DNA from: Clavaria fumosa
Lineage: Eukaryota > Basidiomycota > Agaricomycetes > Agaricales > Clavariaceae
DNA: 64,000 nucleotides
Direction of reading: 5' to 3'
Assembly: GCA_951802425.1 (NCBI GenBank)
Contig: OX637805.1
Location: 1,612,001-1,676,000 of the forward strand
Below, piece by piece: positions 1 to 64,000 of this stretch (its first letter is position 1; each line of letters opens with the position of its first letter). The notes under the pieces were generated by a model that did no database searches, was not told the origin of the DNA, and was given only the letters and a program-made list of their open reading frames with translations. Position numbers and translations under genes: made by a program.

Positions 1-716
1 CTCCATTTCAAGGATTGGCCACAAGACCCCCAACACACAAAGAGGTCTAAGGTATGATCATCGATGGAACCGCTAATATTCATCTGGTATATCTAATCAT
101 TGTGCAAGATTGTGTTGACGGCCCGATTCAAGCGAAGCTGGCCATACTGGTTTATGAAAATGGTTCTTCCTATGGATATCATTACATTCATCGGCATCAG
201 CGTGTTACTGCTGGTTCCGGCCATTGGTGATGTCGGTCCGAGTGCGTCGGAACGCATCGCTATGGTGGGACTTACTGTATCTGTCCTTCTTGCACAGGTG
301 AATGCATTTGAACCTAATGATGGTTGCAACTCAAATATATCAATTTAGGCAGCATTCACAATCGCCGTCCAGCCAATGCTTCCTGACATTGCCTATGTTA
401 CTATAATGGACATACACAATAACTTCTGCTTCTTGTGCGCCGACCGGTATTTGTATTGTATTCTGCAGCTGATGATACGGGGTGTAGGGTCACAGCAGCC
501 GAGTCCATTACCTTTGCCGTGATACCGGCAGATTTATGGGCTATCTTCCGCAAATCCCCGACAATCTACCTCGTTTGGGGTGCAGCACAGTTCATACTGT
601 TGGCGGAACAACTAGTGCTTTGCTATCCTTTACTTCTGCGTAAGGCGCCAGTCACGAAGGATAGTGCGCTAGAAGAAGTAGTTTTCGGACCCGGGGGCGG
701 GGGCGGGCCCACCTGA
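1..716 (+). CDS. Pentameric ligand-gated ion channel, copy 1 (3' part only)
   Basis: Only the channel half is in the window; the ligand-binding domain lies to the left. Predicted exons are 1-51, 109-297, 349-481 and 532-716. They give the pre-M1/M1 segment, the M2 pore helix, M3 and a C-terminal M4. As read straight through, the M3 exon runs into a stop. Removing a 50-nt GT-AG intron (482-531) joins M3 to M4 in frame, so the copy need not be a pseudogene. The sequence is very close to copy 2 and shares that intron. Family call: the spacing of M1, the M2 Ser-Val-Leu-Leu-Ala core, a Leu-Pro after M2 and the aromatic-Thr motif in M3 match prokaryotic-type pLGICs. The ligand is unknown. Confidence 0.7.
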
Positions 717-1170
717 TTCCAAGCTTAATGTAAGTCTTTTCTACTGCTCATAAGCACCAGCCAGATCCTTAGGATGACTGTCTTGCAATCCACTTTATTC
801 CTTCAGCCAGCATGGTTTGTTCTTGCGGATAACTTATTTTCTGTAGGCTAGGGTATGTCTCTTGTTCGCACATGTTCCTCAATCAACTCTTGTTTGGGGA
901 GGGCCTTGGGGTCTTCCTCAGTTGTGCTATGAACAGGCGGAGAGAGCAAAGGCAACACCCACAACCTACTTCGCCCGCCGCTCTTTGTCGTTGGCTTCTC
1001 CTGTCGCTTCCATTTACGGGACTTTCACTTGAGATAACCGCGTCCCTGAGGAGTAGCGCCCAGATAACGAAAGCCCACACGCAACGTTCCCACACAGGAG
1101 CGATAACCAGTACCCATTCATCCTCTGGCATCTTCGGGCTGAGAGACCTGCATCCTCCGCTGATACATCA
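717..1170. other. Spacer between channel copies 1 and 2
   Basis: This non-coding spacer is strongly conserved with 2968-3434, so it was duplicated with the gene. It should hold the copy 2 promoter. An ATG-led stretch from 872 looks mildly hydrophobic at first and is conserved in the second spacer, but it runs out of frame with the channel start at 1171. I could not link it as a signal-peptide exon. Confidence 0.5.
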
Positions 1171-2967
1171 ATGACAGACAAGCCGTACGACGAGGAAGAT
1201 TTCAAGCATTTTGCCGAATACCTTGGGCCAAATGAGCGCCCCAATCTCTTCGTCGGGTTCAACCACCACGAAATTAGCGAAATTTTACAGGAGCGTCCAT
1301 TCTCCACTAGGAAGGGACAACACATTACCGATCTCAAGGCTCTATACGAACACCTCGGTTACACAGGCTATCATCGTCTCTTACCACCTTATCATCCCCC
1401 AGTCAATTTCGAAGGGAAACCCAGCATGACCGTACAGATTGGGTCACTGAGAATCGAGTGTTATAACAAGACGACTAACAAGATGAAAGTGCATATTGAG
1501 CTAGTGGCGTTGTGGGAGGCAGCTCTGAGCGAGTATCGCGAAGGTGTGTACAACGATTATTGTGATAACACCAATCTGCCTGTGCGTCGTTTACGGGTCG
1601 ATTCGACGTTTACATTTTTAACACCTTGAACTTTGACAACCATTAGACTTATCCAAAGTTACCACCCGACACGCAAATGCATATTTTCAATCAGAATGCC
1701 GTTAGGCACATATCTTTTCTAGAATTGTTTCTCAAGGCCACAGAAGGACATCGCGATACTCCTTTCCACGCAGGAGAAGTCCTAGAGTCTGCAAGATTCC
1801 TCTTCGAATCCGCGAGTCTCCCTACATCTGGCAAGCTTGTCAAATTTCAATCTAGGGCAGTGCATACATATGACGTTGTGACCGAAGGCACGCTATTACT
1901 CCCTTTAATCATCTCATCGGGATGTGACGAATCTTGAACAGGGAATTATAAGGAATTCCCTTTCGACACCAAAACCATTATACATCATTTCACCTCAAGC
2001 GTTATCAACAGCCGTACGTCGAATGTAACAGCCCCAACCAATTTTGACGTGAACGTCATTAGAGATCAAATTCAAGGAGCCAGACAATCCAAATGATATT
2101 AGAAAAATCGTCCGATCGTCGAAGGCTCGTCCTCGAACGAGCGAATGGATAATCGGCGGTAGGTTGACATTCTCTAAGTGTAGGATGCTCTAGATTTCAA
2201 TATCTTACTTTGTGTCTTTCAGAACGAGATATCGACATCAAGCTGCTCCACCGCGACCTCCGTTATAAGGATTGGTCACAAGACTCCCAACACACAAACA
2301 GGTCTAAGGTATGATCATCGATACTGCTAATATTCATCTGATATACCTAATCATTGTGCAAGATTGTGTTGACGGTTCGATTCAAGCGAAGCTGGCCATA
2401 CTGGTTTATGAAAATGGTTCTTCCTATGGATATCATTACATTCATCGGCATCAGTGTGCTACTGCTGGTCCCGTCCATTGGTGATGTCGGTCCGAGTGCG
2501 CCGGAACGCATCGCTATGGTGGGACTTACTGTATCTGTCCTTCTTGCACAGGTGAATGCATTTGAACCTAATGATGATTGCAACTCAAATATATTAATTT
2601 AGGCAGCATTCACAATCGCCGTCCAGCCAATGCTTCCTGACATTGCCTATGTTACTATAATGGACAAACACAATAACTTCTGCTTCTTGTACGCCGACCG
2701 GTATTTGTATTGTATTCTGCAGCTGATGATACGGGGTGTAGGGTCACAGCAGCCGAGTCCATTACCTTTTCCATGATACCAGCAGGTTCATGGGCTACCT
2801 TACGCAAATCTTCGACAATCTACCCCGTTTGGGGTGCAGCACTGTGTATACTGTTGGTGGAACAACTAGTGCTTTGCTATCCTTTACTGCGTAAGGCGCC
2901 AGTCGCAAATGGTGGTGCGCTAGAAGAAGTAGTTTTCGGGCCCGGGAGCTGGGGCGGGCCCACCTGA
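1171..2967 (+). CDS. Pentameric ligand-gated ion channel, copy 2
   Basis: Predicted exons: 1171-1581, 1647-about 1877, about 1953-2013, 2063-2158, 2223-2308, 2363-2551, 2603-2735, 2786-2967. The first four encode the extracellular ligand-binding domain, with a V-N-F-x-G-K-P start of the beta sandwich, an ALW motif and the FPFD loop at 1956-1967. The rest encode the linker, M1 (about 2400-2470), M2 (ending across the 2551/2603 junction), M3 and M4. The donor used by copy 3 after exon 2 has changed here (its GT is now AT). A nearby GTGACC with a shifted acceptor restores the frame, but this is my reconstruction, and the copy could be damaged at this point. A 50-nt intron (2736-2785) is needed to reach M4. 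No signal peptide is visible at the chosen ATG, so an upstream exon may be missing. Confidence 0.68.
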
Positions 2968-3434
2968 TCCCAAGCTTGATGTACGTCCTTTCTACTGCTT
3001 ATAAGCACCAGCTAGATCCTGAGCTGCCTTTAGGATGACTTTCTTGCAATCAACTTCAGGTGGCTTTATTCCTTTAGCCAGCGTGGTTTGTTCCCGCGGA
3101 TAACTTATTTTCTGTAGGCTAGGGTATGTCTCTTGTTCACACATGTTCCTCAATCAACTCTTGTTTGGGGAGGGCCTTGGGGTCTTCCTCAGTTGTGCTA
3201 TGAACAGGCGGGAAGAGCAAAGGCAACACTCACAACCCGCCGCTCTATGTCCGTTGGCTTCTGCTGTCGCTTCCATTTACGGGACCTCTCACTTGAGATA
3301 ACCGCGTCCCTGAGGAGTAGCGCCCAGATAACGAAAGCCCACACGCAACGTTCCCACACAGGAGCGATAATCAGCACCCATCCATCCACTGGTATCTTCG
3401 GGCTGAGAGACCTGCATCCTCCGCTGATTCATCA
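2968..3434. other. Spacer between channel copies 2 and 3
   Basis: Homologous to 717-1170 with small indels. No other gene was seen in it. It is the presumed promoter region of copy 3. Confidence 0.5.
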
Positions 3435-5187
3435 ATGACAGACAAGCCGTACGACGAGGAAGATTTCAAGCATTTTGCCGAATACCTTGGGTCAAATGAC
3501 CAATCCAATCTCTTAGTCGGGTTCAACCACCACGAAATTAGCGAAATTCTACAGGACCGTCCATTCTCCACTAGGAAGGGACAACGCATTACCGATCTCA
3601 AGGCTCTATACGAACACCTCGGTTACACAGGCTATCATCGCCTCTTACCACCTTTTCATCCCCCAGTCAATTTCGATGGGAAGCCCAACATCACTATACA
3701 GATTGACTCGTTGGCAGTCGACTCTTATAACACGGCGACCAATAGAATGAAGTTGACCATTGTGCTAATAGCGTCGTGGGAGGCGGCCCTAGGCGAATAT
3801 CGCGAATACGATGGTGGCATCCTGCCTGTGCGTAGTCTCCGTCGATTCGGCGATACTTCTTAATGTGTTGAACTTTGACAACTAATAGGTATATGCTGAG
3901 CAACCATTGAACGAATTCGATTTGCAAATCCAGAATGGTTATACTCCGGGCTTGATTTTGGGATCTACAACTGGATTTCGCAACACTTCCGCCCACGACC
4001 TAGGTGGTGCACGCTTCATCGTCGAATTCGCGGATGCCCCCGGCGATGGCAGAGTTGTCAAATTTCGATCTAGAGCAGAGCATATGTGTGACGTCGTGAC
4101 CAAAGGCACGCTATCATTCCCTTCAATCATCCCATCGGGATGTAACAGATCTTGAGCAGGCGGTTACAAAGATTTCCCTTTCGACACCAAAGCTGTTGTA
4201 TTTCATTTCACTTCAGATGTTCTCAATAACCGTACGTTATATTGTGTCAATCCCAAGTGATTTGGACGTGAATGCCATACAGAGATCAAATTCGAAAGGC
4301 CACGATGTCCGAATAATAATGTTGATATCTCCGAATCGCTGAAGCGTTCTCAGCTGAATGAATGGACAGCCAGCGGTGGGTAAACATTCTCTAAGTGTCA
4401 GATGCTCTAGATTTCAATATCTTACTTTGTGTCTTTCAGAACGAGATATCGACATTGAGCTGCTCCACCGCGACCTCCATTTCAAGGATTGGCCACAAGA
4501 CCTCCAACACACAAGAAGGTCTAAGGTATGATCATCGATGGAACTGCTAATATTCATCCGATATACCTAATCATTGCGCAAGATTGTGTTGACGGTTCGA
4601 TTCAAGCGAAGCTGGCCATACTGGTTTATGAAAATGGTTCTTCCTATGGATATCATTACATTCATCGGCATCAGTGTGTTATTACTGGTCCCGGCAATTG
4701 GCGATGTCGGTCCGAGTGTGTCGGAACGCCTCGCTATGGTGGGACTTACTGTATCTGTCCTTCTTGCACAGGTGAATGCATTCGAGCCTAGCGATTGTCG
4801 TAATTCAATATGTTCATTTAGGCAGCATTTACGATCGCCATCCAGCCAATGCTTCCGGGTGTTGCCTATATTACTATCATAGATATTAACAATAACTTTT
4901 GCTTCATGTGCGCCGACTGGCTTTTTGTTTTGTATCCTGCAGCTGACGATACAGGGCATAGGATAACAGCGGCGGAGTCGTTTATCTTTGCAACAATACC
5001 GGCAAGGTCATGGGCTACCTTCCGCAGATCCTCGACAATCTACCCCGTTTGGGGTGCAGCACTGTTTATCCTATTCGTGGAGCAAGTAATAATTTTACTT
5101 CGGCACAAAGTGCAAGTCGCCGGACCCCTGGAAGGCCCGCTAGGTAACTTCGATACTAAATTGCAAGGAGTAACCCTCGGGACTTGA
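3435..5187 (+). CDS. Pentameric ligand-gated ion channel, copy 3 (complete)
   Basis: This is the best-preserved copy. Exons 3435-3827, 3889-4087, 4160-4231, 4283-4375, 4440-4525, 4583-4771 and 4822-5187 all have GT-AG borders and matching phases, giving about 465 residues. Residues 1-280 are the ligand-binding domain, with CGYKDFPFD at residues 198-206 (bases 4174-4185 encode FPFD). The second Cys of the classical Cys-loop is replaced by Val, so it is a Pro-loop type without the disulfide. M1 is about residues 294-318 and ends near a Val-Pro. M2 is about 329-352, with Ser at the 6' and Leu at the 9' positions when aligned by eye to GLIC. M3 is about 358-383 and M4 about 416-437. Compared with copies 1 and 2, the M3-M4 loop contains a retained former intron. 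Expected location is the plasma or an internal membrane, as a homo- or hetero-pentamer. No signal peptide was recognised. Confidence 0.78.
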
Positions 5188-5552
5188 ACTCAAGCGCAAA
5201 GTAAGTCCCGTTACAGTAGATCCTGAGCTGCCTTCAGGAAGAATTGAGAGTCATGATCTATTACTGTAATGCGCCTCGATTTCTATACTTTCTCATCAAC
5301 TAGGAAGGGCTGACTACCGTCAGCAGAACCCTTGCTTGAATCAGCCAAATTTTGTACAAACCAATAAATACTGTATCTGTGAGAAAACGAAATACCAATT
5401 TAATACATGAAACTGTAAACTTTATTTATCAATATTTGTTCTGTCGGACAGGGGTAGTTGAATTAAGGCCTGATAGAACCCTTGACAAGCAAGGGAATTT
5501 GTTGTCATGTGACTGGTGCACCCTACGTTACTGGCAATCAGATCTATCTGAA
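5188..5552. other. Intergenic, promoter side of RRP46
   Basis: No gene seen. It is AT-rich around 5340-5440 and separates the channel array from the RRP46 start. Confidence 0.5.
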
Positions 5553-6453
5553 ATGGCGAGGCCACGTCTAGATGGACGACAGCAGGGTGAACTACGGCGC
5601 CTCCAGATATCATTTGAAAAGCTTGATAGAGTTGATGGGTCCGCAAGCTTTGGCTTCGGTTCGTTCTTGCTGAGATCATTCCGCCTCGAAGGTTGCAAAT
5701 GTATAGACTACAGGGGACACCAAGGTGATCGCATCAGTGTCCGGACCTATTGAAGTTCGCCTCGCCAACGAACAAGCATCGCATGCTACCTTTGAGGTTG
5801 TCGTGCGACCTCTTTCTGACTTGCCAGGCACAGAATCAAAATCTTTGGCGTCGACGATCCGCTCTGTCCTTGCGCCATCCCTCATCCTCTCTCAAAACCC
5901 CCGCACCCTGATCCAGCTCGTCGTTCAATTGCTCACTCCTATGCCATTACATCATCCGCGCTACTCACTAATCGCAGCCACGATCAACGCTTCGACTCTG
6001 GCGTTGCTAAATTCTGGTTCGGTCCCCATGTGTGGTGTGGTCTTCGCTGTTGCTATCGGCCATCTGCGCTCTACCCCGCCGTCCCAACTCGTCGTCGACC
6101 CAGGAGAGGACGAGGCTTCTTTGCTCGAATATGGAGGCGCTTTCGCCTTTCTCTTCTCTACCAATCCATACCCGACTTCAAACACAGCGCCATTGCCTTC
6201 GCCTAGCTGCGCGGCAATATGGAGCGATTGGCAGACGACAACGCGGTGCCGCGAAGACGAGTTGATCCAGGCAAGGGAGCTAGCCCAAGCCGCTGCCTCT
6301 CGCCTATGGTTACAGTGCAAACAGTTCATTGAGTCCGGGTGCTTCGGGGCAGGACCTCACAAAAAGCTTCTGCGAGAGCCAGCGACAGCTCAGACCGGTC
6401 CAACGGTCCGCACAGTTGGAGCAATGGAAGATGATGATCAAATGGAGATTTAG
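5553..6453 (+). CDS. RRP46: Exosome complex component Rrp46 (RNase PH-like)
   Basis: Two exons, 5553-5658 and 5714-6453, joined in phase 1, give about 281 residues. The N-terminus has the RNase PH strand pattern: an RLDGR motif, then FGDTKVIASVSGPIEVR across the splice junction. These are hallmarks of the Rrp46 class of the PH ring. The C-terminal half keeps a helical RNase PH fold pattern, and an acidic tail ends in DDDQMEI. In eukaryotes Rrp46 is one of six PH-ring subunits of the 3'-5' RNA exosome in nucleus and cytoplasm, and it is catalytically inactive there. The ATG at 5553 starts directly at the conserved N-terminal block. Other PH-ring members (Ski6/Rrp41) are less likely given the GPIEVRLANE-type strand. 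Confidence 0.85.
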
Positions 6454-6859
6454 CTTCAGTGCAGATGATTTCCCGCTTGACGTTCATTGGCACGCCTATC
6501 TCACATGTACCATGCAGGAGATGCACCTCCCCACATCGTTCCTACGTTTTCGACTATTTCCAAATCGTCTGGGGGCTCCAGTTGAGTGCTCCGCGACGAG
6601 CCGAAGAATGCTGCACAAGTTTCTCATGTGAAAAGTTCAATGTCTTTTCGTTCCGTTTGTCCAGTATTTCGACTAATAATGTGGTAATACGATGGGGTCT
6701 CACTTGCGCTAACCCATTCATTGTTGTGGATCAGTGCATGAGCAACTTGAATGAGGGGTTGTGATCACAACGAGTGTACTGTGGTCCAAAAGGACCTGTA
6801 GAATCCAACTGTACCATGAACACAGATTGATGCTAGCAGAGTGGCGCACACGTGATAAC
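6454..6859. other. Intergenic
   Basis: Holds the 3' region of RRP46 and the 5' region of the HIT gene. Nothing else recognised. Confidence 0.5.
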
Positions 6860-7689
6860 ATGAGCTCCATTTCAAGTCCGTCTACTGACAACATGGCTGC
6901 TGCTGCGAAGTGAGTACGACCCGCCCGCCATGTCTGCGTTCGACTAATGTTTCGTGCTGATGTTCTTGCCAGATCCCTTGCGTCGTGTATATTCTGTAAA
7001 ATTATTAAAGGTGCGCTTGCTCGTTTGCATCGCTTTCATCTGGCGATAAAGAAAAGCAGGCGAGATACCGAGCTTCAAACTCGTCGAAACGGATCTCTCG
7101 TGCGCTGCTGCTCTTTGGGTGCCGCATACTCGGAGTTGACGGTTCAACCAATTATGATTTTTGTAAATTGGACGTGCGTATAGGTTGTCCTTTCTTGACA
7201 TCAACCCTCTAGCGAAGGGACATACGCTCATTATACCTAAATGTAAGGACTTTCTTTTTCGCGTTACAATAACGCCTCCCCCCTCTATGTCTCCCTCCTC
7301 TCATACCAAGTATTATGACACAGATCACGCCGAGAAGCTGCACCAGCTCCCAGATGAATACCTCTCTGACGTCGGACCCATTGCGAAGAAGATTGCGCTC
7401 GCGCAGGGGCTCGCGAACTACAACATCCTACAGGTAAGATACCACTCAACTTCACAAAGGTCCCCGACCTCCGGTTCTGGGTCACCCATATCTCAAATGG
7501 CAATATAAACATCTCGCGGTATAGAACAATGGACGGATCGCCCATCAGGTAGTGGATCACGTCCACTTCCACGTGATTCCGAAGCCGGTGGCGGACGACT
7601 CGGAAGGACTGGTCATTAGTTGGCCTGCTAAGACGGTGGAGATGAAGGAGCTGAAGGAGCTATGCGAAGAGATCAAGGGTAAATTGTAA
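6860..7689 (+). CDS. HNT1: HIT-family nucleotide hydrolase (HINT/Hnt1-like)
   Basis: Six exons: 6860-6909, 6973-7010, 7060-7099, 7184-7242, 7324-7433 and 7525-7689, giving about 153 residues. The protein begins with a short Ser/Ala-rich lead, then [19 protein letters not shown] (zinc-type CxxC plus the HINT start), [17 protein letters not shown], and the catalytic histidine triad [10 protein letters not shown] near the end. Family knowledge: HINT proteins hydrolyse adenosine 5'-phosphoramidates and aminoacyl-AMP. Two in-frame ATGs exist, at 6860 and 6893; I chose the first, and the second would remove 11 residues. Exon sizes as small as 38 nt are typical for basidiomycete housekeeping genes. 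Confidence 0.88.
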
Positions 7690-8128
7690 CAAAACGAACG
7701 GCCGCAAAGGATCGGGCAACAATTTTTTTATGTTTCACTCTTTCGATGTGAGTGGACGATCTCAATGTCACTTCAGTATTGACAAATACAGTAGTGCGAG
7801 ACGCAGGAAAAGAAACTATCCGTACAGAGCGACGTTGCAGCCAACGCGTGTAACAGCGGTTCGTCAATAGACAGCCAGACCCGCGATTTTGTGACGATGG
7901 CTTTTGAGTGAGGTCTAACCCTGAAGCTCGTTCATACATCTGTGGCCCGCCTCTGGCTGACGAATCAACAGCTGGCGGACGACTTGCAGGCGAAATCACT
8001 TTAGGATGCACCACACGACAGAAAATAAGATTCAGAGCCGGAGCAAAGGAAGATATCAGGGTTCTTCTTATCATCACACATCTACAGAGACCTGCGTCTT
8101 TCTGGCCCGCCAGAAGGCCCAAACACCA
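7690..8128. other. Intergenic, convergent
   Basis: Lies between the 3' ends of the HIT gene (plus) and the unknown gene (minus). No third gene was recognised. Confidence 0.5.
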
Positions 8129-8847
8129 TTACTCGCCGATCAAACCCACGCTTGCGCACATTTCCTGGACCTCGCTCGCGACGGCCTTGAGGTGGTGACG
8201 ACCGGCGCGGTCCAGGAGGTCAAGCTTTTGGATAAAGGGTTTCACCCGCACCCTCGCGGTGCGACGCTTAGCGGCGTCGTACTTGAAAAAGGTGAGACTT
8301 GTGCCGAAGGCGCTGACTCCGTGGAAGATGGGAAGCCTTGAGCCATGCGCTAGATGCTCAAACTTGCGGTGCATCTCGCGCCAGCGGATGCTGCTGTAAC
8401 GGTTGGTGTGGGGCGGTTCGATGTCTATGAAGAATACCGGCTGATGGCAGACTTCAACCACAAGCGCCGTACCAGCTCGGCTCTCCTCTGAACCGTTCGG
8501 GCCGAACCTTGGGACGACCCCATAATCACCATCCACGCCGAAAAGCCAGTAAAGCAGGCGTGTATAGAGTGGGAAGAGCGGCCCATTGTCGTAAGAGGGC
8601 AAGCACTCAAAAGACTGCCTGAAGCCGGGCCAGAAGTCGTCTGTTTGAGTGGAGGGTCAGCACTGTCATAGCGCAATGACAATGGACAGCTACACTCACC
8701 GATATCAGTGGTGATCGGGTGTCGCTGACGAGAGCCCGAGCGCACCGGGATACGCGTCGTGGGATCTGGACTAGGCTCGCGCGCGACGCGCCTGTCACGG
8801 GAAGCGTTGCGTAAACTTGTCTGAGCTGCTACTCTTCTTTTGAGCAC
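8129..8847 (-). CDS. Unknown basidiomycete protein
   Basis: I do not recognise a function. Two minus-strand exons join in phase 1: 8847-8700 (basic, Arg/Ser-rich lead) and 8640-8129. The second encodes a compact globular block with DDFWPGFRQSFECLPSYDNG, a hydrophobic LVVEVCHQPVFFIDIEPP segment and a basic C-terminus. The E-x-F-F-I-D-I-E-P-P run resembles the core strands of PD-(D/E)xK-like nuclease folds, but the match is too weak to call. The true start is unresolved: an ATG just upstream (near 8916) is followed by a possible donor, but that intron would be only 30 nt long. Confidence 0.5.
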
Positions 8848-9638
8848 GTACGCGAGACTGAATAGGCTTCGAGGCCCTCAGACTTACAGACGAATGAATA
8901 ACTTTCTGGTGCCATTATCTGGCGATAGTAACCGCTAGCTGGGGAGAGATATCACATACGTTTCGACATGAAGATGATCTGAAAGGGCAAACATATTGGT
9001 GTAGGCATCACAAGAGAGTGATTTTAAAGCTAAGGAATGGACGGGGTGACCATTTGCATAGTACGGTGCTACAATATATATGCAGTGCCGGGCCATTCTA
9101 GCGGACGAATCCTACCAGTCCGGACACGACTTAAGTTTGGACAGCATCTAGTTTTGAGAGACAAGCGCTGCGGTTGAAAAAGAAGATCTCATTGCCCTCG
9201 TTCCTGTTCTCCGTCCTTCCTCCCAGTCCCAAATAACACGTCGGAGTGCAACTTGCCGTGCTTCCACGATGCGTTGTGCCAAATGTACGAGATGCCACAG
9301 CACGGCTTGCCTCGATTGTGCTGAAGAGAATCCACGACCTTAGTCAAGGATAACGTCCCTTAGATTAAACCGGGGTTCGCTGTGGAGACAGATGTCAGCT
9401 TCACTTGACAACCATGAGCGCGCATCAGCCAGTGGAACGTGGCGTTGAGAACGAATGCCGCGTGTTTTCTTTCCAACATTCAGACAACCCGGAGCTTAGC
9501 TCCTGGCAAATTTGGCAGGACGAGCCGCAGAGTTGTGGACTCGGAATCATCGATGGCAACGAGATACTGTGTACTGGACGACTTGGAACAAGGATGGCCG
9601 AATATAGAAACTGATCTTCGTCGCGTTGCATTTGCAGC
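8848..9638. other. Intergenic, divergent promoters
   Basis: About 0.8 kb between the unknown minus-strand gene and the mL59 gene. There is a TATA-like ATATATATGC near 9075. No gene supported. Confidence 0.45.
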
Positions 9639-10563
9639 ATGTCAACAACCAGCAATGCTGCTTCCTCCCTACGCGCTCTTAAACGCTTTCGCCTTTACGC
9701 TCTCAACGCAAATGTAAAGTACAAACGCTTCGCACCACCCGCAGCAGCGTCGACGCATCAACAAACCACTACTTCAATATCAGAGACACCCTCCGTTTTC
9801 GATTCATCAACATCACCTGCGCCACCGCACACTGCATCTTCTCCCCTGCAGAAGCAGCAGGAACAGCAACAGCCTATCGAGGTCTTCAACCCGTTCTTGC
9901 CTTGGAAGAACCCACGCACTGGTCGTTGGGCGCCTCCGCAGTTTTCCCTCCGGCGCCAAGCCGATCTGGTGAAGAAAGCGCGTCTGCTTGGCTCTGAGGC
10001 GCTCGCACTCCTCCCGCCCGGGCCGAAGACGCCGCGGGGCCCGCTATTGGCTTCGCTCGTCACTGAGCACGGGCTCTCCTTGAAGGTGCATGAGTCGGAG
10101 CTGGAGGCATCGGGGCGAACACACGTGGCACTCGCGTCTACGTCCGCACTCACTCTTTCGCCCGAGAGTCGAGCAGGCGACACTTCGCCCAGTGTGCCTG
10201 ACTGGCAACACCCCATTGCGTGGACTGGTAGTGCCTTTAAGCCCCCGAGGAGGAGCGACGGGCATGAGGTTCTATCGGGACTCTTGAGCCGACTCTACAC
10301 CGGGCGCAGGCGCATGTTCAAGGGACACAAGTGGGAGCGCACGATGGAGGTGCGGATGAAGAAGAGACAGGAAGTGCTCAAGGCCATGAAGAAGACGGTG
10401 AAGAGGTACAAGTCGGTGAGTCACTCTAAAAATCATTGCTTTACAAAGCTCGTTTTCCTGAGCCCTCTGTTACTCTTTATTTCCATTTTATTAGTACACG
10501 CACAGAGTCAAACCAAATCCGCTCCGGCCCAGAGGCGGGAAGCCACAAAAATTGCCCTTCTAA
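9639..10563 (+). CDS. MRPL25: Mitochondrial large-subunit ribosomal protein mL59 (Mrpl25)
   Basis: Two exons, 9639-10415 and 10495-10563, give about 281 residues. The N-terminus is rich in Arg, Ala and Ser, as expected for mitochondrial import. The family core NPFLPWKNPRTGRWAPPQFS followed by LRRQADLVKKA begins near residue 83. A low-complexity Gln/Pro/Ser stretch precedes it. The C-terminus is very basic, and the second exon (YTHRVKPNPLRPRGGKPQKL, then PF) completes the conserved tail, which supports the splice. The exon 1 frame also reads on past the donor to 10724, but that extension is intron and non-family sequence. The fungal-specific mL59 subunit belongs to the mitochondrial 54S subunit. 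Confidence 0.85.
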
Positions 10564-11295
10564 TGGCGCTCAGCTTTGTAGAACACTCCTTGCCGTGTTC
10601 GAACGGCACTTTTTTTGATCGACGCCTGCCGCAGTCCGTTGCGCGACGGCATTTCTGGAGAGAGCGACAACTTTTTTCCTGCATTGAACCCGAGACGCCA
10701 AAAATCGTCACTATTGGTTCCTGATGGCCTGATGGCTCGTGTCGAGCTATCAATTCTATTCTCTCCTCCCATTTCAATTTCCCCGCTCAAGCATACCGTT
10801 GCGTGAGGGTCTTGAGCACCACCGAGATCGGAGGTTGCTGGAAGTCTATTCTTTCCAAGTCACTAGGACTCTATGTCCAAAGTGGTCCGAGCTGTTGTTA
10901 CCGTCGTAGCTCGTCAGGGCGTCCATTTTGTGTCTAAAATTTAAGAATGGACAAGGACATCACCGAACGCGGTTCTGTTACTGATGGTGTGATGGTTATT
11001 TCCCTTGCATAGATACATGTTGGGCTAAGAGGATCACGGCCAACACCGCATCGCCCATTACCGAAGACAGTCAGCCAAGACAGGAAAGACCGCTCCTCTT
11101 ACTCCACGCAATCCTGGTCTTGATTCCTTCGTTTGTATGCCAGAGGCTACCCTCGAAACTCTTTTCTGAGGGCAATTAAGAGGGTTCCTATTCGCTGACC
11201 ATCATTTTTATGCGCCTGTGAAGCTAGCTGGTTACTACGCTCCACAATATCCCCCCGACTCCACCTTGCCCCTCTGAGTCGCGAACCAGAATTTT
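10564..11295. other. Intergenic, promoter of the PH-domain gene
   Basis: About 0.7 kb without a gene. Pyrimidine-rich stretches near 10740-10790 and 11090-11130 are compatible with a core promoter or 5' UTR. Confidence 0.5.
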
Positions 11296-14200
11296 ATGGA
11301 CACCCCTCTGCGCTCACAGTCTGCGTTGCAGACCAGGACATCATCCAGGTTTCAAGTGAGTTTCAATGAGGTGTAACGGGCGGGATTCCCGGAGGAATCC
11401 AGCCTGTTATGGTTGTCTCATTGTCTCATCACACTGACAGACAAGCCTTCCTGTACAGCTTCGTGCGAGCCAGCTACTCAAAACTTTCACGGGTCTCCGA
11501 GGGAGGGCCAACAGCTGGAAGATCTGGAAGAACAAACCGCCCCCCGTGTACAGGCATGAGGCTGCCACTTCGCTCGACGGCCAGCCCAAGCCTTACCTCT
11601 CGCAACCCGCTCTGCGCTTGGAGCAGATCGCCAGCGATGGCGTCGCCGTTGCCGCTGCTATCACTGGCGGAGACGGTGGCCAAGGCGGGGGGGACACGGA
11701 TAGCTCGTCTCTCTCCGAGTCCCCGCTGGGCTCGCCTTCCAAGCGCCACTCGAGGCGGATGTCGTGGGACAGGATGCCCGCCAACACCACCATTTCCAAC
11801 CTTATTCCTCTCATTAGGGCCGACACGATGCCAGCTCTCGACATTAACGATCGTCCGAGCCAAGCGTCCCCCGTTGTCATTGTCCCTCCCTTTCAAAATG
11901 ACAATGACGACCACGGGTTTGGCAGGGCGACGACAAAGACGCCCACCACGACTACGACCATGACGCCAACCACCACACAAAGCAACTCCCCAAATGAGAA
12001 CCGCTTAGAAGCAGCGCTGCCACGGCTAACTCAACGCTCCCTAAAGCCTCGACCTTCTCCGACGCGCGCCATCTCAGACTTGCCCCCGGCCGCCTCTTCT
12101 CCTGCGACACCCGCCAGCACCTCTACTCCAACCCCAACCGCGCCGCCATCAGACACCACTCGTCCCCAAGCGTTGCGTCTATCCTCTCTGCCGACGGGCT
12201 TGCCGACTTCATGGGCCCACAGTCCAAGCACGTCCGGCGCGCGCCTTCCACCGTCCGTCGCCTACCGCCAGCCGCCAATGCCGCTCAATCTCCCGCCGCT
12301 CCCGACCGCGCCGCCTATGTCGTCGGCCTCGTCCTCGGCGACTGGGCGCAACAGTGATCGAGCGACGATGAGTCGCATGCCATCTCGCAGACGGCTGCGT
12401 GCGATGCCTGCGCTCCCCAGGGAGGGGAGCCACCCCGCTGCAGATGACGAGGGGGGACAGGATGAGGATTTTGCGGATGATGACGACGATGTGGAGACAG
12501 GGATTCCGCCCTTGGCGCCCAGTGATGATGAAGAGGATTCAGGGTACGAGGAAGAGGAGGATGCACGTGCAGCAGCGTCATCATCGCAGACGAGCCACTT
12601 TGATAACGGTGATGGTGCCACCACTCTGTTCTGGCAGCGTGATGGCATTCTGCCCCGCGTCGCGATCTCACCCATGGATACCTCGTTCCTCGGACTGTCA
12701 ACCGCGTCGGGCTCTTGGATCGGCCATAGGAGTGTCAGTAGCGAGAAGACGCCGACAGCCGCCAGCGCTGCTGGTGCCTTCTCTGCCCCGGCTGACTACT
12801 TCAATCCTAGACCTCTGCCGGTGGGGCGTCAGAGCAGCTCGAGCACGATCATGCCGCGTTTGTCTGCCTCGCGCCGGGCGTCTGAGATGCTGACGCCCAA
12901 ATGGTCGCCTAGCGTTGGAATGTATCGACACACGTCGAAGAGCATGGTTGATATTGCGACGACAAGTATGATGGAAGACACGCGGGAGCTGCACGCGCCC
13001 GCTGCCACGATACATGAAGAGACGCAATGGTCCCTGGGGAAGGGAAAAGGGAAGGCCCGTGAAGGGTCACCGTCCCTTACGGCGACGGCGGGGAGCCCGG
13101 AACACGAGCTTCCAACGCAGTCAGCGAGTTCGGGAGCCTCTTCATCTACACCAACCCAGGCGTCGACTCATGCTCATCCGCTGCTTCGACGCCAGAGCTC
13201 CATGCCTACGTTCCACTCCTCGACATCTCCACCCCCTCCATACCCCTTGTTCTCGTGGCACCATAACCATCTAGGCTCTTACGCGCCGCCGCACGAGGAA
13301 GAAGGCCACGAGAAGCTGCCACAGTACACGAATGATATCTATCTCAAGGCGATCATGCCACGCAAAATGGAGTTTAGTGCGCCCGGGGTGCAGGCCAAGG
13401 ATAGGAAGTGGAGGCGCATGTTATGTGTTCTGGAAGGGACAATGTTTAGCGTGTACAAGTGTCCATCTGGTGTAGCTGGTGTTGGAATCATTGGGGAGTG
13501 GTGGGAGAAGAGAGTGGGCGTTGGGGATGCCTCTCTTCAGCCGCAGACTGCGACCGCGGCCCCTCCCGCGTCGCCGAGTAGCGCTGTCTCAAAGGTTCCA
13601 CCCCAGAAGCTCGAGGCAGACGGGGACACTGTACGTGCTCACCGTCCGAGGTCGTTGTCGATGTCCATGCCGGCTGCGGTGCGCCAAGTCTCTGTGACAC
13701 CATCACCGTCGCCTTCGCGGTCGCAGACACCAATACCGACGCCCGCCACGCCGCCTCCTTCGAATCGGTCGATGCTGAACTTGGCGCTCACTCTTCGCAA
13801 GTCAGCAACGACCCTCCGTTCGCATTCGCGTACCCGGAGTGACGCGTCGAGGGGCGCTGCTGCAGGGAATAGTAGCGCCGTCTCGTCCTCGCAGAACCGA
13901 CAAAGACGGGCGGCCACGCCAACGCCGCCGCCACCTCCGTTGCCTCCCGGTGTGGCTAGTTCTGGTGTTACGCGACATTCACCCACGCCGACCCGGCCGG
14001 CGCGTTTCACGGCGCCGCTGTCAGCACCAGCGGGAGGAGAAACGACTGAGATGCCTGGTCCGAACGCGGCTGACTTACTGCGGAGGTACACGCTGCAGCA
14101 CGCGGAGAGCGGGCTCGGAAACGATTATGTGAAGCGTAAGAATGTGATCAGGGTGAGGATGGAAGGGGAGCAGTTTCTATTGCAAGCACGTGACATTGGC

Positions 14201-14495
14201 GCTGTCATTGAATGGATCGAGGTGAGCGCATAGCACGGTGTTTTTCGGACGCTAATGATGTCTCTTTAGGGTTTCCAAGCCTCTACCAACATTGCGTTGG
14301 ATTTAGACGAGCGTCCTATGCCGAGACCTCCAATGTTTCCGAGGTTCGTGAAGCAATCCATATCGTTATATTTCTGTACCCGCGCTGACTGCACCTAGAC
14401 GACGGCGACGGCGAAACCGACGTCAAGAGGAAAGTAATGAAGCACAATCTCTGGGACGTGCTTCTGCACAGGTTGTTGTAGGCGAAGAGACATAA
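11296..14495 (+). CDS. Large Ser/Pro-rich protein with C-terminal PH domain
   Basis: Four exons: 11296-11355, 11459-14221, 14270-14343 and 14399-14495, giving about 997 residues. The ATG at 11296 joins by a GTGAGT donor to a conserved block ending NSWKIWKNKPPPVYRHEA. About 600 residues of disordered Ser/Thr/Pro/Ala sequence follow, including an acidic run. Near residue 620 a PH domain starts (YLKAIMPRKMEFSAPG, then WRRMLCVLEGTMFSVYK). It is split by a long disordered insertion and ends with FLLQARDIGAVIEWIEGFQA and TNIALDLDERPMPR, followed by a basic RRRRRRNRR tail. Such proteins bind membranes or phosphoinositides and are thought to act as cortical scaffolds. The nearest family is a fungal PH protein group of unknown role. 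Large antisense open frames here are shadows caused by GC-rich codons. Confidence 0.8.
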
Positions 14496-14981
14496 TGGGG
14501 TGGATGTGTTCTTTCTTTTTTCATCTCTTTTCTTCTCCATCTCTTCTTTCTCCATGGCAAGGCTTGTTCTACTGTATCCGTATATTAAGTAATAATAGCA
14601 AATTTTTTTATCCCACGGCAGACAAACAAGAGCCAAACACAGAGTCAGCGCCGCGTTTTGCGCTGGTCTTTTTTGTATCGCACAACACAGCCGTACGTTA
14701 TCTGTTCCGCACACTGAAAGAGCTCATCGATTTTTCCTCCGCCCTTTCTCCTCCCCCCGTCCTCCTCAACGTCGACCGACGCCGTCAATTCCTCAACGTC
14801 GAGTCCACCATCACCGCCTTTCGAATCCTAGCCTCTTCATTTTCTCCTTCGTACCTCATCGTTGCCTTGACCACCGATTCACGAAAAAAAGTACTCCCCG
14901 ATCTTGCTCCAGCTCTCACTTCGACCCGCCACCGCCCACCGACACACCGGACCATCGCCCGACCTGATCCGAAGCTGAGGA

Positions 14982-16670
<1,689 letters not shown>

Positions 16671-17744
16671 GCTCATAGGGGGGAGGGGGTTTTTCTTCTT
16701 TTTAGATGAACCATTTCACCCTCCTCATTGTTTCTTTTGTCTCTTTCTTTACACGTTTCCTGTGCCGTTCGTCTTGCTCTTGTACTCTCTTCCCTCTTAC
16801 CCCTTCCTCCCTTCACTTCCAATCATTGATTATTATTCCTTTCCTTTGGCGGCGGGAGCGCTGTTGTATGGGGATCCTTGCGCTTGGTATTTACCGTGGC
16901 CTGGGCAGGGACCCCACCCGTTGGGAGTTGGGGAGAATGTACCAATGCATTCGGAGCGGGAAACGGGTTGGGCTTGTGGATTTATAGATCGGTTCGGCGC
17001 AAATGAATGTTGGCACACCACTACGGGGTTGTTTCCGACGAGCAATTGTCATCCAACGCAGCTAGAGAGCACTAGACCTTCTCTACGACATCTTTTCTAT
17101 ATCTCCTCCCCTCTCCACATCCAGACGTTCACGAATTGACGTTTCCCTTTCCCCATCAAAGCATGGTTAACCTCCTACCTACACGCCACCGTTTCATTCT
17201 CCTTGACCCAGGCCATCTTACGTTGCTCCTAACGAACCCTCCCCTCCTAGCTTGCCCATATTGTAATTCGTGGTACTGTTGTAAATCAGTCTAGACTTTT
17301 CACACCGAAAACAACTCGCCTCCGGGGCAGTCTGATTTCACATCTCCACTAAATTCTGAGGCACAAGGATCGAGTTTGCCAATTTCACACTCCCCAAGGG
17401 GTAGCAGGCGCTGGCGCTCAAGTAAATGAAACATGTGCACAACCTAGTAAGACACTAATTCCTGTATCGTATTGGTAGACCGCAAAGACATCAAATGGTT
17501 TGCAGCTACGGAGTTCGTATGAACCCAACTGCGGGGGGGGGGGGGCATTGAGTAAATGCGGGGCGACGGATCATGCTCGCCTGTGAAGCATTACACAGGT
17601 CCAGACTGCAGTGAACGCATCTAACCGCACTGATTGACAGCCTCGGTGGCACGCGTGATGAGGCGAGGTTGGGGGAGCGGGTTAACGGATGCTTTGGCTT
17701 GTAGCGGGTGGAAATGAAGACCAGAGCATGGTCAAAAGCACGGA
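16671..17744. other. Intergenic, convergent 3' regions of PP1 and ATG11
   Basis: About 1.1 kb between two converging genes. It has a T/C-rich tail after PP1 and a run of 13 G at about 17533-17545. No gene is supported. Confidence 0.5.
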
Positions 17745-20700
17745 TTAGAACCGTTTGAGTATGTCCCGCGCCGACGTCCCTAACGCACGCTCATCATCAC
17801 CATCTGTCGCTTCAGGCAGAGGAGGCTCCGTTCGTGCGGCGGCGGCGGCGGCAGCAGGAAGGTTCGTGAGTTCCGGTATTTTGTTCCGCGCAAAGCCCAA
17901 AACGCCGGCTAGGTTAGCGAAAGTATTGGAGGTCCGCAGACTCCTTGGCACTGTGCCATTTGTCGAATGGGAGGACGATATCAGGGGTGACGTGGGCGAT
18001 GCGTGGTAAGACGTCGTCCGCCGACGATGAGATATGAAATTCGACATGCCCTCCGACATTGAGCCATCAGGGGACGGCGGTGCTCGTTCAATAACAGCCG
18101 AATGTCTGGTTGTCACGGGCGTAGAGGTCGACTGATGATCAGATATTGCGGTCGTGGGGGCACTCTTTCCCCCACTCGCAGGGTCTCCCATTGCCGGAAT
18201 TCCTCGCAAAGAAAACTTTGATGACGCGGACATCCGAGAAGCGGAAGAGCTTGGCCGCAGAGGTGTCGAGAGGTTGGATGTGCGTACATGGTTTGGTGGC
18301 TCGGTATGAGCAGGGGACGCTGGCGGAGGTGGTGAAGTCGCAGGGGACGCAACTTCATTGTTAGGTGTCGGCACAACCTCTGACGCGGCATCCTGAGGTG
18401 CTTGTGCAAGCAATTTTGATAACGAAGAGGGCACTACGGGTGGAGATGTATTAGCTCGTGTGCGTGATGGGTATACATGTGAGGTATTTGGGATCGGTAT
18501 GGGGAAGGAATCTTCAACCTCAGCTTCTGGTGGTGCTGGAGTCAGAGGGCTCTGCGCGGGTAACGAGGAAGTTGCAAGAGTTTTTTCTCCGGGGGAAGGT
18601 ACTTTTCTCGACGACACTCGTCTCTTGTTTTGCTGGCTTTGTTGATTCCATGCCTCAACTTCGAGCATGTAATACTTTACTCCGTCACTCAAGCTGTATG
18701 GATTGCTGGTAGGATCCTAGACGAGCGACAGAAGTCAGGTCAAATGAACGATCAGTGAATATTTGTCCAAATGCCATACGTTATGGTTCGCGACACGCTC
18801 GGTAATCGACGTAATCTTCGCGACAATCCATTCACGAGTCTTGAGCTGCTCCGCCAGATGCCCAGTTGCTTTTAAGAAATAATGAGGAGAAGATACTATA
18901 AAAGTCTTGAATCACAATGAAGCCATGGAGTCGGGCATGAAAAACCAACCGTTGAAAGCCGCCCACGGCTTCGAGACCGAGTTCCGAGTGGGCAAAAAGA
19001 GCGCTAGATCGCCCTTTCCAAAACTCCTGAACGAGATTTTTCCTTTCGCCCGTTCTCTGTACTCCTTGCATTGCCTTTGCCATTTCTTAATTGTTGAGCC
19101 TACTTTTATAATGGACTCTAAGAAATGATCATGATCAAAGGCTCGAAGCGCATCAAGGGCAGCTGGGAGGTCTGATGGGTCGATAGGCGACGGTTCCTCT
19201 GGAGGACCAGCGATGCTATGCCGTGGACTAGACAAGAATGTGGAGTCATTGAGGGTTGATTGCCTTGTCCCGGAATTCGGAGGCACAATCATAGCCTGGG
19301 CACATGACAAAGCTTTCAGATGAGAATTCCGAAAAGCAATGGCAACGTCCAGGATCTGTGCGATAAAGCGACTGCTAGCCTCCAACCTCTGCTCGTAATT
19401 GAACTGCGACGCTCGCCCAACCTTCTGGTCGTCCCGCAGCACGCGCTCAGCGTGCCGGGCCTCGCGCATTTCGTGCTCGATGCGTTGTAGTTCTTCCTTG
19501 AGCCCTGCTGCGTCATTGCATGACACCTCGTACTTCGATTGAACGTCTTTAAGCCGCCGCTCCGCATCTTCTCGTGCAGCTTGTAGCTCGTGAAATTGGT
19601 GCTCCAGAACAGCGCGGTCCCCGTCCGCCTCGGCGATATGATCCCGCATGATTCGATCGTGTTCGCTCGCCTGTGCACGGAGAAGACGATCCTTCTCCCG
19701 CCCTGCGTCTTCTAAGGCACGTTTCACGTCGGCGCTCTCAAGCTGGGCCGCCTGGATCTGCGCTTCCAGATCCTCGCCACGCGTCCTCGCCGCTGCAAGG
19801 TTGCGCAACGTGTCCGCCTGGTCCTCCAGCAGCTTGTCGACCTTGGCGGCGTTCCTGGCCTCCAGCTGCTTGACGTCCTCAAACTCGGCCTGTGTCTGGA
19901 TAAGCGCTTGCCGCAGCACTTCTGCGGCCTTCGTCTGGTTCGTGGCGTCAGCGAGGGCGGTAGCGAGGCTCTCGCGTAGGCCTTCGACGTCGGCGGACAA
20001 TTCGGCCTGTCGATGCTCCATGAGCCGACGGGCGGAGAGTTCGTTCTCGAGCTGAGACCGTGTATGCGTCAAGTCGCGTTCCAGGTGGTCGGCGCGCTCA
20101 GTCTCGCTTGCGCTCGTCACTTTGGCTTCCTCAAGTTCAGACTTGAAACGGTCGATTTCGGCCTGCATTGCGACACGCTCTTCTTGAAATTGGGCCTCTT
20201 GATGAGCAAGAGCCTGTTGCGAAACTTCGTATTGTTCTGCCAGCTCGTTAAAAGCCTGCTCGTCGATTCCAGTTACTGACTCGATGAATCAATAAAGCGC
20301 TGAGATAAATGGACACAAATACCCACGCCGCCGGCGAGATGATGAGAGTCTTGAGTTGGACAGCACTAATCCGGGGAAGCAGAATTCGTAGACGAACACC
20401 AAAACTTGCCAATGAGACACACGCACGCGAGCGCTCAGCAATTTTATCGAACCCGGACTCTAAGCTGTCCATCTTACTGACCAACTTCTCCAGAGCCGTT
20501 CGACACTCTCGCAGGACGCTTGCGCCAACGTGGTCGGCCTCTTTTGTGGCAAGCTGGTCCATTTCGTTTAGTAAAGCAAGCAACGCTATTGGGCAAATGA
20601 GCAATATCTGATTCATAGGATGAAACGTTGATGCACACCGTCCACGTCACCCCTTTCGAGCGAATAAGCAGCTTCTCCGGATCCGGAAGGTGAAAAGTCG

Positions 20701-22639
20701 ATCGTTGGAACGACCTCATCCATTCCCCGCGTTTCGAACGGGAGTTGACCGTGAATCTCACCCTTGTAGACCTGCCGTCGCTTCCGCTCGCTAGCGCTGT
20801 AAAGGGGCCGATCGGTGAGTGAGTGGGAGACACGCTAAGTCTAACTACACATACGAAAGCCTCGCCATGACCTCCAGTATGCTCTGGGCTCTCTGATAAA
20901 AAAATCTCGCTGAGACGTGGGGTCAAAATTGTTGATGTTGGTATCAGAGAAGTTAGGGCACACCGAACTCCTTCCGCCTAACGATCTCGATAACAGTTGC
21001 CCCATACGCATACAACATGCCGTGTAACCGCTGTATGTGAGAAAAACTGTTCTTGCTCCGAATGGTCGTCTGCAGAGAAGTCATAGCCGGCGGTAAGGCA
21101 ACAAGGTCATGATTTAAAGTACTGATGTGTCGCAGAGCGCGAACGCACTCCTCGGTGTATGCATTCTGCGCAATGGCGTTCAGTTGGTTAACAGCAGCGA
21201 AGAAACGGACCTGAACTCGACCTTGGTGGCAGCCATCAAACGGACTTCGTTACGTAGACTGCTATCCAGCAGTTTGAGCTCTGCAAGGAGTCAGCTAGAG
21301 CGGGAAGATCAAGGTGATGTATCTACCATTCAATACACCATCAGCATTCAATTTGGGATCTGATACCAGTTAGTACGACAATGAATATATTCGCAGGTAA
21401 TATAACCTGACCTTCAAGCGCAACAACGAGATCGCTAATGCGATCAAAACACTCTTTCGACCGCCGAAGACATGCATCAGCATCCTGGCGTAAGCTTGGC
21501 TTCCGTCAGATCAGCATCAGCTATTAGAAGAGCGAAGTCTTACTTATCCTTTGTCGCGGAGGCGCGCACCACATTTGTGCCGTGGCTCAAACCGGTCATG
21601 ATTTGTTCGCAATGTAGGAGGCGTGCCTTGAGGTCCTCTGTACTCCAGAATCGATTAGGTTCCACGGCCTAGCCGAGATTCGCGCATTAGCACACCGTGA
21701 GTCCTCACACAGGTCTCTGCGACCTGCTTCATCTTCACATTGGACACGTAGTCACCCAAGCTCCTGAGCCTCTCGCCGCCCTCGATGGCTTTCCTCACCG
21801 CGGTGCTCATGAACTCCTTGTGGATACGCACACGCGCGATGATCCTCAGATCCGCGTCCACCACAGCGAGCAGCGCCGTCTGCCGGTCGAGCTCCCGACG
21901 CGCTGCGCCGGCGATCGACTGGAAGGTCTCCGTGACGGTCAGGACGTTCAGGTCAAGACTCGACGAGGCTATGCGCAGGGCGGCGTGTTGGTTATGCAGA
22001 GTGGATTGGGCGCGCGTAACGAAGGAGTGATGGGAGTGCGCAGCTCGGAGGCAGGAGTTGGCCAGCTGGCCCAGGCGCAACGGAGGAGTGGCTACGCTGT
22101 CTGTGAGAGGGTATTGGTGCACTGCTTGAAACTGAGACATGCAGATAGATACGGCACCTTCTATTGGCGGTTGCAACGGCGCATCAATGCGCAGGTCACG
22201 AAGGACCTCATCCAAGTCGTAGTCTAGATGGTACTTGTTGAAGACATAGATTGTCTTGGGCAGGCAGCCTGAGTAAATACAGAATCAGAGGCCAAAAACA
22301 AGATGGGCGTACCTGACCCTGCACCCCGGCCAGTTCGCGTAGATTATCGTTTCTTAGGCGTTGTCCATTCGGGAGGTACGCAAGGACAGCTTGAGCATCT
22401 ACCCCAGTCTCCCCTTGCAAAAAAACTTCCAAGCTTTCCGACCTGGGCGAGCACAAGTGTCGTTACCGATCTGTGTCATGAATACATGGAGCCGCCTCCC
22501 ACCGTTCTATGTCTCGTAGAGACGCATTGGTCTATGGTGCGCAGTAGGATGTATGGTGAACGATGATGGCTAACATCTACAAGGGCAAAAACCGCACCTG
22601 AAATACCTCCCCATCCTCCGCCCGACAAATCTGCAACAT
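17745..22639 (-). CDS. ATG11: Autophagy-related protein 11 (selective autophagy scaffold)
   Basis: A long, intron-rich gene of roughly 1,340 residues. The start is at 22639: MLQICRAEDGEVFQ, the family N-terminus. Predicted exons include 22581-22639, 22318-22442, 21709-22268, several short ones between 21700 and 20280, about 18950-20278, 18780-18895 and 17745-18716. Order of parts: a ubiquitin-like N-terminal domain; a helical region with CLRRSKECFDRISDLV and LPFETRGMDEVVP; a long coiled coil (about 20,230-19,400); and the C-terminal claw block with KGDLALFLPTRN and KPWAAFN, then PHYFLK and REWIVAKITSITERV. A Ser/Pro-rich tail ends the protein. ATG11 links cargo receptors, the Atg1 kinase and Atg9 in selective autophagy. 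The exon border near 20280-20410 is the least certain. Confidence 0.85.
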
Positions 22640-24149
22640 TTTGAGAGAAAGGACAGGAGTTAAGCAGGAGAGGTGTCCAATGCCATGAACTGATTCGCTC
22701 TGCCACCGCTGCCACGGAGGCCACGTGACCTACGGTTACCTCCTCACAGCCGCATTCTGCATCTCCTCAACATCTCCAACATCCACCCTGGCCTTCCGCT
22801 TCCACTTGTTCAAGCATTTCAGCTTGAACTCTTGGATGCTAAGAATGACGAAGGTGTCGTTGGTGGGCTCTTAAATGTGCAAGGTAATATAGAGTTGCGT
22901 GAGTGAAATGACTAACTAGCCATGCAGCTGCACTCTGCTTGCTTCCTATGATATGACCAATTCATTAATCTTTCATCAGATTCATTTTTTGACTTTGGCC
23001 CGGCAGGGGCAGACGTTCTTTTGGATGTGATGAATTGCACGTTTGCGTCGTGCCGAAATTATGCTAATAAATGCAAGAATCAAGAAAAGGACCCGAGCAC
23101 GTCAGGTCCTGGACAAATTCAGTGGCGCTAGAAAGAGGTAAGCCATCTAGATCCCTTTTCATATGTGCGCTAAATAACAGATTGCGAGGTCTGGTACTCC
23201 TCTCGCAGTAGCCCTGAAGGGCCTGAACGGAGGGGTTCCCTTGCCGGCGAACCTTGCCGTCAATCCTCCTCCAGCCATATGTGCTATCACAACACCCATG
23301 AATCTCTTCCGCTACGGGCAACAATATTTTCTTTCCTTCTATAAGGATTTCATGATTCCTCTTACATACTCGTCGCGAAAAACTTCTTCACTCGTTGACA
23401 AAGGATATTCAATGCATCTTCTGTGTGGTGGTGGGAATGAAGCCTGATTGATACACACCAACGCCGATCAGTTACTGCACAGCCATTCAGCTCAACGTTA
23501 TGCTGCTGCGCTGAGCTTCCAGACCAGCAATTTGAACACTATGGCTTTACAAAGGCCTCAGGCGACAATCCCCTCAGCATTCATGGTCATCACAAGGTTC
23601 GCCTTCACTTCGCTCCGGCCATTTGAAACAGGATTTTGAGGTAGTATGTAAGTATACATTATAGTTTATACTAAAAGTTCAAGGAAAGTGTATGACATTA
23701 GTTATGCTTGTCTCATCAGATGGTAGGCATACTCTGGCGTCTGAACTGTTACGTATGCGAGATAATGTGGTATACAACTGACCATGTGAGAAAACGGCAT
23801 GTGTGAGCTCAATGCCATCACCATCAACACGATGGAGAAACTGACTGCAGACCCATGTAAGTAAGTGCAAACAGGGTCGAACTAAGACAAAGAAGGCCAA
23901 AGAACGCAACATAAGCCAAACAGGACCATACGAAAGGCGAGGATCTCTTTAATAATAAGAGTAATCTGGACAACTATTGACTATTACCTCTGCCGCAGAG
24001 TGGAGCCAGGTGAGTCATTGCCAACACCCGAAACCGTAAACAACATAATACGACTCGGCGTACGTCATAGAAAGGGAGGCGCCGGGTCCATGGCTCTACA
24101 AAGGATTCCGTAAAAATAAAATAAAACAAAACGCCAGAGAAGCTCATCG
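22640..24149. other. Long intergenic region with weak minus-strand coding traces
   Basis: About 1.5 kb between ATG11 and the DUF2156 gene. On the minus strand, 23324-23064 is open and can be joined by an intron to a basic segment ending near 22990. A second open stretch at about 22870-22736 ends at a stop. Neither has a recognised motif or a convincing ATG. They may be a short unknown gene or relics. Confidence 0.3.
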
Positions 24150-25534
24150 ATGCTGACAATGACCATGGCAAACAACCACGGTACCCCCGACCCACCCTAT
24201 GTCGTCGACAACAACGGTGCACACATCCCACTCTCGGAGCTCTCTGCGCTCATCGCCGAGTACGGCTCCACGAGCGCGACACCGTGGCTCGAGCACGACA
24301 GGTACAAGCTCTGGCGCCCCCCGGCGCTGCTCCCCGGCTCCTCATTTCCCTCTATACAGGGTTACCTCCAGCACGACCCCTTCGTCTTCGCATGGGGCAA
24401 CCCCGTCATCGCGGACCCCGCGCTGCTCCCTGTCACCGCGCGGGCGTTCATCGAGTGGTGCGCTGCGCAGGGATTCAGACTCGTGTGGTGCTGTGTCGAC
24501 CACGACCTCGAAGACGTGCTTGCGCACGAGTTCCATTGGTGTACCGTTACTTGTATACACGAGGACATCGTCGACCCGACGCACGTAGTCGAGCTTGCCA
24601 GCGAGCACAATAAGGGCAAGGAGGGCGCCGCGCTGGTGAAGGACTTGAAGAAGAATATTCGGAGGGCGGAGAGGCAGGGCGTCGTAGTGAAGGAGGTCAA
24701 GCCAGAGGAGTGGACGGAGCAAGACAAGGAGCAGGTGGAAGCTGGTGTGGAGAAGTGGAAGGCAGAGAAGGCGGGGGGTTTGGCCTCTGTAAGTGGAATC
24801 GTCTATGCCCTGCAATGCCCAGTTCATGTAACAGCTTCCACCAGTCATCATTCTATCCCTGGCTCGATTTTGAACATCGCCGATATTGGTTGGCCAGGAA
24901 GGGACCCACGGTTGGCTCTGGCCCCATTTTCTCCCGTTCTCCAACGATGAACCCACCATCCAACCCAGATTGTTGGCTTGCTCATACTGACTCCAATAAA
25001 GCACTACGCATCCTACCAAGTCAAGAACGCCATAGCCTTCGCCTCTGCGCCCCGAGGCACCTCCGAAGAGCTGATCTTCACCGCGCTCAAAGACCTCGTT
25101 GCCGAACCCAAAGTCAAGCGCTCCAGCGACACCGACGCCTCAGCAGCCGATGTCGACTCGTCCCGCCATAATGGCACCCCAGAGTCCGAAGACACAGAGG
25201 CCGACGGGCGCCAGCGCAGCCTCATCACTGTCAACTTCGGCATCAGCGCGTCGGATGACCTGAAGGCTGTGGAGAATCTGAGCGGGTGGAAGATCACCTG
25301 GCTCGCCAAGATGTACAGCAGCGTTGCGCGCACCACAGGGCTGAGTCGGCGTGGCCGATACCGGGTTGGGTCTCTTTGTTTTAGACCTCCTTTGCGCCAA
25401 TGCACCCTGACCAACCCTGTGTTTTTGTTCAGAACAAATTTGACCCGCGCGCCGAGCATATGTATGTCTGCTATCCTGAGGATGGCTTTGGGCTCGAGGG
25501 CTTACACGGCCTGCTGAAAGTCATGAGCAAGTAA
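24150..25534 (+). CDS. Free-standing DUF2156 protein, candidate tRNA-dependent aminoacyl-lipid synthase
   Basis: Four phase-0 exons: 24150-24788, 24845-24910, 24969-25364 and 25433-25534, giving about 400 residues. It matches the C-terminal catalytic domain of lysyl-phosphatidylglycerol synthases (LPG_synthase_C/DUF2156). Landmarks: FVFAWGNPVIADPALLP, a KDLKKNIRRAERQGV block, FYPWLDFEHRRYWLARKGP across the exon junction, YQVKNAIAFASAPRGTSEEL, and a final FDPRAEHMYVCYPEDGFG. The fold is a tandem GNAT. Known fungal relatives attach an amino acid from aminoacyl-tRNA to ergosterol (ErdS, fused to AspRS; ErgS, free-standing). This gene has no synthetase domain, so the ErgS-like free-standing class is the better guess; the substrate is not proven. 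No transmembrane helix is obvious. Confidence 0.75.
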
Positions 25535-25733
25535 CAACGTGTATACGGCTATTTTCATTTCGCGGGTTTTCAGAAGATCAAGCCTCCCGCTCAATACAGG
25601 AACACTACCGCGAAAGGTTTTATTCAATGTGTTATTGTACATGTAACAGCGAACAACGACCCTGTTGTTAACATCCGAGGTGCAAAGAACATGTTTTATT
25701 GACCTCAACTTGTAGGATGATAAAATGCCTCGG

Positions 25734-27456
25734 TTATACGACCGTACTGTGCGGATATAACCCTTCGGGTAGCTTACCTCCGTTCCCTTCCCCATCAGCC
25801 CTCAAGCTCTCCACCCACACCTCCACCTTCGCCCACGCCTCCCTCCTAGCACCCTCATCCCACCACCCCTCCGCAAAAATAAAAACATCATGCACCGCAT
25901 CCCTAACCCACACTATCTCCACACGCACGTCATCCCGCTCCATTGCACCCGTGAGCGACTCCACCTCCTTCACAAGCCGCTCATGCGTCCCCAGGACAAC
26001 TAGCGTCCTCGGAAAGCCCTCAAACAGGCGTCGTCCCCGCCCCTCCTCCCCCTCCGCGAGCGTTGCCGGTGAGGGCATCGTCGGCACCAGCGGCACCTCC
26101 TCCTCCCCATTGTGGATCTGCACGACATGCCCATGGCGCAGAAGCACCTCCGCGCTCGCAGGACTCACATATTCCGAGTGCACGATCCGCAACAGGCGTG
26201 CGTACTCCTCCTCGTCGTCCCACACGTGATTGCTCCCACTGCCCATGGGCCAGTGATTGTGGTGGTGGTGCCGCCCAAAGCCGAGGAATGTGCGCTGCAG
26301 CAGCGCGCGGGGCTCGGGCGTGTCGACGAGATAGTCGATGGATCCGTGTGGTCGTGGGATGTACGAGGACGGTGTGCGTGGGAAGGCATGTGCTATGATA
26401 GACGTGAAATGAGCGGTAGTACAAGTCAGGGGGATGTAAAGGTTGGCTTCACATGGGTCACACGAAGGCTAATGGGGAGACGAATGATCAGATTCTCACA
26501 TCAGGAAGAAAAGGGGGGTTGGAAGCGAATACCGAAAACAACAAAAGGCCATCGGGCAAGGGTAACTTTCTTTCGTCCCGGATCCATCTGGCCAGCGCGA
26601 GTGCGAGGTTTCCACCAGAGCTATCTCCAATGAGAACAATTCTGTGGCGGTGGTTTTCTGGCCCATGCCGATACCGCTGCACAACGTGAGAGTAGACCGC
26701 TGCGGCGTCCTGAATCACAGCGGGGAAGGGCGCATATTGGAGGAGACGGTACTCTACAGCATATATTTCGAGGAAGGCTGAGTTCTGAGTGTGTGAAGTT
26801 CAGGTCACCGTGATTTCCAACGGATCCGAAGTCGGGAAACAACCTGCATGAGACGTCTAGGAATGCGAGATGTCCTTGCGGTTTCGTGAGCAGACATATG
26901 GCAGTAACCGCCGCCATGCATAAAGATCCCAACGAGGCGGGGACCTAGCACAGAAGCGCGAGGTCACCAAAAGTAAATAGATAAAATAAAACAAGCCCAT
27001 CAGAGAACCATTCGCGTCCAAAGCGTCTGTCGAGCGTGCCGCATTGCGCGGCCACACAAACACACCCAGCCTTACGAACGGCACCTCCGGATCACCAAGC
27101 ACAATGCCCGTCCTAAACTCTGCGGGCAGAGGGTCGACCCACATGAAGCGCGTCTCACGCAATTTGCCCGGCGTGGGCTCTTCGTCTGGACGGTGGGTAC
27201 CCCACGTCACGCCGGCAACCTCAGTGACTTTGAAGATGCGGCGCGTAAAGTTGACGAGCAGGATCTGGCGCAAAGACCAGGATGGCCGCGGACGCTTGTT
27301 GTAGGGTGCAAGCAAGTAGTAGATGAGCCAGAAAGGGACAAGCAGGAGAGTGGTGAGCAAACGGTAGAGGACATAAATGGCTTTAAGGGGCTCATGTGAG
27401 AAAGGAAGGTGGGCGTGATGAGGGTATGTAGGATGGCGGTCGTAGAGCAGTGGCAT
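25734..27456 (-). CDS. Membrane-anchored alpha/beta hydrolase (esterase/lipase)
   Basis: Five exons (minus): 27456-27009, 26944-26844, 26784-26533, 26468-26453 and 26392-25734, giving about 491 residues. A single N-terminal membrane segment (LLTTLLLVPFWLIYYLL) follows the start ATG at 27456. The oxyanion motif is FMHGGGYC, and the nucleophile elbow is LIGDSSGGN. A C-terminal RDAVHDVFIF supplies the catalytic His. The acid residue is probably in the LGTHERL segment, where Glu replaces the usual Asp. These features match the alpha/beta hydrolase-3 family (hormone-sensitive-lipase-like, including steryl acetyl hydrolases). The 16-nt exon is required to keep the DPSHAFPRTPSSYIP block together. 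It ends about 200 bases from the DUF2156 gene and converges with it. Confidence 0.8.
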
Positions 27457-28047
27457 TGGTATTGGGAGAGGACTAAGAAGATCGGTGACATCACGTGAAA
27501 GAAATGTGTTGTTACCACGTGACGTGATATCATTTGTTGTGGTGCGGAAGTGCGTGTCATATTTTGCATTATTTGGGTACATTGGATATTCAGCTGAGGC
27601 TGAGGAATAACTCTTCATTTGCACAGAAATAAGAGTGAGGAGACATGCTTTGACAACTTCCTGGAGCCTCACCCATTACCAAGATCCCATGCATAACACC
27701 CCAGTGTGTTGTTCTCCAATGATTGCAGACTTTATTTTGGACATAATGCGGTGCTTTACACACAATTCTTTTTTTATCAAATAACTAGATATCAGGTTAG
27801 CAAACTAATCTTGTGCTAATGAAAAGGGGAGCCGAATAGAAAGTAGGAAAGCAAGTGCAGAACCCAAATAAATACCATGGAGGGGTATTCCGGAAAGAAA
27901 ACAAGGTGGATGCATCCATCACGGACGACTGAGCGTGCATGTGGTATGAAGGAAATGGAGATGCAGGATATGGTGGAGGGTACGTTAAGAGCTGTTGGTA
28001 TGATGGGCAGGAGGAGAGGAAAGAAGGGGTAAAGAGGAGGTGCAAAA
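27457..28047. other. Intergenic
   Basis: Holds the promoter of the hydrolase gene (minus) and the 3' region of the DUF7729 gene (minus). Nothing else recognised. Confidence 0.5.
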
Positions 28048-29450
28048 TCACAATGGCGATAGCGCAAGCCCGGCTGAGGACACCAGCAGCGCCCAGAACA
28101 ACATCAACATCAACGAAGGCCCCGACCCACTCTCTCCTGCGCCGTTACTCTGGAAGAAGTTGTTCCCACACGACCGGCCCAACTTGTCCACCGCGTCTTG
28201 GTACGTTACCGCGAGCCCCGCTGTCGCCCCAGACGTCCCGTTCTGCTTCAGCGCGCCAAAATACAGGTCCATCAGCAGCTTTGAGCATGGCGAACACGTC
28301 GGCGTTGTCGAGCTCGGCAGCTTGGTCCCCAGCGGTAGTTGGTAGATGTACACGTCCGACGGGTTCGAGATGTCTACGGCCTCGACGTAGCAGTACGTGA
28401 GAGTCGCCCTGTCGGACTGGCACCCTGCTTGATACATTAAATCGTACGCATTGAGACCTTTGGTCAGGCGGTTCTTAATAAAATGTTTGAGATGAAACAC
28501 AAGAAAGTGTGACGCACCGAGCAAGGTGTCCACCACCTGTTGGGTGTGGTCCTTTAAATCCTGCGGGCACGCAGTCTGGAGGTTCTCCGCAAACCAAGCC
28601 ATGTTCAACCGACACTGCACCAACATCGGAGGTGGGTTACATGTTCCCCAAATGATATCGTTGATCAACGAAATATTCGTCTGGGACTGCTTGTGATCGG
28701 GGGGGACCGAGAACAATTCAGAATCCATTGTGAGGAAATACGGCGACATGCGAGCCGAAACGGGCGAGAGAAATAAGAAGGGGGACTGACCTCGGTGAAC
28801 TTGTTCGAACTCTGGAGGAGGAGCCCGAATGGGCGGCACGCGCGGAAGGGCAGCGCGTTGGTCATGTTCACGAAAAAGTCCAAGCACGTTGAGCTCTTGA
28901 AATCGCGCGACAGCGACTCCAGGGGCTGCGGGAAGGGAGTCGGGAGTGGGGGCTCTGAGAGCGGGATCATCGGGGGGAGGGTTGAGGTCACTGGCGCAGA
29001 GCTCGTCGGGGTCGAGGAACCGCTCGGCGAGCCGGTGGGGAAGGAGATGACGGCCGTGGATGATGATGCCGTGCCCGTTGATGTGGTGGTCGCCGCGCTG
29101 GCCGTCGTGACCGCAAGGCCCCTCCGGGGCAGACTGTGTGACCCGCACCCCCCCGCAAAATGGGGTATTGAGTTGTGAGGGATTACCGGCAGTCGGGCGC
29201 GGGCGAGCACGTCAAAGACGGCCGGAAAGCCGAGATAGTGTGAGAAAAGAGACACGAGCATGAGCACGAGTGGGATCAGGACGACGGTGCACATGGTGCG
29301 GCGGCGGGTGACCACCTTTTTGTCTGCGATGGCAGAGGGCAGAGGGTGCAGTGGAGTGGAATAGTGGTCGTGGCGCGTGTCGGGGGCATTAGTAGTGGAT
29401 TTTGTGTCGTGCGTGGATTGAAAAAGGGGAGACGCTGGCGGGGTGAACAT
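28048..29450 (-). CDS. DUF7729-type fungal cell-surface protein
   Basis: Three exons (minus): 29450-28791, about 28689-28518, and 28457-28048. It starts MFTPPASPLFQ, a typical start for this family, followed by a membrane segment (TMCTVVLIPLVLMLVSLF). A Ser/Thr/Pro-rich stretch comes next, then the cysteine-containing domain: CLDFFVNMTNALPFRACRPF, NDIIWGTCNPPP, YDLMYQAGC and YFGALKQNGTSGATAGLAVT. The C-terminus is hydrophobic (SLMLMLFWALLVSSAGLALS), consistent with a GPI-anchor signal. Function is unknown; the family is fungal and membrane- or wall-attached. The exact second-exon acceptor is ambiguous between three neighbouring AGs. Confidence 0.75.
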
Positions 29451-30630
29451 GGAGGGCCCTCGTTCTGCGACGATGGCTTTGATGATAGAAATTGGAAATA
29501 AAGAAGCAAGGAGCGTGGAGATGTAGGGGATGTCTGTAGGTGTAAGAAAACAAGCGGACTGGGAGTGATGTGGGTAGAGGGCGGATAAGAAGATGGAGGG
29601 AGGAGGGAGGTAGGAGAGGTAGGAAAGGAGACAGAGAGAAAAAAGGGTCGCCTTGCCTGTATTACTGGCCACGTGCTTTGACTTTACAGTAGACGGCCCG
29701 CACTGAGAACTGGGGTGCTTTTCATTGATTGATTTCGCAGATCAAAAATACTCAGGGCGAGGGTAACTACCTAACCAACTACTTACTGCGGAGTGTAACA
29801 TCGCTGCAATTGTCTGAAGAGTGACTGTATTGTAGCCGTAGAGTAAGGCTCAGGTGGGGGGTTAGATTTGCAAATCTTTCCGTAGATCCTGGCCATTGCT
29901 TCCGTCGTCCGCTCAATGGCCCGATGCAAAAAAAACATCAGTACCCTTCATCACGGTGTTATCACAGGAGCGTATATGAGCGGCTATCTGCACGTCTGCT
30001 AGACGAATACGTCTTTGTCTCCGTTGAAGGTTGAATTGCGTAACTGCACAGACGACAATCTAGTAATCTACAGATCGTAGCCACAGCGACGCAACGTACA
30101 TTGTCGACTTGTCGCATCTCATAATGCGCGGTACCTCAAGCATCAATCACCGCCAGCGCTGATGCATGTGAGCCAGTTATGATTGGGTTCTCGCTCGTTG
30201 TCCCCCTTTTTGCATCTGAGCCAGTGATCCTCTTTTTTCTTTCTTTTTTTTCTTGAACCGGAAATCTTCCCTAAAGCGTGTGAAATTACTTGCAAAATAG
30301 TCACCCGCCTTTTTTTCGTCCGTTTCTTCGTTTGCAACACATTTTTCGCGCCTCTTCCGAGCAACAACAAGACCCATTTCTCCTCGCCGTGACCCTCGAC
30401 GACCAGCAAACACAAACCTAACCCGCCCGCTCACCCACTCCACAGCCCATCCATCGACAACCTACCTTTCTGCCCGCGCAATTTTCAGTACTCCACGATT
30501 CCAAACCCTTTTCGTCTCGGTGACTCTTTAAAACCTCATTTTTTCCTTGCAGCCCCCCTCCTCTCTGTTACCCCTCTACCAGCTGCTCTTCCAGACTCTC
30601 AAAGGTCGTCTTACCTCTGTATCAATTACA
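29451..30630. promoter_or_regulatory. Divergent promoter region, DUF7729 gene / DHH1
   Basis: About 1.2 kb between two genes transcribed away from each other. The DHH1-proximal 400 bases are T/C-rich (30210-30620), as in many fungal 5' leaders. No coding exon is supported. Confidence 0.5.
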
Positions 30631-32438
30631 ATGTCTCAACAAACAGCACCCTCATCGTCCTCTATGTACGTGTTACACTGAAATGTGTCTTCAAAACCAA
30701 CTCGTTTATCTATTCCTCCTGCCTTTTGGCAGCCCATCATCTAATACCGCCTCCTGGAAGGCCGGACTCCGCCCCCCTCCAAAAGACTACCGTCCCCAAA
30801 CTGAAGACGTCACTTGCACCAAAGGCTCCGAGTTCGAGGACATGTCGTTGCGGCGCGAGCTGCTCATGGGCATATTCGAGGCCGGTTTCGAGAAGCCGTC
30901 CCCAATCCAAGAGGAAGCCATCCCCATCGCCCTCAGCCGCCGCGATATTCTCGCGCGCGCCAAGAACGGTACAGGCAAAACCGCCGCGTTCGTCATTCCT
31001 GCTCTGCAGCAGGTCGACGTCTCCAAGCCCAAAATACAGAGCGTGCTCCTCGTCCCGACGCGCGAGCTCGCGCTCCAGACATCGCAAGTGTGTAAGACCC
31101 TTGGCAAGCATATGGGTGTGCAGGTCATGGTCACCACTGGCGGCACGACGCTCAAAGACGACATCCTCCGGTTGTCCGAGATTGTCCACGTCCTCGTAGG
31201 CACCCCCGGCCGCATCCTCGATTTGGCCGGAAAACATGTCGCCGATCTGTCAGAATGTCCCATCTTTGTTATGGACGAGGCGGACAAACTCCTATCACCC
31301 GAATTTACACCTGTCGTAGAACAGTTACTCTCCTTCTTGCCTAGAGATCGCCAGGTCATGCTCTTTAGCGCCACCTTCCCGTTGATCGTGAAAGACTTCA
31401 AAGTGAGCTTTTGAGGTTGACGCACTCCTCGGCCTATCGCTCAACTCGCCTTTTCCTTAGGATAAACACATGTCACAACCGTACGAGATTAATCTCATGG
31501 ACGAACTGACATTGCGCGGCGTCACTCAATTCTATGCTTACGTCGAAGAGCGACAAAAAGTCCATTGTCTCAACACCCTCTTCTCCAAGGTAAGCACTCT
31601 CTCACCTCATTACCTCTACCTTTCTTCAATATCTCATTCTCCCGTGTCCCAGCTCCAAATCAACCAATCCATCATCTTTTGCAACTCCACGAACCGGGTC
31701 GAGCTGCTCGCGAAGAAGGTGACCGAACTCGGCTACTCATGCTTCTACTCGCACGCGAAGATGCTGCAGTCTCACCGCAACCGCGTCTTCCACGACTTCC
31801 GCAACGGGGTGTGCCGCAACCTCGTCTGCTCCGACCTCCTCACTCGCGGCATCGACATCCAGGCCGTCAACGTTGTTATCAACTTTGACTTCCCCAAGAA
31901 TGCGGAGACGTACCTCCATCGAATTGGCCGCTCAGGCCGCTTTGGCCACCTCGGCCTCGCCATTAATCTTGTTACATTCGAGGATCGGTTCAACCTGTAT
32001 AGGATTGAGCAGGAAATAGGCACCGAGATACAGCCCATCCCGCAGCACATAGACAAGGGCTTGTACGTTGCGCCTCCGGCGCCGGAAGAGCCAGTCAAGC
32101 CACCACCACAACAGCATCAGCACCAGCAGCAACAACAACAACAGAAGAAGTCAGATCCCGCGGGCCAAAAGCCCCCGCTGCCGAACAACATGGTTAACAA
32201 CAGCACCGTTCCCACCCCTGTCCCCGCCGTCCCCGCCGTCCCCGCCTCCGTCACCCCGGCCAATGCCAACAATGCGAACAACACCAACCACACTAGCAAC
32301 CACAACAGCAGGAGCCGGAATCACAGCAGCGCCAACGCTGAGCGCAACAACGGCGCCTCGAGCGGCGGCAGAGATAGCAGAGGGCCGGGCCCGCGGAACC
32401 GGCCGCCGCCGACTGCGACGGCGTCGTTCCGGCGTTAG
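30631..32438 (+). CDS. DHH1: DEAD-box RNA helicase Dhh1 (DDX6 family)
   Basis: Four exons: 30631-30665, 30733-31402, 31461-31589 and 31653-32438, giving about 539 residues. All helicase motifs are present: Q motif [19 protein letters not shown] (I), PTRELALQ (Ia), TPGRILDL (Ib), VMDEADKL (II), LFSATFP (III), IIFCNS (IV), RGIDIQ (V) and [10 protein letters not shown] (VI). The family-specific ends [16 protein letters not shown] and [13 protein letters not shown] identify Dhh1/DDX6 rather than another DEAD-box protein. A long low-complexity tail (Gln, Pro, Asn, Ser) follows, as in other fungal Dhh1 proteins that form P-bodies. Dhh1 represses translation and promotes decapping in the cytoplasm. 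Confidence 0.95.
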
Positions 32439-33105
32439 AGGTGTGGGCGGGTCGATGTGGAGGGAGGCATAGGAGAGGTGTGGTTGAGGGAGGTGGTGTA
32501 AGAGTGGAAGAGGGTGGAGTGGGGTATGGGCGGAGGTGTCTCGATCGGTCGCACCTGCGCACCCCTACCGCATTTCCCAATCCCATCACAGACCGCGGCG
32601 CAGTCACTCGAACTTTCATGGCTGTTTTTCTTTCCTTTCTTTCTCCATTTTGCACTAACTCTTGCTTCTAGTACTTCTTTCTCTCTTTACTTTTCTGGTT
32701 CCGGCCTTATTCTTTTTTTTGGTCTCGCCGTTATACGGAGGGTGTCGGAGAATATTCCAATCCCACGCCTTCCGTCCCGCTGTGTCTTATATGTAGACAA
32801 CCTTTCTTCGGCGCGTGGTCTTTTCTTACCTTTTTACCCCCTTGTTAAAGGGAATCCTGCGGTCTGTGATGGGATTGGGACGTGCGAGTCTTGGGTGTTT
32901 GGGTGTAGTCGGATCGTGTAGTTACTGAGATGTGTCGTTTGGTTCGTTCGTTTTGGTACGGGTGAATCGATGGTGGTGGTTGATGGCAATACGTTCCAAG
33001 TCGTCCCACACGGGTGGCGCTGAGTTTAGCAGCCCATTCCGCCGTCAACTAATCCGCACTTCCGATCATGATCGTGATCGTGAAGACAGTTCGGAACCGA
33101 TATAT
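32439..33105. other. 3' region of DHH1 and spacer
   Basis: Contains the likely DHH1 3' UTR. No gene is supported. The frame that runs into the pseudogene is open here, but it has no recognisable start. Confidence 0.45.
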
Positions 33106-34560
33106 ATGGCAAACTTAGCTGGGCTCAAACAGCTGTTGCGGCGCATTGGCTACCCCGCACGCTGCAGTGGCGTCGTGAGTCTTCGTGCAGCATGCAGTCA
33201 GGTCGTGCAATTTATCATCGACGCAAAGCTGGACGGGCTGGGGAACCAGACTACTGTCTACAGAGAATACGCGAAGGCCCTTGACGCCGCGAAGGCAGCC
33301 AAAGATCTGCCAACGAAGGTGGAAATCCTTCTCAAAGGCATACGCTCCTGGACGGGCTCTGGCGCCGTCGCCGTCGGCGACACGGTGGAAAAGGTGCAGC
33401 AGACCCGCCACTCGGGCATCCCGTTCGAGGTTGGAGGAATTGCGCGAACAGGAGGAGTTCGCTTCGCTCGTCGTCGAGCACAAGCAAATCGATGCCGAAG
33501 CATCGACTGCCTATCCGTCTGAGCTGTTTTTCGATAAAGCCATGAGCGAGGCACTCAAAGGTTTGCGCGACAACATCAATTCGGCTCCTACTTCCAATTG
33601 AGACTGCCCACGGCTGCCGACATGTCCCAGACCATCAACTCCCTCATCGTGCCGAGGAAAAGATCGACTGCCTCCGGCATTTCAAGAACAGTCCGCTCGT
33701 CCTAGATGTGTTTTGAACACGCGAATCTTGCAGAGGATTGATTCCAAACTTTGCGTTGGGGCACGCCAACACCTCGAGGGAAACATCGAATGTTTACAAA
33801 CTCGGATATATCGACAAGCTTTTCCTCGAATATGTCGGAGTCGCTTAGCAAAAGAGGTCCATCACAAGCTTTTGCAAGACAAAGCTTGGAAACCCAGCAT
33901 TATTCCGCTCCCCAAGGCACAACTCGATTGCTGAATCTTGTTCTGGAAACCCTGAGGGCCCAGGCATCCGCAAGTCCACGTCTTTCCTGACTCAAGAGTA
34001 TGACCCGGTTTGAGCCTTCCTTTCCTCATTGACGGTCCGACACGCGAGGTCCACGTGCGCGAGCGAGGCACACCCATCAGTTACGCGCTAAGCCACGTCC
34101 GGGATGGACTCGCCGTCTTACAGCCCGCGTACGGCTTGTTCCTGTACCGCATCCACGACGACCTCTGGCTCTGGGATGCGGACCCATACAGATGCAGCGC
34201 AGCCTGACGCGAATTGAACCACGCGCAAATGGTCGGGCTCCGGTTCAACGAAAGCAAGACCGGCGTTGTCTGTGGGGAACTGCCCACGGGAGACGCCCGC
34301 TGAAGTCTCCGTTTCGACACGGAGAAGACGCGTTTCCTGATCGACCAAGAGGCGGTATCGGCTCACATCGAAGAACTCCGCCGCCGGTTCGCAGCGACGA
34401 ACAACAAGCACATGAAATTTTTGGTGGAGCTGTGGAGGGCGGCCTGCGGTCCACTATGGCGCGGAACGCGTCAATGAAATGATGGACACGTTCGCGATGA
34501 TCCTGCGGGAGTTGTTCCCATCTGAGGCGGCAGCTCGCGGCCCAGTTTAGCTTGACATTC
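33106..34560 (+). pseudogene. Decayed rvt-type reverse transcriptase gene
   Basis: Pieces of one protein lie in order but in different frames. 33106-33600 gives an N-terminal helical part: KVEILLKGIRSWTGSGAVAVGD, then after a frameshift near 33430-33445, SLVVEHKQIDAE and SELFFDKAMSEALKGLRDN. Near 33790-33840, YKLGYIDKLFLEYVGV. At 34008-34206, RGTPISYALSHVRDGLAVLQ and the RT catalytic core YRIHDDLWLWDADP. Then, split by stops, MVGLRFNESKTG, LRFDTEKTRFLIDQEAV, HIEELRRRFAATN and ERVNEMMDTFAMILRELFP. This order fits the rvt genes, domesticated single-copy reverse transcriptases of fungi, from memory of that family. There are at least four frame breaks or stops, so it is not functional here. Flanking unique genes are intact. 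Confidence 0.68.
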
Positions 34561-34900
34561 CACAGGGATGCTTCTACCCCTCGCGAGTGGGTGTCATCGA
34601 GCTGTTCGCAATGCGACCCAAGATTGAGTGGAATTCGGAGGATTGGAGGCAGTAAACCCGTCTTTGATTCCGGTCCAATAGTTCGGAATGCAAGGGTGAA
34701 GCGAGATCGATGATTCTTCCGCAGATGCGTTCTGTAAGGTTGAATGCAAGGATTTACTGAAACGGGGTGAGGTGGATTCAGGGCTGCGGTAAGCGCTCGC
34801 CTCGTCGCCAGCGTGTCCCTTATCGCACGACTTGGACAAGCGCTACCCATACCAATACCGCGGATTCCTCACCGGCCTCACTAGTGACGACGAGCTGGGA

Positions 34901-36363
34901 ATGTTCACTTCTCAAGTCGCCCGAGAATCTCGTCGCCGTATAATAGTGCGCCCTCCGCGTGGCACGACCTCACATGATTTAGACGTTGGCCTCCTACCTC
35001 CGCCGTCCACTCATCGCTCTGTGTCGCGCTACGCGACGTCCCTACAGAGCCTGCGCGCCAAGGCCTGGCTGCGTTTCCGCTCTCCTTGGACGCCTCGCAA
35101 GCTGGTGTCTCTCGCAGCGCTGTTCCTCGCGCTCGCGGGTTTATGTTTCCTCCAGATCCACATCGAAATCAAGTTCTACCGTCGCAGCTGGGTACGCGAC
35201 GCCGTACTCCAGACCTCGCCGCTGCACGGGTGTTTCGCCGAGCGCCGCATTAGCTCCTCGTACAACGCGAGCGCGCGCGTGTGGGGGCCGCGCCACGGCG
35301 CACTCGCGAGCGGGCTCGCCATGAGCTCCGGGCTCGACTGTTACGACTTCGCAGGGACGGTGCGCCAGCCATCACTCCTACCGCGGCAGCGGCGCGTCGA
35401 GGATGTGCACAGGACGCGGTTTCACTCGTACTGGCGTGTGGACCTCGTGCCCTTCGGCACCCGCCAGGTCGCGATGCTACAGTCCTTCTTCGCGACGCAG
35501 CATCTGCCTGAGTCCCACCTCACCCTCTGGACGAACGGCCCGGAGCTGGCGCGGCATCCGCTCTTGCGGCCGTACCTCGAGCAATTCCCATATTCTTTTT
35601 CTGTTGACGTGGTCGACCTTTCGGTATTGATAGAAGGGACTGCGTTGGATCCACGCCTCGCCGCCCTGCAGGACGAGAGGGCGTGGGTGGATGGTGATAT
35701 CATTCGGCTGCTGCTGCTCTGGAACTTCGGAGGTGTCTGGGTCGACATGGACTCTTTGCTCACTAGAGATTTGACGCCGCTGCTCGGCCACGAGTTCGTC
35801 ATACAATGGGACTGCTACGGTGCGTCGTATCTTCTCGCTTGTTTGCCTCCCACAAGCCTGGACATCACCTCACGATCCAGGCAGATAAGATCTACCAGCC
35901 ACTCAATGGAGCTCTGATGCACTTCCACCAGCATTCTCCATACCTCTGTGAGATGTTCTACATCATGTCACACTCGCCATTGCCAAGGGCAGGCACCACT
36001 GACTGGGGTTCCACGCTTTACTTTCGACTGTGGAGGCGCCTTCTACAGGCGCGGATACCTCCTTTCTCAGTGCTCCCGTTCTGCTTCAGTGATGGGCGGT
36101 CATGTCGACTGGACAACAGGCTGCCAGACCCTTTTGAGTCAGACAGGCCAGATGGAAAGTGGACAATGGGCTTTGGCATGGAGGAGGGCGGCGGGCTGGA
36201 TAAAGCGTTGGGTAAAGTGTTCAGCGTGCATCTGCACAACCAATGGGACAAGCGGTTCCCTAAAGACGGCTGGGTCGAGCGGCTGCTGTTAAGGCGTTAC
36301 GAGGAGCGCTTGAAGAATGCAAGCGATGACAGTTCAACTGGTCTATTCGAGGGTATGCGCTGA
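34901..36363 (+). CDS. Type II membrane glycosyltransferase with DXD motif
   Basis: Two exons, 34901-35819 and 35885-36363, give about 465 residues. A single membrane segment (KLVSLAALFLALAGLCFLQI) near residues 66-85 gives a Golgi-type type II topology. The catalytic block is RLLLLWNFGGVWVDMDSL, with GG-x-x-x-DMD as the nucleotide-sugar/metal-binding DXD. Later blocks include NGALMHFHQHSPYL and VFSVHLHNQWDKRFP. These fit the glycosyltransferase sugar-binding-region family (GT32-like, alpha-1,4/alpha-1,6 type); the acceptor is unknown. The frame stays open upstream to 34832 without an ATG. I chose 34901 because it is the first ATG. Confidence 0.75.
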
Positions 36364-36418
36364 ACCGCAGGCCGAATGACTACACTCTCGCCGCCAAATA
36401 GGGCAGCACGCTCACCGC

Positions 36419-37016
36419 TCATCGTGACACGTCTTCTAATGGAGGCATGATACGAACCTCCTTGCCTTCGTTCCTCGTATGGATCTTCAGCTTCTCCATC
36501 AAACCCGAGTTCTTCCATCGCTCGGGAAGCAGCCGCTTCCCTGTCGACCAGTAGTATATGTCCCAGTCTGGCTCATCCAGCAGCTGTAGGGAGCGAAAAA
36601 AGCGTGTGCAGACTCTGTCAGTTACAGCGAAAAGGGGATAACAACAGCAGAGAGGGGAAGTGTTATCGTCGCGGTGCGGTGATTAAGTAGCACACAACAG
36701 GAAACACACACACCTTGTCGTACTCGTGAAGCTCGGGGCGGGACATCGCACGCAGGTGTTCCCTGGCGAATGTGCTGAGAAGCAGGTCGGTCTCGAGGAT
36801 CCCGCGCTTGCGCGACTGGTAGGTCAGGCGGGCTCTCAGCGTGTCTAACGACTCATCTCCCCGGCGGAGCGGCGTGACGCCGGGAGACGGAGAAGGGCCA
36901 GCGCCTGGAGTGGTGTAGCGCAGAAGGCGAGGAATACGTGGATATCGCATGGGATTGACACGGCAGACAAATAGGTGTCCATTCGCGTGGTGAAGCCGAT
37001 GAAGTGTCATGTCCAT
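36419..37016 (-). CDS. SDH5: Succinate dehydrogenase assembly factor 2 (Sdh5/Emi5)
   Basis: Two exons (minus), 37016-36714 and 36583-36419, give about 155 residues. The conserved core [53 protein letters not shown] and [17 protein letters not shown] is unmistakable for the Sdh5 family, which flavinates the SDH1 subunit in the mitochondrial matrix. Three in-frame ATGs (37016, 37010, 36950) could start a basic presequence; [16 protein letters not shown] from 36950 is the most typical one. This is the last unique gene before the transposon island; its start lies within 100 bases of the composition break. Confidence 0.9.
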
Positions 37017-37079
37017 CTACCTGTCCACTTACATGCCACTTACCTGTCCAATGGGGACCAGCAATGCCTGCCAACTTGG

Positions 37080-38427
37080 GTTTGTTTGTACTTGTTGTTG
37101 CTGCCTGCTACAGCACTGACCCAAAAGTTGTAAAGAGGTTATAGGCTTCCACAAGTACTTTGAAGCTTAGTTTGAGTGAGATAAAATAATCACAGATTTA
37201 ATTTGAGCAAATTGTCAGAGATAGAATTTTTACTTTTTGCCTCAATATTTAATTATGAGCACTGGTGGTGTCATATAAATTCATTGAAGTCAAAATTAAA
37301 ATTTCTGCCTTAGACAATCTGTTTAAAATAATTCTTGGATTGTTTTATCTCACTAAGATGAAGCACCAAACTCAATAGAGAGGTCAGAAAGATAATGATG
37401 ATGTGTTCAATACCAAATTGTATATATTGGGTGAGATAAAAATTGTGTAAAAATATTCTGATTGCTGGAGAATATAGACAACATACATAGAAACAATATC
37501 TCTCACTAAAACTAAGCTCAAAAGTGGCTGAGGAATGCAGGAAATGGCACACAGATATCTGCATCCATTTATGGCAACATGATCATTAGCATGTGTCACC
37601 ACATATAATATTACACCTTTATGCCTAAAATGGGTACAGGCCATGTACTGGTCTGTGCTGATTTCCCACAGCTTATATAATCTGAACAACTCCTTTTGGT
37701 TGGCTTTACTCTGACTCCAAACACCACACTCTCCAATATGTCTGCTGTACTTGAGCCTGGGAATGCAGATGATGGGAATGTGTAGGCCTTGTCATCACAC
37801 CTCACCCTTGGTCCTGACATGCTTGCCCACACTACCTGGTGTGGCCTGCTCATTGCTTGTTTGCCCCTGTTTGCAGGCAATGCCACCTGGCTCCATCTGC
37901 ACACTGCCCACATTCACTTGGCACCCCCTGCTCACAACCAACACTGCCTGGCACCCTCTGCTTGGCACCCCTGCTCACAGCCAATGCTACTTGGCACCCC
38001 CTGCTCACTACCAGCACCCCCTGCTTGCTACTGGCACCCCCTGCTTGCTACCCATACTGCCTCACCCTGCCACACCTCCTGGCACCTCCCAACACTGCCT
38101 TGCACCATCTGGCTCCCCTGCTTGCAGCCAATGCTGCCTGGCTCCCCTGCCACCTTGTTCTCTGTCACACCTCCTGGAACCTCCCAATTCTGTCTGCTGT
38201 GTACTACTCTTGCCATACAAGCTTTTGAGAACCACCAGAGTAGTGGCAGCAACAGCCCAGGCCCCTCTCTGCAGTCAGAGACCAATGGCAGGGACCTAGG
38301 CCATTAATTTCTTTTACCTTGCTGGCTGTCAGATTCCCAGCTCCTCTCCTATGCACTGTGTCTCCCAGGCCATTGGTGAGCTCTTCAGCCCCAATCAGCC
38401 CATCTGATCCTCCTGTATCACCTCCTG
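37080..38427. other. CpG-poor, gene-free edge of the transposon island
   Basis: No gene recognised. 37140-37620 is AT-rich with very few CpG. Open frames here have no recognisable protein. Contains the minisatellite-like tract listed separately. Confidence 0.5.
37903..38170. repeat. Degenerate C-rich minisatellite-like tract
   Basis: Imperfect repeats of a unit like TGGCACCCCCTGCTCAC, sometimes shortened, run for about 270 bases. They create three overlapping open frames on the plus strand rich in His, Pro, Leu and Thr that are not genes. Confidence 0.6.
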
Positions 38428-38432
38428 CACAC

Positions 38433-40942
38433 TGTTAGGGCCTGTCCCATCTCATAAATAACACTGAAGGTTGATTTGGTGGTGACTGATCCTGAAAACT
38501 TGCTAAGACCAGACGACTGTTGAGTACAATCAAGAATACTTGGTCCCGGAAGGTCACAGAGATGTTTAACAAAGTGTAGAATGAGGAAAAGACAAGTTTG
38601 AAAGGGGAAAACATCACTGAGAAGGTTGTGAAGTTGACAGTCAAAGTGCAGAAGGAGAAATAGATGAATTAAAGAAGAAAAGATGTTGCTGAGAAGGTCA
38701 CAAGTGGTCACAACAGTGTCGAGAAGTAGGTCAGTGAAGGCAATGACTTTGCTGACCAACAGGAGAACCTGTGGGGTTCCAGAAGTCAGTACCAAGATGA
38801 TATAGAGAGAATACTTAAGTGTGCAAGTTTGTATGAGTGCAGAGAATGAGTTAGAATGAAGCAGGATGTGTCTTGGTGCTGTTGAGGTCACCAAGTGAGA
38901 CAAGACCTATCAATCGTGGTGGTTCCAAGCTCAAAGGGCATACTAGCCTCAAGCTTAAACCAAAGTGCATCAATATCAAGTCTACAGTATCATAAGTACA
39001 TGCAAGACTTATATACATATGTACAGAGAGTGTAACTATTTAGGAAAAGTACAGAGGTCTCCAGGTGACGGAACTATAGTAGTTTGGGGTATGTTTAGTT
39101 GTATAGTAACTATGTGCATGTTCTACTAAGGTTGTGAGGGGTTAGGAATGCATAGGTAAGGTCATGAAGATGACCAGTCATGGGTTGCAACCTAGTTAAA
39201 TAAGCATATACATAACTATAACTACGGGGAGATCTTCAGATCATAACTAACATAGTTATAGGCTACTGGGGACAAGAAGGAGGGCATAATTTGAAAGGAA
39301 TACACAGCTGACCATTGGTGGCGCATTTGAGTGTTAAGGTCATGAGGTCATAGGAGTGGTCACATGGGTGACCTAGGGTGGAGGGTCATGTGAGTAATGC
39401 TGGTAGTGCTGGTGGTGTCATAGCACCTGTAAGGGTCTACCCTAGGGGTGAAGGGACTTCCCTGGATGCTTAGCTAATCAGCCACACTTATCCTACTACT
39501 GTCACTATGACTGCATAACTACTGCTATAAACAGGGTTCTGACGCACTTGTGACTGAGGATATCTGGTCTCACTCCAACCAAAGCTTTACACCTTTTTGC
39601 ATTACCTCGCCTCCCATTAACTTGGGCAGGCATTGTAGCAGTGCTACGCACTGTTTGCGTTTTTTCTCGACGACCACCTATCGGATTCACTCGATTCGAC
39701 CGCCGATCGATTCGCCTCAAGAACCGCGTTCGAACGAGCTCTAATACGTGGGTGTTGGTGGAGCGGTTGGGGAGAAACACGGACACAGTTCTGGAAACAA
39801 GATCCGGCGATATCTTCACATCGAGCGGACGAAATCGCACGCGGGTAGGCTCTTTCGAAAGGCCGCCTCAACCGCGTTCAGACGATACCCTTCGCGCGCC
39901 AATCCGTCCAGCCGTTATGGCGCATCGCCGCCTTCTCCGATCTGCTCCCCCTTCCCCCCACCTTTTCGGCATCTCCATCAATTCCTGGCTGATCCCTTTC
40001 GATTTGGGATCAATTATGGGCTCCTTTTGACGCGCTTTCACATGGTCCAAAGCGCTTCCGATGTGCTTTCATGTGGTCCAAAGCACTTCCAACGAGCTTT
40101 CGTCATTATTGAGATATCGCGAACTTCGCACCGGCACCGCTGCTCCCTGAGGTCCGCAGCAGTTGGTTACTGCCACAGGCTTTACAGCCTTGCTAAGGTC
40201 TACCAACCTCACCCCATCTTCTGGCAGGTCCGCCATCACCTGCTGCACCCTTCCCTACTCCCCATGATACCCATGCCCCATACAGAAATAACCCCTATGC
40301 GCCTCAACACGGGAAGGACCCGTGGCTGACAAGGCCTTGGCTGAGTGATTGGATGGGCCCATGGCTCCTTGGTGGAGTTGCAGGGCACCCCTATGCCTTT
40401 CCTTTTCTATTTTTTGTTGTTTTGAAACCTGAGCAGGTTCCAGTGGGGGGGGGGTGTAAGGGTCCACCCTAGGGGTGAAGGGACTTCCCTGGATGCTTAG
40501 CTAATCAGCCACACTTATCCTACTACTGTCACTATGACTGCATAACTGCTATAAACAGGGTTCTAACGCACTTGTGACTGAGGATATCTGGTCTCACTCC
40601 AATCAAAGCTTTACAGTGCCAGTGGTGCTGGTAGTGCTGGTGGTATCAGTAGTGCTGGTGATGGTGCATGACAAGTCACATGCTGGATGAAGAGATTGCA
40701 CAACTGCATGTTGCGCATCAACATGAAGAATTTGGCAGGGGATATGTGTAGGGTGAGCTTGTGAGGAGTTGTGTGAGTGTGGTATTGTGGTCACAAGTAT
40801 GGTGGGATGTTGTGGGCAGTCAGGGAAGGTTTCAGGAAGTGATGGTAACTGTCAGAGGCATGTGGGTTACTGAGGGGTGTTGGGAGGCTTGTAGGTGCTG
40901 ATATGGTCGAATTGGGGAGGGAAAAATGGGTTGATCCTGACA
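38433..40942 (+). mobile_element. Solo LTR A, CpG-decayed, with a nested element
   Basis: Begins TGTTAGGGC and ends CCTGACA, and is flanked by a perfect 5-bp target duplication CACAC (38428-38432 and 40943-40947). It is homologous along most of its length to LTR B at 51723-53194, but nearly every CpG of B is TpG or CpA here. A 1.2-kb element is inserted at 39428-40615. Confidence 0.75.
39428..40615 (+). mobile_element. Miniature LTR element (TRIM-like) nested in solo LTR A
   Basis: Two direct repeats, 39428-39591 and 40455-40615, start TGTAAGGGTC and end AAGCTTTACA. They differ by a 3-base indel and a few substitutions. A G-rich polypurine tract (a long G run) lies directly before the second repeat, as expected for plus-strand priming. 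The internal part of about 860 bases has no gag or pol and keeps many CpGs. Flanks GCACC and GTGCC may be a decayed target duplication. Confidence 0.7.
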
Positions 40943-40947
40943 CACAC

Positions 40948-41178
40948 CTTTATGTGCAATGACACAGTCCCCTGCTCCACCCCAAATGGCCTGCATGCAT
41001 TAAGACAAGCACCTTGCACTGCACAATAATAATATTCTTAAACTTATGTGTAGTAACATGTTTATGCCTTGATATGGCCCTTGACATATGCCTATGTACC
41101 AATAGCCATGAAAACCATTGATGTCTGATTTGGTATCTAAAGTAAAAACACAAGAAATCTATACTCAGAGTAAGATGA
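40948..41178. other. CpG-poor spacer
   Basis: Lies between solo LTR A and solo LTR C. Nothing recognised. Confidence 0.45.
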
Positions 41179-41468
41179 TATCAGACTGGGTCTCACACAA
41201 CTTAAGTGTAAGGTCATGATGACAATACTAAGATAAGGGGAAAAGGGTACAAGAATGGAAAAGACATAGTATATATAGTGAACGCTTCGGCATTTGCCGG
41301 CGTTCCCATGCTCGGACCTCTCAGATCACGTGATGCGCCCAGGCCCAGGTCATGTGATCTTACGATTATGTAATCTGACCACAGCCACAGGTCATGTGAC
41401 CTTCCAACAACCCTCCCCAGTTTCTCCACAACTGCACTTTGGGATGGCTTACATAAGCAATCCTAACA
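41179..41468 (-). mobile_element. Solo LTR C of the self-priming gypsy family, young
   Basis: Reverse-strand copy of the 290-bp LTR seen at 55274-55563, nearly identical to it. Flanked by a perfect 5-bp duplication GATGA (41174-41178 and 41469-41473). It keeps its CpGs although the DNA around it has almost none, so it arrived late. Confidence 0.85.
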
Positions 41469-42138
41469 GATGAGGCTCTAGAGCAAGAACTAAGAACTGC
41501 ACAAAGACACAGTTGATGCTGTTTGATTCCTATGTAGCCCTGTGGTCAGTCATTGGGATGTAGTCAGCAGATCTATTGGTGACCAGGATGTCTCCATCTG
41601 TGAAGCCAATTCTTGATGCAATTACATGGCCAATGATGTTTCCCCCCATGTTGCTCTTGCCCTGTGCTCTACTTGTTCAGTCATGACATCACATTCTGTT
41701 GGTTTTCAAAGACCACAGATCAATGCCATCAGTATTTCACAGAAAGTTGATGTATCTGAGGTGAGACATAGTGCAATCTGTGGCCTGTTCAGCTGACTGT
41801 TATGGATCTGGTACTGGATGCAAATGGAAATGAGTCACTGAGAGTCAGGATGACTCAGACCAGTCCTCAATTTCTTATGCAACTGGTCTACAGGACTAGT
41901 AGATTCTTCAGTTCCATACCTTCCTGCTAACAGTACTGAAACCAACACTGCTAGCAAGGCATTGCTTTGGGCAGATATTATTAACCTAAGTCACAACATC
42001 CCATGGGCTTAGCCATTGACCCCCATGGTCTGCCTCAACCTGGTATCACTCCACAGGTTGATACTATGGCTCAATGACTGACCACTCCATAGGTATGTAC
42101 ACTTAAGCCAAATCAATATAGATAGGTCAATAATGGAT

Positions 42139-42254
42139 TAGTGAATAACTAGCTAGCCAGTGATGGGAGAATTAAGCTGAGTTCATGAGACTCTCCTGGT
42201 TCTGTAGACCATTCTAGCTCTATAAACCTTCAATACTTGGCTAGTTATTCACTA
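42139..42254. repeat. 116-bp segment with perfect 15-bp inverted ends
   Basis: TAGTGAATAACTAGC at 42139-42153 is the exact reverse complement of 42240-42254. Size and ends resemble a MITE, but no target duplication is clear. Confidence 0.45.
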
Positions 42255-42380
42255 CTTACTCTGATGAATACACTGGTACATTGTACAGTAGAACACCTTG
42301 TACCCTATCCCAAAAGATTCATAACTCGCTCAATACTTACTGTGCTGGGGGGAGCCAGCACAGGGTGACTCATCCGAAGC

Positions 42381-42402
42381 CTGGGTACCTTTGGGTACCC
42401 AG
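42381..42402. repeat. Perfect 9-bp hairpin
   Basis: CTGGGTACC and GGTACCCAG pair across a 4-nt loop. No function assigned. Confidence 0.4.
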
Positions 42403-43586
42403 ATCACTTGACCAGACTAAGTCCTTAGTCAGCAGATACTACATTTAGCTTAACTGGACCCTGTCCTTATTTTAGCTAAATATGTCCTTAGCTCCATGGG
42501 GAGCTAGACTCAGGCTTAGTCCTCTTAGAGGATGATGCAATCAATGTATGGGTATGTAATGATGCCTGGAATGCAAAGTTCAGTTGGCTACTTATACTCA
42601 AATTCACATATCTACTACATTTGGAAGAATCCAACATGGCTCCTTAACTAGTAATTCTAACATACCATTTAAGGACTCTAAATTAAGGAGAATTCAGTGG
42701 CTTTACATATCAGGTAAAATCATAATTTTATCTTATCTCCTCACTGAGATATTTCATCTCAAACATTCTGGCTTTTCTAAAAATAATCATACTGACTCAT
42801 ACTGACTAGTCTCTAGGGGTTCAAATGTCAGGAATTGTGGGGAAGGACACCATGATTCCCTCTGATCACTTCTGTGACATTCTGCAATGTTCCCAGCCTT
42901 GATTGTGTTGTTTTCTTGTCTATACCTCCTCTGCTTCCTCTTATCTCCCCCAGACTAGTCATAATTAAGTGCACTAGCCCTGTGTTTCAACTGTACTCTA
43001 TGCCAGATATACACTAGTAACACCCTAATATAAAGGGAGACAAGGGGAGGGCCAAGGGACTGTGTGCAAAGGTTGTGGGCATGCAGTCCACTTGTGAGGA
43101 TGAGCATTCCCAGTTTGGCAATGCAGCAGCATCAGCCATCAGTGCCAATCACTGCCCCTACCTTTGTGAGAATGAGCTGACCTGTTGGTCCTTGACTGCC
43201 TGATCAAGGTCCGATCATGATTAGGGCCACCCCACAATGTCAGAGTGGTGCCAGGCTTGCACCAGCAAGTTCACAACCTTGTATCTCAGCCACAAATGCC
43301 CCACTCCTCTTGTAAACTCATGGGTATGACTTTATAGACCTTCCTGACATTTCTGTCTGTTCACCTTTCCCATTTAGAGCCTCCCTTTGGCACTATTTTA
43401 GTAATACTAGGATGTAGCTTAAACAGTAGTAGAACCAGCTTGAGGGAGTAAATAACAGTTATTTCCCTTTGCCTTTATGTATAAAGCAGTGGGAATTCAA
43501 TGGTAAAGACCATTTGTTTGTGCAGTTCTTTGTTCCTACTGTAGAGCCATTTCTTTCCCTCCTAGTACCACTTTCCTTAGCTTAAA

Positions 43587-45090
43587 TCATACTGGGAGTA
43601 AGTTTGCATGGGTAATTGTACAGAGTAGGTAAAGGACATAGAGAGAGCATGTATTAAAGGGACACATGTTAGCTGAATTGCTTTCCCAAGGGGCTAGGTG
43701 CTGTGGATCATCAAGTACCCTAACACTGACTCTACTGTTTAGTATTCCCCATTTGTAAATGTGATGGCTGTCTGTGTGAACTCCCAGTTCCTCAAATATG
43801 TTGTAATCCTGGTCCTGGTAGGGGAGTTTGACTTGAGGGAGGAGTTTGGTTTTTGTCTCAGATATCATGAAGGTGAGCGGCCTGTGTGCAGTGATCACTG
43901 CATTCACATGGGAAATTTTTATGTTGTGGACCAAACCATTTGCATTCAGAGCAAAAATGGAGAAAGCATTACTCATATGAAAACTGGGCATTGCAGCTAC
44001 TGTTGTGATAAGCATTAGGAAAGGTAGCAACCAGAGCATGGGAAACAATATAAGTGAATGACTCAGAATGGGTTTGTAAGAGTAGGGACAATCACAGGGG
44101 GGCAGGGTGTGGCTAACACAGAGTGTGAGGGGGTCATAATAGTCATATGGGGAGTCATGGATGTTGTGAGTGTTGTAACTATTGTAGGTTCTGTGTGTAA
44201 ACATGAGGCTGTGAGGGAAAATGGATTGGGGGCTGCAGTTCTCACTGGGAACAGGTAACAAGTGTCACAGCCTTTGGTTAGTCTAGTGTTATGATAGAGT
44301 TTGGGACTTACAAGTTCAATATCCACTACCTCCATTGCTGTTGTGGTGTTGTTTGTCTTGGTTGGGCCTGTCCCTTTGTCATCAGAGACTTTCCATTTTT
44401 TGCTGGGCACCAGCCATGTGTTTCCAGGGAGGGTTGTGCTTGAGAGTATGTCAGAGCACCAGTTCACAACTTGGGGTGGGTGGATGTTGTTTGAGTGAAC
44501 ATAGGGAGTGGTTGGGTGAGGGTTGGGTGTGTGGTTTACAGTGTTCTAGATGTGGGTGTAGGGCCAGTGATAGGGGCTGTGATAGGAGGAGGAGGGGCAG
44601 GGGCAATCATTGGCTGGCCCAGGAATGAGCTTGCCACTGTCCTTCATTCATCCAGGAGTTGTTTCTTTTGGAGCACAGGGGCTTTGAGTTCATCCTCAGC
44701 CTGTTGGCTTTCAAGCTGGTTGTTGCTAAAATGGATTCTATTGCAATGGTATCTAATTTCATCATCAATGTTGGCAATCAGGGTCTGATAATAGTTCTCA
44801 ATTTGCATCTGTTTGAGCCCTACTGCATTTGTTTGAACCTGGTCAATGAGCAGCTGGATTCCCTGTCCCATTTGGAGTATGCTCTGGGTGACAGCCTGGA
44901 CTTGGTTGTTTGTTGCTGTGAGTGAGTCTTTTGTGGAGATCTTGAGTGCATCCATTCATTTGTTGATGTTAGTCTCAGTGATCTTGATTTGCTGTAGCAG
45001 CTGGGTGGTGCTGGCTTCAATCTTGGTACAATGTTCCTCTTGCAAAAGGTGTGGTATTGTGTTTGAACAAAAGTGCAGGGACTGAGAGGT
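43587..45090 (-). mobile_element. Decayed LINE (non-LTR) fragment with AP-endonuclease start
   Basis: On the minus strand, 44261-43587 contains IFALNANGLVHNIKISHVNA, then MISETKTK and a DSHHIYKWGI segment. This is the N-terminal pattern of apurinic-endonuclease domains of fungal LINEs. Upstream on the same strand, 44955-44644 is a Gln-rich coiled-coil-like piece (LQMGQGIQLLIDQVQTNAVG), a plausible ORF1/gag-like relic. The endonuclease is cut off; no reverse transcriptase follows. Frames change and CpG is nearly absent. Confidence 0.5.
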
Positions 45091-46270
45091 TGTTGAGTTT
45101 GGAGTTTGCAAAGTATTTACTGAATCAATTGGCTGATTCCAGGATGAGTTTCATTGAGCACCAGTCCTGCAAGGAGAAGATGTATGCATCTGGGTGTCCA
45201 GTGAGGATGCAGTAGTCATGGAAGAGTGATTGTTCTCATCAAGGAACATTTCAGAGATCCATTCAGTGAGGTTCTTGGCTAGGCTGCAGTGAGTCCAGTT
45301 GCAATGATGTCCCAGCAGGGGACCAGCTTCTCTGGAGCCCTCTGTTCAGCATGTCAGATTTTTGTGGTATACACTTGAGCATGAACAATCCACCTTGTCC
45401 ATTTGACCATGCCAGCTTCAGACACAGTCAAATTTTCCTGTGACTTGTCCATCATGCAGAAGGAATTCCCCTGTGCAATGTGGGTCTTTCTCATCAGGAT
45501 CTCTTATTTTGGGGGTGACACACCCAGCATAGTTCAGGTCAATTTAGCCTGTTGGAAGTTAGTATGGAGGTGGAAATAGTTTAAGATGACTCACAGTAGC
45601 TCTCTCACTGAGAGACTTGGGGAGGTAATGAATGAGGTTAATACTGTCCTGGCTATAGGCCATGCAGCAAAGATCATTATCCCAGAGAACCTTGAAAGGT
45701 GGATTTGTCTGCTGCAAGCCATGAGCTGCATGCCAGAAATTGAAAAATGTAAAAGTGACTGCAATAAATTAATGGGAAAGTGGGCCTTGTCAGTAACTTG
45801 AGAATGTACTGGCATTTATTTTGGCTTCTTCAGCTGCTTTCTCCATCAATCTACTAAGATTGGTGAGAAGCTTTTTGTGCTGGGCCAGTGGCCCACAATT
45901 GCAGCTGTTATAGTGCATGGGTAAGTGCCCAAAATGATGAGAATTATGCTTACAGCCTTTGCCATTTGATGCCTCTGCTCTCTGGGTCTGAGCCAAAGTG
46001 TCACAAGATATAGTTAAATAAGTGCCTACTCATCTGAGTTGGAAAGGTCCCCCCGCCCCAGGAGATCCTCCTCAACCTGATGGTAAATAACAGCAGGTAT
46101 GGGCTTCATTGGGCTGAAACTCCTGTTAGAGCAGTAGAGAGGATAATAGAAGATGTCTCACATTTCTGAAGTTTTGTCAGCAACAATCCTCTCAGGCATT
46201 TGAAGGTAGCATGCAGTGATTTTGTTGGCAAGTTTAGTGGCTTCCTTCCTGGCATTGGGTTGCAGCTGGA
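45091..46270. other. Decayed, CpG-poor DNA next to the LINE fragment
   Basis: Minus strand 45996-45790 is open and has a Cys/His-rich start that might belong to the LINE ORF1. Not certain. No intact gene. Confidence 0.35.
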
Positions 46271-46570
46271 CACCAGCTAGGTCTGGAAAGTGAATCCAAC
46301 AGTGGCAGTCCAATCTTCATTGCTACAGCAATGTTCACCCTCTCCTTCCTATGTCTACTACTAAGTAAGGACATTTTCTTCTTAGTCACAGCCTTTATAC
46401 CTACAGTCCTTAGGCACCTTCTAACAGTTCATGCAGAAATAGGCTGATTAGTAATACTGCTAAGGGTCCTGGCAATCTGCACAGCATTTTTTACCTTGCC
46501 AGAGCTGATCAAGCATACTGCAACATGATGGGAATCTTTACGATAATTCCCTTTGTAAATATCTCAGCCA
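46270..46570 (-). mobile_element. Tc1/mariner transposase remnant
   Basis: Read on the minus strand, this stretch gives a helix-turn-helix-like series: ITNQPIS, a stop, TVRRCLRTVGIKAVTKKK, then LSSRHRKERVN. That matches the N-terminal DNA-binding half of Tc1-like transposases. The catalytic DDE part is missing. Confidence 0.55.
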
Positions 46571-47965
46571 GTTTCTATTGGTTTCCATGAAACTTTGTAG
46601 ACATGTAGACAATAAATGTAGGCATACACCTATATGCTACATGGTACAATAGAACAGTATCATAGGTGGATATAATGATTTGACTATAAGGATGCCACAT
46701 GCAATGTCTCCACTTGAGGGGCATACATACTGAAATCCTAAAAGTATTAACATGACTTTCAATACATCCTTCATATGCCCTTGCAATTATGCAATGAGAT
46801 GTGCATAGCTTTGTGTAATATTGGCATATTCATAATATGAGTGTGGGGATTGTTTGGTCAATGAGACTTGTCAGAGATTACCTAGAACTACAAAACCACT
46901 GTCACACTAGAAGCAAGTTAGTGAACAGAAGAAGACAAAGAGAAGGTCACTTGCTCATCTGATGGACAGTGCATACAGGCAATGCCCTACGTTTGCTAGG
47001 ATCCTCCCCATCCACCCCAATCTCCACCAGCTGGGTCCCATCAGCCATCCTACTGTTTTAACAACAGTCCCATACAGGATGCCTTGATGTCCAAACATCC
47101 ATACTCTAGTTCCATTAGGGAAGTGGTTGGGGGAGTCCATGAGTATAGTGATTAGTTGAGAGAGAATGGCAGTTAGAATGAGATAGAAGAAAAATGAGAG
47201 AGCAAATACCACACCTGCATTGTTCAGAGTGTCATGTGATGAGCATGTGACAACAATGGATGCACCTGTGCCACACCTGTGCCACACCAGCCTCAGGAAA
47301 GGTCAAGGCATTTGCTGCACACTGCTTGCTCACAGGAATTGCAGTCCAAGAGATGTCCACCATTGCTACAACTGCAGCACCACTGCAAGAAGTCAGTACT
47401 ATATTGGATGGAGTTAAGTAATCTTACTTCATCATTTGGGGCTCTGTCACCCCCCAGAACACATTTATTTTCCACCACCACCACTACTCTCTATCACCCA
47501 CTCAGATCACCTAAAACACTAGTATGATTTGATTCTACACTGTTAGAGATTCTCTAATATGTTTTTCCAACCAGAATGTTCTTCTTCACCATCATCAACA
47601 TGGATCAGGCCTCCCTCCTGGGCCAGGACCTCCTTTCTCTTCCCTGGGGAATCACAATCCACCCCATTGACCCCATTGTCCCCTGGACAATGATAGGAGT
47701 GTGGGTAGATGGACAGGTTGTCCCAGCCACTTTTGGTCCAGTGGCTCATGTAGGACCAGAGAAATTTTCTTTATCATGACCACCCCCGGCTCCCCACTCA
47801 TGTCTTCATTATGAGAAGACCAGGGATGTACAATTTTACAGTACCTGTGTTATGTTCTCTGAGCTCTTCTACTGACTTGTAATTTCTTTCACCTCCTTGA
47901 ATTTTGTTCTATGGCAATAATGATGTTCTGATTCAGGTACAAGTCAAATGAGGGAAATGGAGTAC
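46571..47965. other. CpG-depleted DNA, no recognised gene
   Basis: Short open frames occur on both strands (46955-47287 minus, 47576-47779 plus) without known motifs. Probably old repeats. Confidence 0.4.
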
Positions 47966-48055
47966 CTCTACAGGCCTATGGAAGGTCTATCATGTTACAT
48001 AAGCCTATGGAAGGCTAAAATCATGTTACATAAGCCTATGGAAGGCTAAACTCCA
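47966..48055. repeat. Short tandem repeat, unit about 32 bp
   Basis: The phrase GCCTATGGAAGG with CATGTTACATAA between copies occurs three times in a row. Confidence 0.7.
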
Positions 48056-48174
48056 TCTCATCTCCATGACTCTATTCACATTCCTCCTCAATGTCATCAC
48101 CCATACAGGATGGGGGTGTGACAAAAACATGTGCTATATAAGGACCAACTGGCATACTCAATCTGGATTGAGTA

Positions 48175-48250
48175 TTGTGGCCTTTTGGCTGAGTGGTCTT
48201 AAGCACCAGTAGTTGGCCTGGTGTGACTGTCCTCACACTCCAACCACATA
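48175..48250 (+). repeat. tRNA-like (class II) decayed fragment, possible SINE head
   Basis: TTTTGGCTGAGTGGTCTTAAG then CACCAG matches the A-box half of Leu/Ser tRNAs after C-to-T changes at two CpGs. A convincing B-box and acceptor stem are missing, so it is not a working tRNA. Confidence 0.4.
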
Positions 48251-48448
48251 AGAGCAATCCTGCTGGGAGGGTCTGGCTCTCAACAATGAATGGGATGGAA
48301 TACAAGGCCACTCACAATGGCCTAATGTCCAAGTGGCATGTGATGCACAGTAGCTACAGGGAGTGTTCTGGGCCTCCCTGATTCTCCATCCACTTTGATC
48401 ATGACACATTGTGTCCCATGTGCACTGTCCCAATGACTATGCCATACA

Positions 48449-49378
48449 TCACTCCAAAGGTTCCAAAGAGCACATGAGATCCATTGGGGTAAGCAGCTGG
48501 GGCTTGCATAGTACTTCAACAGACTCTGTCAATTTCTGGGGTACAAGGCTTCCTAGCTGTCTAAAGACAGGATAGGATCTCTCAGAGATCTGTGTAAGCC
48601 ATTTAGCTAGGGTGTCTGGGTTTCCATTCCACTTAGGTATGTCAGAAGCTCTGAGCTTGGGGTCAAACACATAAGCATAAGGGTCTCTGATTGGTGATGG
48701 GTTCATTCCAGGGTCTGGACCAGGTGATCCTCTAGGCTCTGATGGTCCTAGTTGGCCTCTGGGGTCAGGGGGACCTCCTGGCCAACCTGGCTGTCCTGGT
48801 CTTTGCCCTGTTCTTTTTCCTGGTCCTGGATAACTTCCTGGAGGTGTTCCTCTACCAAAGGGTTGTCTGGGGGGTCCATCTGCTTCTTGTACTGGTCCTT
48901 GAAGAAGGAACCTGCCCTTGAGATTCTCCATAGTGAGTAGTCTTCTTCTTCCCTTTAGCACCAGACTCAGTCCTAGGTTGTTCTGCTCCTCTATAGGAAA
49001 TGGATAATGGGGATGGATCTTCCAAGTTTCCTCTAGTATAAGTGATAAATGGTGCAGAATGTGGATCCTTGAGTGCAGGAGTGTAGTCTGGTGATGGGTG
49101 GATTGTTTGGTTGTCTGGGGATCTTCTGTGAAACTTGATAGGTGGGAAGTTGGTGGTGGAATAGGATTATGGGTCCTCCTCTCCAAGGTAGCTCCTTCAC
49201 TAACATCCCTTTCAATGGGGAGTGCTTCAACCATCTTCTTCCACTCCTTGTGACCATCTAAGTCCTTCCTAGTCTCTTTTTTACTTCCAACCTTATCCAC
49301 CATAGCTAAGAAGCTCTCTACTTCATGATAGAAGTCACAACCTATAACCTCATAGTCATTAGCAGACCAGATCTGCAT
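48449..49378 (-). mobile_element. Ty3/gypsy gag fragment (minus strand)
   Basis: Open frame of 309 codons. A Pro/Gly/Arg-rich low-complexity part (about 48,890-48,700) leads to a capsid-like block: DPKLRASDIPKWNGNPDTLA, KWLTQISERSYPVFRQLGSL and VPQKLTESVEVL. This is the usual start of basidiomycete gypsy capsid domains. The nucleocapsid zinc knuckle and pol are absent. It belongs to a different gypsy lineage from the plus-strand elements to the right. Confidence 0.6.
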
Positions 49379-49428
49379 AGGGTTTCCCTCCTTGCTGGTC
49401 CATGTGTTCTACCATGTCATATGGTAGG

Positions 49429-49454
49429 TTTTATTTTATTTTATTTTATTTTAA
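49429..49454. repeat. (TTTTA)n microsatellite
   Basis: Five or more TTTTA units in a row. On the minus strand they read as an A-rich tail, as at the 3' end of a retroposed sequence. Confidence 0.8.
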
Positions 49455-49529
49455 AATTTTAACACAAGTTACACAAAGATACATGCTTGTCAAATCTCAA
49501 AAAATCCTTGTCTGAAGTCCTTTTGGACT

Positions 49530-49967
49530 TCAGATAACTAGAAAGCAAATTTGAAACATTATCCTAGGCAGGGGTGGCATAGGAAACTCAGAGTACACAC
49601 TGGCTTCCATAGCATCTCTCTTCACTCTTCCAAGAGCCTCTCTAATGGCCTGATACCTTGGATACTCAAAGAAGAACCCTCTCCCAGGGACCATCCATAT
49701 CTTCCTGAACAACTCTTTTACTAAACCCAACTCTTTTGAGTACTTCTTGGCAACAGTCCTGGACATCTTGTCATAGCTAACATCACTACCAAGGTACTGG
49801 CTTCTTAAGGTTGTTCTTTTATTCCTCCTAAGTATGACACTTTTCAACAGCTCCCTCCTACTAACTAGGGTTGGGAGTATTCCTGTTACACTCTGAGCAA
49901 TGGAAATATTATATCCCTTTCCATCTTCAAAGGTCCAGCTACTTCTGATAGGAAAGGTACTTGCCAC
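49530..49967 (-). CDS. Unknown open frame beside an A-rich tail
   Basis: An uninterrupted frame of 145 codons in otherwise decayed DNA, with a Lys/Arg-rich, evenly mixed composition (for example YSKELGLVKELFRKIW and YQAIREALGRVKRDAM). No family recognised. The first codon is ATG. It ends about 75 bases from the (TAAAA)n tail on the same strand, so it could be a retroposed gene copy or part of an unknown non-LTR element. Confidence 0.3.
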   Translation of the reverse strand: MASTFPIRSSWTFEDGKGYNISIAQSVTGILPTLVSRRELLKSVILRRNKRTTLRSQYLGSDVSYDKMSRTVAKKYSKELGLVKELFRKIWMVPGRGFFFEYPRYQAIREALGRVKRDAMEASVYSEFPMPPLPRIMFQICFLVI

Positions 49968-50506
49968 CCTGATACAGTAAAATTATTAATAGGTACTCCC
50001 AATGAGTGTGTGGCCTCTGAGTCAGTTTTGAAAGAAAGTTCAAAACTGAAGGTTTGATTTTAAAGTTCAAACTCCACTTAAATCATGCCTAATTAGGTTG
50101 TTTGGCCTCTGTGCCACTGTCTGGCCATCTCTGATGGGTGTTCTGGACCATTTTGGGTCCAGGGGGCTTTGCCCTTGGAAAATAACAAGGGTAAATGATT
50201 ATTTAAGCAATCCAGCTTATGTAACAATTCCTGGATATGGTTCCCCTGTGAAATTCATCCCCCTTTAGGATGGATGGCTGACCAAGACTTTGGATGACTG
50301 TCCCAACTGGGCAGGTACAGCACTTTGACTGTCAACAAGTTTTACCAAATTGTGAATAACTCCATGAGTTCTCAACCAATCGTCATGAAACTTTGCACAT
50401 AGGTAGAGATAAATATAGTTATTATTTGATACTATATGCAGAATAGTTGAATAGGAACTTGGCATGCTATAATAGTTTGCATTTTTGGTGCAATATTTAC
50501 AATAAT
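49968..50506. other. CpG-poor spacer
   Basis: No gene seen. One short hairpin-forming stretch near 50,140-50,160. Confidence 0.4.
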
Positions 50507-50808
50507 TGTCAGGACTGCTTACATAAGCACCTGAGAAGCGAGAGGGAGGGTTGTGAAAGAGATGCGGGAAGATCACAGGAAAGTCATGTGACCCAGACAG
50601 GTGGTGGATTATGTAATGCAAAGTCACATGACCCAGGCCTGGGCGCATCACATGACTCACAGTGTCTGAGCGTGGGAACACCGGCAACTCCCAGGGTTCC
50701 CACTATATATACTACATCTTTTTCCTACTTGTACCCTTTTCCCCTTATGTTAGTATCGTCATCATTGACCTTACGTTAAGTTGTGTGAGCATGAGACCAA
50801 GTCTGACA
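50507..50808 (+). mobile_element. LTR E, 5' LTR of gypsy element 1 (subtype TGTCAGG)
   Basis: TGTCAGG...GTCTGACA, 302 bp. It holds CACATG palindromes, a TATATATA box near 50,703 and the self-priming motif ATGTTAGTAT at 50747-50756. The downstream primer-binding site at 50811-50820 is complementary to it. Closest to LTR G at 63436-63739. Confidence 0.8.
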
Positions 50809-51459
50809 CAATACTAACATCCCACCCAATCCACCCTAGCCCCATGTCCTAACCTGGCTAGCCTGGACCCCTATCTCAAACTGTCACACTCTGTCACAGC
50901 TTATCCCCTCATCCTCTTCTTCTTTACCCTGCCTGTGGTGTGTAACAGAACTGCACGAAATTTTTACTGTGTGTAGATACACATGACCAGACCCAGAGGA
51001 AGTCTACTGTGACCCTCCCCAAGTGATACCGAGGGCCCAAGGCCCGGATCTTTGTTTTACAGCTATGTACCAGTGAATCATGTAGTGTACAGGGCAAGGA
51101 AAGGCCCTCTACATAGTCTTTCTGTAGTTTCCTGGTCCAGTGGACAGGGCCCTTGCTCTGTGACCATTGTCAGAAGGGTGCACGGGCAACTCATTAGGAG
51201 TTGTGGAGCAACCACCTGGGACACCATTTGGGCCCCACACTAGCAACAGCTTTATAGAATAAGAGTTCTATAAGTACCTAAGTACCTAGAGAGCAGCCTG
51301 AGAGGACAGGACTGCTAAGAGATCAAAGAAATCCTGAGTGCCCAAGGCCCGGAATTTTATTTACAGTGTCTATGACCGAGACTGGGTCGAGCCCAGCTCC
51401 CCCCCAATTCCCCCGTTACTGACGTCCCCGAAACCCCATCACCACCACCAGGGTCTGTG
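50809..51459 (+). other. Leader of gypsy element 1
   Basis: Untranslated leader with the primer-binding site at its start. Homologous to 55564-56137 of element 2. Open frames on it are shadows. Confidence 0.6.
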
Positions 51460-53928
51460 ATGGCTGACCATGTCGCCCTGCCTGAAGTCCATGCCACAAG
51501 GCTGGATTTAGTTGTCGCCCCATTGGATGGGCAAAAAAGAAATTTCTGTACATTCCTCTGGTCGCTCCACCTCCTGTTTATGGCAAATCCAATAATCTAT
51601 GCCATGGACCTGGCAAAGGTCCTCTACACCCTCAGCAAAATTGCTGGAGATGGGTTTGCCACAGAATGGGCAAATATGAAATCCTGGGTAACAATGAGGT
51701 TGGAACCTGGGCAGAATTTGTGTGTTAGGGCTTGTCCTGTCTCGAAAGTGATACCGGAGGTCGACTTGTTGGTGACCAGTCCTGGAAACTCGCTAATACC
51801 AATCAACTGTTGAGCACAGTCGAAATGTTTGGTCCCAGAAAATTGTGGAGACGTCTGGGAAGATGTAAGAATGGAAACAGACAAGTAGCAAGATGGGAGA
51901 CATCACTAGGAAGGTCGCAAAGTCAGTAGACAAGATGTAGGATGAAAAGGGACGAGTGAGGAGACAAGAGATGTCGCTGAGAAGGCCGTGAGGTCGACCA
52001 ACGAAGCATGAAGAAAGGAATAGATGAGGTGGGAGAAACAGGTGATGCTGAGAAGGTCGTGAAGTTGACCGATGAAGTGTGAGAGAGAAAAAGATGAGGT
52101 GAAGGAAAGAGATGTTGTTGGAAGAGTTGCAGGTAGTTGCGACGGTGTTTAAGAGTGTGTCGGTGAAGGCGATGACTTTGCCAACCAACGGGAAAACCTG
52201 TAGGGTTCAAAGAAGTCAGTACCAAGACGAAGTAAAGGAAATATTTAGGCACACGAGTTGTACGAGCGCGGAGGATGAAAGTAAAGAGAAGCAGAGTGGT
52301 CTTGGTGTTGTCGAGGTCACCAAGTGAGACAAGACCTATCAATCGCGATGGTTCCAGGCTCAAAGGACGTCAAGGCCTCAAGCTTAAACTAATGTGCATT
52401 AATATCAAGTCTGGAGTACAGTAAGTACATGCGAGACTTATATATACGTATGTACAGAGAGTATGACGAGAAAGGGAAAGTACAGAGAGCACCAGGCGAC
52501 AAGACTATAGTAGTACAGGGTATAACTAGTCATAGAGTGACTGTGTGCGTGTTCTACTAAGGTCGCGAGGGGTAAACTAAGCATAGGTAAGGTTGCGGAC
52601 ATGACCGGTCATGGGTTGCGACCTAACTAAATAAGCATATGTGTAACTACAACTGAGCAGAGGTGCTTGGTCCAAGGCTAATGCAGTTATAGACGACTGA
52701 GAAGAAGAAGGGAGAACATAATTTGAAAGGATACACAGCTTGACCACCAGTGGCACATTTCATCATTAAGGTCACGAGGTCAGGTGAGCAGTCACATGGA
52801 TGGCGCTGGTGAGACAGGTGACCTTGGGTGGTCCTTGGGCGGTATGTCATGTGAGTAATGCTGGTAACACAAGTAATGCGAGTAGTGCCGGTGTGCCGTG
52901 CGGCAAGTCATGTGCCGCTGTAGGAGTCGTGTAAGAGCATGTTGAGCATCGAATAGTGGGTTCGGCAGTGGGTACACGTAAGGTGAGGTGGCAGGAGGTG
53001 ATGCGAGTATGGCAGAATGTTGTGAGGAGATGATGGAGGCCCGAGAGGTGTTTGGAAGTTGGTAGCAGGTTTCAGAAGAGTGTAGGGGGGTTCGCGAGGT
53101 GGTAGGGGGGTTCGCAAGGTGGTAGGGGAATGTTGAGAGGTCCATGGGTGGTGATAGAGTTGTTAGGTTGAGGAAAAATGGATGGGTCCTGACATTGTGG
53201 AGGAGATGAAGCGAGCGTTCAATGACCCAAACGACCATGCGACTGCCCTCGCAGACATTGCGAGGTTGAAACAGGGTGTCATGACAGCACCTGAGTTCTT
53301 TGCAAAGTTTGAAACAATGTTCTGAAGAGCAGGGATGACAGAAGTGGCCGATTCAGACATCCTGGTCCATTGGCTGGAGTCAAACCTGAGCAGGAGGCTA
53401 GTGGGAAAGGTCTATGGTGTTTCGCCAATGCCAGAGACCTATGTGCAGTGGAAGGCACTCGCAGAAAGGCTAGATGCTCAGCAGCGTCGCCTTGATGGAG
53501 TCATCATGCAGCAGAACTCTGTGCGTCCTGCTTCACCTGCAACCAGCCACCCCCTCCCTCAACAAACCTGCTTTGCCCCAGCCCCCTGCCCCTTCCTGGC
53601 CCAGCCACTGGCCCGCACCCCTGCCCCTCCCACCATACTGTGTCCCACCAACGCTGGTGATGCCATGGTGGTGGATCGCACCCGTGCCCCTGGAGTGTTG
53701 TGCACCTGCTTCCGATGTGGCCAAGCTGGTCACATGGTGAGAGATTGCCTGCTCCAGGACACGTGTCCGCAGATCCCGAGACCACAGGTCTGTGCCATGG
53801 AAAGCCAGGTACATAGTGCAGAGGACTATGAGAATGAGATTGCACTGCTCCAAGACTGCCTGGAGTTGCTCAAGAGAGAGAAGAGGGCTCCTGTTGAGGA
53901 GCTGGATTTTGGAGACGAGGCCCAGTGA
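51460..53928 (+). pseudogene. gag of gypsy element 1, split by solo LTR B
   Basis: The first part (51460-51722) encodes the capsid start ADHVALPEVHATRLDLVVAP through LHLLFMANPI. It is interrupted by solo LTR B and resumes at 53195 with VEEMKRAFNDPNDHATALAD and GVSPMPETYVQWKALAERLD. It ends with the nucleocapsid zinc knuckle CFRCGQAGHMVRDC and an acidic tail, stop at 53926. A TGA lies in frame at 53323-53325; element 2 has the same stop at the same codon. Confidence 0.75.
51723..53194 (+). mobile_element. Solo LTR B inside gag
   Basis: TGTTAGGGC...GTCCTGACA, about 1.47 kb. It interrupts the gag frame between GAATTTG and TTGTGGAGG, which are contiguous in element 2. No clean 5-bp duplication remains. 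It keeps many CpGs, unlike its relative LTR A. Confidence 0.75.
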
Positions 53929-54191
53929 GTCTGAACTGGAGCCTCAGGAGTAGATATCCCAGCCCCCCTCCTGTCCCTGTACCCACAGCTAGTATCCCGA
54001 AATACACTATCTTGAAGCAGAGACACACCCAGATTGGGGCTGAGGTGAAGGACAAAGCAGGAACGGAAACTGCTAAGAGTGAAATACCGAAAAGAGAAAA
54101 GGGGACTAGCAGCAAAGTGGAGCTGACGAAGTGCCTTGCAGAGGTGCTGAAGGACACCCTATTGCATATGCCCTGAGAGCTCTCCATCCAG

Positions 54192-55094
54192 GTGCACCTG
54201 GAGGCTCTCAGCACTGGCAAGGGGGCAACTACAAAAGCCCTTGTCGACTCAGGCTGCACCAACTGCTTTATGGACTTGGAGTGGGTGAAAAAAGTGGGAC
54301 TGGAACCATCTCCCTTGCTGAATCCAATCACCATGTATAATGTGGATGGAACACAGAACAGGGATGGTAAGATCCGGTATGGGATGGAGCTGCTTGTGAT
54401 GGTTGGTGACCACCAGGAGCGGATCCACTTCCTGCTAGGGAAGACCCAGTCCCACATGGCGATCCTTGGGCATGATTGGCTAAAGCGTCATAACCCAGAG
54501 ATTGACTGGGTGAAAGCCGAAGTAAGGCTCACCCACTGCCCCAACACCTGTGCCTCCTCCCCACACAGCCACCGGCCCCCTGCCCGACCCTTGGTTCCAC
54601 CGAAAGCGAGTACCCTGGCCTCAGCCAGTATCCTGGACATCTGCTTTCCCAACATTGGCCCCATCACCATGAACAGTGTAAAAGCGTATATGCTTTTCGA
54701 TTCTGGAAGTACGCCGGACCTGATGAGCCCGGACTTTGCCCAGGTGATGGAGGTACCGACCTTCCAACTGGATAATCCAGTTCCTATCCAACTCGGCTGT
54801 ATCGGCAGCCGATCGATGATCACACGCGGATGCCGCGTAGTGGTAGATTTGGGAGGAATACTGGTGGAGGACCAGTATTTTGATATAGTGAACATCGACC
54901 ACTATGATATCATAGTCGGAACGGCGTTCATGTATGACCGCTGTGTGATACTGGATGTGCACCAACGTGCAATCCGGATTGGCAAAGGGAAGGGGAAAAC
55001 CCTTCAGGCAATGTCGCCCAGTGAGGAGATGGAAGCATTACGCATCCGTATGTCAGCTAAGAATGCACCAAGGAAGGAAGCTCGAAAGAGCTGA
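54192..55094 (+). pseudogene. Chimeric frame with two retropepsin domains
   Basis: The first half is the protease of the element 1/2 family: ALVDSGCTNCFMDLEW, then LLGKTQSHMAILGHDWL. At about 54,660, right after the linker CFPNIGP, it switches in frame to a different gypsy protease: AYMLFDSGSTPDLMSPDFAQ, then YDIIVGTAFMYDRCVILDV. In element 2 the same linker leads to reverse transcriptase. So two aspartic protease active sites (DSG) sit in one 300-codon frame. Confidence 0.7.
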
Positions 55095-55273
55095 CTACAC
55101 TCGGGCCCCTGGGATGTGGGTGAGCCCTGGAAGGGGGGAGAGGCTAACGCCTCTGTAAAGATAGACGACGCCTACCTCGAAGGCAGGCGTGAGTACTGGT
55201 TTAACCAGTATGCTGAGCTCTTTGGGGGAGTTCCCCCCAGACCGCCGCTGTTTCGGGCGGTGAACCACCGCAT
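55095..55273 (+). other. Protease-RT linker of the second gypsy lineage, cut off
   Basis: In another frame: DDAYLEGRREYWFNQYAELF, then GGVPPRPPLFRAVNHRI. This is the spacer that normally precedes reverse transcriptase in gypsy elements. It stops where LTR D begins. Confidence 0.5.
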
Positions 55274-55563
55274 TGTTAGGATCACTTATGTAAGCCATCC
55301 CAAAGTGCAGTTGTGGAGAAACTGGGGAGGGTTGTTGGAAGGTCACATGACCTGTGGCTGTGGTCAGATTACATAATTGTAAGATCACATGACCTGGGCC
55401 TGGGCGCATCACGTGATCCGAGAGGTCCGAGCGTGGGAATGCTGGCAAATGCCGAAGCGTTCGCTATATATACTACGTCTTTTCCATTCTTGTACCCTTT
55501 TCCCCTTATCTTAGTATTGTCATCATGACCTTACGCTTAAGTTGTGTGAGACCCAGTCTGATA
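55274..55563 (+). mobile_element. LTR D, 5' LTR of gypsy element 2
   Basis: 290 bp, TGTTAGG...CAGTCTGATA. Nearly identical to solo LTR C; about nine in ten bases match LTR F by eye. It contains the promoter parts listed next. Confidence 0.85.
55343..55518 (+). promoter_or_regulatory. LTR promoter: three CACRTG palindromes, TATA, self-primer
   Basis: TCACATGA at 55343-55350 and 55385-55392, TCACGTGA at 55409-55416, TATATATA at 55465-55472, and ATCTTAGTATT at 55508-55518, 36 bases after the TATA box. That is the usual fungal start distance, so the transcript probably begins with the last motif. Confidence 0.6.
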
Positions 55564-56137
55564 TAATACTAAGATCCGCCTGTCCGCCCTAGCCTCGTGT
55601 CCTAACCCGGCTAGCCTGGACCCTTAATTTCAAACTGTGACATGTTGTCACAGCTCAGCCCCTATCATCCTCTTCTCCTTTACCCTGCCCGCAGTGTGTA
55701 ACAGAACCGTGCGAAATTTTTACTGTGTGTAGATACACGTGACCAGACCCAGAGGAAGTCTACTGTGACTCTTCCCAAGTGATACTGAGTGCCCAAGGCC
55801 TGGAACTTTGTTTTACAGCTACATACCAGTGAATCATGTAGTGTACAGGGCAAGGAAAGGCCCCTACATAGTCTTTCTGTAGTTTCCTGGTCCAGTGGAC
55901 AGGGCCCTTGCTCTGTGACCATTGTCAGAAGGGTGCACGGGCAACTCATTAGGAGTTGTGGAGCAACCACCTGGGACACCATTTGGGCCCCACATTAACA
56001 AAAGTTTCATAGAATAAGAGTTCTATAGGTACATAAGTACACAGAAGAGCAGCCTAAGAGGACAGGACTGTTAAGAGATTGAAGAAATCCTGAGTGCCCA
56101 AGGCCTGGAACTTTATTTACAGCATCCAGGGCCTGTG
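55564..56137 (+). other. Leader of gypsy element 2
   Basis: Untranslated leader, homologous to 50809-51459. Confidence 0.6.
55565..55575 (+). other. Self-priming primer-binding site
   Basis: AATACTAAGAT is the exact reverse complement of ATCTTAGTATT at 55508-55518 (11 of 11). It starts one base after the LTR end. No match to a tRNA 3' end of the TGG type is present. Confidence 0.7.
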
Positions 56138-57600
56138 ATGGCAGACCATGTTGCCCTGCCTGTAGCCCAACCTACGAGGCTTGACCTATCTGTTGCCCCC
56201 TTTGATGGGCAGAAAAGGAACTTCCGTACATTCCTCCAATCACTTCACCTCTTGTTTATGGCGAACCCGACTACCTATGCTTCAGACCTGGTGAAGGTCC
56301 TCCTTGCTTTGAGCAAAATTACTGGAGATGGATTTGCTGCTGAATGGGCGAATATGAAAGTGGAAGAGATCCTGGGTAGTGGCGAGGCCAGAACCTGGGT
56401 GGAGTTTGTGGAGGAGATGAAGTGGGCATTTGATGACCCGAACAACCGTGCGACTGCCCTTGCCGATATTGCAGGGTTGAAACAGGGTGCCATGACAGCA
56501 CCAGAGTTCTTTGTGAGATTCGAGATGCTGTTCTGATGGGCGGAGTTGAGTGCAGAGAAGGACTCAGGAATCCTGGTCCATTGGCTGGAGTTGAACCTGA
56601 GTAGGAGGTTGGTGGAGAGGATCTATGGTGTCTCCCCGATGCCAGAGACTTATGGAGAATGGAAAGTGCTGGCAGAAAGACTGGATGCCCAGCAAAGGCG
56701 ATTTGACACAATAGTCATGGAACAGACACCACGACCCATTGCGACCCCTGCACGACCTTTCGCAACCCCCGTGCAACCCACCGCGACCTTTTTGCGACCT
56801 GCCGCGGCCCTCTCGCACCCTCTGAATGTGGCCATGGGCCATGGATGTGCCCCTGCTGATGAGAGACGTTGTTTCTGATGCCACCAGATTGGGCATGCCA
56901 TCCGTTTCTGCCCCCTGCCCGACATGCATCTGCAGGTCCCAAGAGCCCGAACCTGTGGAGTGCCAGGTACCCCCCGAACAACAGAGGACTACCAGAGAGA
57001 TTGCATTGCTCCAAGCAAAACTGGAGCCACTTGAGAGAGAAAGGAGGACTCTGGCTGGAGAGAAGAGTTGTTCCAGCCCCCATTCCATCCCTGTGCCTGC
57101 AGCAAGTATACTGAAGTATACTATCTTGCAGCGGAGACATACCCGAATTGGGGCTGAGGTGAAAGAGGAAGTGAGACTGGCAGAGCACCCAACCAAGGTG
57201 CAGCCAGAGGTGGAGAAATGTGTGCCACGAGAGCTAGCCATCCAGGTGCACTTGGAGGCCCTCAGCACTGGCAAGTGGGCTATGACGAAGGCCCTTGTCG
57301 ACTCAGGATGCACCAACTGTTTCATGGATTTGGAGTGGGCGAAAAGAGTGGGCCTGGAGCCATCTCCCTTGCTGAACCCGATCACGATGTACAACGTGGA
57401 TGGGTCACAGAACAGAGAGGGTAAAATCCGCTTTGGAATTGAGCTGCTGGTGAAGGTGGGCGACCATCGTGAACGGGTCCATTTCCTGCTGGGAAAGATC
57501 CAATCCCACAAGGTCATCCTTGGGCATGACTGGCTCAAGCAACACAACCCTGACATCGACTGGAAGAAGGCAGAGCTGAGCCTTACCTGCTGCCCCCCAC
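56138..57600 (+). pseudogene. gag-protease region of gypsy element 2, with stops
   Basis: Capsid from ATG 56138 (ADHVALPVAQPTRLDLSVAP), then TGA at 56534-56536, continued capsid with GVSPMPETYGEWKVLAERLD, and a zinc knuckle broken by TGA at 56876-56878 (CF-stop-CHQIGHAIRFC). Protease follows in another frame from about 56,990: ALVDSGCTNCFMDLEWAKRV, then LLGKIQSHKVILGHDWL. At least one frameshift lies near 56,980. Confidence 0.75.
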
Positions 57601-57601
57601 A

Positions 57602-59935
57602 GTGTTCCCCATCCCCTCGAGCCCCTGCACCCCCGAAAACGAGTACCCTCGCATCCACGAGTATTCTGGACACCTGTTTTCCCAACTCTGGCCCAGCCGC
57701 TACCCTTTGGTTTTTAGTGAAGCGAAGTGGGATGAGCTTCCCTGCTCCAGACCGGACTTCGATATTAAAATCGAGTTCAAAAAGGACCCAGAGCACCTCT
57801 CCTCCAAGCTATACTCACTGACACGGCAGGAGATGGTGGAGATGAACCATTGGGTGGATGAGCAGCTTGCTTCTGGACGAATCCAGCCCTCAAAATCCCC
57901 GTATGCCAGCCCCTTCTTCTTCAAACATGAGAAGGACAAGCTGCGGCCAATTATCGACTACTCAAGACTGAATGCACACCTGGTCAAGGACAAGTACCCC
58001 CTTTCCCGCATCCGAGACACAGTGGATGTGCTTAAGGGAGCATTGATCTACTCTAAGATTGATGCAAAGGGAGGTTTCCCATCCATGCAGGTCTGGCCAG
58101 AGCACCAGCACCGCTGTGCCTTCTTGACACCTCGTGGACTCTTTGAACCTGCAGTTATGTGGTTTGGACTACAGAATGCCCCTGCTACCTTCCAACGCTT
58201 CATGAATCATGTGTTGAGGGAGGAGATTGCAGGAGGACATGTGAGGGCCTATGTGGATGATGTCATTGTGTTTGCAGAGGACTTGGCTACACACCGGTAC
58301 TGGATGGATCGAGTCTTGAGGAAGTTTGGAGAGAATGGGTTGTGTCTCAAACTCAGTAAATGCGAGTTTGAGAAGAGTGAGATCATCTTCCTGGGGATGA
58401 AGATCTCTCACAACCGGCTAGAGCACGACCCAGCCAAGGGTGCAGCAGTCCGAGATTGGCCACATCCTAGGAATGTGAAGGATGTCCAGAGGTTCAATGG
58501 GATGTTGAACTACCTCCACCAGCACATCCCAAATCTTTCTGCTCGGGCAAAGCCACTCTTCTGGCTGACTGGAAATGTTCCATGGAAATGGGAGGAGGAG
58601 GAGGAAGCAGCCTTCCGAGATCTCCGTCAGGCACTTGTATCAGCCCCAGTCTTGGCTCTGCCTCAGGACAAAGGTAGATGGAAGGTAGAGACAGATGCGA
58701 GTAACCTGGCGACTGGTGGAGTGCTCTCACAGCAGCAGATGGATGGAACCTGGAGAGTTGTTGACTATATCTCCAAGGCCCTCACTGCAGCTGAGAAGAA
58801 CTATGATGTGTATGACAAGGAGTTCTTGGCTGTGATTCGGGCACTTCATGAGTGGCGGGCGTACCTCATTGGAGCGGATGAGACAATTGAGATCTGGACA
58901 GACCATGCGAACCTCCACTACTTCCGGAAGCCCCAGAAGTTGAAACCGAGGCAGATCCATTGGGTTGGAGAGCTCCAGTGCTTTGACTTTGAGATAAAGT
59001 ATCGCACTGGCAAGTCAAATACGAAGGCAGATGCACTCTCCCAGAGACCTGACTATGGAGAGATGGTGGAGGAGGATGCACCAGTGCAGGTTTTCCCGGA
59101 AACAGAAGTCTGTGTGTCGTTCACATTGGAAATGGAGACGCTACTCCAGAAAAATAGCGCAGTACACATACAGAAGCCAGAGGAGCTTGATGATGAGTGG
59201 ACACGAGATCGTGCTGGACTCTGGCAAAAGGGGATAGTCACTTGGGTCCCCCTAGGAGCTCGTGAGGCTGTCCTTGAGTTTGAGCATGACCTCCCTGCTG
59301 GACACCCTGGACCCCGGAAGTTGAGAGCGGCACTGGTGAAGGGTTATTGGTGGCCAGACATGGTGAAGGATGCGGATCGGTATGCCCAGGGGTGTGAGAC
59401 ATGCCAGAGGACAAAGCCTGACTGTACCAAGCGTGCTGCCCCACTGCACCCCCATCCAGTTCCCGATGGTCCCTGGTCAGTGATCTCATGGGACATAGTT
59501 GGTCCCCTCCCCCTCTCCCATGGACATAATGCCATCCTTGTCATTGTCAACAAGTTCACAAAACGGACACTGCTCGAAGCGATAGGGCTCAACCTCACAG
59601 GACTTGGAGCTGCGCGTCTCCTCCGAGATCGAGTGTTTCAGGACCATGGAGTCCCTCATAAGGTCGTGAGTGACCAAGGCTCCCAGTTTGTGTCTCGGTT
59701 TATGAAGGAGTTCTACTCTATGATCCGAGTAAAGGCAAACCCGAGTATGGCCTTCCACCCACAGACTGATGGGCAGACGGAGCGGGCGAATCAGGAGATG
59801 GAGATCTATCTCCGGGCCTATGTGGACCACCTCCAGGATGATTGGGCCGAGTGGTTGTCGACTGCTGAGTTTGCTCTTAACAATCGTGAGCACTCCGCGA
59901 CAGGACAGACACCTTTCTTCCTTGATTATGGATGA
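57602..59935 (+). CDS. Ty3/gypsy pol of element 2: RT, RNase H, integrase
   Basis: One open frame of 777 codons. Reverse transcriptase: KSPYASPFFFKHEKDKLRP, the fingers motif, then YVDDVIVFAEDL, the catalytic YxDD. RNase H: ETDASNLATGG, KEFLAVIRALHEWRAYL, TDHANL. Integrase zinc finger: HDLPAGHPGP then CETCQR. Integrase core: SWDIVGPLP, VVSDQGSQFVSRF and the Glu in HPQTDGQTERANQEME. It ends at a TGA (59933-59935), where element 3 reads Trp (tgg). The frame overlaps the protease frame by about 200 bases in a different register. Confidence 0.85.
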   Translation: MFPIPSSPCTPENEYPRIHEYSGHLFSQLWPSRYPLVFSEAKWDELPCSRPDFDIKIEFKKDPEHLSSKLYSLTRQEMVEMNHWVDEQLASGRIQPSKSPYASPFFFKHEKDKLRPIIDYSRLNAHLVKDKYPLSRIRDTVDVLKGALIYSKIDAKGGFPSMQVWPEHQHRCAFLTPRGLFEPAVMWFGLQNAPATFQRFMNHVLREEIAGGHVRAYVDDVIVFAEDLATHRYWMDRVLRKFGENGLCLKLSKCEFEKSEIIFLGMKISHNRLEHDPAKGAAVRDWPHPRNVKDVQRFNGMLNYLHQHIPNLSARAKPLFWLTGNVPWKWEEEEEAAFRDLRQALVSAPVLALPQDKGRWKVETDASNLATGGVLSQQQMDGTWRVVDYISKALTAAEKNYDVYDKEFLAVIRALHEWRAYLIGADETIEIWTDHANLHYFRKPQKLKPRQIHWVGELQCFDFEIKYRTGKSNTKADALSQRPDYGEMVEEDAPVQVFPETEVCVSFTLEMETLLQKNSAVHIQKPEELDDEWTRDRAGLWQKGIVTWVPLGAREAVLEFEHDLPAGHPGPRKLRAALVKGYWWPDMVKDADRYAQGCETCQRTKPDCTKRAAPLHPHPVPDGPWSVISWDIVGPLPLSHGHNAILVIVNKFTKRTLLEAIGLNLTGLGAARLLRDRVFQDHGVPHKVVSDQGSQFVSRFMKEFYSMIRVKANPSMAFHPQTDGQTERANQEMEIYLRAYVDHLQDDWAEWLSTAEFALNNREHSATGQTPFFLDYG

Positions 59936-59971
59936 CACCCATGGAATGGGGGACTCCGCCCACCTTCTGAG

Positions 59972-60562
59972 GTGAACCTGGCAGCAGATGAGTGGATGGC
60001 TAAGCTCACAGAGTCCCAAAGTGCAGCCAAGGAGGCGATGGAGAAAGCGGCGGCAGCGATGAAGAAGAGCTACGATAAGGGGAAATGCCCAAGTTGGGAG
60101 TACTCTGAGGGAGATCTGGTCTGGCTGGATACTAGAAACCTGAAGATGGACCAGCCCTCTAAAAAGCTTGACAACAAGAGAGCAGGCCCCTTCGCAGTTG
60201 AGGAGAAGGTGGGACCTGCTGGGTATCGCCTCAAGCTCCCTCGGGCCTGGCGCATCCATCGGGTCTTCAATGAGTTGCTGTTGACGCCATACCATCCCCC
60301 TTCCTTCCCTTCCCAGAATCTACCTCCCCCTCCACCCCCTACAATTGAAGATGACCACCTGGAGTACGATGTGGAGGCAATCCTTGATGTCAAGAAGGTG
60401 GGGCGTGGGGTGAAGTACTTGGTGAAGTGGTTGGGATACCCAGTGGAGGAAAACACTTGGGAGCCCCGTAGGAACCTCACCAACGTAACGCTGCTGCTCC
60501 AGGACTTCTTCCTTGCCCACCCTGACAAGGCCAAGCTAGCTGGTCGAGATGCCCAGCCTTAA
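59972..60562 (+). CDS. Integrase C-terminus with chromodomain, element 2
   Basis: In the same element, after a single stop and a frame change. It contains the integrase C-terminal KMDQPSKKLDNKRAGPFAV and RIHRVFNELLLTPYHPP. The chromodomain YDVEAILDVKKVGRGVKYLV, KWLGYPVEENTWEP lies at about 60,366-60,470. This defines the element as a chromovirus. The polypurine tract AAGAGGGGGG follows the stop directly before LTR F. Confidence 0.8.
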   Translation: MNLAADEWMAKLTESQSAAKEAMEKAAAAMKKSYDKGKCPSWEYSEGDLVWLDTRNLKMDQPSKKLDNKRAGPFAVEEKVGPAGYRLKLPRAWRIHRVFNELLLTPYHPPSFPSQNLPPPPPPTIEDDHLEYDVEAILDVKKVGRGVKYLVKWLGYPVEENTWEPRRNLTNVTLLLQDFFLAHPDKAKLAGRDAQP

Positions 60563-60573
60563 GAGGGGGGTGA

Positions 60574-60861
60574 TGTTAGGATTGCTTACCTAAGCCATCC
60601 CAAAAAGAGGAGTTGTGGAGAAATTAGAGAAGATTGTTGGAAGGTCACATGACCTGTGGTGGAGGATTACATAATCGGGAGATCACATGACTCGGGCCTG
60701 GGCGCGTCACGTGATCCGAGAGGTCCGAGTGTGGGAATGCCGGCAAATGCCGAAGCATTCGCTATATATACTACATCTTTTCCATTCTTGTACCCTTTTC
60801 CCCTTATCTTAGTATTGTTGTCATGACCTTATGCTTAAGTTGTGTGAGACCCAGTCTGATA
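60574..60861 (+). mobile_element. LTR F, 3' LTR of gypsy element 2
   Basis: 288 bp, same subtype as D. Its right flank is not a duplication of the left flank of D but runs directly into reverse transcriptase of element 3. The pair is therefore rearranged. Confidence 0.8.
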
Positions 60862-63425
60862 CTCCCCCTCATCCGAGACACCATGGATGTGTTAAAGGGG
60901 GTGACCATCTATTCCAAGATTGATGTGAAGGGAGGTTTCCCATCGATGCAGGTCTGGCCAGAACATCAGCACTGCTGTGCTTTCCTAATGCCTTGTGGAC
61001 TCTTCGAACTGGCAGTTATGTGGTTTGGGCTGCAGAATGCACCTGCAACCTTCCAGTGCTTCATGAACCATGTGTTGAGGGAAGAGATTGCAGGGGGGCA
61101 TGTCCGAGCCTATGTTGACGATGTTATAGTGTTTGCAGAGGATTTGGCTACACACCAGTATTGGATGGATTGGGTCTTGAGGAAGTTTGGGGAGAATGGG
61201 CTGTGTCTCAGACTCAGCAAGTGCGAGTTTGAGAAGAGTGAGGTCTTCTTCCTGGGATGAAGATCTCCCACAACCATCTGGAGCATGACCCAGCTAAAGG
61301 TGTGGTGATCCATAACTGGCCCAGACTGAAGAATGTGAAAGAGGTACAAAGATTCGGCAGGATGCCGAACTACCTCTGCCGGCACATCCCGAACCTCTCT
61401 GCCTGGGCAAAGCCACTCTTCCGGCTGACAGGGAAGGTCCTGTGGAGATGGGAGGAGAAGGAGGAAGCAGCCTTCCGAGATCTCCACCTGGCACTAGTAT
61501 CAGCCCTGGTCTTGGCTCTACCACAAGACAAAGGGAGATGGAAGGTAGAAACAGATGCAAACAACTTGGCGACTGGAGGAGTTCTCTCACAGCAGCAGGT
61601 GGATGGGACTTGGAGAGTTGTAGACTATATCTCCAAAGCCCTCACCGCAGCTGAGAAGAATTACAATGTGTATGACAAGGAGTTCCTGGCTGTAATCTGG
61701 GCACTATGCGAGTGGCGGGCTTACCTGATTGGGGTGGAAGAGACTATCAAAATCTGGATGGACCATGCTAACCTCCAGTACTTCTGGAAGCCCCAGAAGT
61801 TGAAACCGAGGCAGGTCCATTGGGTTGGAGAGCTCCAATGCTTTGACTTCAAGATCAAGTACTGTACTGGGAAGTCAAACACAAAAGCTGATGCACTCTC
61901 ACGGAGGCCAGATTATGGAGAGATGGTGGAGGAGGATGCACCAGTACAGGTCTTCCCAGAGGCTGAGACCCGGACATCATTCACATCGGAGATGGAGATG
62001 CTACTCCAGAAAAACAGTGCAGTACATGTGCAGAAGCCAGAGGAGCTTGATGATGAGTGGACAAGAGATCGGATGGGACTCTGGCAGAAGGCAGAAATCA
62101 CATGGGTACCCCCAGAAGCATGTGAGGCAGTGCTCACCTTTGAGCATGACCTCCCCATCGCAGGGCACCCTGGTCCATGGAAGCTGAGGGTGGCTCTGTT
62201 GAGGTCCTACTGGTGGGTGGGCATGGTGAAGGATTCCAATTGGTATGCAGGTGGATGCGAGACATGCCAATGAATCAAGCCTGATCGTACCAGGCATGCT
62301 GCTCCGCTCCATCTGCACCCTGTCCCTGAGAGCCCCTGGGCAGTCATCTCTTGGGACATTGTTGGGCCTTTCTCCCTCTCACGTGGTCACAATGCGATCC
62401 TTGTCATTGTCAACAAGTTTACAAAATGAACTCTCATCGAAGCTATTGGCCTTGACCTCATGGGACTTGGTACTGCTCGGATCCTTCAAGACTGGGTCTT
62501 CCACGACCATGGAGTTCCACAGAAAGTTGTGAGTGACTGGGGAACCCAATTTGTGTCCAGATTCATGAGGGAGTTCTATGGGATGATTGGGGTTAAGGTG
62601 AACCCGAGCACTGCCTTCCACCCACAAACAGATGGACAGACAGAGCAGGTCAATCAGGAGGTTGAAGTGTATCTCTGGGCCTATGTTGACCATCTGCAGG
62701 ATGATTGGGCAGAGTGGCTATCCACAGCTGAGTTCGCACTCAATAACCATGAGCACTCGGCCACCAGATTCACACCTTTCTATCTGGAGTATGGCTGGCA
62801 CCCTTGGAATGGCAGTATCCAGCCGCCTTCTGAGGTGAACCCTGCAGCAGACAAGTGGATGGCCAAGCTCACGGAATCCCGAAGAGCAGCCAGGGAAGCA
62901 ATGGGGAAGGTGGCAGATGCGATGAAGGCCAGCTATGATAAGGGAAAGTGCCCGAGTTGTGAATACTCGAAGGGGGACTTAGTCTGGCTGGATACTCAGA
63001 ACCTGAAGATGGATCAACCATCCAAGAAGCTTGACAACAAGTGGGCTGGACCCTTCACTATCGAAGAGAAGGTTGGACCAGCAGCGTACCAACTCAAGCT
63101 CCCCTGAGCATGGCACATTCACTGGGTTTTCAATGAGTTGCTACTCACCCTGTATATTGCCCCCTCTTTTCCTTCCCAGAACTTGCCTCCACCCCCACCC
63201 CCCATGATTGACGATGACCACTTGGAGTATGATGTGGAGGCAATTCTTGATGTCAAGAAGGTTGGACAGGGAGTGAAGTATTTGGTGAAGTGGTTGGGAT
63301 ACCCTGCAGAGGAGAACACCTGGGAATCTTGTCACAACCTCACTAATGTTGCACTGCTGCTCCAAGACTTCTTCCAGCAATACCCTGACAAGGTGAAGTT
63401 GGCAGGTCAAGACGCCCAGCCTTAA
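60862..63425 (+). pseudogene. 5'-truncated pol of gypsy element 3, decayed
   Basis: Starts inside RT (IRDTMDVLKGVTIYSKIDVK), without LTR, gag or protease. YVDD is present (AYVDDVIVFAEDL). A frameshift lies at about 61,258 (one base lost compared with element 2), and stops lie at 62271, 62427 and 63105. RNase H, integrase and a chromodomain (YDVEAILDVKKVGQGVKYLV, then KWLGYPAEENTWES) follow in order. The end is at 63425, followed by a polypurine tract. Confidence 0.8.
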
Positions 63426-63435
63426 GAGGGGGTGA

Positions 63436-63739
63436 TGTCAGGATTGCTTACATAAGCAGGCTGGAAAGGCCAAGAAAGGATTGCAAAAGAGTTGCAGGAA
63501 GATTGTGGACGAGTCATGTGACCCAAATGGGTGGCAGATTATGTAATGGGAAAATCACGTGACCCGGGCCTGAGCGCATCACGTGACGCATGGGGTCCGA
63601 GCGTGGGAACACTGGCAACTCCCGAAGCGCTCACTATATATACTGCATCCTTTTCTTACTTGTGCCCTTTTCCCCTTATGTTAGTATTGTCATCATTGAC
63701 CTTACATTAAGTGGTGTGAGCATGAGACTAAGTCTGACA
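63436..63739 (+). mobile_element. LTR G, 3' LTR of gypsy element 3 (subtype TGTCAGG)
   Basis: 304 bp, subtype of LTR E. Carries ATGTTAGTATT, the self-priming motif of this subtype. Confidence 0.8.
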
Positions 63740-64000
63740 TGCTGCCACAATCCTGTGGGTTTGATTCCATCCTGGTCATCATCAACAAGTTCACCAAATG
63801 AACGCTCATTGAGGCAATTGGGTTTGACCTGACAAGTCTAGGAGCAGCAAGGATCTTGTGTGACCGAGTGTTCCAGAACTATGGCATTCCCCAGAAAGTC
63901 ATCAGCGATCATGGGCCACAGTTTGTCTCAAGGTTCATGAGAGAGTTTTACTGCATGATTGGGATAAAGGCTAATCTGAGCACTGCCTTCCACCCCCAAA
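63740..64000 (+). pseudogene. Integrase fragment of a further gypsy element (runs off the window)
   Basis: LVIINKFTK-stop-TLIEAIGFDL, then VISDHGPQFVSRFMREFYCM and STAFHPQ. The TGA at 63799-63801 matches the stop at the same codon in element 3. It is joined directly to LTR G. Confidence 0.75.

Follow-up and report, generated by a model that had tools for sequence, protein, structure and literature searches.

A highly diverged tandem gene family with homology to pentameric ligand-gated ion channels in the fungus Clavaria fumosa

Locus and gene structure

The DNA analyzed here, called the window, is a stretch of 64,000 nucleotides (C12:1612001-1676000) from the genome of Clavaria fumosa, which comprises 48.76 Mb in 17 contigs; coordinates without a prefix are window positions. 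Positions 1-5187 hold direct repeat units spaced by 2254 and 2220 bases, each with the structure of one seven-exon gene, and contain copies 2 and 3 whole and only the 3' part of copy 1 (Table 1). Copy 1 starts 1107 bases upstream of the window (L001:8893), ends in a stop codon at 520-522, and encodes 429 amino acids in total. The whole genome was searched with copy 3 (at least 28 matches, E up to 0.1) and with copy 4 (at least 31, E up to 1), and the matches of both fell in the same two places of contig C12, namely this array and the cluster of copies 4 and 5. Copy 5, as read by eye, is broken: exon 1 is frameshifted, exon 2 contains a stop, and exon 7 passes into unrelated DNA. A long ORF with a CCHC-like Cys/His stretch recognized by eye (L030:1420-3480, C12, minus strand) adjoins its broken end; this ORF matched no Pfam family and is perhaps part of a LINE-type element.

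Genome queries with two bacterial pentameric ligand-gated ion channels (pLGICs), P0009 and P0015, gave zero matches and missed the known copies too, and therefore further paralogues may exist. Genome searches with the Pfam families PF02931 and PF02932 likewise found nothing, a negative result that carries little weight because these searches are blind to introns and because, in 14 control genomes, PF02931 matched none and PF02932 only one.

Table 1. Positions of the gene copies and of their principal features
Feature	Position	Strand	Description
Copy 1, 3' part	1-522	+	Exon 5 end (to 51), exon 6 109-297, exon 7 349-522; ORF 349-522
Copy 2	1171-2776	+	Exons 1171-1581, 1647-1887, 1942-2013, 2063-2158, 2223-2308, 2363-2551, 2603-2776; 422 aa
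Copy 2, end	2603-2776 (ORF)		M3 frameshift; stop 2774-2776 before M4
Copy 3	3435-5187	+	Exons 3435-3827, 3889-4105, 4160-4231, 4283-4375, 4440-4525, 4583-4771, 4822-5187; 471 aa
Copy 3, N-terminal segment	3435-3686	+	Residues 1-84, preceding the first binding-domain strand; no hydrophobic stretch
Copy 3, intron 2	4106-4159	+	GC donor, as in copies 1 and 2; copy 4 has GT there
Copy 3, exon 3	4160-4231	+	Pro-loop FPFD, residues 209-212
Copy 3, exon 6	4583-4771	+	Pre-M1 Arg296, M1 with Pro308, first half of M2 with Leu348 (9')
Copy 3, exon 7	4822-5187	+	End of M2 with Leu-Pro (Pro362), M3, M4-like segment, stop
mL59 mitoribosomal protein ORF	9615-10721		Downstream neighbor of the array
Copies 4 and 5	C12:1377977-1381595	-	Second cluster, about 230 kb from the array, same contig

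Exon borders and reading frames are concordant in copies 1-4, in which exon 1 measures 408, 411, 393, and 387 bases, respectively. Introns 1 and 3-6 are GT-AG introns in all four copies, and intron 2, judged by comparison of the copies, is better read as a GC-AG intron common to copies 1-3. This reading gives copy 3 a length of 471 amino acids, which replaces the 465 residues of the original prediction. A GT donor for intron 2 at 4088 was dropped, as it is absent from copies 1 and 2. In pairwise comparisons, in which one shared event may count several times, 30 of the 33 indels in exons 1-6 have lengths divisible by three (the remainder occur in one pair and sum to 15), as against 9 of 25 in introns. 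The alignments thus indicate that frame-keeping in the exons is more than chance.

Homology to pLGICs

The best Pfam family for all four copies is PF02932, with E values of 0.0047, 0.011, 0.086, and 0.12 for copies 1, 2, 3, and 4, respectively, and scores of 13.0-17.6 bits that lie under the curated cut-off of 28.1, while PF02931 gave no match with E up to 10. The original prediction had put these two families forward as a check, and by that check the support is weak: PF02932 leads in every copy, below its cut-off, and PF02931 does not appear. Among PDB sequences, copy 3 gave two matches with E up to 10, both of them pLGICs (best E 0.043), and a profile of the four copies gave 29 at the same limit (best E 0.29), consisting of 28 pLGICs and one kinase; these 29 are mutually related and hence not independent, and every PDB match is weak taken singly.

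Profile-profile comparison was made with a set of 14 pLGICs found with GLIC, the proton-gated channel of Gloeobacter, and three of this set are engineered chimeras (P0004, P0005, and P0006). The four-copy profile matched this set at 98.3% (E 1.1e-14, 255 columns, score 114.0) and copy 3 alone at 97.9% (E 6.5e-13, score 99.2), whereas among 121 controls the reversed profile scored 23.0 and the 60 block and 60 full shuffles at most 22.8. In a permissive alignment, copy 3 residues 71-445 pair with GLIC residues 4-318. In addition, a single BLASTP comparison between copy 1, truncated ahead of its stop codon, and the bacterial pLGIC P0015 gave an E value of 2e-10 over the region from the Pro-loop to M3. 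Pairwise z-scores against P0015 in the membrane part are 15.2 for copy 1 and 12.8 for copy 3. Binding-domain z-scores are lower, at 0.3 to 4.4 in copy 1 and -1.1 to 7.8 in copy 3, where the maximum is with the chimera P0006, so that single sequences carry most of their signal in the Pro-loop and the membrane part. As shown by the profile alignments, homology spans from the putative ligand-binding beta-sandwich into M3. The pLGIC identity first proposed for these genes is supported by the profile-profile match, the 28 PDB matches, the alignment with P0015, and the conserved residues described below. The pLGIC superfamily includes the channels by which nerve cells perceive neurotransmitters. That an unrelated membrane protein of the fungus resembles pLGICs by chance, as the sub-threshold Pfam matches and a weak M4 might suggest, is scarcely credible in view of a score of 114 against at most 23 in the controls and of the predominance of pLGICs among the PDB matches.

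Searches of a protein database found no match to copy 3 with E up to 0.001 among the 7999 candidates scored, and none to the four-copy profile with E up to 10 among 7998. Because this database contains nr and UniRef entries, close relatives seem to be absent from it, and distant ones may be missed by such searches.

Conserved residues and membrane segments

According to a broad survey (Jaiteh et al., 2016; PMC4795631), the most conserved residues of pLGICs are the Phe, Pro, and Asp of the Pro-loop, the Trp of beta-9, the pre-M1 Arg, the Pro of M1, and the Pro between M2 and M3. All seven are found at aligned places in all four copies. The motif FPFD, beginning at residue 230 in copy 1, 223 in copy 2, 209 in copy 3, and 219 in copy 4, agrees with the F/YPxD form of the Pro-loop, and Trp255, Arg296, Pro308, and Pro362 of copy 3 align with Trp160, Arg192, Pro204, and Pro247 of GLIC, with equivalents in copies 1, 2, and 4. 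The cysteine pair that bounds the loop in the Cys-loop subgroup is absent from all four copies, as the original prediction of a Cys-less Pro-loop type had it. As far as sequence can tell, the family is a member of the pLGIC superfamily by descent and lies outside the Cys-loop receptors.

With the register counted from the Leu-Pro at the end of M2 and no gap, the M2 9' position is occupied by Leu (Leu348 of copy 3). The same survey gives frequencies of 75% for Leu at M2 9' and 79% for a basic residue at M2 0' (PMC4795631). The 0' residue of the fungal M2 is Met in the ungapped register and Arg if a three-residue insertion in M2 is allowed, and this insertion would place Ser-Glu-Arg at -2' to 0'. 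Hydrophobic peaks are seen in copy 3 for M1, M2, and M4, and M3 has no separate peak over 1.3. The M4 match is not significant on its own, its score being reached by 11 of 100 shuffles and by 9 of 100 when blocks were shuffled.

Truncated copies and selection

Of all the copies, only copy 3 has a frame open to the fourth hydrophobic segment, M4. In the M3 codons, copies 1, 2, and 4 all depart from copy 3 by the same single base, copy 1 having the same frameshift as copy 2, and their frames end before M4 at 429, 422, and 418 residues, respectively; no intron in exon 7 that would restore their M4 frame was found in a search by eye. The earlier description of three tandem genes, whose spliced products have an FPFD loop and four membrane helices, can accordingly be kept for the tandem units, the spliceable exons, the FPFD motif, the M2 ending in Leu-Pro, and the open M4 region of copy 3, and it has to be given up for copies 1 and 2 as regards M4. 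Identity among copies 1, 2, and 4 is 93-96% in exons 6 and 7 and 79-87% in exons 1 and 2, from which we infer that the truncated state may have spread among them by gene conversion. As a separate observation, the exon 6-7 likeness of these copies (1-5187 and L030:5331-7095) looks as if conversion had linked clusters about 230 kb apart.

The binding half is much more variable than M1-M2. Identity of copy 3 to the other copies is 54-62% in exon 2, 63-70% in exon 4, and 81-84% in the introns. Over the six pairs of copies, dN/dS values of 0.61-1.16 were obtained for exons 1-5 and of 0.13-0.66 for exon 6; the regional values are 0.66-1.68 for residues 1-84, 0.34-1.11 for the rest of exon 1, 0.78-1.24 for exon 2, and 0.39-2.45 for exons 3-5, some of these values resting on few synonymous changes. 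The binding part is therefore either relaxed or diversifying, and the selection for diversity suggested earlier is not accepted as positive selection, because the exon 1-5 values also fit relaxed constraint. The deficit of nonsynonymous changes in exon 6 has p values of 0.0026, 0.044, 0.066, 0.12, 0.41, and 0.69 in the six pairs, so that only some pairs give clear evidence of constraint on the pore part.

These observations bear on the possibility that the whole family, copy 3 included, is a decaying pLGIC-derived relic that was multiplied by tandem duplication and provides no working channel. The loss of M4 from three copies, the breakage of copy 5, the dN/dS values of exons 1-5, and the lack of a relative among the database candidates scored would all be expected of such a relic. 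However, copy 3 is open across 471 codons in seven exons, exons 1-6 of copies 1-4 keep their frame despite large divergence, the seven conserved residues persist in all four copies, and exon 6 dN/dS is low for copy 3 compared with copies 1 and 2 (the two smallest p values above). Decay of the entire family is thus a real possibility, and on balance an unlikely one.

N-terminus and topology

Ahead of the binding domain lie about 75 residues. No Pfam family matched exon 1 of copy 3, and an AlphaFold model of exon 1 alone was set aside as unusable (pLDDT 38.4). A hydrophobic N-terminus, and with it a signal peptide, is absent from all four copies, the highest 19-residue Kyte-Doolittle mean for starts at residues 1-60 being 0.35 (copy 4). 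The ATG is preceded by an in-frame stop at a distance of 9, 117, 117, and 24 bases in copies 1, 2, 3, and 4, respectively. Either there is an upstream exon outside the gene model, or the protein enters the membrane without a cleaved signal.

These features could also mean that the genes encode a protein that derives from pLGICs but differs from them in topology or function, in which the binding domain is cytosolic and the copies without M4 serve as partners or regulators. The missing hydrophobic N-terminus with stops before the ATG, an N-terminal segment without a Pfam match, and the retention of a long open frame without M4 in three copies are in keeping with such a protein, but an upstream exon might supply a signal peptide, and the pore and coupling residues are kept as in an ordinary channel. 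We regard this as improbable. A related proposal, to which we give equally little credence, is that the copies represent a fungal pLGIC branch of their own, Cys-less, equipped with a sensor segment at the N-terminus and lacking a classical export signal, whose binding domain perhaps faces the cytosol or an organelle, whose M4-less copies are perhaps partners, and whose binding half is perhaps diversifying.

Host context and origin

Upstream of the array are proteasome, RAD52, and F-box-like genes (F-box at a sub-threshold score), and an RNase PH-domain gene, a HIT gene, and the gene of mL59, a fungal mitoribosomal protein, lie downstream. Hydrophobins, which mark the host as a fungus, gave three matches over the cut-off in the genome and none in the 14 control genomes. 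Elsewhere in the window, long ORFs at 53326-63104 carry reverse transcriptase, RNase H, and integrase domains in a Ty3/gypsy-type-like arrangement, the domain scan covering ORF 57554-59932 alone.

A tree was built from 23 rows, consisting of the four copies, 12 database pLGICs (one of which, P0006, is an engineered chimera), and 7 of 16 fetched bacterial genes, with no natural eukaryotic pLGIC among them. A stem of 3.04 changes per column sets the four copies apart from the other 19 rows, a placement that is subject to a long-branch warning. Of the 16 relatives fetched with P0015, 14 bear the names of genera or groups of Alphaproteobacteria, one that of the Proteobacteria, and one that of Acidovorax. 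The P0015 clade was rejected as a demonstrated source, since the score with it is 58, lower than the 114 obtained with the mixed set of 14.

In this small sample, the strongest match of any single pair is with a bacterial pLGIC, P0015, as a recent bacterial transfer or contamination of the assembly would predict. Nevertheless, each gene has six introns, the contig is 2.64 Mb long, the array has RAD52, proteasome, F-box-like, and mL59 genes as neighbors, and the four copies stand on their long stem outside all other rows, which together make such an origin very improbable; these points bear on a recent and not on an old transfer.

Jaiteh et al. (2016) report that pLGICs were undetected in Fungi (PMC4795631), a 2021 review (PMC8634148) restates this absence, and a 2024 paper on diatoms (PMC11085791) belongs to the related literature. 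Searches of open-licence papers showed no report of a fungal pLGIC among the entries listed, and one may exist elsewhere. A fungal member, even in a single lineage, alters the picture given by the 2016 survey and raises the question of loss in most fungi or gain by one lineage. It would also offer a non-animal channel for experimental ligand searches. Furthermore, the Pfam scores below cut-off suggest that other fungal members may have been overlooked.

Proposed mechanism

Overall, copy 3 is probably a highly diverged Cys-less (Pro-loop) fungal pLGIC subunit, with the other copies as its truncated or broken relatives. By analogy with the known family, five subunits would surround a pore lined by M2, and Leu348 at 9' would form its hydrophobic gate. 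Either pH or a small ligand would act on the N-terminal beta-sandwich, Asp212 of the Pro-loop would pair with the pre-M1 Arg296, and the movement might then be passed on to the M2-M3 loop (Pro362) and open the pore. Ser-Glu-Arg at -2' to 0' is a motif of cation-selective receptors, and cation selectivity conferred by this motif before M2, which requires the three-residue insertion, would be a guess.

Comparison with known systems

Compared with the GABA-A and glycine receptors of animals, which account for most of the PDB matches of the profile, the fungal copies share the LPxxAYxTxxD stretch after M2; they have no Cys-loop, and each match is weak (best E 0.29). This likeness is no basis for labeling the protein an anion channel. 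Cys-less pLGICs of protists and invertebrates, likened here by their published description in the 2016 survey (PMC4795631), resemble the fungal copies in being eukaryotic, in being Cys-less, and in the seven residues of its Table 1.

GLIC and other bacterial Cys-less pLGICs have the same domain order as copy 3, a Cys-less Pro-loop, the pre-M1 Arg, the M1 Pro, Leu at 9', and Leu-Pro after M2. Unlike GLIC, to which its identity is 18%, copy 3 has about 75 extra N-terminal residues and no signal peptide, the fungal M1-M2 loop is about ten residues longer, and the fungal genes contain introns. What is new here is the occurrence in a fungus, the segment at the N-terminus, the lack of a signal peptide, and the degree of divergence.
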